61,183 nt of DNA, taken from contig CAMAYC010000013.1 in assembly GCA_945862125.1 (NCBI GenBank), positions 1 through 61,183 on the forward strand, in the 5' to 3' direction. Of this stretch, positions 1 to 61,183 are shown in pieces. The position numbers and the translations under genes are program-made. Within the stretch, counting starts at the first letter, position 1, and every line of letters begins with the position of its first letter. This DNA is from Reyranella massiliensis 521 (lineage in GTDB: Bacteria; Pseudomonadota; Alphaproteobacteria; Reyranellales; Reyranellaceae). Under the pieces are notes generated by a model. That model made no database searches, was not told the origin of the DNA, and saw only the letters and a program-made list of their open reading frames with translations.

Positions 1-1277
<1,277 letters not shown>

Positions 1278-1315
1278 CTATTTCTCGTAGGCTCGCGCCG
1301 TACCGCGGATATGTC

Positions 1316-2134
1316 TCAGTCGGTCACGCGCACCGAGGCATCCACGGTCATCTTCGCGCCGCCGAAGCCGACGCGTCGGCCGCTGACCGGGGCCGCGTCG
1401 TGATAGTCGAGTCCCACCGCCACCCGCAGGCTGTCTCCGTGCGGGCTGATGTTGTTGGCGGGGTCGAAGCCCACCCATTCGAGGCCCGGGATCCAGGCCT
1501 CCGCCCAGGAATGGCTGGTGCGGCCGACATGCAGTTTGGGATCGTCGTTGCGCAGGTAGCCGCTGACGTAGCGCGCCGGCACCTCAAGCCTCCGGCAACA
1601 GGCGATAAACACATGCGCTTCGTCCTGGGCCACGCCGGCGCCGCGGGCCAGCGCCTCGACGGCCGTGGTGTCGACGGTGGAGACGCCGGTCTTGTAGGCG
1701 ATGCGTTTGCCGATGCGCTCCATGACCTCATGCAGGACCGCGACGCGCTGCGCGGGGTCGGCCGCCCGCTCGGCGAGGCCCTCGATCACCTGGTCGAAGC
1801 TGGCGTCGTGGCGGGCGAGCCCGACATTCCGCAGCCAGAACGGTGCCGGAAGCGTCGGCGTCTCGACATAGCGCAGCCACTGCTCGGTGCCGCTGTGTTC
1901 GTAGACGCCATGCACCGTGATCTCGACGCTGTCATGCCGGTACGCCGCCGAAAAAGTCGTCACCTGGTTGCCGTGCCCGTCGACCCATTCAGAGCGCTTG
2001 CCGGGACCGTCGATGCGCCAGGAGACGATGCGCTGGCCGGCGGCCGGCTTGGGGGTGAGCCGCACGTCGTGGATCGAATGGCCACTGGGCTGATCGAACT
2101 GGAAGCGCGTCGTGTGGTCGATGGTGAAGCGCAT
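1316..2134 (-). CDS. Transglutaminase-like protein with Ala in the catalytic Cys position
   Basis: A 272-residue cytosolic protein of the bacterial transglutaminase-like family (COG1305 type): an N-terminal beta-rich domain (residues about 1-100) followed by the papain-like core. The core normally reads GVCQD...AH; here residues 167-174 are GVAQDEAH, so the cysteine nucleophile is Ala169. The other triad positions look intact: His208 in SHSW and Asp224 in the GFDP segment. Two cysteines occur slightly later (179-180). It is the last gene of a three-gene operon, 6 bp after the alpha-E gene. By family it would be a peptidase or amide-bond remodelling enzyme; by residue it may be a non-catalytic partner. 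DNA was rechecked: the codon is GCC, not TGC. Confidence 0.85.
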   Translation of the reverse strand: MRFTIDHTTRFQFDQPSGHSIHDVRLTPKPAAGQRIVSWRIDGPGKRSEWVDGHGNQVTTFSAAYRHDSVEITVHGVYEHSGTEQWLRYVETPTLPAPFWLRNVGLARHDASFDQVIEGLAERAADPAQRVAVLHEVMERIGKRIAYKTGVSTVDTTAVEALARGAGVAQDEAHVFIACCRRLEVPARYVSGYLRNDDPKLHVGRTSHSWAEAWIPGLEWVGFDPANNISPHGDSLRVAVGLDYHDAAPVSGRRVGFGGAKMTVDASVRVTD

Positions 2135-2140
2135 GGCGGA

Positions 2141-3073
2141 TCAATCCAGCAGGAACTGGCGGCCGATTTCATCGGACAGCGTGGCGATGTCATCGCGCAC
2201 GCCGCCCAGGAACCTGGCGAGACCGATTTCGAAGATCCGGTCGACGCGCGCGTAGCGCAGCCGCGCGTGCAGCTCGCCGGCCAGCCGGTCGGCCTCGCCG
2301 CGCGTGCCGTAGGCGTCGGCGAGCTCGCGCATATTGAGGTCGACCATCCACAGGCAATGGTGCACCGAGCGCGGCACGTCGCGGCGCAGCATCATCAACT
2401 CGGCCACCTTCACCGGGTCGAGCGCGCTGCGATAGATGCGTCGGTAGGTGCGGACGGCGCCGATGCAGGCCAGCACCTCCGACCAGGCGAAATAGTCGGG
2501 CTTGTCGGCATGCGGGTTGCCGTCTGGCCGCAGCAGGTGAAACTTCACGTCGAGGATCCGGGCCGTATTGTCGCCGCGCTCGAGGAAGGCGCCGAGCTGC
2601 AGGAAATTGTAGGCCTCGTCGCGCAGCAGCGTGACCTGCGCTGCGCCAAAAATCATCACCGCCTGCTTCTTCACCGTCTCGATCAGCGCGCCGCGATCGA
2701 GCGTGGCGCGGTTGCCGCGCAGGCGGCTGCTGAGCTCCAGCCACAGCCCGTTCAGGCTTTCCCAGACGTCGACGGTGATGTTGTTGCGTTCCTCGCGGGC
2801 ATTGCTGCGGGCGGCCGAGATCGAGCTCACGATCGAGGAGGGGTTGCTCTCGTCCAGCACCAGGAAGTCGATGAGGCTGGCGAGGCGCCCGCCCTGCTGC
2901 TGGGTCTGGCGGAACTCGTCTTCCATGCCGAAGATCGCCGCCACACCCGCGGCCTCCTCGCCGCGCGACTGCAGGGCCATCCGCTGCGTGGCCTCGATCA
3001 GCCGCGCCGTCGACTTGGCGCGCTGCAGGTAGCGGCCCATCCAGTAGAGGTTCTTGGCGGTACTGCTCAGCAT
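2141..3073 (-). CDS. Alpha-E domain-containing protein
   Basis: A 310-residue, mostly helical protein beginning MLSSTAKNLYWMGRYLQRAK, the typical opening of the alpha-E (COG2307) family, whose N-terminal signature is an S-x-A-x-x-x-YW-x-GRY pattern. The family has no established biochemical activity. It is almost always encoded beside a circularly permuted ATP-grasp protein and a transglutaminase-like protein, as it is here (6 bp from the first, 6 bp from the second). Comparative genomics has suggested these trios make or process small peptide or amide products. No signal peptide or membrane segment is visible. Confidence 0.9.
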   Translation of the reverse strand: MLSSTAKNLYWMGRYLQRAKSTARLIEATQRMALQSRGEEAAGVAAIFGMEDEFRQTQQQGGRLASLIDFLVLDESNPSSIVSSISAARSNAREERNNITVDVWESLNGLWLELSSRLRGNRATLDRGALIETVKKQAVMIFGAAQVTLLRDEAYNFLQLGAFLERGDNTARILDVKFHLLRPDGNPHADKPDYFAWSEVLACIGAVRTYRRIYRSALDPVKVAELMMLRRDVPRSVHHCLWMVDLNMRELADAYGTRGEADRLAGELHARLRYARVDRIFEIGLARFLGGVRDDIATLSDEIGRQFLLD

Positions 3074-3079
3074 GCCGCG

Positions 3080-4522
3080 CTATCCGCCCGACCCGGCTTC
3101 CGGCGCCAGCACCCAGGTGTCCTTGGTGCCGCCGCCCTGGCTCGAATTGACGACCAGCGAGCCTTCCTTCAGCGCCACACGCGTGAGCCCGCCTGGAATG
3201 ATCGTGGTCTTGCGTCCCGACAAGACATAGGGACGCAGGTCGACATGGCGCGGCGCGACGCCCTGGCCGACGAAGGTCGGACAGGTCGAGAGCGCCAGGG
3301 TCGGCTGGGCGATGTAGTTGTCCGGCCGGGCGCGAATGAAGGCCGCGAAGGCCTCGATCTCCGCCTTGCTCGACGTCGGACCGACCAGCATGCCCTTGCC
3401 GCCGGAGCCGTGGACTTCCTTCACGACCAGTTCGGGCAGGTGTTCGAGCACGTACTTGTAGTCGTCGGGCCTGTCGCAGCGCCAGGTCGGCACGTTCTGC
3501 AGGATCGGCTCCTCGCCGAGATAGAAGCGGATCATCTCGGGAACGTAGGTGTAGGTCGACTTGTCGTCGGCCACGCCGTTGCCCAGCGCATTCACGATGT
3601 TGACCCGGCCGGCGCGGAGCGCGCCCAGGAGGCCCGCGACGCCCAGGAAGGAATCCGGCCGCATCGCCAGCGGATCGAGGAAGGCATCGTCGACGCGGCG
3701 ATAGATCACGTCGACCCGCTGCGGCCCGCGCGGCGTGCGCATGTAGACGCGGCCCTCGTCGACGAAAAGATCGGCGCCCTCGCAAAGGTCGATGCCCATC
3801 TCGTCGGCCAGGAAGGCGTGCTCGAAATAGGCGCTGTTGAAGTGGCCGGGCGTCAGCAACACGACCGTGGGCTCGGCATCGTCGCTGAACGACACCGACC
3901 GGAGCGTCGCCAGCAGTTCCTCCGAATAGTCGGCGACCGGCAGCACCCGCATGGCCGAGAACAGCTCCGGCGCCAGCCGCATCATCACTTCGCGGTTTTC
4001 CAGCACGTAGGAGACGCCCGACGGCGTGCGGACATTGTCTTCGAGGACGTAGAAGTCCTTTTCGCCCACGCGCACGAGATCGATGCCGGCGATATGGGCA
4101 TGCACGCCGCCGGGGAGGGTCAGGCCCTGCGCCATCGCGACGAATTCGCCGTTCATCAGGATCTGGGTCTCGGGGATCACGCCGGCGCGGCAGATCTCGC
4201 GCGCACCGTAGGCATCGACGAGAAAGGCGTTGAGCGCCTTCACGCGCTGCACCAGGCCCTTGTGCAGGTACTCCCACTCGTCCCAGGCGATGACGCGCGG
4301 AATGATGTCGAAGGGGATCGTCGTCTCATGGCCGTCGACCGCGCCGTAGGCGCCGAAAGTGATGCCGTGGCGGCGGTAGAACTGGTCGACCTCGTGGCGC
4401 GTCGCCGCCACCCGCTCGGGCGAGGTACGGGCGAGCCAGTTCGCGACACCGCGGTAGGGCGCACGGACCGATTCCCCGGCTCCGGTCCCAGAGTTCATTT
4501 CGTCAAATGCCTTGGCGGCCAT
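3080..4522 (-). CDS. Circularly permuted type 2 ATP-grasp protein
   Basis: A 480-residue member of the COG2308 family, predicted to use ATP to activate a carboxylate and form an amide or peptide bond. Visible family blocks include DNVRTPSGVSYVLENR near residue 150, NIVNALGNGVADDK near residue 310, VVKEVHGSGGKGM (a nucleotide-binding glycine loop) and DLRPYVLSG near the C-terminus. The start is placed at the ATG at 4520-4522 (MAAKAFDEMN); the open frame continues upstream to 4759 but would overlap the divergent dehydrogenase gene at 4623. It is the first gene of the operon with the alpha-E and transglutaminase-like genes. Substrates are unknown. Confidence 0.9.
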   Translation of the reverse strand: MAAKAFDEMNSGTGAGESVRAPYRGVANWLARTSPERVAATRHEVDQFYRRHGITFGAYGAVDGHETTIPFDIIPRVIAWDEWEYLHKGLVQRVKALNAFLVDAYGAREICRAGVIPETQILMNGEFVAMAQGLTLPGGVHAHIAGIDLVRVGEKDFYVLEDNVRTPSGVSYVLENREVMMRLAPELFSAMRVLPVADYSEELLATLRSVSFSDDAEPTVVLLTPGHFNSAYFEHAFLADEMGIDLCEGADLFVDEGRVYMRTPRGPQRVDVIYRRVDDAFLDPLAMRPDSFLGVAGLLGALRAGRVNIVNALGNGVADDKSTYTYVPEMIRFYLGEEPILQNVPTWRCDRPDDYKYVLEHLPELVVKEVHGSGGKGMLVGPTSSKAEIEAFAAFIRARPDNYIAQPTLALSTCPTFVGQGVAPRHVDLRPYVLSGRKTTIIPGGLTRVALKEGSLVVNSSQGGGTKDTWVLAPEAGSGG

Positions 4523-4622
4523 CCGGCGTTTAACCCCCTGTCGAATCACCTTATAAGCAATCCCCAGGCCAATATAGTGGGTGCCAACAAAGCGCTCGCA
4601 GGTGATTCTGTCGGAGGAACGC

Positions 4623-5612
4623 GTGAAGCAGGTGCTGATCGAGCGGTACGGGACGCCGTGGGAGGTCGCGCGCTGCGCCGAGGTGCCGGATGTCGGCGAG
4701 CCCGGTGCCGATGAAGTGGTCTTCGACGTCCTGGCCTTCCCCATCAACCCCGCCGACATGTCGTTTTGCAGGGGAGGCTATCGCCTGAAGCCGCCGCTGC
4801 CGGCGACGCCGGGCGCGGAGTGCGTCGGCCGTGTGACGGCGGTCGGCTCGGCGGTGACGCACGTCAAGCCAGGCGACCTGGTCATCAACCTGCAGCGCGA
4901 GAACTGGACGCAGCGCCGCCGTGTGAAGGGCGACGATGCCATCCCGCTGCCAAAAGGCATCGACCTCCGGCAGGCCGCCATGGTGCGGATCAACCCGCCC
5001 ACCGCGCAGCTCATCCTGTCCGACTTCGTCGAGCTCAAGGAAGGCGACTGGGTCATCCAGAACGTCGCCAACTCGGCGGTCGGCCGGCTGCTGATCGTGC
5101 TGGCGAAGCAGCGCGGCCTGCGCACCGTCAATGTCGTGCGCCGCGCCGACCTCGCGGGCGAACTGAAGGCGCTGGGCGCCGACCTCGTGATCGTCGACGG
5201 CGACGATCTCGCGGCCCGTGTCGCCGCGGTGACGGGCAGTGCGGCGATCAAGCTCGGTGTCGAGGCGATCGGCGGCGCCGCGACGGGCCGCATCGTCGAC
5301 AGCGTCGCGACCGATGCCACGGTCGTGCACTACGGTTCCATGAGCGGTGAGGACCCGAAGGTCGGGCGCAGCAACTTCGTCTATCGTGGCGTGAAGCTCA
5401 CCGGCTTCATGCTGGGCAGGTTCCTCGCCAGGCGCAGCCCGGAAAAGATCCGCGCGATCTACGCCGATCTCGCGGGCCAGGTCATGGCCGGCACGCTGAG
5501 CGCGCCGGTGGACACGGTCTATCCGATCGAGAAGATCAAGGAGGCGCTGGCGCACGCCGACAAGGGCGGGCGCAACGGCAAGATCCTGGTGAGCCCCAAC
5601 GGGCAGATCTGA
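4623..5612 (+). CDS. MDR-family zinc-independent oxidoreductase, enoyl thioester reductase-like
   Basis: A 329-residue medium-chain dehydrogenase/reductase. The cofactor-binding region (residues about 140-165, with QNVANSAVGRLLI) matches the 2-enoyl thioester reductase branch (Etr1/MECR type) rather than zinc alcohol dehydrogenases, so the likely reaction is NADPH-dependent reduction of a 2-enoyl-CoA or -ACP or a quinone-like substrate. I chose the GTG at 4623 because a strong ribosome site, GGAGGA at 4613-4618, ends 4 bases before it; the longer ATG frame from 4581 lacks one. The gene is divergent from the ATP-grasp operon across 100 bp and is followed after 16 bp by the NTF2-like gene, so the two are probably co-transcribed. 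Confidence 0.8.
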   Translation: MKQVLIERYGTPWEVARCAEVPDVGEPGADEVVFDVLAFPINPADMSFCRGGYRLKPPLPATPGAECVGRVTAVGSAVTHVKPGDLVINLQRENWTQRRRVKGDDAIPLPKGIDLRQAAMVRINPPTAQLILSDFVELKEGDWVIQNVANSAVGRLLIVLAKQRGLRTVNVVRRADLAGELKALGADLVIVDGDDLAARVAAVTGSAAIKLGVEAIGGAATGRIVDSVATDATVVHYGSMSGEDPKVGRSNFVYRGVKLTGFMLGRFLARRSPEKIRAIYADLAGQVMAGTLSAPVDTVYPIEKIKEALAHADKGGRNGKILVSPNGQI

Positions 5613-5628
5613 ACAAGGGAGAGAAGTG

Positions 5629-6009
5629 ATGAGTTCCGAAGTCGTGGCGATCGAGAAGGTACTGCAGGTCTATTTCGACGGCCTCCATGAGGGCGACACC
5701 AAGAAACTGGGCGAGGCGTTCCATCCCGCCTCGCATCTCTATGCGGCCGACGACAAGGGCAAGGCCGTCGACATGCCGCGTACCGACTGGTTCAAGATGG
5801 TGGAGAGCCGGCCCTCGGCCAAATCAAAGGGCAGCGCGCGCGCCGACCGCATCGTGTCGATCGACTTCTCCGGCCCGGCCACGGCCTTCGCCAAGGTCGA
5901 ATGCCAGATCCCGCCGCGGTACTTCACGGATTACCTGACGCTGCTCAAGGTCGATGGCCGCTGGCAGGTGATCGCCAAGGCCTACCACACGGTGACGAAG
6001 GAGAGCTGA
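5629..6009 (+). CDS. NTF2-fold nuclear transport factor 2 / lumazine-binding-like protein
   Basis: A 126-residue protein that looks like the small alpha+beta SnoaL/NTF2 fold: an N-terminal helix (VVAIEKVLQVYFDGLHEGD), a central AFHPASHLY segment, and terminal strands containing DYLTLLKVDGRWQVIAKAYH, which is characteristic of the putative lumazine-binding group. Members are small-molecule-binding proteins or isomerase-like enzymes; no function can be assigned here. A GTG (5626) directly precedes the ATG at 5629; the ATG is preferred because the purine run aagggagag sits 6-10 bases upstream. It follows the MDR reductase and precedes a strong terminator. Confidence 0.75.
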   Translation: MSSEVVAIEKVLQVYFDGLHEGDTKKLGEAFHPASHLYAADDKGKAVDMPRTDWFKMVESRPSAKSKGSARADRIVSIDFSGPATAFAKVECQIPPRYFTDYLTLLKVDGRWQVIAKAYHTVTKES

Positions 6010-6094
6010 AATCGCTGGCAGGTAAAGATGCAGGTTCAGCAGGTTTCGTGCTAGTTTTCAGCTATTGTCGGAGCCCTTGCGGGCACTGACAGCA

Positions 6095-6128
6095 ACGCCC
6101 GGACGGTCTCCCCTTCCGGGCGTTTTTT
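6095..6128 (+). terminator. Rho-independent terminator after the NTF2-like gene
   Basis: A perfect 9-bp stem (acgcccgga at 6095-6103 with tccgggcgt at 6115-6123), an 11-base loop and a run of six T at 6123-6128. It ends the MDR reductase / NTF2-like transcription unit. Confidence 0.9.
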
Positions 6129-6313
6129 GTGGTCCACTTTCACTTTAATCGGTGCTGATTTTCCGGACACTCATTGCGCCTAGCAGTGGGCGTCGGTGGC
6201 ACAGATCGTTCGAGGACAATCAGGAAGCCGGCTCAAGGGGTTGATCCGGCTTCGTGGCACAACTTCCTGGACACGCCGTGGCACAATGAGCTGTGCCACG
6301 TAACGGTCCGGCG
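6129..6313. other. Gene-free stretch between terminator and cyclophilin gene
   Basis: No open reading frame with family resemblance was found. It contains an inverted repeat, gtggcac at 6278-6284 with gtgccac at 6293-6299, just beyond the stop codon of the minus-strand cyclophilin gene. This could act as a processing or 3'-end stabilising hairpin, but there is no T-run on the minus strand to make it a classical terminator. Confidence 0.4.
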
Positions 6314-6865
6314 TCAGCTCTTCACGTCGGCGGCGACCTGGACCTTGATCATCTTGTCGGGCGGCGGCGCCACGGCGCCCGAGCCCGGCGCGCCCTTCTT
6401 GATCTTGTCGACGAACTCCATGCCCGACGTCACCTTGCCCCACACGGTGTACTGGCCGTCGAGGAAGTTCGAGTCCTTGAGCACGATGAAGAACTGGCTG
6501 CGCGCGCTGTTGGGATCGTTGGTGCGCGCCATGGAGACCGTGCCGCGCGTGTGCGGCGTCTTGGAGAACTCCGCCGGCAGCAGCTCGCCCATGCCGCCGC
6601 GGCCGGTGCCCTCGGGATCGCCGGTCTGGGCCATGAAGCCCTCGATCACGCGATGAAAGGCCACGCCATTGTACTTGCCTTCGCGGGCGAGCTTCTTGAT
6701 CTGGGCGACGTGCTTGGGCGCGAGGTTCGGCAGCATCTCGATGACGACGCGGCCGTCCTTGAGGTCGATGTAGAGGGTGTTCTCCTTGTCGGCGGCGCCG
6801 GCAGTGCCAGCGAATGACGAGAGGAGGGTGGCAGCGGCGATCGAGAAGAGGAACTTGCGGCGCAT
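6314..6865 (-). CDS. Secreted cyclophilin-type peptidyl-prolyl cis-trans isomerase
   Basis: A 183-residue cyclophilin that catalyses proline cis-trans isomerisation, here predicted to act in the periplasm. It has a signal peptide (MRRKFLFSIAAATLLSSFAG, cleavage after TAGA near residue 25) and the cyclophilin core with FHRVIEGFMAQTGDP (active-site Arg/Phe region) and QFFIVLKDSNFLDGQYTVWG. The start ATG at 6863-6865 lies 2 bp after the stop of the upstream paralogue, whose final codons supply an AAGGAG ribosome site. It is nearly a copy of the upstream gene apart from the signal peptide; DNA at 6398-6480 is identical to 6952-7034. Confidence 0.92.
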   Translation of the reverse strand: MRRKFLFSIAAATLLSSFAGTAGAADKENTLYIDLKDGRVVIEMLPNLAPKHVAQIKKLAREGKYNGVAFHRVIEGFMAQTGDPEGTGRGGMGELLPAEFSKTPHTRGTVSMARTNDPNSARSQFFIVLKDSNFLDGQYTVWGKVTSGMEFVDKIKKGAPGSGAVAPPPDKMIKVQVAADVKS

Positions 6866-7068
6866 GATCACTCCTTCGCGTCGGCGGCCACCTGGACCTT
6901 GATCATCTTGTCGGCGGGAGCGGATACGGCGCCCGAGCCACCAGCGCCGCGCTTGATCTTGTCGACGAACTCCATGCCCGACGTCACCTTGCCCCACACG
7001 GTGTACTGGCCGTCGAGGAAGTTCGAGTCCTTGAACACGATGAAGAACTGGCTGCGCGCGCTGTTGGG
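6398..7068 (-). repeat. Near-identical DNA blocks shared by the two cyclophilin genes
   Basis: Positions 6398-6480 equal 6952-7034 without mismatch (83 bp); after one substitution (6481/7035) a further 33 bp (6482-6514 / 7036-7068) are identical. Flanking parts of the genes have diverged more. This points to a tandem duplication with recent gene conversion. Confidence 0.85.
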
Positions 7069-7347
7069 GTCGTTGGTGCGGGCCATCGAGACCGAGCCGC
7101 GGACATGCGGCTCCTTCGAGAATTCCGCGTTCAGCAACTCGCCCATGCCGCCGCTGCCGGTACCGTTGGGGTCGCCGGTCTGGGCCATGAAGCCCTCGAT
7201 GACGCGATGGAAGACGATGCCGTCGTACTTGCCCTCGCGCGCCAGCTTCTTGATCTGGGCGACGTGCTTGGGAGCGAGGTCGGGGCGCATCTCGATGACG
7301 ACGCGGCCGTCCTTGAGATCGATATAGAGCGTGTTTTCCTTGTCCAT
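6868..7347 (-). CDS. Cytosolic cyclophilin-type peptidyl-prolyl cis-trans isomerase
   Basis: A 159-residue cyclophilin starting MDKENTLYIDLKDGR, with the same FHRVIEGFMAQTGDP and QFFIVFKDSNFLDGQYTVWG blocks as its downstream paralogue. The start at 7345-7347 (AGGAG 11 bases upstream) gives a leaderless cytosolic enzyme. The frame continues upstream to another ATG that would add MVPRRRTLFAGAAAV; that segment resembles a short remnant of an export signal, so an alternative start there cannot be excluded. Upstream in the pair, it reads directly into the secreted copy (2-bp gap), giving one compartment-split pair from one operon. Confidence 0.88.
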   Translation of the reverse strand: MDKENTLYIDLKDGRVVIEMRPDLAPKHVAQIKKLAREGKYDGIVFHRVIEGFMAQTGDPNGTGSGGMGELLNAEFSKEPHVRGSVSMARTNDPNSARSQFFIVFKDSNFLDGQYTVWGKVTSGMEFVDKIKRGAGGSGAVSAPADKMIKVQVAADAKE

Positions 7348-7540
7348 GACGGCAGCTGCTCCTGCGAACAAAGTGCGACGGCGCGGGACCATAGTGGCCG
7401 TTGGTCGAAAGACAAGCGGCAACTTGGTGGCGGCTCCCGGCGATGGCCGGTTGTGCATCGTTTGCCGTGGTTTTCGAGGCCCCGGTGGTTACAGTACCAG
7501 CCGGGTATTGTGGGAAGTCATTTTTTAAGCGGATTGGTCG

Positions 7541-9118
7541 ATGACCGCCTTGAGCGGCGGGGACAGGCTTGAGAGCAAGCCATCCCCCGAGAGTTTAGTG
7601 CTCGAACGGCCCAGCCCCCCGGCAGGCGCGACGCCATCGGGGCCGCGGTCGCTCGACTGGATCTTTCCCTTGCCCGGCGATGCCACGCGCGGACGCCAGA
7701 TGCAGGAGACCTGGCAGGCTTTCTGCGGCGGCATGGACGGCGCGATCCACGCGTTGCTCGACAAGAGCCGCTCGCCGCCGGAGATCGCCTATGCGATCGG
7801 CGAACTCGTGCACAACTACTTCCGCACGCGCGGCGTCACGCTGACCAGCTTCGAGCTGCGCCGACTGGTGGCCGAAGTGCTGCTTCTGCAACGGCAGGTG
7901 CCCGAGCCGCCGCTGGTCGTCTTCACGGCCGAACCGGCGCCGAACGCCAGGCCATGGACCGGCGACGAGCCCGCGCCGCCGGCGCCCAGGCTGCCCGACT
8001 CGGCGTTTCGGGCGCCACCTTCGCCGCTGGTCGACTTGCCGGTGCGCGATACCGTCTCGGTCGAGGGCTTGCTGGCGAAAGTCGTTGCGCGTGCGCGCGT
8101 GCGCCTCAAGGCAGGCGTCGACCGTGCGACCGCGCGCGAAGCCATCGACGCGGTCCTGGCCGACCTCCCGGCCGACGGGCGTGAACGGCTGGCGCTGCTG
8201 GCGCTGAGCGAGATCTGCGGCCTCGGATTGATCGACAGGCTGTGGGCCGACCGCTCCATCCAGGCGGTCGTCGTCAACGGACCCAATGCCGTCTTGGTCG
8301 AACGCAATGGCGTGCTCGTGCCGGCGTTGGAACAATTCCGCGATCGTTCACATCTGGTCGAGATCGTTTCACGTCTCGTCCGCGTGCCACCGTCCGGCAT
8401 TGCCGATTTTCGTCTGCGCGACGGCAGCGAAGGCACGCTGGTCGCGCCGCCGGCAGCGCCCTCGGGGCCGGTCCTGGTCTTGCGGCGCGGCGACCCAGGG
8501 GCCGCGACCTTCGAACGCCTCATCGCGTCGGAGATGCTCGACCGCTCGATCGCCGACCTTCTACGGATCGCGGTGCGTTGCCGCCTCGACGTGCTGATCG
8601 CCGGACCGGAAGGGTCGGGCAAGACCGCGTTGCTGGCTGCCGTTGCCCGGGATTTTGGTTCGGCGCGGATCGTCACCGTGGCGCGGCATCGTGCATTCAG
8701 CTGGCCGCTGCCGACGAAGGTTGAACTCGTGGCGCCGTCCGACGGGACGGGCGGGGCATCCTTCTCGGCACTTCTGGCGGCCGGCGCGCGGCTGCGCCCG
8801 GATTTGCTCCTCGTCGATTCGGCGCAGGCGCCGGAACTGTCAGCGCTGGGGGCGGCCCTGTCGCGTGGCGAACGGGCGAGTATCGCCGCCATCCCGGAGG
8901 CACTGGCGGCCGGGCTGGCGAGCCGCGCCGATCTCGTTGTGCGCCTCGGGCGGGCGCGAGATGACCTATTTCACGTCGTTTCGGTGACGGATGCCAAGGG
9001 TGGACGGCTTTTTGGCTACGAGAACGGCGGGTTTTGCCGCGGGACGGCCATGCCCTCCTTCGCCGGCCGCGTTCAGGAGGCGGGCTACAGCGAGGCGCTT
9101 TCGGCCGCCCTGCGATAG
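7541..9118 (+). CDS. Divergent CpaF/TadA-type secretion ATPase (orphan)
   Basis: A 525-residue protein with an unusual proline-rich N-terminal third (to about residue 200) followed by a CpaF-like module: the N1D-type region containing LADRS..VVVNGPNAVLVERNG and a RecA-like core with Walker A GPEGSGKT at residues 355-362. In CpaF the Walker B region reads RPD..VVGEVRG and is followed by a histidine box (ATIHA). Here the equivalent is RPDLLLVDSAQAPE (residues about 419-432) and ASIAAIPEA, so the catalytic glutamate and the histidine are not conserved. No pilin, TadB/C or secretin gene is nearby. It may be a non-pilus regulator or a decayed ATPase, though the frame is intact. No good ribosome site precedes the ATG at 7541. 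Confidence 0.65.
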   Translation: MTALSGGDRLESKPSPESLVLERPSPPAGATPSGPRSLDWIFPLPGDATRGRQMQETWQAFCGGMDGAIHALLDKSRSPPEIAYAIGELVHNYFRTRGVTLTSFELRRLVAEVLLLQRQVPEPPLVVFTAEPAPNARPWTGDEPAPPAPRLPDSAFRAPPSPLVDLPVRDTVSVEGLLAKVVARARVRLKAGVDRATAREAIDAVLADLPADGRERLALLALSEICGLGLIDRLWADRSIQAVVVNGPNAVLVERNGVLVPALEQFRDRSHLVEIVSRLVRVPPSGIADFRLRDGSEGTLVAPPAAPSGPVLVLRRGDPGAATFERLIASEMLDRSIADLLRIAVRCRLDVLIAGPEGSGKTALLAAVARDFGSARIVTVARHRAFSWPLPTKVELVAPSDGTGGASFSALLAAGARLRPDLLLVDSAQAPELSALGAALSRGERASIAAIPEALAAGLASRADLVVRLGRARDDLFHVVSVTDAKGGRLFGYENGGFCRGTAMPSFAGRVQEAGYSEALSAALR

Positions 9119-9264
9119 CGACTGCGACCGGCCGCCACATACCGAGTGGGGGTGAAACCCCGTTACCTGCCAGAGCTATATCTGGTACTAACCGCTGTGA
9201 AATGCGGGGGGATTTTGCGGTCCGGAATCCCGAGGGAGTTTGGGCCGTGCAAGGGGACGGATGC

Positions 9265-10128
9265 ATGATCGGCAAGCGCGTGTTGGGCATTTTGGGAGTT
9301 CTGTCGGCGATCGCGGCTCTCGGCGTCGCGAGCAGCGCCAGCGCGCAGCCAGTCATCGGCGTGCCGCACGAATGGCAGATGGATTTTCCGGCGCCCTACA
9401 CGCCGCTGATGGTGAAGGTCGAGCAGTTGCACGACCTGCTCCTGGTGATCATCACGGTGATCTCCGTCTTCGTGCTGTTTCTTCTGATTTACGCGATGTG
9501 GCGTTTCCATGCCTCGCGTAACCCGACAGCGACTGCCACGACGCACAACACGTTTCTCGAGATTGCCTGGACGATTATCCCGATCCTTATCCTCGTGGTG
9601 ATCGCAATCCCGTCGTTCCGGCTGCTCTACTATGGCGACAAGGCGGTGGACGCCGCGATGACGATCAAGATAACCGGCCACCAGTGGTATTGGTCGTATG
9701 CCTATCCCGACCAGGGTAACTTCACGGTCGAAAGCCGCATCCTGAGCGAGGCCGAACGCGTCAAGCTGAAGCCGAACCAGCCCCGACTGCTGGCGGTAGA
9801 TGAGGAGATGGTCGTGCCGGTCGGCACCACGATCCGCATCATCGGTACTGCCGCCGACAGCATGCACGGCTGGACCGTCCCGGGCTTCGGCATCAAGAAG
9901 ACCGTGATCCCCGGCCGCCTCAACGAGGGTTGGATCAACGTCACCAAGGAAGGCTACTACTTCGGCCAGTGCTCGCAGATCTGCGGCAACGGCCACACGT
10001 ATATGCCGATCGCGGTGCGTGCACTTGCCAAGCCCGAATTCGACAAGTGGGTCGAGCAGAAGAAGAAGTCGGCCGGGCTGCTGCCCACCACCGACGTCGC
10101 TTCCGCCACCCCTCCCGCCACCCGCTAA
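9265..10128 (+). CDS. coxB: Cytochrome c oxidase subunit II
   Basis: Subunit II of the aa3-type terminal oxidase, which receives electrons from cytochrome c at its CuA centre in the periplasm. The 287-residue product has a signal peptide (cleavage near SASAQ, residue 26), two membrane helices (about 48-75 and 93-115), the WYWSY aromatic electron-entry motif and the full CuA ligand set: His201, Cys236, Cys240, His244 and Met247. The start ATG at 9265 is preceded by AAGGGG at 9251-9256; the frame stays open further upstream but overlaps the previous gene. It opens the oxidase operon, 24 bp before coxA. Confidence 0.97.
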   Translation: MIGKRVLGILGVLSAIAALGVASSASAQPVIGVPHEWQMDFPAPYTPLMVKVEQLHDLLLVIITVISVFVLFLLIYAMWRFHASRNPTATATTHNTFLEIAWTIIPILILVVIAIPSFRLLYYGDKAVDAAMTIKITGHQWYWSYAYPDQGNFTVESRILSEAERVKLKPNQPRLLAVDEEMVVPVGTTIRIIGTAADSMHGWTVPGFGIKKTVIPGRLNEGWINVTKEGYYFGQCSQICGNGHTYMPIAVRALAKPEFDKWVEQKKKSAGLLPTTDVASATPPATR

Positions 10129-10152
10129 GCGCTCTCCGCAGGAGATACGACA

Positions 10153-11781
10153 ATGGCCACCGCGCACGGCGCCGCCCACGACCATAGCCACGACGACCAC
10201 CATACCCCGACGGGCTGGCGTCGCTACGTCTACAGCACGAATCACAAGGACATCGGCACGATGTACCTGGTGTTTTCGATCATGGCCGCCCTGATCGGCG
10301 CGTCCTTCTCGGTCTACATGCGGCTCGAGCTGATGTCGCCCGGGGTGCAGTACTTCAACGGCGCCGATGGCACGCCGGACGGTCATTTCTGGAACACGAT
10401 CGTGACGGCCCACGGCCTGATCATGGTGTTCTTCGTCGTGATGCCCGGCCTGATCGGCGGCTTCGGCAACTGGTTCGTGCCGCTGATGATCGGGGCGCCC
10501 GACATGGCGTTCCCGCGCATGAACAACATCAGCTTCTGGCTGCTGCCGCCGGCCTTCATCCTGCTGCTGCTCTCCGCCCTGATCGGCGGTGGCGTCGGCA
10601 CCGGATGGACGATCTACGTACCACTGTCCACGCAGCAGGGGGCGGGTATGGATCTCGCCATCTTCTCGCTGCACATTGCGGGCGCGTCCTCGATCCTGGG
10701 CGCCATCAACTTCATCACCACGATCCTGAACATGCGGGCGCCGGGTATGACGCTGCACCGCATGCCGCTGTTTGCCTGGTCGATCCTGGTGACGGCGTTC
10801 CTGCTGCTGCTCGCGCTGCCGGTGCTGGCGGGCGCCATCACCATGCTGCTGACCGACCGCAACTTCGGCACCCACTTCTTCGATCCGGCCGGCGGCGGCG
10901 ACCCGACGCTGTTCCTGCACCTCTTCTGGTTCTTCGGACATCCCGAGGTGTACATCATGATTCTGCCGGCCTTCGGCATCGTCAGCCACATCATCTCGAC
11001 ATTTTCGAAGAAGCCGATCTTCGGCTATCTCGGCATGGCCTACGCGATGGTGGCGATCGGCGTCGTCGGTTTCGTCGTGTGGGCGCACCACATGTACACT
11101 GTCGGCATGGACATCGACACGCGTGCCTACTTCGTGGCTGCCACCATGGTGATCGCAGTGCCGACGGGCGTGAAGATCTTCTCCTGGATTGCCACCATGT
11201 GGGGCGGTTCGATCCGGCTCGAGATTCCGATGCTGTGGGCAATCGGCTTCATCTTCCTGTTCACGGTCGGAGGCGTCACCGGCGTCGTGCTGGCCAACGC
11301 GGGCGTCGACTATGCGCTGCACAACACCTACTACGTGATCGCGCACTTCCACTACGTGCTTTCGCTGGGGGCGGTGTTCGGGATGTTCGCGGGCTTCTAT
11401 TACTGGTTCGGCAAGATGACCGGCCGGCAGTATCCGGAGTGGGCGGCCCAGGTTCATTTCTGGGTCACCTTCGTCGGCGTGAACCTGACGTTCTTCCCGA
11501 TGCACTTCTCCGGCCTCGCCGGCATGCCGCGCCACTACGTCGACTATCCCGATGCGATGGCGCACTGGAACTATGTCTCGTCGATGGGCGCCTTCCTCTC
11601 GTTCGGCGCCACGATCTTCTGGCTGGTCTTCGTGGTGTTCGGCGGAATGATGTACGGGCGCAAGGTCGGCGCGAACTACTGGGGCGAGGGCGCCACGACG
11701 CTGGAATGGACGGTGGCCTCGCCGCCGCCGTTCCACACCTTCGAGGAACTGCCGCACATCTCTCCGACGGCACATCATTAG
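10153..11781 (+). CDS. ctaD: Cytochrome c oxidase subunit I
   Basis: Catalytic heme-copper subunit of the aa3 oxidase, reducing O2 to water and pumping protons. The 542-residue protein has 12 predicted membrane helices. Expected ligands are visible: His87 and His400 for heme a, His398 for heme a3, His263, His312 and His313 for CuB, and Tyr267 in the HPEVY motif that crosslinks to His263. Glu265 marks the D-channel, so this is a type A1 oxidase. It is also named coxA. A purine-rich site (caggagat) precedes the ATG. Confidence 0.98.
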
Positions 11782-11792
11782 GACCGGAGCGG

Positions 11793-11820
11793 AGGCGCCC
11801 CAAAAAGGCGCCTTCGCCTT
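11793..11820 (+). terminator. Possible attenuator hairpins between ctaD and ctaB
   Basis: Two mutually exclusive stems are possible: aggcgcc (11793-11799) with ggcgcct (11807-11813), or aaggcg (11805-11810) with cgcctt (11815-11820). There is no T-run. They lie 9 bases before the ctaB start and could lower expression of the assembly genes relative to coxBA. Confidence 0.3.
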
Positions 11821-11829
11821 GAAAGGCAC

Positions 11830-12765
11830 ATGAGCGACACCGCGCACACATTCACGGGCAGCATCGGCAGCACAGCCGCGCCTGCACGCGTGCGCGACTA
11901 TGTCGACCTGCTGAAGCCGAGGGTGATGTCGCTGGTCGTTTTCACCGGCCTGGTCGGTGTGGTGATCGCGCCGGCCCATATCCATCCCTTCACGGCGGCG
12001 CTCGCGGTGCTGGCGATCGCGCTGGGCTCCGGCGCGGCCGGCGCCATAAACATGTGGTACGAGCGCGATCTTGACGCCCTGATGGCGCGCACGCGCAACC
12101 GTCCGCTGCCGGCGGGTCGGGTGGCTCCCGACGACGCGCTGGGCCTCGGCGTGCTGCTGTCGATCTTCTCCGTCCTGCTGATGGCGGTAGCCACCAATCT
12201 GGTCGCCGCGGCGCTGCTGACGGCTGCCATCCTGTTCTACGTCTTTGTCTACACGATCTGGCTCAAGCGCCGCACGCCGCAGAACATCGTCATCGGCGGC
12301 GCCGCCGGCGCATTCCCGCCGATGATCGGCTGGGCCGCGGCGACCGGCGACGTCTCTGCGGTCGGCGTCGCGCTCTTCCTGCTGATCTTCCTGTGGACGC
12401 CGCCGCATTTCTGGGCGCTGGCCCTCTATCGCAGCGACGACTACCGCCGCGCCGGCGTGCCGATGCTGCCGGTGGTCGCGGGCCCGCGCGAGACCAAGCG
12501 GCAGATGCTGATCTACACCCTGCTGCTGACGCCGGTGGCGCTCGCCCCGACTCTGCTGGGCGCTGTCGGCTGGATCTACGGCGCCGTTGCGCTGGCGTTG
12601 TCCGTCGTGTTCATCGGCCATGCGGTCGCCGTGTGGCGCACCGCCGATGACGAAACGGCCTTCGGTGCGGCGCGCCGGATGTTCCGCTTCTCGCTGCTCT
12701 ATCTCGCGGTCCTGTTCGCGGCGCTGCCATTGGATCGGCTCCTCGAGCGGGTCTTCGTCGGATGA
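11830..12765 (+). CDS. ctaB: Protoheme IX farnesyltransferase (heme O synthase)
   Basis: UbiA-family membrane prenyltransferase that adds a farnesyl group to heme b to give heme O, the precursor of heme A for the oxidase encoded next door. The 311-residue protein has about nine membrane helices and both Asp-rich motifs: NMWYERDLDALMARTRNRPLP (first, residues about 75-95, NxxxD...D) and YRSDDYRRAGVPM (second, residues about 198-210). The stop codon overlaps the start of the small coxF-like gene (ATGA). The heme A synthase gene ctaA is not in this window. Confidence 0.96.
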   Translation: MSDTAHTFTGSIGSTAAPARVRDYVDLLKPRVMSLVVFTGLVGVVIAPAHIHPFTAALAVLAIALGSGAAGAINMWYERDLDALMARTRNRPLPAGRVAPDDALGLGVLLSIFSVLLMAVATNLVAAALLTAAILFYVFVYTIWLKRRTPQNIVIGGAAGAFPPMIGWAAATGDVSAVGVALFLLIFLWTPPHFWALALYRSDDYRRAGVPMLPVVAGPRETKRQMLIYTLLLTPVALAPTLLGAVGWIYGAVALALSVVFIGHAVAVWRTADDETAFGAARRMFRFSLLYLAVLFAALPLDRLLERVFVG

Positions 12766-12914
12766 GCGAGGCCATGGTCGAAGACCGCCGCCCCGGCGAC
12801 ACCGACCTGCACCGCCGCCAGCGGGGCAAGAACCTGATTGTCGCCGGGTTCCTGCTCGTGATGGTCGCGGCGTTCTTCATCCTCACCATCGTGCGGATGG
12901 GGGACAAGGCATGA
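12762..12914 (+). CDS. Small single-pass membrane protein, CoxF-like
   Basis: A 50-residue protein (start MSEAMVEDRRPGDTDLHRRQ) with a basic cytosolic N-terminus (RRQRGKN) and one membrane helix (residues about 24-46, NLIVAGFLLVMVAAFFILTI). Both ends are locked into the operon: its ATG overlaps the ctaB stop and its stop overlaps the ctaG start (ATGA each time). Alphaproteobacteria commonly carry such a tiny gene, called coxF, at this position; its function in oxidase assembly is not established. The codon pattern and double overlap make it a real gene despite its size. Confidence 0.8.
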   Translation: MSEAMVEDRRPGDTDLHRRQRGKNLIVAGFLLVMVAAFFILTIVRMGDKA

Positions 12915-13504
12915 GCACGGAAGCGGGCCGCAAGAACGCGCGGCTTGCCGGCCGGCTCGTGGCCGTCGTGGTCGGCATGGTCGGTCTCGCCTATGCTTCG
13001 GTGCCGCTCTACGACCTGTTTTGCCGCACAACGGGCTTCGGCGGCACGCCGCTCGTCGCCCAGCAGGGCGACCGGCCGGTGCTGTCTCGGGCGGTGGCCG
13101 TACGTTTCGATTCAAACGTCGATCCCAACCTGCCCTGGCGCTTCGAGCCGCTCGAGCGCGAGGTCAAGGTCCGCCTTGGCGAGGAACGGCTGGTCCATTA
13201 TCGCGTGACCAACATCTCGCAGCGGCCGATCGTCGGGACCTCGGTATACAACGTCACGCCGGAGCCCGCGGGTCCGTGGTTCAACAAGCTGCAATGCTTC
13301 TGCTTCACCGAGCAGTTGCTGTTGCCGGGGCAGTCGGTCGACATGCCCGTGGTGTTTTTCGTCGATCCCGACATGGACAAGGATCGCCGCTACGACAACG
13401 TCCGCACCATCACGCTCTCCTACACCTTCTTTGAAGCGAAGACGGAGCGGGCGAAGATATTGCTCGGCGGCAACCCCGCCAACGGAACTGGAAAGGGTGG
13501 ATGA
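12911..13504 (+). CDS. ctaG: Cytochrome c oxidase assembly protein CtaG/Cox11
   Basis: Copper chaperone that inserts CuB into subunit I. The 197-residue protein has one N-terminal membrane anchor (residues about 13-35) and a periplasmic beta domain with the copper-binding FNKLQCFCF motif (residues about 121-130) and the conserved PVVFFVDP segment. It starts with ATG overlapping the upstream stop and itself ends overlapping the ctaE start, so it is translationally coupled on both sides. Confidence 0.96.
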   Translation: MSTEAGRKNARLAGRLVAVVVGMVGLAYASVPLYDLFCRTTGFGGTPLVAQQGDRPVLSRAVAVRFDSNVDPNLPWRFEPLEREVKVRLGEERLVHYRVTNISQRPIVGTSVYNVTPEPAGPWFNKLQCFCFTEQLLLPGQSVDMPVVFFVDPDMDKDRRYDNVRTITLSYTFFEAKTERAKILLGGNPANGTGKGG

Positions 13505-14379
13505 ACATGTCCGAAGGCAAACCGAATCATCCGTATCATCTCGTCGATCCGAGCCCGTGGCCGGCACTCGGCGCGATCGGCGCCCTGATGCTGGCGCTCG
13601 GCGCCGCTCTCGGCATGCATCCCGGCATGTTCGGCGCGGGCGTCGAGGGAGTCGCCAAGTCGGTCGGCTGGTGGATCGTTGCGCCGGGTTTCGCGGTGGT
13701 CTTTGCCGTGATGTGGTGGTGGTGGCGCGACGTCATCGTCGAATCGCGGACGTACCATACTCCCGTGGTCCAGCTCGGCCTGCGCTACGGCATGATCCTG
13801 TTCATCGCCTCGGAAGTGCTGTTCTTCGCCGCCTTCTTCTGGGCCTTCTTCGACTCCGCCCTCTATCCCGGCTCGCCTGAGATGCCGGTGCGCGCCGAGG
13901 CAACCGGTGGCGTCTGGCCGCCCAAGGGCATCAGCATCATCGCGCCGTTCGATCTGCCGCTGATGAACACCCTGATCCTGTTGCTTTCGGGCACCACGGT
14001 GACATGGGCGCATCACGCCATCGTCGAGGGCAACAATCGCGATGCCGTGCGGGGCCTGATCCTCACGGTCGTGCTGGGCGTCTGCTTCACGGGCATCCAG
14101 CTCTACGAGTATATGCACGCCCCGTTCACGTTCACCGAGAACATCTATTCATCGACCTTCTTCATGGCGACCGGCTTCCACGGCTTCCATGTCTTCGTCG
14201 GCACGACCTTCCTGCTCGTCTGCCTGTTCCGGGCCCAGGCGGGCCAGTTCAAGCCCAAGCAGCACTTCGGCTTCGAGGCCGCGGCCTGGTACTGGCACTT
14301 CGTCGACGTGGTGTGGCTGTTCCTGTTTTTCTGCATCTACTGGTGGGGCGCCGGCAAGGCACCGATCGCGCTTCACTGA
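13501..14379 (+). CDS. ctaE: Cytochrome c oxidase subunit III
   Basis: Third core subunit of the aa3 oxidase; stabilises proton uptake in subunit I. The 292-residue protein begins with HPYHLVDPSPWP, typical for the family, and has seven membrane helices, with the conserved SEVLFFAAFFWAFF and YWHFVDVVWLFLF motifs. It is also named coxC. The ATG at 13501 overlaps the ctaG stop (ATGA); a second ATG two codons on is possible. A hairpin follows the gene. Confidence 0.97.
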   Translation: MNMSEGKPNHPYHLVDPSPWPALGAIGALMLALGAALGMHPGMFGAGVEGVAKSVGWWIVAPGFAVVFAVMWWWWRDVIVESRTYHTPVVQLGLRYGMILFIASEVLFFAAFFWAFFDSALYPGSPEMPVRAEATGGVWPPKGISIIAPFDLPLMNTLILLLSGTTVTWAHHAIVEGNNRDAVRGLILTVVLGVCFTGIQLYEYMHAPFTFTENIYSSTFFMATGFHGFHVFVGTTFLLVCLFRAQAGQFKPKQHFGFEAAAWYWHFVDVVWLFLFFCIYWWGAGKAPIALH

Positions 14380-14415
14380 TCGCGCCCACCGGCCGCACCA
14401 AGCGGACTAACCTAT

Positions 14416-14449
14416 GAACCGCCGGGCGCTCCCCGGCGGTTCGCCTTTT
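14416..14449 (+). terminator. Terminator-like hairpin after ctaE
   Basis: A perfect 11-bp stem, gaaccgccggg at 14416-14426 with cccggcggttc at 14432-14442, a 5-base loop, and TTTT at 14446-14449. The T stretch is offset by three bases, so termination may be partial and some transcript probably continues into the DUF983 and SURF1 genes. Confidence 0.65.
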
Positions 14450-14460
14450 GGGAGTACGAG

Positions 14461-14826
14461 ATGGCCGACTGGCCGCGTCAATCGCCCCCCGACGTTGCGC
14501 TCCGCGGCGCCTGCCCGCGCTGCGGCCGCGGCCGGCTGTTCCGTGGCCTGCTCACCGTCGTCGACCGCTGCCAGGTGTGCGATCTCGACCTGCGCGGGAA
14601 CGATGCCGGCGACGGGCCGGCCGTGTTCGTGATCCTGGGGCTGGGTGCCATCATCATGATCCTCGTCTTCTGGGTCGAGTTCCGCTACGAGCCGCCGTGG
14701 TGGCTCCACATGCTCATCTGGGGGCCGCTCACCTTCGCGCTGGCGGTGTGGTTTCTGCGCGTGCTGAAGGCGCTGCTGATCGCCCAGCAGTTCACGCACC
14801 GCTCGACCGAGCTCGATGACCAGTAA
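14461..14826 (+). CDS. DUF983 family membrane protein
   Basis: A 121-residue protein with an N-terminal zinc-ribbon-like segment (CPRCGRGRLF near residue 18 and CQVCDLDL near residue 38) and two membrane helices (about residues 58-77 and 83-105). DUF983 genes regularly sit between ctaE and SURF1 in alphaproteobacteria, which suggests a part in oxidase biogenesis, but no activity is known. TGGGAG precedes the start. SURF1 follows after 9 bp. Confidence 0.88.
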   Translation: MADWPRQSPPDVALRGACPRCGRGRLFRGLLTVVDRCQVCDLDLRGNDAGDGPAVFVILGLGAIIMILVFWVEFRYEPPWWLHMLIWGPLTFALAVWFLRVLKALLIAQQFTHRSTELDDQ

Positions 14827-14835
14827 GGAACCGAG

Positions 14836-15582
14836 ATGATCAGGTTGAGGCCGGCCCTGTGGCCAACGCTCATTTCACTGCCGATCCTCGTGCTCTCGCT
14901 GACGCTGGGCACCTGGCAGCTCGAACGCCGCGAATGGAAGCGCGACATCCTGGATCGCATGGCCATGAACCAGGCGGCGGCACCGATCTCGCTCGAGGAG
15001 CTGCTCAAGGGCGACCCGCTGCGCCATGAATACGGGCGCGTGAAGGTTGCCGGCACCTTCGAACATGGCAAGGAGTTCCATCTCGCCGCCCGCAGTCTCA
15101 AGAACAAGGTCGGCCTTCAGGTCGTGACGCCGCTCAAGACCGACGACGGGCGGGTCGTGCTGTTCGATCGTGGCTGGATTCCTTCGGAAAAGAAGGACTC
15201 GCCGAAGCGGGCGGAGGGCCAGGTCGCCGGCCGGGTCGAGCTTACCGGTGTCGTCCGCCGCAGCCAGGTGCGTCGCCAGTACGCGCCCGAGAACGTGCCC
15301 GACAAGAACGTCTGGTTTCACGTCGACGTCCCACTGATGCGCCAGCTCGCCGGCGCGCCGCGCGATCCCAAGCTCGATACTTTCTTCTTCGATGCCGATG
15401 CCGCGCCCAATCCTGGCGGGGTGCCGGTCGGCGGCCAGACGCGCCTGGACATTCCCAACGACCATCTGCAGTACGCCATCACCTGGTTCCTGATCGCTCT
15501 GGCGATGATCGGCGTCTATCTCGCCTATCACTGGGAGAACGGCCGCCTGGATGTCGCCGGCCGGACGAAGAAGAAGCCATGA
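14836..15582 (+). CDS. SURF1 family cytochrome oxidase biogenesis protein
   Basis: A 248-residue inner-membrane protein with one helix at each end (residues about 12-30 and 212-232) and a periplasmic loop between, as expected for SURF1/Shy1. These proteins help place heme a in subunit I. Visible family features are LGTWQLERREWKR after the first helix, VLFDRGWIPSEKK in the loop and NDHLQYAITWF before the second helix. Its last codon overlaps the start of the carboxypeptidase gene (ATGA). Confidence 0.93.
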   Translation: MIRLRPALWPTLISLPILVLSLTLGTWQLERREWKRDILDRMAMNQAAAPISLEELLKGDPLRHEYGRVKVAGTFEHGKEFHLAARSLKNKVGLQVVTPLKTDDGRVVLFDRGWIPSEKKDSPKRAEGQVAGRVELTGVVRRSQVRRQYAPENVPDKNVWFHVDVPLMRQLAGAPRDPKLDTFFFDADAAPNPGGVPVGGQTRLDIPNDHLQYAITWFLIALAMIGVYLAYHWENGRLDVAGRTKKKP

Positions 15583-17105
15583 GCGCGGCCCAGATCGCTC
15601 CCAACATCAGTAACGATCCTTATGCCGAGCTGGAGCGGCGGTTCGCGCGGCTGAGCGCCGTCAACCGCGCAAGCGCGATCCTGAGCTGGGACCGCTCGAC
15701 CATGATGCCGGACGGAGCCAGCGAGGACCGTGCCGACCAGTTGGCGACGCTGAACGTCATTGCGCACGAGACCATCACGGCGCCTGATATGCCCGAGCTG
15801 CTGGCGCGGGCGGAGGAGGGTCGGACATCGCTCGGCCGCTGGCAGGCCGCCAACCTGCATGAGATGCGCCGGTCCTGGGTGCACGAGAATGCCTTGCCGG
15901 GAGATCTCGTCGAGGCCCGCGTCCGCGCCACATCGGCCTGCGAGCATGTCTGGCGCGAGGCCCGGAAGAACGCGGACTTCAAATCCCTGCTGCCGACCCT
16001 GCAGGAGGTGCTGACCGTCATGCGCCGCGTCGGCGAGGCGAAAGCAGCGGCGCTTGGCACCTCGCTCTACGACGCGCTGCTCGACGAGTTCGAGCCGGGT
16101 GGACGGTCCGCCCGCATCGATGAGCTTTTCGACGAACTGCGTGCGTTCCTGCCGGGCACGCTCGGCCGCGTGCTCGAGCGTCAGAAGAGCGAGCCCGCGC
16201 CCCTCGCACTGGACGGCCCGTTCCCGGTCGAGGCCCAGCGCAGGCTGGGCGAAGAGCTGATCCGCATCATCGGTTTCGATTTTCACCATGGTCGGCTCGA
16301 CGTCTCGGCCCATCCGTTCACCGGCGGCACCGCCGACGACGTGCGCATCACCACGCGCTACGACGAAGCCGACTTCGCCCGCTCCCTGATGGGCATCCTG
16401 CACGAGACCGGCCACGGCCTCTACGAGGCCGGCCTGCCGCGCGAGTGGCGGCGCCAGCCGGTCGGCAATGCGCGCGGCATGGTGCTGCACGAGAGCCAGT
16501 CGCTGCTGATGGAAATGCAGGCCTGCCGCGGTCGTGCCTTCATTGATTTCACCGCCCCGCGCATGCGCAGGGCGTTCGGCAAGGAAGGTCCGGCCTGGAC
16601 GGAAGCCAATATCCACCGCCTCTACACGCGCGTGGCGCCCGGCTTCATCCGGGTCGATGCGGACGAGGTCACCTATCCGCTGCACATCATGCTGCGCTAC
16701 CGGCTGGAGCGGGCGATGCTGGCGGGCGACCTCGCGCTGGCTGACCTGCCGGGCGCCTGGAACGAAGGCATGCGTGAGTTGATAGGGATCGTGCCGCCCG
16801 ACGATGCGCTGGGATGCCTGCAGGATATCCATTGGCCGGATGGCGGATGGGGTTATTTCCCGACCTACACGCTAGGTGCCCTGGCGGCGGCCCAGCTATT
16901 CGCTGCCGCGCGCAAGGCCGTGCCCGGCATGCTCGAGGCCATAGGAAAGGGCGATTTTGCCCCCTTGCTGGGCTGGCTGCGGGCCAATGTGCACGCCCAA
17001 GGCTCGATTTCCGGCACTGACGAGATCCTTACCGCGGCCACCGGTGCGCCGTTGGGCGTCGCGGCCTTCAAGGCGCATCTGGAAAGCCGTTACCTCCCGG
17101 CGTAA
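15579..17105 (+). CDS. M32 family metallocarboxypeptidase (Taq carboxypeptidase type)
   Basis: A 508-residue cytosolic zinc carboxypeptidase that trims C-terminal residues from peptides. The zinc motif HETGH is at residues 275-279, followed by the ESQSLLMEMQ segment that supplies the third ligand, and the family signature YPLHIMLRY near residue 365. Length is normal for M32 (about 500). It overlaps the SURF1 stop by four bases, so it is the next gene of this long plus-strand unit, although a functional link to the oxidase is not obvious. Confidence 0.93.
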   Translation: MSAAQIAPNISNDPYAELERRFARLSAVNRASAILSWDRSTMMPDGASEDRADQLATLNVIAHETITAPDMPELLARAEEGRTSLGRWQAANLHEMRRSWVHENALPGDLVEARVRATSACEHVWREARKNADFKSLLPTLQEVLTVMRRVGEAKAAALGTSLYDALLDEFEPGGRSARIDELFDELRAFLPGTLGRVLERQKSEPAPLALDGPFPVEAQRRLGEELIRIIGFDFHHGRLDVSAHPFTGGTADDVRITTRYDEADFARSLMGILHETGHGLYEAGLPREWRRQPVGNARGMVLHESQSLLMEMQACRGRAFIDFTAPRMRRAFGKEGPAWTEANIHRLYTRVAPGFIRVDADEVTYPLHIMLRYRLERAMLAGDLALADLPGAWNEGMRELIGIVPPDDALGCLQDIHWPDGGWGYFPTYTLGALAAAQLFAAARKAVPGMLEAIGKGDFAPLLGWLRANVHAQGSISGTDEILTAATGAPLGVAAFKAHLESRYLPA

Positions 17106-17114
17106 GAGAGAGCC

Positions 17115-17366
17115 ATGCTCGACCTGCGCCCCAACTGCGAATGCTGCGACAAGGACCTGCCCAACGGCGCGTCCGATGCTCTCATCTGCACCTACGAGTG
17201 CACTTTCTGCGCCGCCTGCGCGCAAACCCGGCTGGGCGGCCTCTGCCCGACCTGCGGCGGCGATCTGGTCAAGCGGCCGACCCGGCCCGAGCGGATGCTG
17301 GCCAAGCATCCGGCCTCGACCAAGCGCGTCCGCAAGGACCACGAGGCCTGTCGCCAGGTCGCGTAA
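17115..17366 (+). CDS. DUF1272 small cysteine-rich protein
   Basis: An 83-residue protein beginning MLDLRPNCECCDKDLP, with cysteine pairs CECC, CTYECTFCAAC and CPTCGGD, typical of DUF1272, a predicted zinc-binding domain. No function is known. It is 9 bp after the carboxypeptidase and 14 bp before thrC, so it belongs to the same transcription unit. Confidence 0.85.
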   Translation: MLDLRPNCECCDKDLPNGASDALICTYECTFCAACAQTRLGGLCPTCGGDLVKRPTRPERMLAKHPASTKRVRKDHEACRQVA

Positions 17367-17380
17367 CCGGGAGTCCGTAC

Positions 17381-18826
17381 TTGCACTACATCAGCACCCG
17401 CCACGGCTCGCAGGGGGAACCCGCGCCGCTCGGCTTCGAGGACATCATGCTCGCCGGCCTTGCCCGCGACGGCGGCCTCTATCTGCCGGCCGAGTGGCCC
17501 CAATTCTCGAGGGCCGAGATCGCGTCCCTCAAGGGGCTCGACTACAACGAGCTCGCGTTCCGCATCATGCGGCCCTTCGTCGGGCATACTTTCGATGATG
17601 CGACCTTCCGCCGCCTGATCGGCGAGGCCTATGCCTCGTTCGAGACGCCTGAGGTGGCACCGCTGAAGCCGCTGGGCGATTCGGGACTGCACCTGATGGA
17701 GCTGTTCCACGGCCCGACCCTCGCCTTCAAGGACGTGGCGCTGCAGCTCCTCGGCCGCATGCTCGACCACACGCTCACCCTCCGCAGCCAGCACGCCACC
17801 ATCGTCGGCGCCACGTCGGGCGACACCGGATCGGCCGCGATCGAGGCGGTGCGCGACCGCAAGACGATCGACATCTTCATGCTGTTCCCCAAGGGGCGCG
17901 TGAGCGAAGTGCAGCGCCGGCAGATGACGACGGTGTCGGCGCCCAACGTGCACAACATCGCGGTGCAGGGGACGTTCGACGATTGCCAGGATCTCGCCAA
18001 GGCCTGCTTCAACGACCTCGCCTTTCGCGATCGCCACGCGCTGACGGCCGTGAACTCGATCAACTTTGCCCGCGTGATGGCGCAGATCGTCTACTACTTC
18101 TGGGCCGCCCTGAAGCTCGGCGCACCCGAGCGACCGGTGGCCTTCACGGTGCCCAGCGGCAACTTCGGGAATGTCTACGCGGGCTACGCCGCCAAACGGA
18201 TGGGCCTGCCAATCTCGCACTTCGTGATCGGTACCAACAGCAACGACATCCTGGCGCGCTTTTTCGACGGTGGCGTCATGACGATGACGGATGTTGTGCC
18301 GACTTACAGCCCGAGCATGGACATCCAGATTTCCAGCAACTTCGAGCGCCTGCTGTTCGATCTCTACGACCGCAACGGCAAGACCCTGGCCGATGCCATG
18401 ACCACCTTCCGCACCACCGGCACGCTCAAGGTCGGGGCGAATGCACTGGCGGGCGTGCGCGCGCTGTTCGATGCCGGCCGCGTCGACGAACCTGGAACCC
18501 TGGCCGCCATCGCCGATTGCCACAGTCGCTTCGGCGAGACCATCGATCCGCATACGGCGATTGGCTATGCCGTGGCCCAGCAGCATCGCCGCGATCCAGC
18601 CATCCCCATGGTCGTGCTGGCGACAGCGCATCCCGCCAAGTTCCCCGACGCTGTCGACAAGGCAACCGGCGTGCGGCCACCCTTGCCGGCACGTCTCGGC
18701 GATCTCCTGGATCGCGCCGAGCGGGTCGACGGTTTGCCCAACGATATCGAGGCGCTGAAGGCCATGATCGACGAACGCCGGGCGATGGCTGCCACATCCG
18801 CGACACGGAGCAAGGTTCGCATATGA
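17381..18826 (+). CDS. thrC: Threonine synthase
   Basis: PLP enzyme that converts O-phosphohomoserine to threonine. The 481-residue product carries HGPTLAFKDVALQLLG with the PLP lysine (near residue 112), the GATSGDTGSAA phosphate-binding loop and SGNFGNVYAGY. I place the start at TTG 17381: GGGAG lies 7 bases upstream at 17369-17373 and the product then begins HYISTRHGS after the initiator, as in relatives; no ATG or GTG in frame fits. The stop overlaps the M16 peptidase start (ATGA). The neighbouring order thrC - M16 peptidase is conserved in many alphaproteobacteria. Confidence 0.94.
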   Translation: MHYISTRHGSQGEPAPLGFEDIMLAGLARDGGLYLPAEWPQFSRAEIASLKGLDYNELAFRIMRPFVGHTFDDATFRRLIGEAYASFETPEVAPLKPLGDSGLHLMELFHGPTLAFKDVALQLLGRMLDHTLTLRSQHATIVGATSGDTGSAAIEAVRDRKTIDIFMLFPKGRVSEVQRRQMTTVSAPNVHNIAVQGTFDDCQDLAKACFNDLAFRDRHALTAVNSINFARVMAQIVYYFWAALKLGAPERPVAFTVPSGNFGNVYAGYAAKRMGLPISHFVIGTNSNDILARFFDGGVMTMTDVVPTYSPSMDIQISSNFERLLFDLYDRNGKTLADAMTTFRTTGTLKVGANALAGVRALFDAGRVDEPGTLAAIADCHSRFGETIDPHTAIGYAVAQQHRRDPAIPMVVLATAHPAKFPDAVDKATGVRPPLPARLGDLLDRAERVDGLPNDIEALKAMIDERRAMAATSATRSKVRI

Positions 18827-20091
18827 GCGAAGTCAAGGTCACCACGCTGGCCAACGGCCTGCGCATCGCGGTCGACGAGATGCCGGAAGTCGAATCGGCT
18901 TCGCTCGGCATCTGGGTTGCCTGCGGCACGCGGCACGAAAGCGCCGAGCTGAACGGCATGGCCCACATGCTGGAGCACATGGCCTTCAAGGGCACGAAGA
19001 CGCGCAGCGCCCGCGGCATCGCCGAGGAGATCGAGAACGTCGGTGGCAGCCTCAACGCCTATACCGGGCGCGAGATCACCGCCTATCACGCGTCGGTGCT
19101 CAAGGAGGACGTGGCGCTGGGCGTCGAGATGGTCTCCGATATCCTGCGCAACTCGGTGTTCGATCCCGACGAGCTGCAGCGTGAGCGCGGCGTCATCCTG
19201 CAGGAGATCGGCCAGGCACTCGACACGCCAGACGACCTGATCTTCGACCAGTTCCAGGAAACCGCGCTACCCGGCCAGCCGCTCGGCCGCCCGGTGCTGG
19301 GTACCGCCGAGTCGGTCGAGGCGATCGGCCGCGACGATCTCTTTGCCTTCCTCGCCCGCCACTACACCGCCTCCAACATGGTGCTGTCGGCGGCGGGCCG
19401 CGTCGAGCACGACCAAATCGTCGATCTCGCCGAGAAGCATTTCGGCTCGGTGCCGCGCACCCCGGCCAACGCCATCGTCCCGACGCCGCTGCGCTATGTC
19501 GGCGGCGACGGGCGCGAGACCCGGGTGCTCGAGCAGGCTCATCTCGTGCTGGGCTGCGAGGGCATCGGCTATCGCGATCCCGACTATTTCGCACTCGCCA
19601 TCTATTCTACTCTGTTCGGCGGCGGCATGTCCTCGCGCCTGTTCCAGCGCATCCGCGAGGAGCGGGGCCTCGTCTACGGCATCCACTGCTTCAACACCGC
19701 CTATGCCGACGGCGGCCTGTTCGGCATCTACGCCGGCACGGGCGAGGACGACCTCGCCGAGCTGGTGCCGGCGGTGTGCGAGGAGTTCCTCGGCGTTGCC
19801 GACACGGTGCACGAGCAGGAACTGATCCGCGCCCGCAACCAGATCAAGGCCGGCACGCTCATGGCCCTTGAATCGAGCGGTGCCCGCTGCGAGCAGGCGG
19901 CCCGCCACCTGATCGTGCACAACCGTCCCATTCCCTACGCCGAGATCGTGGCGCGCATCGAGGCGGTCGACCAGGATGCCGTGCGTCGCGTCGCGCGCCG
20001 CCTGCTTCAGGGCGAACTGACCCTGGCGGCCCTCGGCCCGATCGACGGCCTCGAAGCCCTCGACAAGATCGCCTCAAGACTGGCCGCTTAG
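18823..20091 (+). CDS. M16 family zinc peptidase (processing peptidase-like)
   Basis: A 422-residue M16B peptidase related to the mitochondrial processing peptidase beta subunit. The inverted zinc motif is HMLEH (His48, Glu51, His52) within HMLEHMAFKGT, and the downstream RGVILQEI segment supplies the third ligand. The second half has the FGGGMSSRLFQRIREERGLVY block typical of the family. No signal peptide is visible, so it is probably cytosolic. Natural substrates in bacteria are poorly known. Its start overlaps the thrC stop. Confidence 0.94.
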   Translation: MSEVKVTTLANGLRIAVDEMPEVESASLGIWVACGTRHESAELNGMAHMLEHMAFKGTKTRSARGIAEEIENVGGSLNAYTGREITAYHASVLKEDVALGVEMVSDILRNSVFDPDELQRERGVILQEIGQALDTPDDLIFDQFQETALPGQPLGRPVLGTAESVEAIGRDDLFAFLARHYTASNMVLSAAGRVEHDQIVDLAEKHFGSVPRTPANAIVPTPLRYVGGDGRETRVLEQAHLVLGCEGIGYRDPDYFALAIYSTLFGGGMSSRLFQRIREERGLVYGIHCFNTAYADGGLFGIYAGTGEDDLAELVPAVCEEFLGVADTVHEQELIRARNQIKAGTLMALESSGARCEQAARHLIVHNRPIPYAEIVARIEAVDQDAVRRVARRLLQGELTLAALGPIDGLEALDKIASRLAA

Positions 20092-20108
20092 GTCGGTGCC
20101 TTAATATT

Positions 20109-20132
20109 CCTCTCCCCCGCTAGGGGGAGAGG
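20109..20132. terminator. Palindrome between convergent genes
   Basis: A perfect 10-bp stem (cctctccccc at 20109-20118, gggggagagg at 20123-20132) with loop gcta. It lies between the M16 gene (plus) and the hydroxylase-like gene (minus). The sequence resembles dispersed palindromes common in alphaproteobacterial genomes and may serve as a two-way transcript end, though T-runs are absent. Confidence 0.5.
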
Positions 20133-20146
20133 TATCGAAATAAATT

Positions 20147-21010
20147 CTAATGCTGCTCGTTGCTGCGCGCGGGGGCCGCGGCAGGGACGGGGTTCGTGCT
20201 GCGGGCGCCGCTGATCAGGCCCGCCGTCGCCTGAGGGGCCGGGTTGCGGGGCGGCACGCCGATCGAGGCGCGTTCGACCACCTTCTTCACTTCGGCACTG
20301 CGGCGGATCAGGTTGTAGCGCAGGCCGGTGTAGAGGTTCACGGGGAACGGCATGCGAGCATCGAAGTCGATGATAAGGACCACGCGCGTCTCGTCGGTCT
20401 GGTTCTTTACCCAGTGCTCGCGCGTGTCGTCGAACACCAGCGGCTTGCCTTCTTCCCAGAAGAAGTGGTGGCCGCCGATCTCGATCCAGCATTTCTCCGG
20501 TTCGGACGGCACGATCAGCGGATAGTGGAAGCGCACCACGCCCGCCGCCGAGCCCCGGTGCGGCTCGATTTCGGCGCGGCCGTGCAGGATGCTGAACAGG
20601 GCAGTGTGCACGCCCGGGATCTTGTTGATCGCGGCCATAGTGTCGGGCACTGCCGCCGCGTTTTCCTTCACGTCGTGGCCCATCAGCTTCAGCAGGAAGG
20701 TGCGCCACGCCCGGCCGGCCACGTAGAGGTCGCGCGGATGGACCTCGTGGAGCGCCGGGATTTCCTCGTGATGGCTCAACAGGTAGTCCAGATCCGCCTT
20801 GATCTTGGCGTGGCTCTTCTTGAGTTCGCCCAGGATCGGGAACGACCGCATCGCGTCCTCGCCGGCCAGCGGCAGCTTGGGCATGTTGCGCAGGATCATG
20901 TCCGACATCTTGAGGTTGAAGTCCTCGATCGGCTGCTGCGGCACCCAGATGTGCTTGGTCAGATAGAAGCGGCCCTTTTGTCCGATTCCCTGTGGAGATT
21001 CATTTGCCAT
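20147..21010 (-). CDS. Aspartyl/asparaginyl beta-hydroxylase-like dioxygenase
   Basis: A 287-residue protein of the Asp/Asn beta-hydroxylase family: Fe(II)- and 2-oxoglutarate-dependent oxygenases acting on amino acid side chains or small molecules. The core shows EPHRG (His151), RFHYPLIVP (His162), FDDTREHW (His199) and the oxoglutarate-binding arginine region near Arg209. A tail of about 45 residues rich in Pro, Ala and Ser follows the domain. It lies on the opposite strand between the M16 peptidase and the RimJ-type acetyltransferase, which are adjacent in many relatives, so it looks inserted there. Substrate unknown. Confidence 0.85.
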   Translation of the reverse strand: MANESPQGIGQKGRFYLTKHIWVPQQPIEDFNLKMSDMILRNMPKLPLAGEDAMRSFPILGELKKSHAKIKADLDYLLSHHEEIPALHEVHPRDLYVAGRAWRTFLLKLMGHDVKENAAAVPDTMAAINKIPGVHTALFSILHGRAEIEPHRGSAAGVVRFHYPLIVPSEPEKCWIEIGGHHFFWEEGKPLVFDDTREHWVKNQTDETRVVLIIDFDARMPFPVNLYTGLRYNLIRRSAEVKKVVERASIGVPPRNPAPQATAGLISGARSTNPVPAAAPARSNEQH

Positions 21011-21176
21011 GATCGGGATCCTGATCTCGTGAAATCCAGTACCTAGTTAATACTTCCGATTTGCCCCGCCAATACGGGACAATTGACGCGGTGGCCGCGG
21101 CGGACGGTCTCAATTTCCTACGTCAAGCCTCGGAAAACATGTAACAATTCTAAACCTGCGTTACACTGGCGCCAAG

Positions 21177-21785
21177 ATGTTCCGTTTCGCCGATGTTCCC
21201 CTGTCCCTGTCGGGGATGACCCGGATCTCCGGCCGGCGCGTGTTCCTGCGCGCCCCGAGCATGGACGACTGGGCGGAATGGGCCGAATTGCGGGCCCGCA
21301 GCCGGACCTTTTTGACGCCGTGGGAGCCGACCTGGCCCGAGGATTCGCTGGGACGCGACCATTTTCGCCGCCGGCTGCGCCAGCAGGTGCGTGAATGGCG
21401 GGCAGGCGAGGCCTACGGGCTGTTCGTCTTCACCAACGACAGCCGCCGGCTGGTGGGGGGCATCAACCTCAGCAATGTGCGGCGCGGCGTCGCGCAGGCC
21501 GCGGCAGTCGGCTACTGGATGGGGCAGCCCTACGCCGGCCAGGGACTCATGACCGATGCGCTCCGCGCCTCCCTGCCGTTCGTGTTCGACGAACTGCGGC
21601 TGCACCGCCTCGAGGCGGCCTGCCTGCCGCACAACGAGCCCTCCAAGGGGGTGCTGGCCAAGGTCGGCTTTCACGAGGAGGGCCTCGCGCGGCAGTATCT
21701 GCGCATCAACGGCCAGTGGGCGGACCATCTCCTGTTCGCCCTGCTGCGCGCCGACTACGACCAGCTCCTGAGGACCACCCGGTAG
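21177..21785 (+). CDS. GNAT N-acetyltransferase, RimJ/RimL type
   Basis: A 202-residue acetyl-CoA-dependent acetyltransferase resembling RimJ, which acetylates protein N-termini such as that of ribosomal protein S5. The acetyl-CoA loop region reads YWMGQPYAGQGLMTDAL (residues about 112-128), followed by the HRLEAACLPHNEPSKGVLAKVGF block diagnostic of this branch. It has its own upstream region of 166 bp, divergent from the hydroxylase-like gene. Whether the substrate is S5 or another protein or small molecule is open. Confidence 0.85.
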   Translation: MFRFADVPLSLSGMTRISGRRVFLRAPSMDDWAEWAELRARSRTFLTPWEPTWPEDSLGRDHFRRRLRQQVREWRAGEAYGLFVFTNDSRRLVGGINLSNVRRGVAQAAAVGYWMGQPYAGQGLMTDALRASLPFVFDELRLHRLEAACLPHNEPSKGVLAKVGFHEEGLARQYLRINGQWADHLLFALLRADYDQLLRTTR

Positions 21786-21802
21786 ACGCGCGGGAGACCC
21801 GA

Positions 21803-22672
21803 ATGCGCAATCTCAATCCGACAACCATCACCCAGGCCTTTGCCGACTACGCCCGCAACGCCCCGTCCGAGCGCACGCGGGACCTGATGGTCTCGCTCGC
21901 CACTCACCTCCACAGTTTCGTGCGCGACAACAAGGTCACGCAGGACGAGTGGATGGCGGCGATCGACGTGCTGACCCGTGCCGCCAGGTTCACCGACGAC
22001 AAGCGCAACGAATTCATCCTCCTCTCCGACCTGCTCGGCGTCTCCTCGCTGGTCGACATGGTGAACGCCGCCGACACGGGCACGACCTCGTCGCTGCTGG
22101 GACCGTTCCTCATCGAGGGCGCGCCCGAACTGGCCAACGGCGGCGACATGTGGCGCGGCCAAGAGGGCGAGCCGCTGGTGGTCAGCGGCAAGATCGTCGA
22201 CGAGAAGGGCGCGCCCGCCAAAGGCACGGTGCTGGCGCTCTGGCAGAATGCCGGCAACGGGCTCTATGCCCAGCAGGATTCGAAGCAGGCGCCGACCAAC
22301 TATCACGCGCGCCTGCGCGTTGCCGACGACGGCAGCTTCTCCTTCTCGACCGTTCGCCCCGTCGCCTACCAGGTGCCTTATGACGGCCCGGCGGGCGACA
22401 TGCTGCGCGCGCTCGGTCGCGACGCGTGGCGGCCGGCCCATCTGCACATGATGGTCAATGCGCCAGGCCGCAAGCCGCTGATCACCATGTTCTTCCCCGA
22501 GGATGACAAGCACCTCGACAGCGATGCCGTGTTCGGCGTGCGGGTGCCGCTGGTGCTGCCGTTTGCGAAAGAGACGGTGCGTGCAAAATTGCCGGCCAAC
22601 CTCGCGGCGCGCGAGACGCTGCCGCTGCCGGTGTGGACCGCCCGGCTCGATCTCACCCTTCCCGCGGGCTGA
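21803..22672 (+). CDS. Intradiol ring-cleavage dioxygenase (catechol/hydroxyquinol 1,2-dioxygenase type)
   Basis: A 289-residue Fe(III) dioxygenase that cleaves an aromatic ring between two adjacent hydroxyls. It has the N-terminal helical dimerisation region of catechol dioxygenases (residues 1-100), the GPFLIEGAPE entry to the catalytic domain, and the four expected ligands: Tyr in NGLYAQQD, Tyr in AYQVPYDGP, and both His in PAHLHMMV. The GDMLRALGRDAWRPAHLH block is closest to hydroxyquinol-type enzymes. The ATG at 21803 follows gggaga. Twelve bases downstream begins an ABC transporter ATPase gene, suggesting uptake and cleavage of one aromatic substrate, which I cannot name. Confidence 0.85.
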   Translation: MRNLNPTTITQAFADYARNAPSERTRDLMVSLATHLHSFVRDNKVTQDEWMAAIDVLTRAARFTDDKRNEFILLSDLLGVSSLVDMVNAADTGTTSSLLGPFLIEGAPELANGGDMWRGQEGEPLVVSGKIVDEKGAPAKGTVLALWQNAGNGLYAQQDSKQAPTNYHARLRVADDGSFSFSTVRPVAYQVPYDGPAGDMLRALGRDAWRPAHLHMMVNAPGRKPLITMFFPEDDKHLDSDAVFGVRVPLVLPFAKETVRAKLPANLAARETLPLPVWTARLDLTLPAG

Positions 22673-22684
22673 TCGCCCCGGTTG

Positions 22685-23437
22685 ATGCAGCTCGTCGGTA
22701 TTCGCGGTGTCGCCAAGGTCTTTGCCAACGGCGTGAAAGCGCTGGATGGCGCGTCGCTCGATATCGAGGCCGGCGAATTCCTGAGCGTCCTGGGGCCGTC
22801 CGGATGCGGCAAGTCGACCTTGCTGCGTCTCATCGCAGGCCTCACGCCGCCGAGCGCGGGCACGATCGAATGGCCGTCGGGCAAGCCCGATCTCGGCTTC
22901 GTTTTCCAGGAGCCGACATTGATGCCGTGGGCGACCGCGCTCGCCAATGTCGAGTTGCCGCTCAAGCTCGGCGGCATGGCGCGAAGTGAACGCGAGTCGC
23001 GGGCGGCCGAGGCGCTCGACCACGTCGGTCTCGCCGGCTTCGAGCGCACCTGGCCGCGCGAATTGTCGGGTGGCATGAAGATGCGCGTGTCGATCGCGCG
23101 GGCGCTGGTCACCGGGCCCAAGCTCCTGCTCATGGACGAACCTTTCGCCGCCCTCGACGAGATCACGCGCCGTCGCCTCAACACCGATCTGCTCGAGCTC
23201 TGGCAGCGGACGCGCTTCACCGCGGTGTTCGTCACGCACTCGGTGTTCGAATCGGTGTTCCTGTCGCAGCGTATCGCCGTGATGGGCCCGCGGCCGGGCC
23301 GCGTGCTGTCGGAGCTCGCCATTCCGGTGCCCTATCCGCGTACCGAAGCCTTCGGCACCTCGGCCGAGTACGCCTCCCTCTGCCGGCTGGCCTCGGCGCA
23401 GCTCAGCGAGGCGATGGCGAAGGAGGGGGCGGCATGA
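22685..23437 (+). CDS. ABC transporter ATP-binding protein, NitT/TauT type
   Basis: A 250-residue ABC ATPase that powers import through the permease encoded next. It shows Walker A GPSGCGKST (residues about 38-46), a Q-loop in FVFQEPTLMPW, the signature LSGGMKMRVSIARAL, Walker B LLLMDEPFAALDE and the H-loop in VFVTHSVFE. This arrangement is typical of nitrate/sulfonate/pyrimidine-type uptake systems. TTG at 22682 precedes the ATG directly; the ATG is preferred. Its stop overlaps the permease start (ATGA). Confidence 0.92.
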   Translation: MQLVGIRGVAKVFANGVKALDGASLDIEAGEFLSVLGPSGCGKSTLLRLIAGLTPPSAGTIEWPSGKPDLGFVFQEPTLMPWATALANVELPLKLGGMARSERESRAAEALDHVGLAGFERTWPRELSGGMKMRVSIARALVTGPKLLLMDEPFAALDEITRRRLNTDLLELWQRTRFTAVFVTHSVFESVFLSQRIAVMGPRPGRVLSELAIPVPYPRTEAFGTSAEYASLCRLASAQLSEAMAKEGAA

Positions 23438-24207
23438 ACGCGCGCTTCATTGCGCCGCTCGTCATGGGTCTCGTCATGCTGGTCCTGTGGGAGGCCGTTG
23501 TGCGGCTGGCGGAGATTCCGCCCTATGTTCTGCCGGGCCCGGTCCTGGTCGCGCGCACCCTGGTGGCCGACTGGGGCATGCTCGCGCCGGCGCTGTGGGT
23601 GACGCTCGGGATCACGCTGGAAGCGCTCGCCGCCGCGGTCGTGCTCGGCGTCCTGCTGGCAGTGTTGTTCTCGCTGTCGCGCTGGATCGAGCTGTCGCTG
23701 TTTCCCTACGCCATCATTCTTCAAGTGACGCCGATCGTGGCGATCGCGCCGCTGATCATCGCCTGGGCCAACGACGTCGACCTGTCGCTGCTGATCTGCG
23801 CCTGGCTGGTGGCATTCTTTCCCATCCTCTCCAGCACCATCCTTGGGCTGCGCTCGGTCGACCACAATCTGCTCGCCCTGTTCGAGCTCTACGGCGCCGG
23901 CCGCTGGCGGACGCTGATTCATCTCAGGCTGCCGGCCGCTCTGCCATACTTCTTGGGGGGATTGCGCATCTCCGGCGGGCTGGCGCTGATCGGCGCCGTG
24001 GTGGCGGAATTCGTCGCCGGCACCGGCGGCAATGCCTCGGGGCTCGCCTACCGCATCCTCGAGGCGGGCTATCAGCTCAGGATCCCGCGCATGTTCGCGG
24101 CCCTGGTGCTGATCTCGGCGGCCGGCATCGCGATCTATCTGCTGCTGTCATTGCTGTCGCACCTGCTGCTGCGGCACTGGCACGAAAGCGCACTGAGTGA
24201 AGAATAG
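23434..24207 (+). CDS. ABC transporter permease, NitT/TauT type
   Basis: A 257-residue inner-membrane permease with six predicted helices and a C-terminal binding-protein-dependent transport loop (ELYGAGRWRTLIHLRLPAALP, the EAA motif that docks on the ATPase). Start overlaps the ATPase stop. The solute-binding protein expected for this importer is not encoded in the window, so the substrate cannot be judged; the dioxygenase upstream hints at an aromatic compound. Confidence 0.92.
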   Translation: MNARFIAPLVMGLVMLVLWEAVVRLAEIPPYVLPGPVLVARTLVADWGMLAPALWVTLGITLEALAAAVVLGVLLAVLFSLSRWIELSLFPYAIILQVTPIVAIAPLIIAWANDVDLSLLICAWLVAFFPILSSTILGLRSVDHNLLALFELYGAGRWRTLIHLRLPAALPYFLGGLRISGGLALIGAVVAEFVAGTGGNASGLAYRILEAGYQLRIPRMFAALVLISAAGIAIYLLLSLLSHLLLRHWHESALSEE

Positions 24208-24597
24208 TCGCAAGTTCAGCAGATTTATGTAAATAATTTCGATAAGCTGGTGCTTGGACTGCGCCGGCCCTTTCCATTTCGGCACGACCCCTAGCGGTAC
24301 GCCCGCGGAATAGGCCCTGAGCCCCGGATAGTCCCAAGAACAACCCCCTCTCCACCACACGCCGAATAACAACGTGGGAACAGACACTCAACGACGCTTG
24401 GAAAACAGGCGCGCTGGGGAAGTCTGGCCCAACTTGGGCCACAACATTTGGCCCACTCAGGGGGGGGCATAAGCGGGCTGAAAGCCCGGCGGGATTGGCT
24501 CTTTGGCGTGCGAAGAGCTAAAATTCTCTTGCAAGCTTTCGCCACAATTGCTCGCCAGATGAACTCGCCAATCTGAACAGGAAAAGGGCAGGGCGTC
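24208..24597. other. Gene-free, hairpin-rich gap before the DUF533 gene
   Basis: 390 bp with no recognisable gene. Base composition is less GC-rich than the neighbours. The second half holds three successive short hairpins on the plus strand: tggccc (24425-24430) with gggcca (24436-24441); cgggct (24474-24479) with agcccg (24483-24488); gctctt (24498-24503) with aagagc (24513-24518). Minus-strand open frames of up to 102 codons exist but resemble no family I recognise. It could be a structured leader of the downstream gene, a small RNA gene or a decayed gene. Confidence 0.4.
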
Positions 24598-25314
24598 ATG
24601 CTGGATGCGAAGCGGTTGATGGATCAGTTCCTCGGTGGGCAAGGCGGCCAAGGGGGCGGCCAGGGCGGTGGCGATTTCCTGCGCGGTGCCGGCGGCGGCG
24701 CGCTGGCGGGCGGCCTTGCGGCCCTCGTGCTCGGCACCAAGACCGGCCGCAAGCTGGGCGGTGAGGCGCTGAAGCTGGGCGGCATGGCGGCCGTCGGCGC
24801 GCTTGCCTACAAGGCCTACAGCGACTGGCAGGCCGGCAAGCAGGCAGCACCCTCGACCGCCCAGCCTGCGCCGCAGCCCGTGCCGATGTTGCCGGCGCCG
24901 AGCGGTACGCCGTTCAACCCGTCGAGCGATGCCGGGCAGCAGACGCTGGCCCGTCATCTGTTGCGCGCCATGATCGCCGCGGCCAAGGCTGACGGTCATG
25001 TCGATGCCCAGGAGCAGGCGCGCATCTTCGCCGAAATGGACAAGCTGCCGTTGTCGTCCGACGACAAAGCCTTTGTGATGGATGAGTTGCGCGCCAAGCT
25101 CGATGTCGATGCCGTGGCGGGTGCTGCCGCGACGCCGGAGGAGGCAGCCGAGATCTACGCCGCCTCGCTGCTCTCGATCGACGTCGATAACGTGGCCGAG
25201 CGCGGCTACCTCGCGATGCTGGCGGCGCGGCTGAAACTCGACGATGCGCTGGTGGCCCACCTGCATGGCAACGTCGCCGCCGCGACGGGTAAGAGCGCGC
25301 CGATCGCCGCCTGA
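24598..25314 (+). CDS. DUF533 / TerB-like protein with glycine-rich N-terminus
   Basis: A 238-residue protein. Residues 1-80 are Gly-rich (FLGGQGGQGGGQGGG) and include a hydrophobic segment (GGALAGGLAALVLGTKTGRKLGG); residues about 115-225 form a TerB-like helical domain (LLRAMIAAAKADGHVDAQEQARI) characteristic of the YebE/DUF533 family. These are probably inner-membrane-associated, and no biochemical role is established. A purine-rich site (aaaagggcaggg) precedes the ATG. A second TerB-type protein is encoded at 30374. Confidence 0.85.
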   Translation: MLDAKRLMDQFLGGQGGQGGGQGGGDFLRGAGGGALAGGLAALVLGTKTGRKLGGEALKLGGMAAVGALAYKAYSDWQAGKQAAPSTAQPAPQPVPMLPAPSGTPFNPSSDAGQQTLARHLLRAMIAAAKADGHVDAQEQARIFAEMDKLPLSSDDKAFVMDELRAKLDVDAVAGAAATPEEAAEIYAASLLSIDVDNVAERGYLAMLAARLKLDDALVAHLHGNVAAATGKSAPIAA

Positions 25315-25319
25315 GAGGC

Positions 25320-26531
25320 TTACCGCCGCGCTGCTCTCGCAAGGAAGAACGAACCCATCGCGACACCGGCGGCGAGCAGCAGGTAGCCCACGGCGTAGGA
25401 CTGGGTGAGGGCGAGCACGCCGCGGAACAGCAGCGGCGAGAGCAGCGCGCCACCGAAGACGAAGAGTTGCGTGGCGCCGGTGAACTCGGCGGCACGGCCG
25501 GGCGGGGCGCGTGCCGCACTCTCGGCCAGGAAGACGCCGTTCCAGCCGACGGCGGTGCCGCCCAGGATCGTGAAGACGAGATAAACGGCGCCGGCCGGCC
25601 AGTCCGGGGTCGAGAAGGCCATTGTCGTGGCCGCGACGGCGACGATGGCGCCGATACCAGCCAGCACCGCCGAGGGGCGGCGCAGCATGTCGGCCACCAC
25701 GCCCCAGAAGATGCGGCCGAGTGCGCCCGCGACCGTCGCCGCCGACAACAGCGCGCCCGCCAGCACATACGACATCTTGAGGCCGTCGACGGCGTAGACG
25801 ACGGTGAAGTTCACCACGATGGCCTGGGTCGCCGAGAACAGCATGCCGATGAAGCACATCGGCCGCAGGATCGGGTCGCGCCAGGCGAGCCGCAGCGGCT
25901 CGAAGATTTCTGCGGCGCTGGGCAACAGCCGGCCCGAGATGGTCGACGTGCGTTCGTCGTCGTAGAGCGGGCGCAGCGGCTGGATGGCGAGCACCGTGAT
26001 CAGCGAGGTAACGCCGACCGAAGCCGCCGCCCATCGCCAGCCGTGGTCGAGCGCCAGGCTCGGCAGCACGGCGCCGCAGAGCGCGAAGCCCACGGGCACG
26101 CCGCTTTGCTTCAGAGAGAAGGTGACGTTGGCCAGGCGCCGCGGCGACACCCGCGCCAGGATGTGGGAACTCGCGATTGTAAGCGGGCCTGAGCCCAGCC
26201 CGACCACCAGGGCCGAGAGGGCGGCAAAGCCGACGCCGCCTGCTGCAAAGATGAAGGAGCCGACGGCTGCGACCGACAGGCCGATCTGGATGAAGCGGAT
26301 GGGCCCCGTGCGGCGGCTGATGGCGCCGCCGCCCAGGGTTGACAGCATGGCGGCGAGATAGACCAGTGAGATGTAGTAGGCGACGTCGGCCGCCTCGACA
26401 CCGAGGTCGGGCGCTGCTGCCGGCGCCAGCACTGACGCCTGGTTGAAGGCCAGTGTCGCCATGACCTGCACCAGCGTGAGCGAGACAAGGGCGATTAGGT
26501 AGCGACGCAGATCGGTCGGCGCAGCCGACAT
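25320..26531 (-). CDS. Major facilitator superfamily transporter
   Basis: A 403-residue membrane transporter with 12 predicted helices. MFS features include the loop-2 motif region (GGGAISRRTGPIRFIQIG) and the mid-protein cytosolic loop (RPLYDDERTSTISGRL). The substrate cannot be predicted. It is the third gene of a minus-strand run uvrB - hydrolase - MFS with gaps of 9 and 10 bp, so it is probably co-transcribed with them. It meets the DUF533 gene tail to tail with 5 bp between. Confidence 0.88.
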   Translation of the reverse strand: MSAAPTDLRRYLIALVSLTLVQVMATLAFNQASVLAPAAAPDLGVEAADVAYYISLVYLAAMLSTLGGGAISRRTGPIRFIQIGLSVAAVGSFIFAAGGVGFAALSALVVGLGSGPLTIASSHILARVSPRRLANVTFSLKQSGVPVGFALCGAVLPSLALDHGWRWAAASVGVTSLITVLAIQPLRPLYDDERTSTISGRLLPSAAEIFEPLRLAWRDPILRPMCFIGMLFSATQAIVVNFTVVYAVDGLKMSYVLAGALLSAATVAGALGRIFWGVVADMLRRPSAVLAGIGAIVAVAATTMAFSTPDWPAGAVYLVFTILGGTAVGWNGVFLAESAARAPPGRAAEFTGATQLFVFGGALLSPLLFRGVLALTQSYAVGYLLLAAGVAMGSFFLARAARR

Positions 26532-26541
26532 TCCGCGGCGA

Positions 26542-27372
26542 CTACTTCAGCGTCGCGAGGAAACTCTGGACCAGCGGCTGCCAGATCGGAGCGCCGCTGT
26601 CGCTGCTGGCCAGGCTGTGGCCGTCGCGGCCGAACGCTCCGACCGGCCGGTAGGTCGCCTTGCCGCCTGCAGCGTCGTAGGCGGCGGCCATGCGCCTGGC
26701 GAGGGCCGGCTCGAAGAAACTGTCGTTCTCGGCGTAGATCCAGAGGAGCGGCACGCGCGCCGTGGCGCCGTACCTGGCGGCTGCCTGCACGAGCGCGTCG
26801 GGTGTGCAGTTGCCGATGCCGCCGCCCGGCAGCTTCTGGTGCCCACCGCGGCCGCCGGCGAAGTTGATCATGCCGGACACGCCCGGCGGATTGCGGCTGG
26901 AGAGCGCCACCGTGGCCCAGCCGCCGGCCGACTGGCCGACGACGAGGGTGCGGTCCGGCGCGACATAGGGCTGCGTCCGCATGAAGTCGATCGTGGCCTG
27001 CACGTCGGCCGCACTTTGCAGGCCCGCGCTGTAATAGTCCGGCGTTTCGCAGCGGCCGTAGGCCTCGGCCCAGGCGCCGCCCGTCTCGCCGTAGCCGCGC
27101 CGGAGCGGCAGGGCGACGACATAGCCGCGGGCCAGGAACCACGACGAGAGCGCCGAGTAGCGCGGCGGTTCCATCTTGGTGCGCTGCGAGCTGTCCGCCG
27201 GTGAGCCGTGATTGATGACGACCAGCGGCTGCCGCGCCTCGCCCGGAGACTTCATCACCCGGGTGACCAAGGTCGAGCCGCCGGTTCCGGGCACCATCAC
27301 GATCTGCTCCTGCGCCGCTGCCGGAAAGGCGAACAGCAAGGCAAGCAGCCAGAGAAAAGCGTGTCGGCGCAT
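26542..27372 (-). CDS. Exported alpha/beta hydrolase
   Basis: A 276-residue serine hydrolase with a signal peptide (MRRHAFLWLLALLFAFPAAA, cleavage before QEQ), so likely periplasmic. The catalytic triad is visible: nucleophile Ser in VVGQSAGGWA, Asp in IYAENDSFF and His in GRDGHSL. The oxyanion region reads VVINHGSPAD. It resembles dienelactone hydrolase/prolyl oligopeptidase-like enzymes; the substrate, an ester or peptide, is unknown. The gene follows uvrB by 9 bp and precedes an MFS transporter. Confidence 0.88.
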   Translation of the reverse strand: MRRHAFLWLLALLFAFPAAAQEQIVMVPGTGGSTLVTRVMKSPGEARQPLVVINHGSPADSSQRTKMEPPRYSALSSWFLARGYVVALPLRRGYGETGGAWAEAYGRCETPDYYSAGLQSAADVQATIDFMRTQPYVAPDRTLVVGQSAGGWATVALSSRNPPGVSGMINFAGGRGGHQKLPGGGIGNCTPDALVQAAARYGATARVPLLWIYAENDSFFEPALARRMAAAYDAAGGKATYRPVGAFGRDGHSLASSDSGAPIWQPLVQSFLATLK

Positions 27373-27381
27373 CTTGGTCTC

Positions 27382-29574
27382 CTATCGTCCGCTGCGTCGT
27401 CCCGGCCGTCCTCCCGCACCGGAGCCGGTACGGACGCCACGGAACACCCTGGAGTGCTGCATCTTGCCGAGATGGACGCCGACGTTGGCGCTGGCGGCCT
27501 GGCCCGGCAGTTCGAGCTCATGGGCTTCGAGGCGGCGGATCTCGTCGCGCAGGCGGCCCGCTTCCTCGAACTCGAGGTCGGCGGCGGCGGCGCGCATGCG
27601 CTTCTCGAGATCGGCGATGTGGCTGCGCAGATTGTGTCCGACCAGATGCACGTCGCCCGAGACCCCGGTGTCGACGGTGTAGTGGTCGCGCTCGGCGGTG
27701 GACTGAAGGATCTCGCCGATGTTCTTCTTGATCGACGCGGGCGTGATGCCGTTGGCCTCGTTGTAGGCGACCTGCTTGGCGCGGCGGCGGTCGGTCTCGC
27801 TGATGGCGTACTTGATCGAATCGGTCATCTTGTCTGCATAGAGGATGACCCGGCCGTCGATGTTACGCGCGGCGCGGCCGATCGTCTGCACCAGCGACGT
27901 CGGCGAACGCAGGAAGCCTTCCTTGTCTGCGTCGAGGATGGCGACGAGCGCGCACTCGGGAATGTCGAGGCCCTCGCGCAGCAGGTTGATGCCGACCAGA
28001 ACGTCGAAGGCGCCGAGGCGAAGATCGCGGATGATCTCGATGCGCTCCAGCGTGTCGATGTCCGAGTGCAGATAGCGGCAACGGATGCCGGCTTCGTGGA
28101 GATATTCGACCAGATCCTCGGCCATGCGCTTGGTGAGCACGGTCACCAGCACGCGCTGGCTCTTCTTCGCGCACTCCTTGCACTCGGCGATCAGGTCGTC
28201 GACCTGCTTCTCGACCGGCCGGATGATCACAGTCGGATCGATCAACCCAGTCGGACGGATCACCTGCTCGATGAAGGCGCCCTGGGTGCGTTCCATCTCC
28301 CAGGGGCCGGGCGTGGCGCTGACGAAAGTCGTCTGCGGACGCAGCGCCTCCCATTCCTCGAACTTCAGCGGCCGGTTATCGATCGCCGAGGGCAGGCGGA
28401 AGCCGAACTCGGCCAATACGCTCTTGCGGTTGAAGTCGCCGCGGAACATGCCGCCGATCTGCGGCACGGTGACGTGGCTCTCGTCGCAGATCAGCAGCGA
28501 GTGCTCGGGGAAGTACTCGAACAGGGTAGGCGGCGGCTCGCCCGGCTTGCGGCCGGTGAGATAGCGAGAGTAGTTCTCGATGCCGGCGCAAGCGCCCGTT
28601 GTCTCCATCATCTCGATGTCGAAATTCGTGCGCTGCTCGAGCCGTTGCGCCTCGAGCAGGCGCCCGGCGCGGTTGAACTCGTCGAGCCGCTGCTTGAGGT
28701 CGGCCTTTATCTGGTCGATTGCCTTCTGCATCGTCGGCTTGGGCGTCACATAGTGGCTGTTGGCGTAGACGATGATGTCGGACAGGGTGATCGTCTTGTC
28801 GCCGGTCAGCGGATCGAACTCGGTGATCGATTCGATCTCGTCGCCGAACATCTCGAAGCGCCAGGCCTTGTCCTCGTAATGGGCCGGGAACAGGTCGATC
28901 GTATCGCCGCGTACGCGGAAAGTGCCGCGCTGGAACGCGTTGTCGTTCCTCTTGTACTGCTGCTCGACGAAGCGGCGCAGCAGCGTCGTGCGATCGATCT
29001 TCTGGCCCTTGTGCAGGCGGAACGTCATCGCCTGGTAGTTCTCGAGTGGACCGATGCCGTAGATGCAGGAGACCGACGCCACGATGATCACATCGTCTCG
29101 CTCCATCAGCGCACGCGTGGCGGAGTGGCGCATGCGGTCGATCTGCTCGTTGATCGACGAATCCTTCTCGATATAGGTGTCGGTCCGCGCGACATAGGCT
29201 TCGGGCTGGTAGTAGTCGTAGTAGGAGACGAAATACTCGACCGCGTTTTCCGGAAAGAAGCTCTTCATCTCGCTGTAGAGCTGCGCCGCCAGCGTCTTGT
29301 TGGGCGCCATCACCAGCGCCGGTCGCCCCTGTGAGGCGATGACATTGGCCATGGTGAAGGTCTTGCCCGAGCCGGTGACACCCAGCAGCACCTGATCGCG
29401 CTCACCGCCCTCGATGCCGGCGATGAGCTGTTTGATCGCCTCGGGCTGGTCGCCCGCCGGCGTGTAGTCGGACACCAGCTTGAAGGGCCGCGCGCCGCCT
29501 TCGAGTTCCGGCCGCCGCTGGATGTACGGCATGAGGAGCGGCACGGCGGAAACCGCGAGATTCTTTGAGGGCAT
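27382..29574 (-). CDS. uvrB: Excinuclease ABC subunit UvrB
   Basis: Helicase-like damage-recognition subunit of nucleotide excision repair, acting with UvrA and UvrC. The 730-residue protein has Walker A GVTGSGKT (residues 65-72), the DNA-clamping beta-hairpin ([13 protein letters not shown]), the DESHV Walker B box, QTIGRAARN (motif VI) and a C-terminal UVR domain ([21 protein letters not shown]) that contacts UvrC, followed by a basic Gly/Arg-rich tail. The start is taken as ATG at 29572-29574; a later ATG at 29530-29532 is also possible. A TATAAT box ends only 7 bases before the first start, so that transcript would have almost no leader. Confidence 0.95.
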
Positions 29575-29581
29575 GACCTCT

Positions 29582-29612
29582 ATTATATGATGCTCGAATG
29601 ACGGTCCGGCAA
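29582..29612 (-). promoter_or_regulatory. Candidate uvrB promoter
   Basis: On the minus strand a perfect -10 hexamer TATAAT occupies 29587-29582, with a partial -35 TTGCCG at 29612-29607 (spacing 19). The -10 box ends 7 bases before the uvrB ATG. No SOS box of the alphaproteobacterial GTTC-N7-GTTC type was seen in the 57-bp gap. Confidence 0.45.
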
Positions 29613-29631
29613 TGCTAGCGTCCGGCCCGCA

Positions 29632-30363
29632 ATGCCCGATTTGTTGACTTTTCCCTTCCTGATTTCCGCCGTTGTTGCCTGCATCGCAGGCATGGTGCGG
29701 GGATTTGCCGGCTTCGGTGCGGCGATGCTGATGACGCCGGTGTTTTCCGCCCTCTACGGACCGCCGGTAGGCATTGCGCTCTGCCTGTTGCTCGAGATCG
29801 CGGTAGCCCTGCCGCTGCTGCCGGCTGTGGTTCGCCTGGTCGACTGGCGGCAGCTCGGGCTGCTTCTGGCTGCGGCCGTCGTCCTCGTGCCGGTCGGCAC
29901 TCACGTCTTGACGTTGACCGAGCCCGAACCGATGCGTTGGGCAATCTCGGCGATCATTCTGGCGGCGGTCGCCTTGCTGGCGAGCGGCTGGCGATATCCC
30001 GGTCGACCGCAGCCGGTCACGACACTGGCCGCCGGCGCCGCCAGCGGTTTTCTCAATGGCGTGTCGGGCATGGCCGGCCCGCCGATCGCTTTCTACTATC
30101 TTGCTGGTCAGGACACGGCAGCGCAGGTTCGGGCGAACCTCACGACATATTTTGTTTTCGTCGACCTGGCGGCGATCCTGGTGTTCGCCTCGCGCGGCCT
30201 GATCGGCTGGGATACCGGCGTCCACGGCCTTGTTCTTGCACCGGCGGTCATGCTGGGAGGCCTCCTGGGCCAGCGGCTTTTTCCGCTGGCGAGCGAACGC
30301 TTCTATCGCCGCCTGGCCCTCGGACTTCTGGTCGCCGTGGCGATCGGCTCCCTGATATTGTAA
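29632..30363 (+). CDS. TauE/SafE family membrane permease
   Basis: A 243-residue membrane protein with about eight helices of the sulfite exporter TauE/SafE family, anion or organosulfur exporters. Both half-repeats are visible: [20 protein letters not shown] near residue 20 and [19 protein letters not shown] near residue 142. Divergent from uvrB across 57 bp. The transported ion cannot be told from sequence. The TerB-J gene follows after 10 bp. Confidence 0.87.
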
Positions 30364-30373
30364 GCGAGCGAAC

Positions 30374-31087
30374 ATGAGCATCTGGGACATCATCGCGGAC
30401 AAGGCAGCGCAGCTCGGGATCGGCGGCTCGATCGGCGCGCTGCTCGGCGTGGGGCCGGCGCAGGCGGACGACGGCACGCATCCGGGCCTCCGCCAGATCG
30501 GCTTCACCATCGGCGTCATTGCCTTGGGCGCCAAGATGGCGCGGGTCGATGGTGAAGTATCCGACGTGGAGGTCGCAGCCTTCCGCGCCTTCTTCCAGGT
30601 GCCGCCGGGCGAGGAGCGCAACGTCGAGCGCTTCTTCGACCTCGCCAAGCGCGATGCTTCCGGCTTCGAGACCTACGCTCATCAGGTGGCAAACCTGTTC
30701 CCCGATGCGCCGGAAATCCTCGAAGGCGTGATCGAGGGTCTGTTCAGCATTGCTAACGCCGACGGGTCGATCGATGCCGCCGAGGCCGACTATCTCGCCA
30801 AGGTGGCCCGCATCTTCGGCCTCGACGGCGCCCGTTTCGAGCGTGCGAAGGCTTCGGCATCGGGTGTCGTTGAATGCGAACCGTGTGTCATCCTGGGCAT
30901 CGATCCGATCGCGACGGACGAGCAGATCCGGGAGGCGTGGCTGCGCCAGGTCCGCGCCAATCATCCCGATCGGCTGATGGCCCAGGGCTTGCCCCAGGAG
31001 GCAATTGCCATCGCCAATCGCAAGCTCGCCCTGATCAATGACGCCTACGATCGCCTCAGGCGACAACGCGGCCTGGTGGCGGCCTGA
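30374..31087 (+). CDS. TerB domain plus J-domain protein (DjlA-like)
   Basis: A 237-residue protein with an N-terminal helical TerB domain (residues about 40-160; [20 protein letters not shown]) and a C-terminal DnaJ domain (residues about 172-235) with an intact HPD motif at 197-199, which stimulates the ATPase of DnaK. Unlike DjlA, it has no clear N-terminal membrane anchor, only a weakly hydrophobic start. It is followed by an amidase and rnpB, a neighbourhood kept in many alphaproteobacteria. It is probably a cytosolic co-chaperone. Confidence 0.88.
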
Positions 31088-31089
31088 CC

Positions 31090-31779
31090 GTGAGCATCGT
31101 CGACCGGCCGTCGCCTAATCACGCGCCACGGCCCGACGATGCCACCGTCGATGTGCTGGTTCTGCACTACACCGAATTGCCGCTGCAAGAGTCGCTCGAC
31201 ATTCTCTGCGATGATGCGCGCGAGCACCGTGTGAGTTCACACTACGTCCTGGCGGAAGACGGCACGGCCTATCGCCTGGTCCCCGAGAATCGCACCGCCT
31301 GGCATGCCGGCCTCTCGCACTGGCGCGGGCGCGAGGCGCTGAATACGACGTCGATCGGCATCGAGATCGTGAACCTGCACGGCGATCGGCACGACTATCC
31401 GCCGCGCCAGATCGCGGCGTTGATTGAACTATGCCAGGGCATCCTGGGACGCCATCCGGCAATCGAGCCGCGCAATGTCGTGGGCCATTCCGACATCGCG
31501 CCCAAGCGGAAGATCGATCCCGGCCTGCGCTTTCCATGGGCAACACTCGCCGCTGCCGGTGTCGGGCTCTGGCCGAAAGCCGGCGGGCGACCGCTCGATG
31601 GCGACTTCCACAAAGCGCTGCAGCGCTTCGGCTACGCGCCGCCGATCGCCGTGCCGCCGAAGGACATCGTGAAGGCTTTCCAGCGGCATTTCCGGCCGGC
31701 TAAGGTCGACGGCATGCCCGACCCTGAGACGCGAGCGCGCCTGGCCGGGCTGCTTGACCAGGTCGGAGGAGCCGCCTAG
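31090..31779 (+). CDS. N-acetylmuramoyl-L-alanine amidase (AmiD/AmpD type) with peptidoglycan-binding tail
   Basis: A 229-residue zinc amidase that cuts the MurNAc-L-Ala bond of peptidoglycan or its recycling fragments. Predicted zinc ligands are His26 (LVLHYTE), His133 (VVGHSDIAP) and Asp143 (KIDPG). A small C-terminal peptidoglycan-binding-like segment covers residues about 175-225. There is no signal peptide, so it may act in recycling in the cytosol, as AmpD does. It starts with GTG at 31090, 2 bp after the TerB-J stop. rnpB begins 11 bp after its stop codon. Confidence 0.87.
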   Translation: MSIVDRPSPNHAPRPDDATVDVLVLHYTELPLQESLDILCDDAREHRVSSHYVLAEDGTAYRLVPENRTAWHAGLSHWRGREALNTTSIGIEIVNLHGDRHDYPPRQIAALIELCQGILGRHPAIEPRNVVGHSDIAPKRKIDPGLRFPWATLAAAGVGLWPKAGGRPLDGDFHKALQRFGYAPPIAVPPKDIVKAFQRHFRPAKVDGMPDPETRARLAGLLDQVGGAA

Positions 31780-31790
31780 CTAGGGCGCGT

Positions 31791-32190
31791 GGGTCAGACG
31801 GCTGGATGGCTGCGCTGTCGCGGGCGACCGCGGTGGTGAGGAAAGTCCGGGCTCCACGGAGACACGGTGCCGGCTAACGGCCGGCGGGGGCGACCCCAGG
31901 GAAAGTGCCACAGAAAACAGACCGCCGGACTGGTTTACCAGTCAGGCAAGGGTGAAACGGTGGGGTAAGAGCCCACCGCGCGACCGGCAACGGAAGCGGC
32001 AAGGCAAACCCCACCGGGAGCAAGACCAAATAGGGGCGACACGCCGGGCAACCGGCAGCGGTGTTTCCGCGTCGTCGCCCGGGTCGGTCGCGCGAGGCGT
32101 TCGGTAACGGACGTCCCAGAGGAATGGCCATCCATCGTCCCGGCTTGCCGGGGTGAGGACAGAACCCGGCTTACAGGCCGTCTGACCCGC
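31791..32190 (+). ncRNA. rnpB: RNase P RNA (class A)
   Basis: Catalytic RNA of RNase P, which matures tRNA 5' ends. The ends pair as helix P1: gggtcagacgg at 31791-31801 with ccgtctgaccc at 32179-32189. Universal segments are visible: gaggaaagtccgggctcc from 31838 (CR-I), the acagaaaacagaccgcc region near 31911, ggtaagagcccaccg near 31965, and cagaacccggcttacagg before the 3' strand of P1. Length of about 400 nt is normal. It lies between the amidase and mraZ, as in many alphaproteobacteria. Confidence 0.95.
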
Positions 32191-32196
32191 ATTTTC

Positions 32197-32211
32197 TGCT
32201 CGAATCGAGCA
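32197..32211. other. Short palindrome after rnpB
   Basis: tgctcg (32197-32202) and cgagca (32206-32211) form a perfect 6-bp stem around aat, flanked by attttc and aaaat so the stem can extend. It contains a GANTC site. It could be the 3' boundary of rnpB or a two-way transcript end; no T-run follows on the plus strand. Confidence 0.35.
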
Positions 32212-32289
32212 AAATCTCAACCTGTTGTGGTTTTTAACCAATAGTGCACAATAGATGTTGTGGCTAAGGCCTTCAGATTCCTCGCCGAA

Positions 32290-32344
32290 TCCCGCTTTTG
32301 GACATTGCGTCCCGGGAAATCCCATGCTATCCCATAGCATCCCG
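32290..32344 (+). promoter_or_regulatory. MraZ operator: TCCC(A/G) repeats at 10-bp phase
   Basis: TCCCG/TCCCA occurs at 32310, 32320, 32330 and 32340, exactly 10 bp apart, and a further TCCCG at 32290 is on the same phase (only 32300 breaks it). On the other strand these are (T/C)GGGA boxes. MraZ, the ring-shaped regulator encoded 58 bp downstream, is known to bind direct TGGGN repeats separated by five bases in the mraZ promoter, so this is very likely its autoregulatory operator. A TTGGAC at 32298-32303 could be the -35 box within the array. Confidence 0.85.
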
Positions 32345-32401
32345 TAAACAGGGATCCGCAGGGGCGTGGGGCACCTGTCGTGGATTTAGGGGGACAGGGT
32401 C

Positions 32402-32896
32402 GTGGCCTTTCGGTCCGAAATCCTGATCAAGCTCGACAAGAAAGGCCGGGTCCTACTGCCCGCCGCCTTCCGCGACGAGTTGCCGGCCGACGACCGCGAG
32501 GCCTTCGTCCTCTACCACTCACCCAACGTCCCGGGCGTCGTGAACGGAAATTCGCGCCTGGGCTTCGACGCCATGCTCGAGCGGCTCCGCGTCGAGGCGC
32601 TCGGTCCCAAAGGCTCCCTGAAGGTGTCGCTCGACGACGAGGCCTTCGATCCTGCCGGCTATCTCTCGGCCAGCGCCCGCACCATCGCCATGGAGCCGGA
32701 CGGCCGCTTCTCGATGCCGGCTGAATTCGCTCAGGCCCTCGACGCCGAGGCGGGCGTCATGCTGGTCGGCAAGGGCGACAAGTTCCAGATGTGGAATCCC
32801 AAGCGCTGGCAAGCCCGCCGCGACAGCGATCGCGACAAGATGGCGGCATTCGTGCGCGGCCTCGCCAATTCCGATTCAGAGAGGGGCGACGCATGA
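32402..32896 (+). CDS. mraZ: Transcriptional regulator MraZ
   Basis: DNA-binding regulator at the head of the division cluster. The 164-residue protein has two SpoVT/AbrB-like halves, each with the DxxGR signature: [14 protein letters not shown] near residue 11 and [13 protein letters not shown] near residue 99. The start is GTG at 32402, preceded by gggggacaggg. It represses its own operon in studied bacteria by binding repeats such as those at 32290-32344. It overlaps rsmH by four bases (ATGA). Confidence 0.95.
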
Positions 32897-33846
32897 GCGG
32901 CGCCGGCGGGCATGTTCCCGTTCTCGCGCGCGAGGTGATCGACGCACTGCAGCCGCGTGATGGTGGTCGCTACGTTGACGGCACTTTCGGCGCCGGCGGC
33001 TACACCGCGGCCATTCTCGATCGCGCCGACTGCCAGGTGATCGCCATCGACCGCGATCCCGATGCCATCGCCGCTGGCCAGGCATTGGCCGTGCGCTATG
33101 CGCCGCGGTTGCGTCTGATCGAAGGCCGCTTCGGCGATATGGCCGAGCTGCTGTCTGCGGAAGGTGTCGATGACGTCGACGGCGTGGCGCTCGATCTGGG
33201 CGTCTCTTCGATGCAGTTCGATCAGGCCGAACGCGGTTTCTCCTTCCGCAATTCGGGCCCGCTCGACATGCGCATGGAAAAGAATGGCCCGTCGGCCGCG
33301 GATCTGGTGAACCAGGCGGACGAAGTCGAGCTCGCCGACATTTTCTGGCGCTACGGCGAGGAGCGCCGCAGCCGCCGCGTTGCGCGCGCCATCGTCGAGG
33401 CCCGCAAGATCAAGCGCATCGAGACGACCGGTGAACTGGCCGAGATTGTCCGTCGCGCCGTCGGTCCCTCGGCCAAGGACGAGAGCGATCCCGCGACGCG
33501 CGCCTTCCAGGCGTTGCGCATTGCCGTGAATGACGAGTTGGGCGAGTTGGAGCGCGGCCTCGCCGCCGCCGACTCCGTCCTGGCGCCGGGTGGCCGCTTG
33601 GCTGTCGTATCGTTCCATTCGCTGGAAGATCGCGCGGTCAAGGAATTCGTCCGCCTCAGGGCCGGCCGTACGCCCAGCCCGTCGCGTCACGCGCCGCCGC
33701 GCGCCGTCGAACATGAGACCACGCTGCGCGATCTCACGCGCAAGCCGGTGCTGCCGACGGCATCCGAAGTGGCCGCCAATCCGCGCGCCCGCTCGGCCCG
33801 CCTGCGTGTCGCCGAGAAGCTCGGCGTTCCCGGAGGCCGCGCATGA
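32893..33846 (+). CDS. rsmH: 16S rRNA (cytosine-1402-N4)-methyltransferase RsmH
   Basis: SAM-dependent methyltransferase that modifies C1402 in the ribosomal P site (formerly mraW). The 317-residue product begins with [13 protein letters not shown], has the SAM loop DGTFGAGGY (residues about 30-38), the [19 protein letters not shown] block and the C-terminal [13 protein letters not shown] motif. Start ATG overlaps the mraZ stop; its stop overlaps the ftsL start. Confidence 0.97.
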
Positions 33847-34394
33847 TCCATCGCGGGCTCGTCTTCTGGTCGGTTGCCGCCGTTGCCACGGCGGTGGGCC
33901 TGTTCACAGTGAAGTACAAGGTGCAGGACCTCGAGGAGCGGATCGACCGCACCAATCACAAGATCGTCGAGAGCCAGCAGGCCACGCATATCCTGCGGGT
34001 CGAGTGGGCCCATCTCAACGAGGCCGAGCGCGTCGAGAAGCTCGCCCAGAAACATCTGAAGCTCGAGCCGGCCTCGATCAAGCAGGTCATCCGGCTCGAC
34101 TCCCTCAAACCCGAATCTGTCCCCCCGCGGCGCGAAGCACCACTCCCTTCCCCCCCACGTACGGGCAACGACGTCCCCTCGTCGACATTGCCCGGTGGTG
34201 CCCGCGTCGCAGCGGAGGCCGGCAGCCCCTCGCCGGCCTCCGCACCCCTTTCAGCACGTTCCACCGGACCCACGACGCCCCCTCGACCGGCCATAATCCA
34301 AGAGCCGGCTACATCGGGTCCGGTAGGCGACAGCCAGGGCGTTGCAGCCTCGATCGACGAAATCCTCTCGCGAAACGACGGAGGACGCCGGTGA
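33843..34394 (+). CDS. ftsL: Cell division protein FtsL
   Basis: Bitopic division protein that joins FtsQ and FtsB in the septal complex and activates FtsWI. The 183-residue protein has a short N-terminus, one membrane helix (residues about 5-24), a coiled coil ([20 protein letters not shown] onward) and then an unusually long Pro/Ser/Ala-rich tail from about residue 95 to the end. The tail has no recognised domain. Position between rsmH and ftsI identifies it. It starts and stops in four-base overlaps with its neighbours. Confidence 0.88.
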
Positions 34395-36253
34395 GGCTGT
34401 GGCGCAAGTCTGGCTCGCCCGAACCGGCCGCCGCGGCAAACGCGGCGGCCGGCGCGCGTTACAGCTCGTCGCAGGACCGTCTCAAGGGCGATGCCCAGGA
34501 GACGGCGCGGCAGCGCCTCGTCATCGCCTCGGCGATCTTCGTGATCGCGTTCGTCGCCGTCGGTTTGCGGATGGGCTACGTCTCGCTGCTGCGCGACGGC
34601 GCCGAACCCACCCAGCGCGTGGCGGCTCGCGGTGGCTCGATCCAATCGGAGCGCGCCGACATCGTCGATCGCAACGGTGCCGTCCTCGCGACGTCGGTGC
34701 CGGTAATGTCGGCCTTCGTCAATCCGCGCCTGCTGCTCGATCCCCAGGATGCCGCGCGCAAGATCGTCACCGCCTTGCCGGACCTGAAGTACGACGACGT
34801 CAGGGAAAAGCTCGAGGGCGACAAGACCTTCGTCTGGATCAAGCGAGGCCTCAGCCCGCGCGAGCACAACCTCGTCAACCGCCTCGGCATTCCCGGCCTC
34901 GAGTTCCAGGCCGAGGAGCGGCGCATATATCCGCAGGGTTCGGCTGCGGCGCATATCATGGGCTACGCCAGCGTCGACAATGCCGGGCTGGCCGGCGTCG
35001 AGCGCTTCTTCGACCAACAGCTGCAGAGTGGCGAGACCGTGCAGCTTTCCATCGATCTCCGCCTGCAGCGGATGGTCGAGCGCGAGATCGCGCGTGCGGC
35101 CCAGAAATTCTCGGCGATCGGCGCCACCGCCATCGTCATGGATGTGACCAATGGCGAGGTCCTCGCCATGGCCTCGCTGCCGACGTTCGACCCCAACAGC
35201 ACCAAGACGCTGACCAACGAGGCGCTGTTCAACCGCGCCACCCTGGGCGTCTACGAACAGGGCTCCACCTTCAAGATCTTCAATACGGCGATGGCGCTCG
35301 ACACCGGCCGGGTGACGATGAGCAGCGTCTTCGACGCGACATCGCCCATCAAGATCGACCGCTTCACGATCAACGACGACCACGCCCAGCGCCGGCCGCT
35401 TTCGGTGCCGGAGATCTTCAAATACTCGTCCAACATCGCCTCGGCCAAGATGGCCGTGGAGATGGGCGCGGAAACCCAGCGCGCCTTCTTCGACAAGATC
35501 GGCTTCCTGAAGCCGGTTTCGACCCAGCTGCCCGAGGTCGCCTCGCCGCTCTATCCCCGGCAGTGGCAGAAGATCAGCACCATGACCATCGCCTTCGGGC
35601 ACGGCATTTCGGTGACACCGCTGCACCTGGCGACCGGCTCGGCGGCCGTAATCAATGGCGGCATCCTCTACCAGCCCAGCCTGGTGAAGCGGAATGCGGC
35701 CAGCGACCCGGGCCGGCGCGTGATCCAGACCAAGACGTCGCTCAACCTGCGCCAGCTTCTGCGGCTGAACGCGGTGGAAGGTACTGGCAAGAATGCCGAC
35801 GTGAAGGGCTACGAGGTCGGCGGCAAGACAGGCACGGCGGAAAAGCCGGCCCGCGGCGGCTACCGCCAAAAAGCCCTAATCAGTTCGTTCGTTGGCGCGT
35901 TTCCCATGAACGATCCCAAATTCGTCATTCTGGTCTCGCTCGACGAGCCCAAGGGCCTTCCCGAAACCGGCGGCTACGCCACGGCTGGTTGGGTGGCCGC
36001 GCCGTCGGTCAAGGTCATCATCGAAGGCATCGTGTCCTTGTATGGCGTCCTGCCAGGCGACCTCAAGGAGGGTCTGCCGCCGCTCGAGATCGCCTCGACT
36101 CCGGTGCCGGCGCCGGTGGTGCCGCCGCAGTTCGTGCCGGCAAACGCACGTCATCGCGGCTCCGAGCAACGCAAGGCCGTGCCAGTGCGGCCCGGTGCAG
36201 CGCAGACCGCAGCGGCCCCCGCAGCGGGAGTGCGTCGCGTTGCGGCTGAGTGA
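34391..36253 (+). CDS. ftsI: Septal peptidoglycan transpeptidase FtsI (PBP3)
   Basis: Penicillin-binding protein that crosslinks septal peptidoglycan. The 620-residue protein has one N-terminal membrane helix (about residues 42-60), a pedestal domain, and the transpeptidase domain with nucleophile Ser292 in STFK (Lys295), the SSN motif, and K479TGT. A Pro/Ala-rich tail of about 50 residues follows. Start is GTG at 34391, overlapping the ftsL stop. The 3' end overlaps murE by 14 bp. Confidence 0.96.
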   Translation: MRLWRKSGSPEPAAAANAAAGARYSSSQDRLKGDAQETARQRLVIASAIFVIAFVAVGLRMGYVSLLRDGAEPTQRVAARGGSIQSERADIVDRNGAVLATSVPVMSAFVNPRLLLDPQDAARKIVTALPDLKYDDVREKLEGDKTFVWIKRGLSPREHNLVNRLGIPGLEFQAEERRIYPQGSAAAHIMGYASVDNAGLAGVERFFDQQLQSGETVQLSIDLRLQRMVEREIARAAQKFSAIGATAIVMDVTNGEVLAMASLPTFDPNSTKTLTNEALFNRATLGVYEQGSTFKIFNTAMALDTGRVTMSSVFDATSPIKIDRFTINDDHAQRRPLSVPEIFKYSSNIASAKMAVEMGAETQRAFFDKIGFLKPVSTQLPEVASPLYPRQWQKISTMTIAFGHGISVTPLHLATGSAAVINGGILYQPSLVKRNAASDPGRRVIQTKTSLNLRQLLRLNAVEGTGKNADVKGYEVGGKTGTAEKPARGGYRQKALISSFVGAFPMNDPKFVILVSLDEPKGLPETGGYATAGWVAAPSVKVIIEGIVSLYGVLPGDLKEGLPPLEIASTPVPAPVVPPQFVPANARHRGSEQRKAVPVRPGAAQTAAAPAAGVRRVAAE

Positions 36254-37745
36254 GCTCATGCGCCGCAGCGCACATGACCCCGCGTCCCCCTCAGCGTTGC
36301 CGCGCGATCCCGTTCTCGCCGGCCTGACCCTCGATTCGCGAAAGGTCCGGCCGGGCTTTCTGTTCGCCGCAATGCCGGGAACGCATCAGAATGGCGCTGC
36401 GTTCGTCGCCGATGCGGTCGGCCGTGGCGCCGCGGCGATCCTGGCCGCTCCCGATGCATCGTTGCCGGCGCTCGATCCCGGCATCGTCGTCGTGCGCGAC
36501 GCCAACCCACGCCGTCGCGTGGCATTGATGGCGGCGGCGTTCGCCGGCCTCCAGCCCGCCATTGTCGCCGCCGTCACCGGCACCAACGGCAAGTCCTCGA
36601 CCGTTCATTTCGTGCGCCAGATCTGGGAGGCGCTCGGCCTCAAGGCGGCGAGCGTCGGCACGCTCGGCATCGTATCGCCGGGACTGACGCGAGAAGCGGG
36701 CCTCACGACGCCCGACCCGGTGCAACTGCACGAGGATCTTGCAACGCTTGCTCGCGAGGGCGTCGCGCATCTGGCGATCGAGGCCTCGAGCCACGGTCTC
36801 GACCAGCACCGCCTCGACGGCGTCCGGCTCGCAGCGGCCGCCTTCACCAACCTCACGCACGAGCATCTGGACTATCACGCCTCGATGGAGACCTACTTCG
36901 CGGCCAAGGCGCGGCTGTTCGACAGCCTGTTGCCGACCGGCGGCACGGCGATCGTCAACGCCGACAGCGACCGCGCCGAGGCATTGGCCGCGATCTGCCG
37001 ACAGCGGGGCATCCGCTTCTGGACCTATGGCGCCAAGGGCCGCGAAATTCGCCTGATCAGCGACGATCCGACCTCGACCGGCCAACGCCTCACGATCGAG
37101 GTGCTGGGCATGCGCCATGAAATCGATCTTCCCCTGGTCGGCGGCTTCCAGGCGTCCAATGCGCTCGCGGCGCTCGGCCTCGTCGTGGCGACTGGCGGCG
37201 ATCCGGCACGCGCGGTAGCGGCGCTGGCGAACCTCACCGGGGCGCCCGGCCGCCTGCAACTCGTTGCCCGGCACAGTTCCGGGGCGCCGATCTATGTCGA
37301 CTATGCGCACAAGCCCGAGGCGCTGGAGACCGTGCTGGACACGCTTCGGCCGTTCGCGCGCGGCAAGCTGGTCGTGGTTTTCGGCTGCGGCGGCGATCGC
37401 GATCGGGCCAAGCGGCCGGTCATGGGTGAGATCGCCACCCGGCTCGCCGATCTCGCCATCGTCACCGACGACAATCCGCGCAGCGAGGAACCTCAGGAGA
37501 TCCGCAGCGAGATCCTGCGCGGCATCGCGGCCGACCGGAAGAACTGGATCGAGGCTGCCGACGGCAGGCATGCCGCCATAGTAGCTGGCATGGCCGCCCT
37601 CCGTAGCGCCGACGACCTGCTGCTGATCGCTGGCAAGGGCCACGAGACCGGGCAGACCATCAAGGGTATCACGCATCCCTTCGACGATGCCGAAGTCGCG
37701 CGCGAACTAGCGGGAAGCGCCGCGCCTGGGAAGGCGCTGACATGA
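36240..37745 (+). CDS. murE: UDP-MurNAc-tripeptide synthetase MurE (meso-diaminopimelate adding)
   Basis: Mur ligase that adds meso-diaminopimelate to UDP-MurNAc-L-Ala-D-Glu. The 501-residue protein shows the ATP loop TGTNGKSS, the carbamylated-lysine region, and DDNPRSEEP, whose DNPR motif selects diaminopimelate over lysine. I choose the TTG at 36240: GGGAG lies 9 bases upstream at 36226-36230 and the product then starts RLSELMRRS after the initiator, as MurE proteins usually do. The next ATG (36258) would delete this conserved start. This gives a 14-bp overlap with ftsI. Confidence 0.93.
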   Translation: MRLSELMRRSAHDPASPSALPRDPVLAGLTLDSRKVRPGFLFAAMPGTHQNGAAFVADAVGRGAAAILAAPDASLPALDPGIVVVRDANPRRRVALMAAAFAGLQPAIVAAVTGTNGKSSTVHFVRQIWEALGLKAASVGTLGIVSPGLTREAGLTTPDPVQLHEDLATLAREGVAHLAIEASSHGLDQHRLDGVRLAAAAFTNLTHEHLDYHASMETYFAAKARLFDSLLPTGGTAIVNADSDRAEALAAICRQRGIRFWTYGAKGREIRLISDDPTSTGQRLTIEVLGMRHEIDLPLVGGFQASNALAALGLVVATGGDPARAVAALANLTGAPGRLQLVARHSSGAPIYVDYAHKPEALETVLDTLRPFARGKLVVVFGCGGDRDRAKRPVMGEIATRLADLAIVTDDNPRSEEPQEIRSEILRGIAADRKNWIEAADGRHAAIVAGMAALRSADDLLLIAGKGHETGQTIKGITHPFDDAEVARELAGSAAPGKALT

Positions 37746-39148
37746 GCGCCCTCTGGACCTCCGATGAGATCAGCAAGGCATTGTCGCCGGTCGCCGCCGT
37801 CGCGCCCTTCGAGGCGGAAGGTGTGACGTTCGACAGCCGCGCCGTCGGCAAGGGCGACATCTTCTTCGCACTCGCGGGGGAGACCAGCGACGGCCACAGC
37901 TTCGTGGCTGATGCATTGGCGCGCGGCGCTGCTGCGGCTGTCGTCTCGCGTGAGGTCGAGGGTGCTCGGGGCACGTTGATCCGTGTTCACGACACGATGA
38001 AGGCGCTGGTCGATCTCGGTCGTGCCGGTCGCCAGCGCAGCAAGGCGCGCATCGCGAGCATCACCGGCTCGGTCGGCAAGACCAGCACCAAGGATGCGTT
38101 GCGCGCCATGCTGTCGGTTCAGGCGCCCACCTCGGCAAGCGTCGCGAGTTACAACAATCATGTCGGCGTTCCGATCAGTCTGGCGCGCCTGCCGCGCGAG
38201 GCGCGCTATGGCATCTTCGAGATCGGCATGAATCACCCCGGCGAGATCGAGCCGTTGGCCCGCCAGGTCGAGGCGCATGTCGGTGTGGTGACGAATGTGG
38301 GACCGGCCCATATCGGCCACATGGGCAGCGAAGAGGCGATCGCCGACGAGAAGGGGTGCGTCTTCGCCGGCATGGCCGACGGTGCAGTCGCCGTGCTCAA
38401 TCGCGACAACCGCCACTATCCGCGGCTGGTCGATAAAGCCCGTCATTTTGGCGTTTCCCGCATCGTGGGTTTTGGCCGCAGCGATGCCGCGGAGGCGCGG
38501 CTTGTCTCGTGCAACCTGCAGAATTCGGGCAGCGACGTTATAGCCTTGATCCACGGTCGGCGGATCGAGTATCGGCTGGGTGCGGCAGGCGAGCATTGGG
38601 TCCTGAATAGCGTGGCGGCGCTGGCCGCCCTGGACGTGCTCGGCGCTGATGTCGCCAAAGCCGCGATGGCGCTGGCCGCCCTGAAGGCATTGCCCGGCCG
38701 TGGTGCGCGTCGCCGACTGAAGTTCGGCGCAGGCACGATCGAGTTGCTCGATGAGAGCTACAACGGCAATCCGGTCTCGGTGGGCGCCATGCTCGCCGTG
38801 CTGGCACGGACTGAGCCGGAAGGAGGCGGACGGCGCATGCTGGCCCTGGGCGACATGCGCGAGTTGGGCGAGCAGGCCGATGCCCTGCACGCCGGCCTCG
38901 CCGACGCCGTAGCGGCCAGTGGCGCCGCGCAGGTCTTCCTGTGTGGGCCGCATATGGAGGCGCTCTGGCAGAAGCTCGCGCCGTCGCAGCGCGGCGCGCA
39001 TCGGCCTGACTCGGCGGCGCTGGCGGCAGAATTCGCGGCGGCACTTCGCGCCGGTGACGTGGTTGCGGTGAAGGGTTCGCTGGGATCGAAAATGAAGATC
39101 GTCGTAGACGCCGTCGTGGCGGCAAGCGGCGGCGAGGTGGGACGCTAG
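37742..39148 (+). CDS. murF: UDP-MurNAc-tripeptide D-Ala-D-Ala ligase MurF
   Basis: Last cytosolic Mur ligase; adds D-Ala-D-Ala to the nucleotide tripeptide. The 468-residue protein has the N-terminal substrate domain ([18 protein letters not shown]), the ATP loop [12 protein letters not shown], the [12 protein letters not shown] block and the C-terminal [11 protein letters not shown] motif typical of MurF. Start overlaps the murE stop (ATGA) and mraY follows by 2 bp. Confidence 0.97.
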
Positions 39149-39150
39149 GG

Positions 39151-40242
39151 ATGTTCTATAACCTTCTCTATCCGTTGGCGGACGTGTTCGGGCCGTTCAA
39201 CCTGTTCCGGTACCTGACGTTCCGCTCGATCGGCGCGTTCATCACGGCGCTGGTCCTCAGCTTCCTGATCGGCGGCGTCCTTATCCGCTGGCTGCGCAGC
39301 AAACAGCAGCAAGGCCAGCCGATCCGCGACGACGGTCCCGCCAGCCACCTCCTGACCAAGAAGGGCACGCCCACCATGGGCGGTCTCCTGATCCTGATCA
39401 CGCTCGCGGTCGCAACGCTGCTGTGGGCGGACCTCAGCAACCGTTATGTCTGGATCGTGCTCGGTGTCACCCTGGCGTTCGGCGCGATCGGCCTGTGGGA
39501 CGATTTCCTCAAGGTCACCAAGCGCAACTCCAAGGGCGTGCCGGGCAGGATGAAATTTGCCCTGTCGATCGTGGTGGCCGGTGTCGCGACGTATTTCATC
39601 GCCCAGGCTTCGCCGGCGCCGCTGCGCTACACACTTGCACTGCCCTTCCTGAAGGACGTGTTGCTGCCTCTCAGCCTCGTAGGCTTCGTCGCTTTCGGCA
39701 TTCTCGTGATGGTAGGCGCGTCCAACGCGGTCAACCTGACCGACGGGCTCGATGGACTGGCGATCGGCCCGGTAATCATGGCGTCGGCGGTGTTTGGTCT
39801 GATTGCCTACGTCGTCGGCAACACCATCCTCACGAACTACCTTTACCTTCATCACATCCCGCGTTCCGGCGAGCTGGCGGTGCTGCTGGCGGCGCTGGTC
39901 GGCGCCGGGCTCGGCTTCCTGTGGTTCAATGCCCCGCCCGCGATGGTGTTCATGGGCGATACCGGCTCGCTCGCCATCGGCGGCGCGTTGGGCGCTGTGG
40001 CGGTCGTCACCAAGCACGAGATCGTGCTGGCGATCGTGGGCGGGCTGTTCGTGCTGGAGACCGTCTCGGTGATCGTCCAGGTCCTGTCGTACAAATGGAC
40101 CGGGCGCCGCGTCTTCCGCATGGCGCCGCTGCACCATCACTTCGAGCAGAAGGGCTGGGCCGAGCCGACCATCGTGTTCCGCTTCTGGATCATCGCCGCC
40201 ATCCTCGCGATGGCGGGCTTGGCCACGTTGAAGCTGAGGTGA
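39151..40242 (+). CDS. mraY: Phospho-N-acetylmuramoyl-pentapeptide transferase MraY
   Basis: Membrane enzyme that moves phospho-MurNAc-pentapeptide onto undecaprenyl phosphate, making lipid I. The 363-residue protein has ten predicted helices with the KKGTPTMGG loop, the Asp cluster [13 protein letters not shown], the [15 protein letters not shown] motif with catalytic aspartates, and [12 protein letters not shown] near the C-terminus. Confidence 0.98.
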
Positions 40243-40246
40243 GCGG

Positions 40247-41635
40247 ATGATCGACCTCGCCTTCCTCAAGGGATCGTCCTTCGTCGTGCTGGGGCTCGCG
40301 CGCTCCGGCCTGGCGACGGCACGCGCCCTGACGGCGGCGGGCGTCGGATGCATCGCCTGGGACGACAACGCCGCCTCGCGCGCGGCCGCGGTCGCCGCCG
40401 GCGTGGCACTTGCCGATCCAGCCTCGATCGACTGGTCGCGCATGACGGCGCTGGTCATCAGCCCCGGCATTCCCAGTCATCTGCCCGTACCGCATCCCGT
40501 GGCGGCTGCGGCGCGCGCGGCGGGCAAGAACATCATCTGTGACGTCGAGCTGCTGGCTCGCGCCGCGCCGAAGGCGAGCTTCGTGGCCATCACCGGGACC
40601 AACGGCAAGTCGACGACGACGGCGCTGATCGGCCACATCCTCTCCCAGGCGGGCGTGCGATGCGAAGTCGGCGGCAACATCGGGCGGGGCGCACTCGATC
40701 TCGGCATGCTGGGCGAAGGCGGAGTCTACGTCCTCGAACTGTCGTCGTATCAGCTCGAACTGCTCGAGACCTTCCGTGCCAACATCGCTGTCTGGCTGAA
40801 CGTCACACCCGACCATATTGATCGCCACGGCGACATGGCGGGCTATGTCGCGGCCAAGGAAAACATCTTCGCTCGCCAGCAAGCCGGTGATTGCGCCGTG
40901 ATCGGCATCGACGACGAGCCGTCGCGCATGGTCCACGACAGAATCTCGGCGCGGCCGGGTGTCGTTGCCGTCCCGGTGGCGCTCGATCGACCGGTCGCCG
41001 GTGGCGTTTCATTCCGTGCCGGTCGTCTGATCGATGCCGACGGTTATGCCGTCGATTTCTCCGATGTGCCTACTCTGCCGGGCGACCACAATGCGCAGAA
41101 CGCTGCCTGTGCCTGGGCCGCCTGTCGCTGGCTCGACGTGCCGCGCGAGCGGATCGTCCAGGGCCTGCGCAGCTATCCCGGCCTGCCGCATCGCCAGGAG
41201 CGTGTCGCCTCGGTGGGCAACGTCGTCTACATCAACGACAGCAAGGCCACCAACGCCGAGGCCACGGCGCGGGCGCTTTCGAGCTATCACGACATCTATT
41301 GGATCCTGGGCGGCCAGGCGAAGGAGGGCGGCGTGGCGCCGCTCGCGTCCTACTTCGACCGTATCCGCCATGCCTTCCTGATCGGTGAGGCGACCGACCT
41401 GTTCGCTGGCCAGCTCGAAGGCAAGCTCCCCTACAGTCGCTGCGGCGACCTGCAGTCGGCACTCGATGCCGCGCATCTGCGCGCGCAACGCGAAGGCGGT
41501 GGCGAGGCCGTGGTCCTGCTCTCGCCGGCCTGCGCGTCGTGGGATCAGTGGAAGAGTTACGAGCATCGCGGCGATGCCTTTCGCGCCATGGCGCGGGCGT
41601 TGCCGGGTGCCCAGCGTTTGGGGATGGCGGCATGA
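40247..41635 (+). CDS. murD: UDP-MurNAc-L-alanine:D-glutamate ligase MurD
   Basis: Mur ligase that adds D-glutamate to UDP-MurNAc-L-Ala. The 462-residue product has an N-terminal Rossmann-like UDP domain (VVLGLARSGLATARAL), the ATP loop ITGTNGKSTTTALIG, the conserved ELSSYQLE segment, and YINDSKATNAEAT in the third domain. It begins 4 bp after mraY and its stop overlaps the ftsW start. Confidence 0.97.
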   Translation: MIDLAFLKGSSFVVLGLARSGLATARALTAAGVGCIAWDDNAASRAAAVAAGVALADPASIDWSRMTALVISPGIPSHLPVPHPVAAAARAAGKNIICDVELLARAAPKASFVAITGTNGKSTTTALIGHILSQAGVRCEVGGNIGRGALDLGMLGEGGVYVLELSSYQLELLETFRANIAVWLNVTPDHIDRHGDMAGYVAAKENIFARQQAGDCAVIGIDDEPSRMVHDRISARPGVVAVPVALDRPVAGGVSFRAGRLIDADGYAVDFSDVPTLPGDHNAQNAACAWAACRWLDVPRERIVQGLRSYPGLPHRQERVASVGNVVYINDSKATNAEATARALSSYHDIYWILGGQAKEGGVAPLASYFDRIRHAFLIGEATDLFAGQLEGKLPYSRCGDLQSALDAAHLRAQREGGGEAVVLLSPACASWDQWKSYEHRGDAFRAMARALPGAQRLGMAA

Positions 41636-42759
41636 TCCAGGTTCCACGCGACGACCGCAGCGTCATCGGCCAATGGTGGTGGACCGTCGATCGCTGGTCG
41701 CTGGGCGCCATCCTGGCGATCATGGCCTTCGGTGTACTGCTGACCCTGGCAGCCTCGCCGCCCGCAGCGGAGCGCATCGGCGCCGACTCGTTCATGTTTG
41801 CCAAGCGCCAGTTCATTTTCCTGCCGATGGCACTTATGGTGATGCTGGCAATCTCGCTGGCTTCACCGCGTCATGTCCGGCGGCTCGCCCTGTTGGTGTT
41901 CTGCGGCAGTGTGGTGCTGCTGGCCGCCACCTTCGTCATCGGCGTCGAGATCAAAGGTGCGCGGCGATGGATCTCCGTGCCCGGCCTTTCCAGCCTGCAG
42001 CCCTCTGAATTCGCCAAGCCCAGCCTCGCCGTGATCTCGGCCTGGCTCCTGGCGCAAAGCCGCACCGAGCGCAGGGTGCCGGGCTACTTCCTCTGCACCT
42101 TGCTGGTGGGCACGGTTCTCGCGCTGCTGATCCTGCAGCCGGATCTCGGCATGAGCATCGTTGTCGCCGCGGTCTGGGGAGCACAACTCTTCGTCGTCGG
42201 CCTGCCAATGTGGATTGCCGGTTTCGGCGCGGTGGGGGCCGCCGGTGCCCTGGTCGGCAGCTACTTCATGTTCAGCCACGTGCGCAGTCGCTTCGACCGC
42301 TTCCTCGACCCTTCGTCGGGCGACAACTACCAGGTCAACACCTCCCTCGAAGCCTTCATGAACGGCTCGCTGTTCGGGCGCGGCCCGGGCGAGGGCACGG
42401 TCAAAGCGCAGCTTCCCGACGCGCACACTGATTTCGTGATGGCCGTCGCCGGCGAGGAGTTCGGTCTCGTCGTCTGCCTGTTGATCCTGGGCTTGTTCGC
42501 CTTCGTGACACTGCGTTCGATGTCGCGCGCGTCGAAGGAGACAAGCCTCTTCATTACCCTGGCGGCCACCGGTCTTGCCGTGCAGTTCGGCCTGCAGGCG
42601 GCCATCAACATGGCTTCGACCATCCAGCTCATTCCCGCCAAAGGTATGACGCTGCCGTTCATTTCCTATGGTGGGTCCTCGGCGCTCGCCATGGCGATCT
42701 GTCTTGGCATGCTGTTGTCGCTGACGCGCGAGCATGCTGGCCTCCGGGAGGCTGTGTGA
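41632..42759 (+). CDS. ftsW: Septal peptidoglycan polymerase FtsW
   Basis: SEDS-family glycosyltransferase that polymerises lipid II at the septum with FtsI. The 375-residue membrane protein (about ten helices) shows the family blocks GARRWISVPGLSSLQPSEFAK, the extracytoplasmic loop region with FLDPSSGDNYQ, the PDAHTDFVMAVAGEE motif and the C-terminal GMTLPFISYGGSS. The ATG at 41632 overlaps the murD stop. Confidence 0.97.
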   Translation: MIQVPRDDRSVIGQWWWTVDRWSLGAILAIMAFGVLLTLAASPPAAERIGADSFMFAKRQFIFLPMALMVMLAISLASPRHVRRLALLVFCGSVVLLAATFVIGVEIKGARRWISVPGLSSLQPSEFAKPSLAVISAWLLAQSRTERRVPGYFLCTLLVGTVLALLILQPDLGMSIVVAAVWGAQLFVVGLPMWIAGFGAVGAAGALVGSYFMFSHVRSRFDRFLDPSSGDNYQVNTSLEAFMNGSLFGRGPGEGTVKAQLPDAHTDFVMAVAGEEFGLVVCLLILGLFAFVTLRSMSRASKETSLFITLAATGLAVQFGLQAAINMASTIQLIPAKGMTLPFISYGGSSALAMAICLGMLLSLTREHAGLREAV

Positions 42760-43892
42760 TGGCCGCAGGCCATACTCCCTTGGGTCCCGTGGTCCTGGCG
42801 ACTGGCGGCACCGGCGGACACGTGTTCCCGGCCGAAGCGCTGGCCGGCGAACTCGAGGCGCGCGGCCTGCCGTTCACGCTGGTGACGGACTCACGCGGCC
42901 GGCAATGGCAGGGCGCGCTGTCGCGCCGACCCATCCACTACATCCATTCCGCGAGCCCCACCGGTTCGCTGCGCAAACGGCTGATGGCGATGTTCGCGCT
43001 TGCCTTAGGCCTGTTCGATGCGTGGCGTGCGCTGGGACGCATCGGTCCGTCGGCTGTCGTGGGGTTCGGTGGCTATGCCTCGGTGCCGACGCTGATCGCG
43101 GCCCGCCTGCGCCGGTTGCCGGCGATGCTGCACGAGCAGAATGCCGTGCTCGGCAAGGCGAACCGCCTCGTTCTCGGAGGTGCCGCGCGCGTGGCGACAT
43201 CATTTGCCCGCACCCAATATCTTGCCCCGGATGATCGGCGCGCCTGCCTGGTCGGCAATCCCGTGCGCGAACCGGTGCGCCTGCTGCGCAGCTCGCCGTA
43301 CCGGGCGCCGGGCGAGGGCCGCGTTATCGACATCCTCGTGTTCGGCGGCAGCCAGGGTGCCGCGTCGTTCAGCCAGATCATTCCCGAGGCAATTCTTTCG
43401 TTGCCATCGACGCTGCGCGCGCGTGTGCGGCTGGTGCAGCAGTGCCGGCCCGAGGATATCGAGCGCGTGCGGGCGACCTACACCGCGGCGGGCATCGTGG
43501 CTGAGTTGGCGCCCTTCTTCGCCGACCTGCCGGCCAGGCTGGCGGCGGCGCATCTCGTCATCGGTCGCTCCGGCGCGTCGACCGTTGCCGAGTTGGCCGC
43601 CATCGGCAGGCCGTCGATTCTGATTCCGTATCCCTATGCCGCCGATGATCATCAGAGCGCGAATGCCCGTGCATTCGAGGCGACAGGCGCCTGCATCGTG
43701 ATTCCGCATGCCTCGTTCACGGCCGCTGCCCTGGCGTCACATTTGAATGCGCTTCTCGAGGCGCCGCAGCGTCTGGCGACGATGGCCGCCGCCGCTCACG
43801 CCGCCGGACGGCCCGATGCCGCTGCGCGGCTTGCCGATCTGGTCATTGAGATGACCGGCCTCGCTCTTTCACCGTCAGGAGTCGCCGCATGA
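42759..43892 (+). CDS. murG: Lipid II synthase MurG
   Basis: Membrane-associated glycosyltransferase that adds GlcNAc to lipid I, making lipid II. The 377-residue protein has the first G-loop [15 protein letters not shown] near residue 16, the second G-rich motif FGGSQGA, and the [13 protein letters not shown] donor-binding segment. ATG 42759 overlaps the ftsW stop; CGGGAG lies 8 bases upstream. An adjacent GTG at 42756 is less likely. Confidence 0.97.
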
Positions 43893-45364
43893 GGGCGCTG
43901 CCGCTGGATATCGGTCTCATCCACTTCGTCGGCATCGGCGGCATCGGCATGTCCGGCATCGCCGAGGTCCTGCACAATCTCGGCTACAAGGTCCAGGGCA
44001 GCGACGTCGCCGAGGGCGCGAACACCCGCCGGCTGGCCGATCTCGGCATGAAGGTGATGATCGGCCACCGCGCCGACAATGTTTCCAACGCCCAGGTCGT
44101 GGTCGTCTCCAGCGCGGTCAAGAAGGACAATCCCGAGGTCATGGCCGCACGCGCCCGGCTCGTGCCAGTAGTGCGCCGCGCCGAGATGTTGGGCGAGCTG
44201 ATGCGGCTGAAATGGTCGATCGCCGTCGGCGGCACGCACGGCAAGACCACGACGACCTCGCTGGTGGCTGCCATGCTCGACACCGGCGGGCTCGATCCGA
44301 CGGTGATCAACGGCGGCATCATCAACGCCTATGGCACCAACGCAAGGCTGGGCGACGGCGACTGGATGGTGGTGGAGTCCGACGAGTCTGATGGCTCGTT
44401 CCTGCGGCTGCCGGCGACCATCGCCGTGGTGACCAACGTCGATCCCGAGCATCTCGACCACTACGGCACCTTCGACGCGTTGCGCGAGGCGTTCGTGCGT
44501 TTCGTCGAGAACATTCCGTTCTATGGTTTCGCAGTGCTGTGCTCGGACCATCCCGAGGTCCAGGCGCTGATCCCGCGTGTCGCCGACCGGCGCATCATCA
44601 CCTACGGCATCGGCGCCAATGCTGATGTTCGGGCGATCAACCTGCGGCTCGATCGCAGCGGCGCCGATTTCGACGTCCAGGTCGAGCATCGCGCCACCAA
44701 CGAATCGCGCATCATCACTGGCCTGCGCCTGCCGATGTTCGGCCAGCATAACGTGCAAAATGCCCTTGCCGCCATCGCCGTGGCGCAGGAGATGGGTCTG
44801 TCGGACGACACCATTCGGCGCGCGTTGAGCACCTTCGCGGGCGTCAAGCGTCGATTCACCAAGACCGGTGAGGCGCACGGGATCACGATCATCGACGACT
44901 ACGGGCATCACCCGGTGGAGATCGCTGCCGTGCTGCGCGCCGCCCGCCAGGCCTATGGCGGGTCGGGGCGGGTCTTCGCCGTCATGCAGCCGCATCGCTA
45001 TTCGCGCCTCTCCTCGCTCAAGGCCGAGTTCGCCACCTGCTTCACCGATGCCGACGCGGTGATCATCGCCGACGTCTATGCCGCGGGCGAAGCGCCGATC
45101 GAAGGCGTCAATCGCGACATGCTGGTCAATCTGGTAAGCCGCGCCGGCCATCGCGACGTGATGCCACTGGGTGCGCCGGGCGACCTGCCGGCTCTGATCT
45201 GGCAGGCGGCGCGTCCTGGCGATGTCGTGGTCTGCCTGGGCGCCGGCAACATCACCGCCTGGGCGCATGCCTTGCCTGGCCAGCTCCAGCAGCTCGCCAC
45301 CGAGAATGCCGGCTTGCGCGCCATTGCGAACGATCCAGGCCCTCATGGCGGGTCGGCGGCATGA
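43889..45364 (+). CDS. murC: UDP-N-acetylmuramate:L-alanine ligase MurC
   Basis: First Mur ligase of stem-peptide synthesis. The 491-residue protein has the N-terminal [17 protein letters not shown] motif, ATP loop [15 protein letters not shown], and the [15 protein letters not shown] and [12 protein letters not shown] blocks of MurC. Start overlaps the murG stop and the stop overlaps the murB start. Confidence 0.98.
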
Positions 45365-46278
45365 TGGCACTCGCGACATCCAAGCCTCACCTGATCGATC
45401 GGCTGCCCAAGCCGCGAGGTCGGCTCGTGGCCGATGCGCCGCTCGGTCCCCAGACTTGGTTCCGCACCGGCGGGCCAGCGGAAGTCCTGTTCCGGCCGGC
45501 CGATGTCGAGGACCTGGCATCGTTTCTGGCGGCACTGCCGGTGGATGTGGCGGTCACGGTGCTGGGTGTCGGCTCGAACCTTCTGGTGCGCGACGGTGGC
45601 GTCCGCGGTGTGGTCATCCGCCTGATGCGCGGCTTCACCGGCATCGCTGTCGAGGGCAACGAACTGGTGAGCGGTGCCGGCGCGCCCGATCTCAACGTCG
45701 CCCTGACCGCGCGCGATCACGGCCTGGCCGGACTGGAATTCCTGAGCGGTATCCCTGGCACGATCGGCGGCGCGATCGCCATGAATGGCGGCGCCTATGG
45801 CGGGGAACTCGCGCATGTCCTGGTATCGGCGGAGGCCGTCGATCGCCGTGGCGTTGTTCATCATGTCGCCGCCGCGGATCTCGGCTTCAGCTACCGCCAC
45901 AGCGCTGCACCTGCCGACTGGATCTTCACATCGGCCCGGCTGCGCGCCACGCCGGGCGACCAGCTCGTGATCGCGCGGCGTATCGCCGAGATCGATGCTG
46001 CCCGCACTGAGTCGCAGCCGCGCAGCCGTACCGGCGGGTCGACCTTCGTCAATCCCGAGGGCCATAGGGCGTGGGAGCTGATCGACCGTGCCGGTTGCCG
46101 TGGCCTGCGGATCGGCGAGGCGCAGGTCTCGGAGAAGCATTGCAATTTCCTGATCAATCTCGGTGCCGCGACGGCGGCCGACATCGAGGCTCTGGGTGAA
46201 GAAGTGCGCCGGCGTGTGCTTGCGCACAGCGGTGTGCAACTGGCCTGGGAAATCAAGCGCATCGGGGAGACCGCATGA
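45361..46278 (+). CDS. murB: UDP-N-acetylenolpyruvoylglucosamine reductase MurB
   Basis: FAD-dependent reductase that makes UDP-MurNAc. The 305-residue protein has the type II MurB layout: [16 protein letters not shown], the FAD loop [45 protein letters not shown], the catalytic serine in [12 protein letters not shown] and the C-terminal [10 protein letters not shown]. The first ATG (45361) overlaps murC; a second ATG follows at once. Confidence 0.97.
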
Positions 46279-47207
46279 CACGCACCGTGGCGGTCCTGAT
46301 GGGTGGCTGGTCACCTGAGCGCGAGGTCTCGCTCGTGAGCGGTAAGGCGTGCGCCGAAGGACTGCGAGAGGGCGGCCACAAGGTCGTCGAATACGACGTG
46401 AAGCGCGACCTGCGCGCCCTGGTCGAATTCCTGCGGCCGGCCGCGGGCGGCGGACCGGATGTCGTGTTCAACGCCTTGCATGGCCGCTACGGCGAGGACG
46501 GTTGCATCCAGGGCGTGCTCGAGATCATGGCGATCCCCTATACGCATTCCGGCGTGCTCGCCTCGGCGATCGCCATGGACAAGCCGCTGGCACGTCATGT
46601 TTTCGCGTCGCTTGGCTTGCGCGTTGCCGAGGGTCGCGTGATCGAGCGCCGATCGCTCGCGGCGGGTGATCCGATGCCGCGGCCGTATGTCGTGAAGCCG
46701 ATCGACCAGGGCTCCAGTATCGGTGTCCATATCGTGCGCGACGGCGACAACCTCGCCGCGGTCGAGGCCGCCGAGGCGGCGTTCGGTGAGCGCGTGCTGG
46801 TCGAGAAGTTCGTGCCGGGCCGTGAGCTCACGGTCGCGGTGATGGGCGACAAGTCCCTCGCGGTGACCGAACTCCGGCCGCGCACGCGATTCTACGACTA
46901 CGAAGCCAAGTACACCGACGGCATTACCGAGCATCTCGTGCCGGCGCCGGTACCGGCCGACATCTACGAGACGGCGAAGCAGTGGGCGCTCCAGGCGTAT
47001 CAGGAGCTTGGCTGCGAAGGCCTCAGCCGCGCAGACTTCCGCTGGGACGATTCGAAGCCCGGTACGTCGGGGCTCGTCATCCTGGAGCTCAACACCCAGC
47101 CTGGCATGACGCCGCTGTCGCTGGCGCCGGAGCAGGCCAAGTGGGCCGGTATCTCGTGGGCCGATCTCATGACCTGGATGGTCGATCACGCGAGGCGACC
47201 GTCGTGA
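46275..47207 (+). CDS. ddl: D-alanine:D-alanine ligase
   Basis: ATP-grasp ligase that makes D-Ala-D-Ala for MurF. The 310-residue protein shows VLMGGWSPEREVSLVSG at the N-terminus, NALHGRYGEDGCIQG, VVKPIDQGSSIGVHIV, and the metal-binding ELNTQPGMTPLSLAPEQA at the C-terminus. It overlaps murB by four bases and ends in GTGA, where ftsQ begins. Confidence 0.97.
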   Translation: MTRTVAVLMGGWSPEREVSLVSGKACAEGLREGGHKVVEYDVKRDLRALVEFLRPAAGGGPDVVFNALHGRYGEDGCIQGVLEIMAIPYTHSGVLASAIAMDKPLARHVFASLGLRVAEGRVIERRSLAAGDPMPRPYVVKPIDQGSSIGVHIVRDGDNLAAVEAAEAAFGERVLVEKFVPGRELTVAVMGDKSLAVTELRPRTRFYDYEAKYTDGITEHLVPAPVPADIYETAKQWALQAYQELGCEGLSRADFRWDDSKPGTSGLVILELNTQPGMTPLSLAPEQAKWAGISWADLMTWMVDHARRPS

Positions 47208-48097
47208 GCGCCGCTTCCACGAAAACGTCAACCAAGACCGCTGCCAAGTCGGCGGCGCCGAAGCGCGACTACGACCGTCGGAAGAAGCGCGGCCCCGTGC
47301 GCAAGACCGGCCGCCCGTTTTGGCGCCAGCCGATGATGCTGGGCCTCGTCGTCCTGATGCTCGGCGGCGGTGCAGGCGGCGGCTGGTGGGCCTGGCGCGA
47401 GGGTTGGCTGGTCGAAGTCCAGAGCCGGATCGATTCGGTGGGCCGCAGCATCGTGGGCGCCGTGACGCCGTTCAAGCTGGCCGACGTCACCGTCGAGGGC
47501 CGTGACTATGTCGAGCGCGAAGCCATCCTGGCCGCCCTCAACGTCAAGCCCGGCGACTCACTGCTGGGCGTCGACCTGCAGGCTTCCCGCCAGCGTCTCG
47601 AGGCGATCGACTGGGTGGCGGGTGCCACCGTCGAGCGGCGCCTGCCGGACACGCTATACGTGACCTTGCGTGAACGCCGCGCGGTCGCTCTTTGGCAGAA
47701 CGGCGCGGAATACACGCTGATCGACAGGAACGGCCGCACCGTTCGCGCCAGCCGCATGCCGCCCGGCGCCGAATCGCTGCTGCTGCTGGGCGGTGTCGGC
47801 GCGCCCGAGCATGTCGGAGAACTGCTGCTGCTGCTCGCTTACGAGCCGGCGCTGACCCGTCAGTTGCGCGCCGCCGTTTGGGTCGGCCAGCGCCGCTGGA
47901 ACCTGGTGTTGAACAACGGCGTCGAGATCTGGTTGCCCGAAGAGGACGCGGTCGCGGCCCTCCAGCACGTCGCCAAGCTTGAGGCCCAACACAGGCTGTT
48001 GTCGCGCGAATACGGCATCGTCGACCTCAGGCTGCCGGACAAGCTCTATCTGAGGAAACGCGGACCGGGCGGCGATGCGTCCCCCGGTCCGGCGTGA
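47204..48097 (+). CDS. ftsQ: Cell division protein FtsQ
   Basis: Bitopic division protein that recruits FtsB and FtsL. The 297-residue protein has a long basic cytosolic head (Lys/Arg-rich, residues 1-42), one membrane helix (about 43-64), a POTRA domain beginning near residue 87 (FKLADVTVEGRDYV) and the FtsQ beta domain with DLRLPDKLYLR at the end. Start is GTG at 47204, overlapping the ddl stop. A 44-bp gap then separates it from ftsA. Confidence 0.94.
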   Translation: MSAASTKTSTKTAAKSAAPKRDYDRRKKRGPVRKTGRPFWRQPMMLGLVVLMLGGGAGGGWWAWREGWLVEVQSRIDSVGRSIVGAVTPFKLADVTVEGRDYVEREAILAALNVKPGDSLLGVDLQASRQRLEAIDWVAGATVERRLPDTLYVTLRERRAVALWQNGAEYTLIDRNGRTVRASRMPPGAESLLLLGGVGAPEHVGELLLLLAYEPALTRQLRAAVWVGQRRWNLVLNNGVEIWLPEEDAVAALQHVAKLEAQHRLLSREYGIVDLRLPDKLYLRKRGPGGDASPGPA

Positions 48098-48141
48098 CGT
48101 CCAATGAAACCTAAAGTGTACGCGTAGAGACGGGGGACATC

Positions 48142-49377
48142 GTGGCGAAGGCAAGAAATGGCGTCATTGCGGCGCTTGATATCGGGACCAGCAAGGTTGT
48201 CTGCTTCGTGGCGCGAGTCGACGGGCAGGGGCTTCGCGTGGTCGGCATCGGCCATCAGGCTGCCCAGGGCATGCGCTCCGGCAACATCATCGACATGGAG
48301 GCCGCCACCCGCGCGATCTCCTCGGCGGTGTCGACGGCCGAGGAGATGTGCGGCGAGCATGTGCGCGAGGTCATTGTCGGTGTCAGCGGCGGCTCGGCCG
48401 CCTCGCACAACCAGAGCCTCGAAGTCGCGATCGGCCACCACGAGATCGGCGAGCGCGATGTCCGCCGGGTGCAGACCCACATCCATCTACCGGCCGAGAC
48501 CGCCGACCGCGACATCATCCATTCCGAGGCGATCGGCTACACCGTCGACGGCGTTCCGGTGCGCGACGCCCGCGGCATGTTCGGTGAGCGTCTCGGCGTC
48601 GACGTGCACCTGGTGACGGCCACCAGCGGCGCCATGCGCAACCTCCAGGTCTGCGTGCGTCGCGCCCATCTCGAGATCGCCGAGCGTGTGGTTGCCTCGC
48701 ATGCCGCCGGCCTGAGTTCGCTGGTCTCCGACGAGCGCGACCTCGGCGTCACGCTGATCGACATGGGCGGCGGCACGACCTCGATCGCCGTTTTCTATGA
48801 AGGCCATCTCGTCCACGTCGATTCGATTCCGGTCGGCGGGGAGCATGTCACCCGGGATATCGCCCGCGGCCTTGCCACCCCGGTTGCCCATGCCGAGCGC
48901 ATGAAGACCCAGATCGGCCGCGCCGTCGCCAAGCCCAATGACGAATACGACATCATCGATGTGCCGCTGATCGGCGAGGAAGACCGCACGCGCCCCAATC
49001 ACATCCCGCGCTCGATCCTGGTCGGCGTCATCCGCCCGCGCATTGAGGAGACGTTCGAACTGGTACGCAGCCGCCTCGAAGCCAGCGGTGTGGATAAGTT
49101 GGCGGGTGGGCGCGCCGTTCTGGTCGGCGGCGGTTGCCAGCTCGACGGCGTGCCCGAGGTGGCGGCAGCCATTCTCAACAAGAAGGTGCGAACGGGAGCC
49201 CCGTTGCGCCTAGCCGGGCTGGCTGATTCGACCGGTGGGCCTGCCTTTTCAGCGGCCGCAGGGCTGCTCTCGTTTGCACTGCACCATCACGCCGCCGCCC
49301 AGGCCCAGCCGACGTCGGCAGAAGCGCAGGCGAGCCGGATTGGTCGCATTGGCAGTTGGATTAGAGAGAACTTTTAG
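48142..49377 (+). CDS. ftsA: Cell division protein FtsA
   Basis: Actin-like protein that tethers FtsZ to the membrane. The 411-residue protein has the phosphate-1 loop ALDIGTSKVVCFV, the LIDMGGGTTSIAVF phosphate-2 motif, GGRAVLVGGGCQLDG, and a C-terminal amphipathic helix (RIGRIGSWIREN) for membrane binding. Start is GTG at 48142 after gacgggggaca. Unlike upstream genes it is not overlapped by ftsQ, and 147 bp separate it from ftsZ. Confidence 0.97.
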   Translation: MAKARNGVIAALDIGTSKVVCFVARVDGQGLRVVGIGHQAAQGMRSGNIIDMEAATRAISSAVSTAEEMCGEHVREVIVGVSGGSAASHNQSLEVAIGHHEIGERDVRRVQTHIHLPAETADRDIIHSEAIGYTVDGVPVRDARGMFGERLGVDVHLVTATSGAMRNLQVCVRRAHLEIAERVVASHAAGLSSLVSDERDLGVTLIDMGGGTTSIAVFYEGHLVHVDSIPVGGEHVTRDIARGLATPVAHAERMKTQIGRAVAKPNDEYDIIDVPLIGEEDRTRPNHIPRSILVGVIRPRIEETFELVRSRLEASGVDKLAGGRAVLVGGGCQLDGVPEVAAAILNKKVRTGAPLRLAGLADSTGGPAFSAAAGLLSFALHHHAAAQAQPTSAEAQASRIGRIGSWIRENF

Positions 49378-49524
49378 GCAATATGTTGTGTGGGATATGG
49401 CAATCCCCAACAGGCTGTAGTCAACGATAAGAAAAAGCCCGGTGGCGGTGAAGGGTCTTTCCTTAAAAGGGTCCGCGTCGCTACTCCGAGCAGATACCCC
49501 CCTCGTTTGCGTGGAGAAAGCCGA

Positions 49525-51327
49525 ATGACAATCAACCTCAGCCTCCCCCAAAAGGAGTCGGAGATTAAGCCGCGTATCACCGTCGTTGGTGTCGGCGGCG
49601 CAGGCGGAAACGCCGTCAACAACATGATCAGTGCTGCGTTGGAAGGCGTCGAATTCATCGTCGCCAACACCGACGCGCAGGCACTCGGCCAGTCGCTTGC
49701 CGACCGGCGGGTACAGCTCGGTATCACCATCACCCAGGGCCTGGGCGCGGGTGCGCGGCCCGAGGTCGGCCGTCAGGCGGCTGAGGAAGCCTTGCCGGAA
49801 ATCCTGCAGCTTCTCGACGGCGCCAACATGGTGTTCGTGACCGCCGGCATGGGCGGCGGCACCGGCACCGGTGCGGCGCCCGTCATCGCCGCCGCGGCGC
49901 GCGAGCAGGGCATCCTCACCATCGGCGTCGTCACCAAGCCGTTCCACTTCGAGGGCCGCCGCCGCATGCAGTCGGCCGAGCAGGGCATCTTGGAACTGGA
50001 GAAGGTGGTCGACACGCTGATCGTCATTCCCAACCAGAACCTGTTCAAGATCGCCAACGAGAAGACGACGTTCGCCGACGCCTTCAAGATGGCCGACGAC
50101 GTGCTGCACATGGGCGTGCGCGGCGTCACCGATCTCATGGTCATGCCGGGTCTCATCAACCTCGATTTCGCCGACATCCGCACGGTGATGGGCGAGATGG
50201 GCAAGGCGATGATGGGCACCGGCGAAGCCGAAGGTCCCGACCGCAGCCGCGTCGCCGCCGAGTCGGCGATCTCCAACCCGCTGCTCGAAGACCACTCGAT
50301 GAAGGGCGCCCAGGGTGTCCTCATCAACATCACCGGCGGCCTCGACATGACGCTGCATGAGGTCGACGAAGCGGCCAACCGCATCCGCGAGGAAGTCGAC
50401 GCCGAAGCCAACATCATCTTTGGCTCGACCTTCGATGCTACCATGCAGGGCCGCATGCGCGTGTCGGTGGTGGCTACCGGCATCGCCGCCATGGCGGCGC
50501 AGCAGCCGGCGCCGAACTACCTCTCGCTCGACATGAACCGTCCGATGCAGACCGGTCAGCCGGCGCTCAGCCGTCCGACCGCGCCGCCGGTCGGTCGTAT
50601 CGCCATGCCGACTGCGGCGACCGCCGCGCCGATGCCTGCCGCGCCGATCCCCGCGGCGCCTGTCGCGATGGCTCCCATGGCACCGCCGGCTGCGCCTGTC
50701 GCGCCACCGGCACCGCCGATGATGGCAACCGCGCCGATGGCCGAGGCCGCACCGGCCCCGATCGCCCAGGCGCCGATTGCCGAGGCGCCCATTCCGGCGC
50801 AGATCATGGCGGCGGCACCGGTCGAGGCTCCCATGCCCGCGCCGGCTCCGGCGCCCGTGGCACAAGCGCCGGCTCCGGCGCCCGTGGCACAAGCGCCGGT
50901 CGCGGCTGCTCCGGCGCCTGCGCCGGTGGCTGCTCCCACTGCTCCTGCGGCCCAGCGGCCGTTGGTCGACGAGAACGACTGGCGCGTCAGCCGTCCGCCG
51001 ATGAAGGCCGCTGTACGAGCGGCCGAACCCAACGCGCGACCGATGGCCGCGCGCCCGGCCGGCGGCGACAGCCGCTCGCCCAACCTCTTCCAGCGCATCA
51101 CCGGCGCTTTCTCGGCGCCCAAGCCTGTGGCCGCAGCTGCCGCTCCCGCCGAGCCGGCGGCGGCTCGTGCAGTGCCGGAAAACGTCGTGGCCGTCGCCCC
51201 CAAGCCCGTCGTTCGGGCCGCGCCGGTCCAGACCTCGATCAGCCTCGACGTCACCGAGCGGACCAAACCCGCCCGAGATGACGACGACCTGCAGATTCCT
51301 GCTTTCCTGCGTCGGCAAGCCAACTGA
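49525..51327 (+). CDS. ftsZ: Cell division GTPase FtsZ with long linker
   Basis: Tubulin-like GTPase that forms the division ring. The 600-residue protein has the GTPase core (about residues 1-320) with [14 protein letters not shown], the GGGTGTG signature near residue 112 and the T7 loop [10 protein letters not shown] Pro/Ala/Met-rich linker of roughly 250 residues follows, then the C-terminal peptide [12 protein letters not shown] that binds FtsA. Typical FtsZ is under 400 residues in E. coli; alphaproteobacterial forms are longer. ATG 49525 has GGAG 8 bases upstream. The linker DNA contains a 27-bp tandem repeat. Confidence 0.97.
50839..50892 (+). repeat. 27-bp tandem repeat in the FtsZ linker
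   Basis: Two identical 27-bp copies (50839-50865 and 50866-50892), each encoding APAPAPVAQ in frame. Because the unit is a multiple of three, copy-number change would alter linker length without breaking the frame. Confidence 0.9.
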
Positions 51328-51360
51328 CGCAGACTTTCCGAGTTCTCCACGCATCCTATC

Positions 51361-51387
51361 GAGGGGCCGTTCGGCCCCTCTTTTTTT
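51361..51387 (+). terminator. Rho-independent terminator after ftsZ
   Basis: Stem gaggggcc (51361-51368) with ggcccctc (51373-51380), loop gttc, followed by seven T (51381-51387). It closes the dcw transcript; bamD begins 49 bp further on. Confidence 0.93.
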
Positions 51388-51436
51388 GGCTTCAGCGTGA
51401 TATAACCCGGCGGCACTCTGGTTTGACGGATGGGAA

Positions 51437-52261
51437 ATGTCGAAAGCGGGCGTAGGTATCACTCGGCACGTGGTTGCAGGACTGGCGCTGGCTTCGATGG
51501 CGCTGGGCCTGGTCGGCTGCGGCTCGTCCGACGACGACAAGAACTACGTCGAGAGGCCGGTGGAACAGCTCTACAACCAGGCGCTCGATGAGCTGGGGGC
51601 CCAGGAATACAAGAAGGCCGCCAAGGGCTTCGAGGAAGTCGACCGCCAGCATCCCTATTCGGTGTGGGCCACCAAGGCCCAGATCATGGCCGCCTTCGCC
51701 TACTATCAGTCGAACAAGTACGACGAGGCAATCATCGCGCTGGATCGCTTCATCCAGCTCCATCCCGGTCACCGTGATCTCGCCTACGCCTATTACCTGA
51801 AGGCGCTTTGCTACTACGAACAGATCTCCGACGTCGGCCGCGACCAGCGCGTGACGCAGCAGGCGCTCGAGGCGCTGGCGGAAGTCGTCAAGCGTTTCTC
51901 CGGCTCGCCCTACGCGCGCGATGCGCGCCTCAAGGTCGAACTCGCCATCGACCATCTCGCCGGCAAGGAGATGGCCGTTGGCCGCTACTACCAGGCGAAG
52001 CAGCAGTATGTCGGCGCGATCAACCGCTATCGCGTCGTGATCGAACGCTACCAGACGACCACGCATGTGCCGGAGGCCCTCCACCGTCTCGTCGAGAGCT
52101 ATCTCGCTCTCGGCGTGAAGAGCGAAGCCAAGGAGAATGCCGCCGTGCTGGGGTTCAATTTCCCGGGCAGCGAATGGTATCAGGACAGCTACTTCCTGAT
52201 GACCGGCGAGGGCCAAAGGCCACCCGACGAGAAGAGTAGCTGGTTCTTCGGACTCTTCTGA
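51437..52261 (+). CDS. bamD: Outer membrane assembly lipoprotein BamD
   Basis: Essential lipoprotein of the BAM complex that inserts beta-barrel proteins in the outer membrane (also called ComL). The 274-residue protein has a signal peptide with lipobox LVGC (lipidated Cys28) and TPR-like repeats starting PVEQLYNQALDELGAQEYKKA. Its presence shows a conventional outer membrane. In most alphaproteobacteria lpxC lies between ftsZ and this gene; here only a terminator and 109 bp do. Confidence 0.95.
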   Translation: MSKAGVGITRHVVAGLALASMALGLVGCGSSDDDKNYVERPVEQLYNQALDELGAQEYKKAAKGFEEVDRQHPYSVWATKAQIMAAFAYYQSNKYDEAIIALDRFIQLHPGHRDLAYAYYLKALCYYEQISDVGRDQRVTQQALEALAEVVKRFSGSPYARDARLKVELAIDHLAGKEMAVGRYYQAKQQYVGAINRYRVVIERYQTTTHVPEALHRLVESYLALGVKSEAKENAAVLGFNFPGSEWYQDSYFLMTGEGQRPPDEKSSWFFGLF

Positions 52262-52267
52262 CCGGGC

Positions 52268-56105
<3,838 letters not shown>

Positions 56106-56269
56106 ACGACCAGGGCGACACAGCGGGTGTGCATGGTTGTCACGCATTGGCCGAGGGTCTCGCAACCCCCGATTTCTTTATCGGAGCCGGGCACAATGCT
56201 ACAGCATCTGGTGTTCTACGGTGTGCGCGCAGCTGCGCTCAATTGAAGTTAATGGCTGGAGTTGATCGA

Positions 56270-57304
56270 ATGGATCTGTCCCGTTTTCCGCGTCGTCGCT
56301 ACACCCACGCCCCCACGCCGATCGAACTGCTGCCGCACTTCACCAAGGCCCTGGCGGCGAGCTGTCCGGGCGGCGTCGGGCCGGAGATCTGGATCAAGCG
56401 CGACGACATGCTGGGCCTGTTCCCGGGCGGCAACAAAACCCGCAAGCTCGAATTCCTGGCGGCGGATGCAATGGCGCACGGCGCCGACACGCTGATCACC
56501 TGCGGCGCGCCGCAGTCCAACCACTGCCGCATCACGCTGGCCGCCGCGGTCAAGGAGGGGCTGAAGTGCCGCTTCGTGATCGAGGAGCGCGTGCCCGGCA
56601 GCTACAGCAAGGAAGCCGGCGGCAACAACTTCATGTTCGAGCTGATGGGCGTGGAAGCCATCACCGTGGTGCCCGGCGGCTCGGACATGGGCGCCGCCAT
56701 GTCGAAGGTGGCCCAGGAAGTCGCCTCGCTCGGCCGCAAGGGCTACATCATCCCGGGCGGCGGCTCGAACGCCATCGGCGGCCTGGGCTATGTCGCCTGC
56801 GTGCAGGAAATGCAGCAGCAGTGGTTCGACATGGGCGTGGCCTTCGATGCCGTCGTGGTCGGCTCGGGCAGCTCGGGCACGCATGGCGGCATGGTGGCGG
56901 GCTTCCTGGGCAACAACATCAAGGTCCCGCTGATCGGCATCGGCGTCAGCCGCGATCCCGCCGACCAGGAGCCGCTGGTCCACAAGGAAGCGCAGGCGGT
57001 GGCCGACCTGCTCGGCATCGGCAAGGTGCCGCGCGAGGCGGTGAAGAGTTTTGGCGGCTTTTGGCAGCCGAAATATTCCGTGCCGAACGCGAAGATGGTC
57101 GAAGCCGTCCAGATGGCGGCGCGCACTGAAGGCATCCTGCTTGATCCGGTCTATACCGGAAAGATCATGGCCGGCCTCATCGGCCTCGCCCGCCAGGGCC
57201 ACTTCAAGCCCAACGCCAAGGTGCTCTTCATGCACACCGGCGGACTGCCGTCGCTGGACGTCTACCAGGACGTCGTGCTCGGCCGGACTGTCTTGCCGGA
57301 TTAG
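56270..57304 (+). CDS. D-cysteine desulfhydrase / ACC deaminase-family PLP enzyme
   Basis: A 344-residue fold-type II PLP enzyme beginning MDLSRFPRRRYTHAPTPIE, as in D-cysteine desulfhydrases (DcyD), which break D-cysteine to pyruvate, H2S and ammonia. The PLP lysine is in GGNKTRKLEFL, and the CGAPQSNHCR and GSGSSGTHGG segments match. An upstream in-frame ATG (56252) exists, but GGAG at 56258-56261 lies 8 bases before the chosen one. D-cysteine versus ACC or another D-amino acid as substrate cannot be settled by eye. A 164-bp gap without a visible promoter motif separates it from ligA. Confidence 0.85.
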   Translation: MDLSRFPRRRYTHAPTPIELLPHFTKALAASCPGGVGPEIWIKRDDMLGLFPGGNKTRKLEFLAADAMAHGADTLITCGAPQSNHCRITLAAAVKEGLKCRFVIEERVPGSYSKEAGGNNFMFELMGVEAITVVPGGSDMGAAMSKVAQEVASLGRKGYIIPGGGSNAIGGLGYVACVQEMQQQWFDMGVAFDAVVVGSGSSGTHGGMVAGFLGNNIKVPLIGIGVSRDPADQEPLVHKEAQAVADLLGIGKVPREAVKSFGGFWQPKYSVPNAKMVEAVQMAARTEGILLDPVYTGKIMAGLIGLARQGHFKPNAKVLFMHTGGLPSLDVYQDVVLGRTVLPD

Positions 57305-57307
57305 GGC

Positions 57308-59317
57308 CTAGATGGCGCGGGTCGCCTCGGCGAGCCACGCCCGCGTGACCTCGTCGACGTCGGGCCCCACCGTTTCGCGCACGCGCCGATGGTAGGCGTT
57401 CAGCCAGTCGCGCTCGGGGCCGGTCAGCATGTCCTGGTCGATGCAGGCGAGGTCGATCGGTGCCAGGGTCAAGGTTTCGAACTCGTAGTAGCGCCGGTCG
57501 GCGCCCTCGATCTTGGCCTCGCGCACCGCCACCAGGTTCTCGATGCGGATGCCGTAGGCGTCGGTCTTGTAGTAGCCGGGCTCGTTGCTGACGATCATGC
57601 CGGGGAGCAGGGCCACGTTGTTGGCCATCTTGGAAATGCGATGTGGTCCCTCATGGACCGAGAGATAGGCACCGACGCCGTGGCCCGTGCCGTGGTCGTA
57701 GTCGAGGCCGGCCTGCCAGAGATGGAAGCGCGCCAGCGCGTCGAGTTGGGAGCCCGTGGTGCCGGCCGGGAAGCGCGCAGTGGCCAAGGCGATGTGGCCC
57801 TTCAGCACGCGCGTGAAGCGGTCGCGCATCTCGGGTGAGGGCGTGCCAATGGCGACGGTGCGGGTGATGTCGGTGGTGCCATCGCGGTATTGCCCTCCGG
57901 AGTCGACGAGATAGAGGCTGCCCGGCTGTAGCGCCCGCTCGGTCGCCTCGGAGGCACGATAGTGCACGATCGCGCCGTTGGGGCCGGCGCCTGAAATGGT
58001 GTCGAAGCTGAGATCGCGCAGCTTTCCGGTCTGCTGGCGGAGCGCCTGCAGGCGATCCGACACCTCGATTTCGCGCAGCTTGCCGCTCTTCGCCTCGCGC
58101 GCCAGCCATCCCAGGAACCGACTGACCGCGCCGCCGTCGCGGTGATGGGCCGCGCGGATGCCGGCCAGTTCGATGGTGTTCTTGCAGGCCTTTGGCAGGG
58201 CGACCGGATCGGCGTCGCGCACCAGCGCGGCGCCGGCCTGCTGCAGGCGGGTCGCCGCCCAATGCGGCGCCGTCGCGCTTTCGATCAGCACGCGCTTTTC
58301 CATCTTGCCCAGCATGTCGAGCGCGCTGCCGAGTTCGTCGGGTGGCGCCAAGGTGACTGCGTTGCCGAGCCAGGCCAGCGTACGGTCGGGCACCTTGCGA
58401 CGGTCCATGTAGAGATCGACATGGCCGTCGCCGTGCAGCAAAGCGAAGCCCAGGGCGAACGGCGTGCGGGGCACGTCGCCGCCACGCACGTTCAGCAGCC
58501 AAGCGATGGAGTCGGGGGCAGTAATCAGCGCCACGTCGGCACCTTTCGACGCGACGATCTCGCCGATGCGGGCGCGCTTGGCGTCGCTTGTCTCGCCCGC
58601 GAACTCGACAGGATGCGGCAGCACGGGCGCCAGCGGCGCCGGTGGCCGGCCATGCCACACGGTGTCGATGGGATTGGTCTCCACCGCGACGAAGGTGCCG
58701 CCGGCACGCTCGCAGGCGCGCGCGAAGCGGTCGTAGCCGTCGACGGTCTGCAGCCAGGGGTCGAATCCCAGGCGGCCGCCCTTGGGCAGGTTCTTGGCGA
58801 TCCAGGCTTCCGGCGATTCTTCCGGGATCTGATGGGGCACGAAGGCCGCGATATCGACCTGGCCGCGGACGGCGAGGGTGTAGCGGCCGTCGATGAAGAT
58901 CGCCGCGCGGTCGGCCAGCACAACGGCGAGGCCGGCCGAGCCGCTGAAGCCGGTGAGCCAGCCCAAGCGCTGCGAGCGACGGGGCACGTACTCACCCTGA
59001 TGTTCGTCGGCGCGCGGCACCACGAAGCCATCGATGCCGCGACGCGCCAGTTCAGCGCGCAATAGCGCCAGTCGCTCGGCCGGCGCGGGTGCCACGTCGA
59101 GCCCGTCTTCGGCGGTGGCCAGTTCTGCCCGCCAGGCAGTCAGTGCCTCGGTCAATTCGGCATCGGAATCGGGGGTGATGAGTTCGATCCATTCCGGGCC
59201 GGCCAGCCCTTCCGGGGCGGCGGCGACGCCGCGCATCAGGGCATCAAGGGTGGATGGGTCTGTCGCACGGCCACGCCGGCGCAGGAGCTGAAGAACGTCG
59301 TCTGGAGCTGAACTCAT
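57308..59317 (-). CDS. M24 family Xaa-Pro aminopeptidase with N-terminal extension
   Basis: A 669-residue dinuclear metallopeptidase that removes N-terminal residues ahead of proline. The catalytic domain has Asp472 and Asp483 (LVDSGG...TTDIT), HGTGHGVGAYLSVHEGP and the glutamates of SNEPGYY and IRIENL. Two creatinase-like N-terminal domains precede it, starting near residue 78 (LALLRAELARRGIDGF). Before that lies an extra segment of about 75 residues not usual for the family. It converges on the desulfhydrase gene with 3 bp between. Confidence 0.93.
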   Translation of the reverse strand: MSSAPDDVLQLLRRRGRATDPSTLDALMRGVAAAPEGLAGPEWIELITPDSDAELTEALTAWRAELATAEDGLDVAPAPAERLALLRAELARRGIDGFVVPRADEHQGEYVPRRSQRLGWLTGFSGSAGLAVVLADRAAIFIDGRYTLAVRGQVDIAAFVPHQIPEESPEAWIAKNLPKGGRLGFDPWLQTVDGYDRFARACERAGGTFVAVETNPIDTVWHGRPPAPLAPVLPHPVEFAGETSDAKRARIGEIVASKGADVALITAPDSIAWLLNVRGGDVPRTPFALGFALLHGDGHVDLYMDRRKVPDRTLAWLGNAVTLAPPDELGSALDMLGKMEKRVLIESATAPHWAATRLQQAGAALVRDADPVALPKACKNTIELAGIRAAHHRDGGAVSRFLGWLAREAKSGKLREIEVSDRLQALRQQTGKLRDLSFDTISGAGPNGAIVHYRASEATERALQPGSLYLVDSGGQYRDGTTDITRTVAIGTPSPEMRDRFTRVLKGHIALATARFPAGTTGSQLDALARFHLWQAGLDYDHGTGHGVGAYLSVHEGPHRISKMANNVALLPGMIVSNEPGYYKTDAYGIRIENLVAVREAKIEGADRRYYEFETLTLAPIDLACIDQDMLTGPERDWLNAYHRRVRETVGPDVDEVTRAWLAEATRAI

Positions 59318-59528
59318 GGTGCGTCGGACCCTACGCGGGGCGCCTCATGGAGGCAAACTGAGCAATAATTGTTCGTTCGCGGGTGCGAAATGCTAAATTG
59401 TTGTGCGTCATGCGTTAGACGCATAGCAGGAGTTCAACCTCCAGACTTATCGTTGTAACTCAAGGCTCTATATTTGCTTAGTGCGATGCAGCATCGCGTA
59501 CCGCGTCGCACAATTGAAGGAGATGACG
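59318..59528 (+). promoter_or_regulatory. AT-richer leader region of the DUF1127 gene with two hairpins
   Basis: 211 bp, clearly lower in GC than its surroundings. It contains two strong short hairpins: atgcgt (59410-59415) with acgcat (59419-59424), and gcgatgc (59483-59489) with gcatcgc (59491-59497). The second would lie in the 5' untranslated region, 20 bases before the ribosome site. The region must hold the promoter of the DUF1127 gene and of the divergent peptidase gene, but no clear -35/-10 pair could be assigned. Confidence 0.45.
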
Positions 59529-59936
59529 ATGATGACCCAGCCGATTCAGATGTTTGAAAATCTGACCAGCGAAACTGCGCCGGCGGGGAGGAAAGACGAC
59601 GTGAAGGCCGGCTTTACCCTCGCCGACCGCCACATGATCGAATTGCGCGCGCGCTATGCCCGCGCCGAATTCGTCGCCAATTCGCTCGGCGACGCCCTGC
59701 TCTGGATCGGCCGCCAGTACGGCCGTCTCGTGGGAGGGATCAAGGCCGACCTCAAGCTGCGTGCCGCTGAGGCCCAGCTGTTCCGGATGAGCGACCGCGA
59801 GCTGGCCGACCTCGGGCTCGCCCGCGGCGACATTCAGTTCGCTGTCCGCGAGGCCGCGGAAGGCCTGGCGCCGCAGATCGATGCCGTCACCGGCAGCGTG
59901 ATCGCGGCCAACCAGAACCTGCATCGCGCCGCGTAA
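59529..59936 (+). CDS. DUF1127-containing protein
   Basis: A 135-residue protein. Residues about 75-100 carry the DUF1127 (YjiS-like) motif, ending LFRMSDRELADLGLARGDI. Small DUF1127 proteins (about 50 residues) are often RNA-binding and affect phosphate or RNA metabolism; this one is much longer, with an uncharacterised N-terminal half. I chose the ATG at 59529 because AAGGAG at 59517-59522 gives a 6-base spacing; ATG 59523 would have none. It is monocistronic, with its own terminator. Confidence 0.75.
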   Translation: MMTQPIQMFENLTSETAPAGRKDDVKAGFTLADRHMIELRARYARAEFVANSLGDALLWIGRQYGRLVGGIKADLKLRAAEAQLFRMSDRELADLGLARGDIQFAVREAAEGLAPQIDAVTGSVIAANQNLHRAA

Positions 59937-59970
59937 GTACCTTTAGCGTAGCGTAGCGTAAGCGTACAAA

Positions 59971-59995
59971 GGGCCGGCGAAAGCCGGCCCTTTTT
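59971..59995. terminator. Terminator between DUF1127 gene and prmA
   Basis: Stem gggccggc (59971-59978) with gccggccc (59983-59990), GAAA tetraloop, followed by TTTTT and preceded by AAA. It can work for the plus-strand DUF1127 gene and probably for the convergent prmA. Confidence 0.9.
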
Positions 59996-60013
59996 CGTTT
60001 CCTCCAGATGCTG

Positions 60014-60901
60014 TCAATCCCGGCGCAGGATGAGGCTGCGCCACCAGGCGCCGCCGGTCTCGAGATCGAGGCGTCGTTCGAAGGCGAGGCCGCGGCGGGC
60101 GTAGGTCGAGAGGATCAGAGCGGCCTGTTCGACGAGCAGCCCGCTCAGCAGCACGCGACCGCCTGGCCGCACCGAATCGGCGAACGATTCCGAAAGATCG
60201 ACCAGCGGGCCGGCCAGGATATTGGCGACGATGAGATCGTAGGGCGCACGCGCCGCGAGTTCGGGCGCGTCGAGGCCCGAGGCGACGGAGAAGCGGCAGA
60301 GATCGCCGACGCCGTTCAGGCCGGCATTCTCTTCCGCCACGGCGACCGCTTCGGCATCGTTGTCGCCGCCCCACACGGGCCGCTGCCATAGCTTGGCCAT
60401 GGCGATGGCCAGGATGCCGCTGCCGCAGCCGACATCCACGGCATTGGCCGTTTCCGATGGATCGAGCGTTGCCAGCAGTTCCAGGCAGCCGCGCGTGGTG
60501 GCGTGCGTGCCGGTGCCGAAAGCGAGGCCAGCGTCGATGCGCAAGGGCAGAAGGCCGGAGGGGATGCCGTCGGCGACATGCGAGGGATGGACCCAGAATG
60601 GCCCAACGGCAAAGGGCCGGAACGAGCGCTGGTTCTCCGCGACCCAGTCGATGTCGGGTAGTTCCTCCCACGCCCAGGCCGGCTCCGCGACGCCGAGCGC
60701 TCGGGCCGCCGCTTTGATGGCCACTTCAACCAAGGCTGCGCTGCCTTCGCCAAAGACGTCGATGCGCCACGGCCCGTCGCGCGAGACCTCGCAGCTTGTG
60801 ACGATGAAGCCCTCCTCGGCCAGTCGCTCCTCGAGGAGCGCTTCCCAGGCCGCGCGCTGCGCCGCGGGAGCGACGAAGCCTGCTTTTCTCACAATGTTCA
60901 T
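60014..60901 (-). CDS. prmA: Ribosomal protein L11 methyltransferase PrmA
   Basis: SAM-dependent methyltransferase acting on ribosomal protein L11. The 295-residue protein has an N-terminal substrate-recognition domain, a linker, and the methyltransferase core with SAM motif DVGCGSGILAIA (near residue 165) and the VANILAGPL post-motif. DAGLAFGTGTHATTRGCLE before the core is diagnostic of PrmA. The start is ATG at 60899-60901, 10 bp after the stop of the ABC ATPase gene; the frame is open further upstream but overlaps that gene. No clear ribosome site is seen. Confidence 0.94.
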   Translation of the reverse strand: MNIVRKAGFVAPAAQRAAWEALLEERLAEEGFIVTSCEVSRDGPWRIDVFGEGSAALVEVAIKAAARALGVAEPAWAWEELPDIDWVAENQRSFRPFAVGPFWVHPSHVADGIPSGLLPLRIDAGLAFGTGTHATTRGCLELLATLDPSETANAVDVGCGSGILAIAMAKLWQRPVWGGDNDAEAVAVAEENAGLNGVGDLCRFSVASGLDAPELAARAPYDLIVANILAGPLVDLSESFADSVRPGGRVLLSGLLVEQAALILSTYARRGLAFERRLDLETGGAWWRSLILRRD

Positions 60902-60911
60902 GCTGGGGGGC

Positions 60912-61183
60912 TCATGCCGGCAGGTAGAGCATGCGTTCCGGCGGCAGGGCCACACCGACCACGTCGCCCACCGTGCGCAGCTCGTTGCCCGAGTGGAAGG
61001 GCGTCTCGACCAGGATCTCGCTGCCGCCGATCCGCACGGCGTAGCGCACCGTGGCGCCCAGGAATTCCCGGTGCGTGACCGGGCCGCGCAAAGGAATGCC
61101 CTCGGCCGACGACAGGGAGGCGTGCTGCGGCCGGAAGACCAGCCGCTTACCGGCCGGCACCGCGATGCCATCGCCGTCGCCCA
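60912..61183 (-). CDS. ABC transporter ATP-binding protein, C-terminal TOBE part (5' end outside window)
   Basis: About 89 C-terminal residues of a minus-strand gene that enters from the window edge. The sequence FRPQHASLSS followed by HREFLGATVRYAVRI and a final LPPERMLYLPA matches the regulatory TOBE domain of importer ATPases of the spermidine/putrescine, iron or sugar type (the FRPE/FRPQ and FLG motifs). The nucleotide-binding domain is not in the window, so the substrate is unknown. Confidence 0.8.
   Translation of the reverse strand, partial: GDGDGIAVPAGKRLVFRPQHASLSSAEGIPLRGPVTHREFLGATVRYAVRIGGSEILVETPFHSGNELRTVGDVVGVALPPERMLYLPA

Follow-up and report, generated by a model that had tools for sequence, protein, structure and literature searches.

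The window analysed here, the whole stretch of 61,183 nucleotides from Reyranella massiliensis 521, carries three genes on the reverse strand in the order ATP-grasp, alpha-E and transglutaminase-like, separated by gaps of 6 bases, so that both partner genes lie upstream of the transglutaminase-like gene. The first of them (3080..4522, minus strand) encodes a circularly permuted ATP-grasp protein of about 480 aa (PF14403, E 4.1e-159), whose start position is uncertain and in which nearly all conserved columns are retained. It is followed by the gene for an alpha-E protein of 310 aa (2141..3073, minus strand; PF04168, E 3.3e-84), and the neighbours that the sequence-only reading had named are thereby confirmed. 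The third gene (1316..2134, minus strand) encodes a transglutaminase-like protein of 272 aa in which Pfam recognises two domains, Bact_transglu_N (E 1.7e-16, 61.1 bits against a cut-off of 27) and Transglut_core (E 8.1e-19, 68.3 bits against a cut-off of 23). Its Cys-His-Asp triad is incomplete. As the same reading had observed, the motif around the nucleophile position is GVAQD (G167-V168-A169-Q170-D171), residue 169 being encoded by a GCC codon at 1628..1630, with a sequence match at 1608-1636, and His208 (1511..1513) and Asp224 (1463..1465) are retained in translation and alignment. Two neighbouring cysteines, Cys179 and Cys180, are encoded at 1595..1600; the latter three codon positions, and those given below for alpha-E, all on the minus strand, were obtained by arithmetic.

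Operons of ATP-grasp, alpha-E and transglutaminase genes are widespread, often accompanied by the proteasome relative Anbu. The first three genes of the Anbu operon and their order, as set out in passages of PMC5666114 and PMC6376114, are common to that operon and the one described here, which differs from it in that the genome (a draft, 97.55% complete) yields no Anbu match, the triad is broken and Glu17 of alpha-E is replaced. The hypotheses on the function of the operon that are quoted in a section of PMC6376114, namely protein tagging by two amide-forming enzymes and the release of ammonia from transglutamination, presuppose an active transglutaminase.

The protein was modelled with AlphaFold2 on a 26-row alignment, with a pLDDT of 92.5 and a pTM of 0.91. 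The model has a helix spanning residues 169-182, a strand at 206-215 that contains His208 and a further strand at 219-224 that closes with Asp224, and this order of helix, His strand and Asp strand is usual for the transglutaminase fold. The best structure match, along the full length of the fold, is 3isr, a transglutaminase-like protein of Cytophaga hutchinsonii that has Cys at the nucleophile position (Z 24.4, 2.8 Angstrom, 244 of 272 residues, 21% identity). A transglutaminase fold devoid of activity is found in erythrocyte protein 4.2 (EPB42), which also carries Ala at the nucleophile site. Structures of EPB42 align with the model at Z 8.7, lower than the Z 10-11 of active transglutaminases, and the similarity to the Reyranella protein is distant, EPB42 being a large, multi-domain animal protein. 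Part of PMC10318531 lists EPB42 as catalytically inactive, together with the transglutaminase-type folds of FBXO21, Rad4 and menin. Inactive bacterial transglutaminase domains missing one or more of C, H and D occur in polymorphic toxins as well, and are proposed in passages of PMC3482391 to bind peptides; those domains are N-terminal parts of secreted toxins, whereas the Reyranella protein is a stand-alone operon protein.

Triad loss in the family, the class and beyond

How far does the loss of the cysteine extend? An alignment of homologues, as suggested along with the sequence-only reading, places Ala in 44 of 78 unique relatives, all of them close, and Cys in the other 34, among which are five more transglutaminase-like proteins that this genome encodes; this first search of relatives used peptide patterns taken from the protein itself and is therefore biased toward it. 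The survey of the family Reyranellaceae covered 75 genomes, in which places with at least 59% identity were fetched and read. Ala169 is present in 57 of 57 genomes of this genus (g1) with a readable operon copy; in one further g1 genome, G436, the contig stops short of residue 169. Ala169 is likewise found in the sister genus g280 (1/1). A second sister genus, g279, has Arg in place of Cys at residue 169 (3/3), and a third, g26, has Cys169 present and His208 replaced by Pro (3/3). In this operon lineage the triad is incomplete in all 64 copies that could be read, through three different lesions. At the level of sequence, these counts establish that the loss of Cys169 to Ala is fixed clade-wide and ancestral to g1.

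The family also includes genomes with a different complement. Three g1 genomes (G002, G003 and G009; loci L092, L093 and L094) have only a distant operon of 36-41% identity in which the triad is complete and Anbu adjoins, and which could be a replacement by transfer. The sole copy detected in G422 by the 75-genome search is distant too, its triad intact. No transglutaminase-like match at 1e-20 was obtained in 6 of the 75 genomes; one of the six, G016, gives two distant profile matches and has no alpha-E. Neither alpha-E nor the Ala-type gene was found in G005 and G016, both near-complete g1 genomes, indicating that the operon is dispensable, a point that counts against regarding the protein as a retained pseudoenzyme.

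Broken triads occur elsewhere in the class. The census of the class took alpha-E as its guide: 385 genomes were searched, 148 gave a match, and 120 alpha-E loci were fetched, 119 of them (118 genomes) among the matches listed and one from another alpha-E search; other listed places, most fused alpha-E genes and all unlisted places lie outside this census. Among the matches listed, a transglutaminase of at least 200 aa adjoins alpha-E at 70 of the 120 fetched loci, and 66 of these proteins are intact; the remaining four lack the Cys, its position being occupied by Tyr (two), Ser (one) or Pro (one). One of the Tyr cases, L155, comes from a draft genome in which ATP-grasp is split over two frames, and a sequencing error is therefore possible at its Tyr. 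Ser at the nucleophile site (L133, L291) might still be nucleophilic. In genus g14, counted here exclusive of G653, the Cys is absent in all four genomes read, with Gly in L097, Pro in L290 and L292 and Ser in L291; these loci have no Anbu within the fetched stretch and retain the ER motif of alpha-E. Outside the class, 18 of 18 transglutaminases at 17 fetched loci are intact, and for all 49 loci of that wider step the count is 47 of 50, the remaining three being those of g14. Asp224 is retained in every one of the 167 unique copies aligned. As a separate observation, 11 of the 50 loci without an adjacent transglutaminase (120 fetched, among the matches listed) are operons of ATP-grasp, alpha-E and Anbu in which no transglutaminase of at least 200 aa lies beside alpha-E (L134, L135, L137, L139, L141, L147, L164, L165, L166, L172 and L237).

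When the Cys and His columns are removed and the Ala clade is thinned, the resulting trees require at least six changes between intact and broken. Counted as triad states, there are 8 changes on a 122-row tree, from which the Asp column was also removed and in which 10 of 50 unique copies represent the Ala clade, and 10 changes on a 139-row tree; such counts alone give no direction of change. Titles and abstract openings in the open-licence literature turned up no paper that deals with loss of the triad in operons with alpha-E.

The partner proteins and Anbu

The partners were compared over columns at least 97% identical in operons with an intact triad. ATP-grasp has 106 such near-invariant columns, and 25 Ala-type operons retain 2610 of the 2650 cells, three Arg-type operons 314 of 318 and two Pro-type operons 210 of 212; one column per group is changed in all members (F280 to M, G298 to R, L358 to I). 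Alpha-E has 19 near-invariant columns, and two residues are lost in all 55 family operons. Glu17, present in 97 of 100 alpha-E proteins of intact-triad operons, is replaced by Gln in 49 Ala-type and three Arg-type operons and by His in three Pro-type operons; here it is Gln17, encoded at 3023..3025. Trp41, present in 98 of 100, is likewise lost throughout, and here the residue is Ala41 (2951..2953). Five other operons with a dead transglutaminase in the same column comparison have both Glu17 and Trp41. Alpha-E has two ER motifs. The first, Glu17-Arg18, reads QR in this genome; the second, Glu165-Arg166 (2576..2581), is retained and is identical in all 252 alpha-E rows, which include some genomes twice, as they were met in two collections. 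The PF04168 score is far above its cut-off. By eye, the two motifs of the alpha-E protein (2141-3073) stand in similar stretches, ERAENTARLLE-like near residue 17 and ERADNTARILD near residue 165, and alpha-E may be an internal duplication. A model of alpha-E (pLDDT 88.3) finds its best match at Z 9.4 and 6.0 Angstrom, a helical-bundle resemblance below the informative level of the tool, and a search by sequence for a solved relative returned none (best E 0.54).

At what point was Glu17 lost? Gln17 is found in 3 of the 100 intact-triad operons (L157, L160 and L163), and on a tree of alpha-E and ATP-grasp, which omits the transglutaminase as well as alpha-E columns 17 and 41, these three are the sister lineage of the family. 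Support is 100/99 for all of them together, 99/92 for the grouping of L163 and the family, and 100/100 for the family itself. The simplest order of events would be that Glu17 was lost while the triad and Anbu were present, and that Trp41 and the triad followed, the triad being broken in three ways. Neither the triad tree nor the alpha-E plus ATP-grasp tree fixes the branching of the three lesion types. Given that the loss of Glu17 has a single origin on the tree, its link to triad loss is without statistical weight. The idea that Glu17 loss is a general companion of triad loss was discarded, as L143, L155, L133, L174, L097 and L290-L292 retain Glu17.

Anbu is present in only 4 of the 75 family genomes, and in this operon lineage it is retained in one genome only, G453. 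In the class census, 66 of the fetched alpha-E loci adjoin an intact transglutaminase (among the matches listed), and 47 of these have Anbu within 3 kb; dead copies are mostly without it. Loss of Anbu could nevertheless not be shown to be the cause of triad loss: a broken triad is accompanied by Anbu at L143, L155, L174 and L107, and Anbu is missing within 3 kb in the fetched stretch from 31 unique intact copies that adjoin alpha-E. On the tree, the comparison of Anbu with triad state yields four independent supported pairs (median p 0.5), too few for a test.

The same genome carries a second cluster, on contig 91 of G000 (L098: 7180-14035), which comprises a GVCQD transglutaminase, a fused ATP-grasp-alpha-E protein of 851 aa and a transglutaminase-bearing protein of about 1134 aa; the transglutaminases of this cluster carry Cys. 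A second cluster with fused alpha-E is found in 18 of 19 Ala-type genomes examined and in 0 of 3 Anbu-bearing genomes of the genus. It may cover the catalytic need, in a division of labour with the Ala-type operon.

Constraint on the cysteine-less protein and its likely role

The Ala-type gene has a median dN/dS of 0.181 (49 sequences, 1176 pairs), and three Cys-bearing clades have medians of 0.175, 0.141 and 0.204 (8, 6 and 3 sequences), calculated after identical sequences were dropped and only from pairs with dS of 0.05-1.5. Measured against the divergence of its own ATP-grasp partner, the Ala-type gene stands at 1.76 and the Cys-bearing clades at 2.11, 2.34 and 2.79, where a single pair underlies the last value; measured against alpha-E, the gene stands at 1.33, higher than one intact clade (1.05) and lower than the other two (1.44 and 1.46). 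As far as coding sequences can tell, these values demonstrate that the Ala-type gene evolves under purifying constraint that falls inside the range seen in intact copies. Gln170-Asp171, Trp210 and Asn227 are each invariant in the Ala clade (58/58), and none of the 58 unique Ala-type copies has lost His208 or Asp224. Most unique intact copies (100 of 112) have His, Phe or Tyr at residue 172; in the Ala clade (n=58) this residue is E in 17, Q in 16, D in 9, S in 6, H in 6, T in 2 and A in 2, and this position beside the nucleophile looks relaxed there. Gly219, another near-invariant column, has changed to Glu or Asp in 47 of 50 of the Ala clade.

Could the protein still be a cysteine enzyme? The sequence-only reading had offered Cys179 or Cys180 as a nucleophile that took over, and had called for a structure model to see whether they reach His208. 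Cys180 is indeed invariant in the Ala clade (58/58), and few intact relatives have it (12 of 112 unique copies), but it occurs alongside an ordinary Cys169 in g26 (L107-L109), in most of the Verrucomicrobia copies fetched and in 3isr, and PNGase (2f4m) has Cys aligned at both 179 and 180 alongside its normal Cys; Cys180 therefore looks structural and appears to predate the loss. Cys179 is variable (C 45, A 12, S 1 in 58 unique Ala-clade copies). In the model both residues sit at the far end of the helix that starts at 169, 10-11 residues or about three turns from the site, a position that by ordinary helix geometry would put them some 15 Angstrom from residue 169, and a shifted nucleophile leaves the sister lesions Arg169 and Pro208 unaccounted for. 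We consider such a takeover very improbable. That Ala169 arose by sequencing or assembly error from a normal TGC codon is scarcely credible: it is refuted by the agreement of all 57 readable genomes of the genus, R. massiliensis 521 and E. aerosaccus ATCC 27094 (L019, L029) among them, and a change from Cys to Ala takes two base substitutions.

An activity that needs no cysteine and relies on His208 and Asp224, such as acid-base catalysis or catalysis assisted by a metal, would accord with the retention of both residues in every Ala-type copy and of the Asp in all copies aligned. It is, however, unlikely, given that g26 has lost His208 and kept its Cys, so that neither half is indispensable in the family, and that residue 172 drifts beside the site. 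Decay under way, which would make the gene a functionless relic of a module being lost, could draw on the additional loss of Glu17 and Trp41 in alpha-E, on the scarcity of Anbu and absence of the operon from some family genomes, and on the 50 of 120 fetched alpha-E loci (among the matches listed) that are without an adjacent transglutaminase of at least 200 aa, some of them cut by the end of the contig or stretch or having one upstream. Against it stand a dN/dS of 0.18 inside the range of intact clades, the absence of stop codons inside the matches and the retention of the gene through four genera. By these measures the Ala-type gene is not clearly decaying, and a relic is a rather doubtful explanation.

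The protein is homologous to enzymes, has lost a catalytic residue and is retained by selection (dN/dS 0.181, within 0.141-0.204), as pseudoenzymes are. It is probably a fixed pseudoenzyme that keeps its fold and cleft, and its predicted role is that of a scaffold or binding subunit next to a working ATP-grasp. This alternative, raised in the sequence-only reading, gains from the clade-wide fixation, the three lesions in one family, purifying selection as in intact clades and the retention of the operon. In such an operon the cysteine-type activity of the transglutaminase-like protein would be absent, ATP-grasp would still make an amide or peptide product, and the original hydrolase or transferase step would no longer be used. 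The dead protein would keep its place, either binding the product of ATP-grasp or holding ATP-grasp and alpha-E, because its N-domain and Gln170, Asp171, Trp210 and Asn227 are unchanged. ATP-grasp probably remains an enzyme, by analogy with its Yersinia homologue, which according to passages of PMC6376114 frees phosphate from ATP. The same passages describe a test in which the Anbu operon of Yersinia was co-expressed and Anbu served as bait; no specific interaction of the operon proteins was detected. This result counts against the pseudoenzyme reading that we favour, as do the retention of His208 and Asp224 in the Ala clade, which a pure scaffold would not need, and the divergence relative to alpha-E, which exceeds that of one intact clade.

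A more speculative proposal, which we advance tentatively, is that Glu17 and the triad serve one coupled reaction; loss of Glu17 would then have left the transglutaminase step without a purpose and freed the triad to break in three ways, with ATP-grasp working on and the dead transglutaminase acting as reader or carrier of the product. If true, the Reyranellaceae operon would be a naturally occurring form of the system with a single enzyme and a route to identifying its product. Triad loss that is family-wide in one lineage and repeated elsewhere suggests that catalysis is dispensable while the protein is retained, and singles out Glu17 of alpha-E as a residue of interest. Pseudoenzymes are common; repeated triad loss after a change in alpha-E provides a concrete handle on the chemistry of the operon. 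In lineages without the triad, annotation as a cysteine protease or transglutaminase is misleading.

Elsewhere in the window, at 6314-7458 on the minus strand, two adjoining and highly alike frames resemble, by eye, cyclophilin-type peptidyl-prolyl isomerases and are perhaps a recent tandem duplication.
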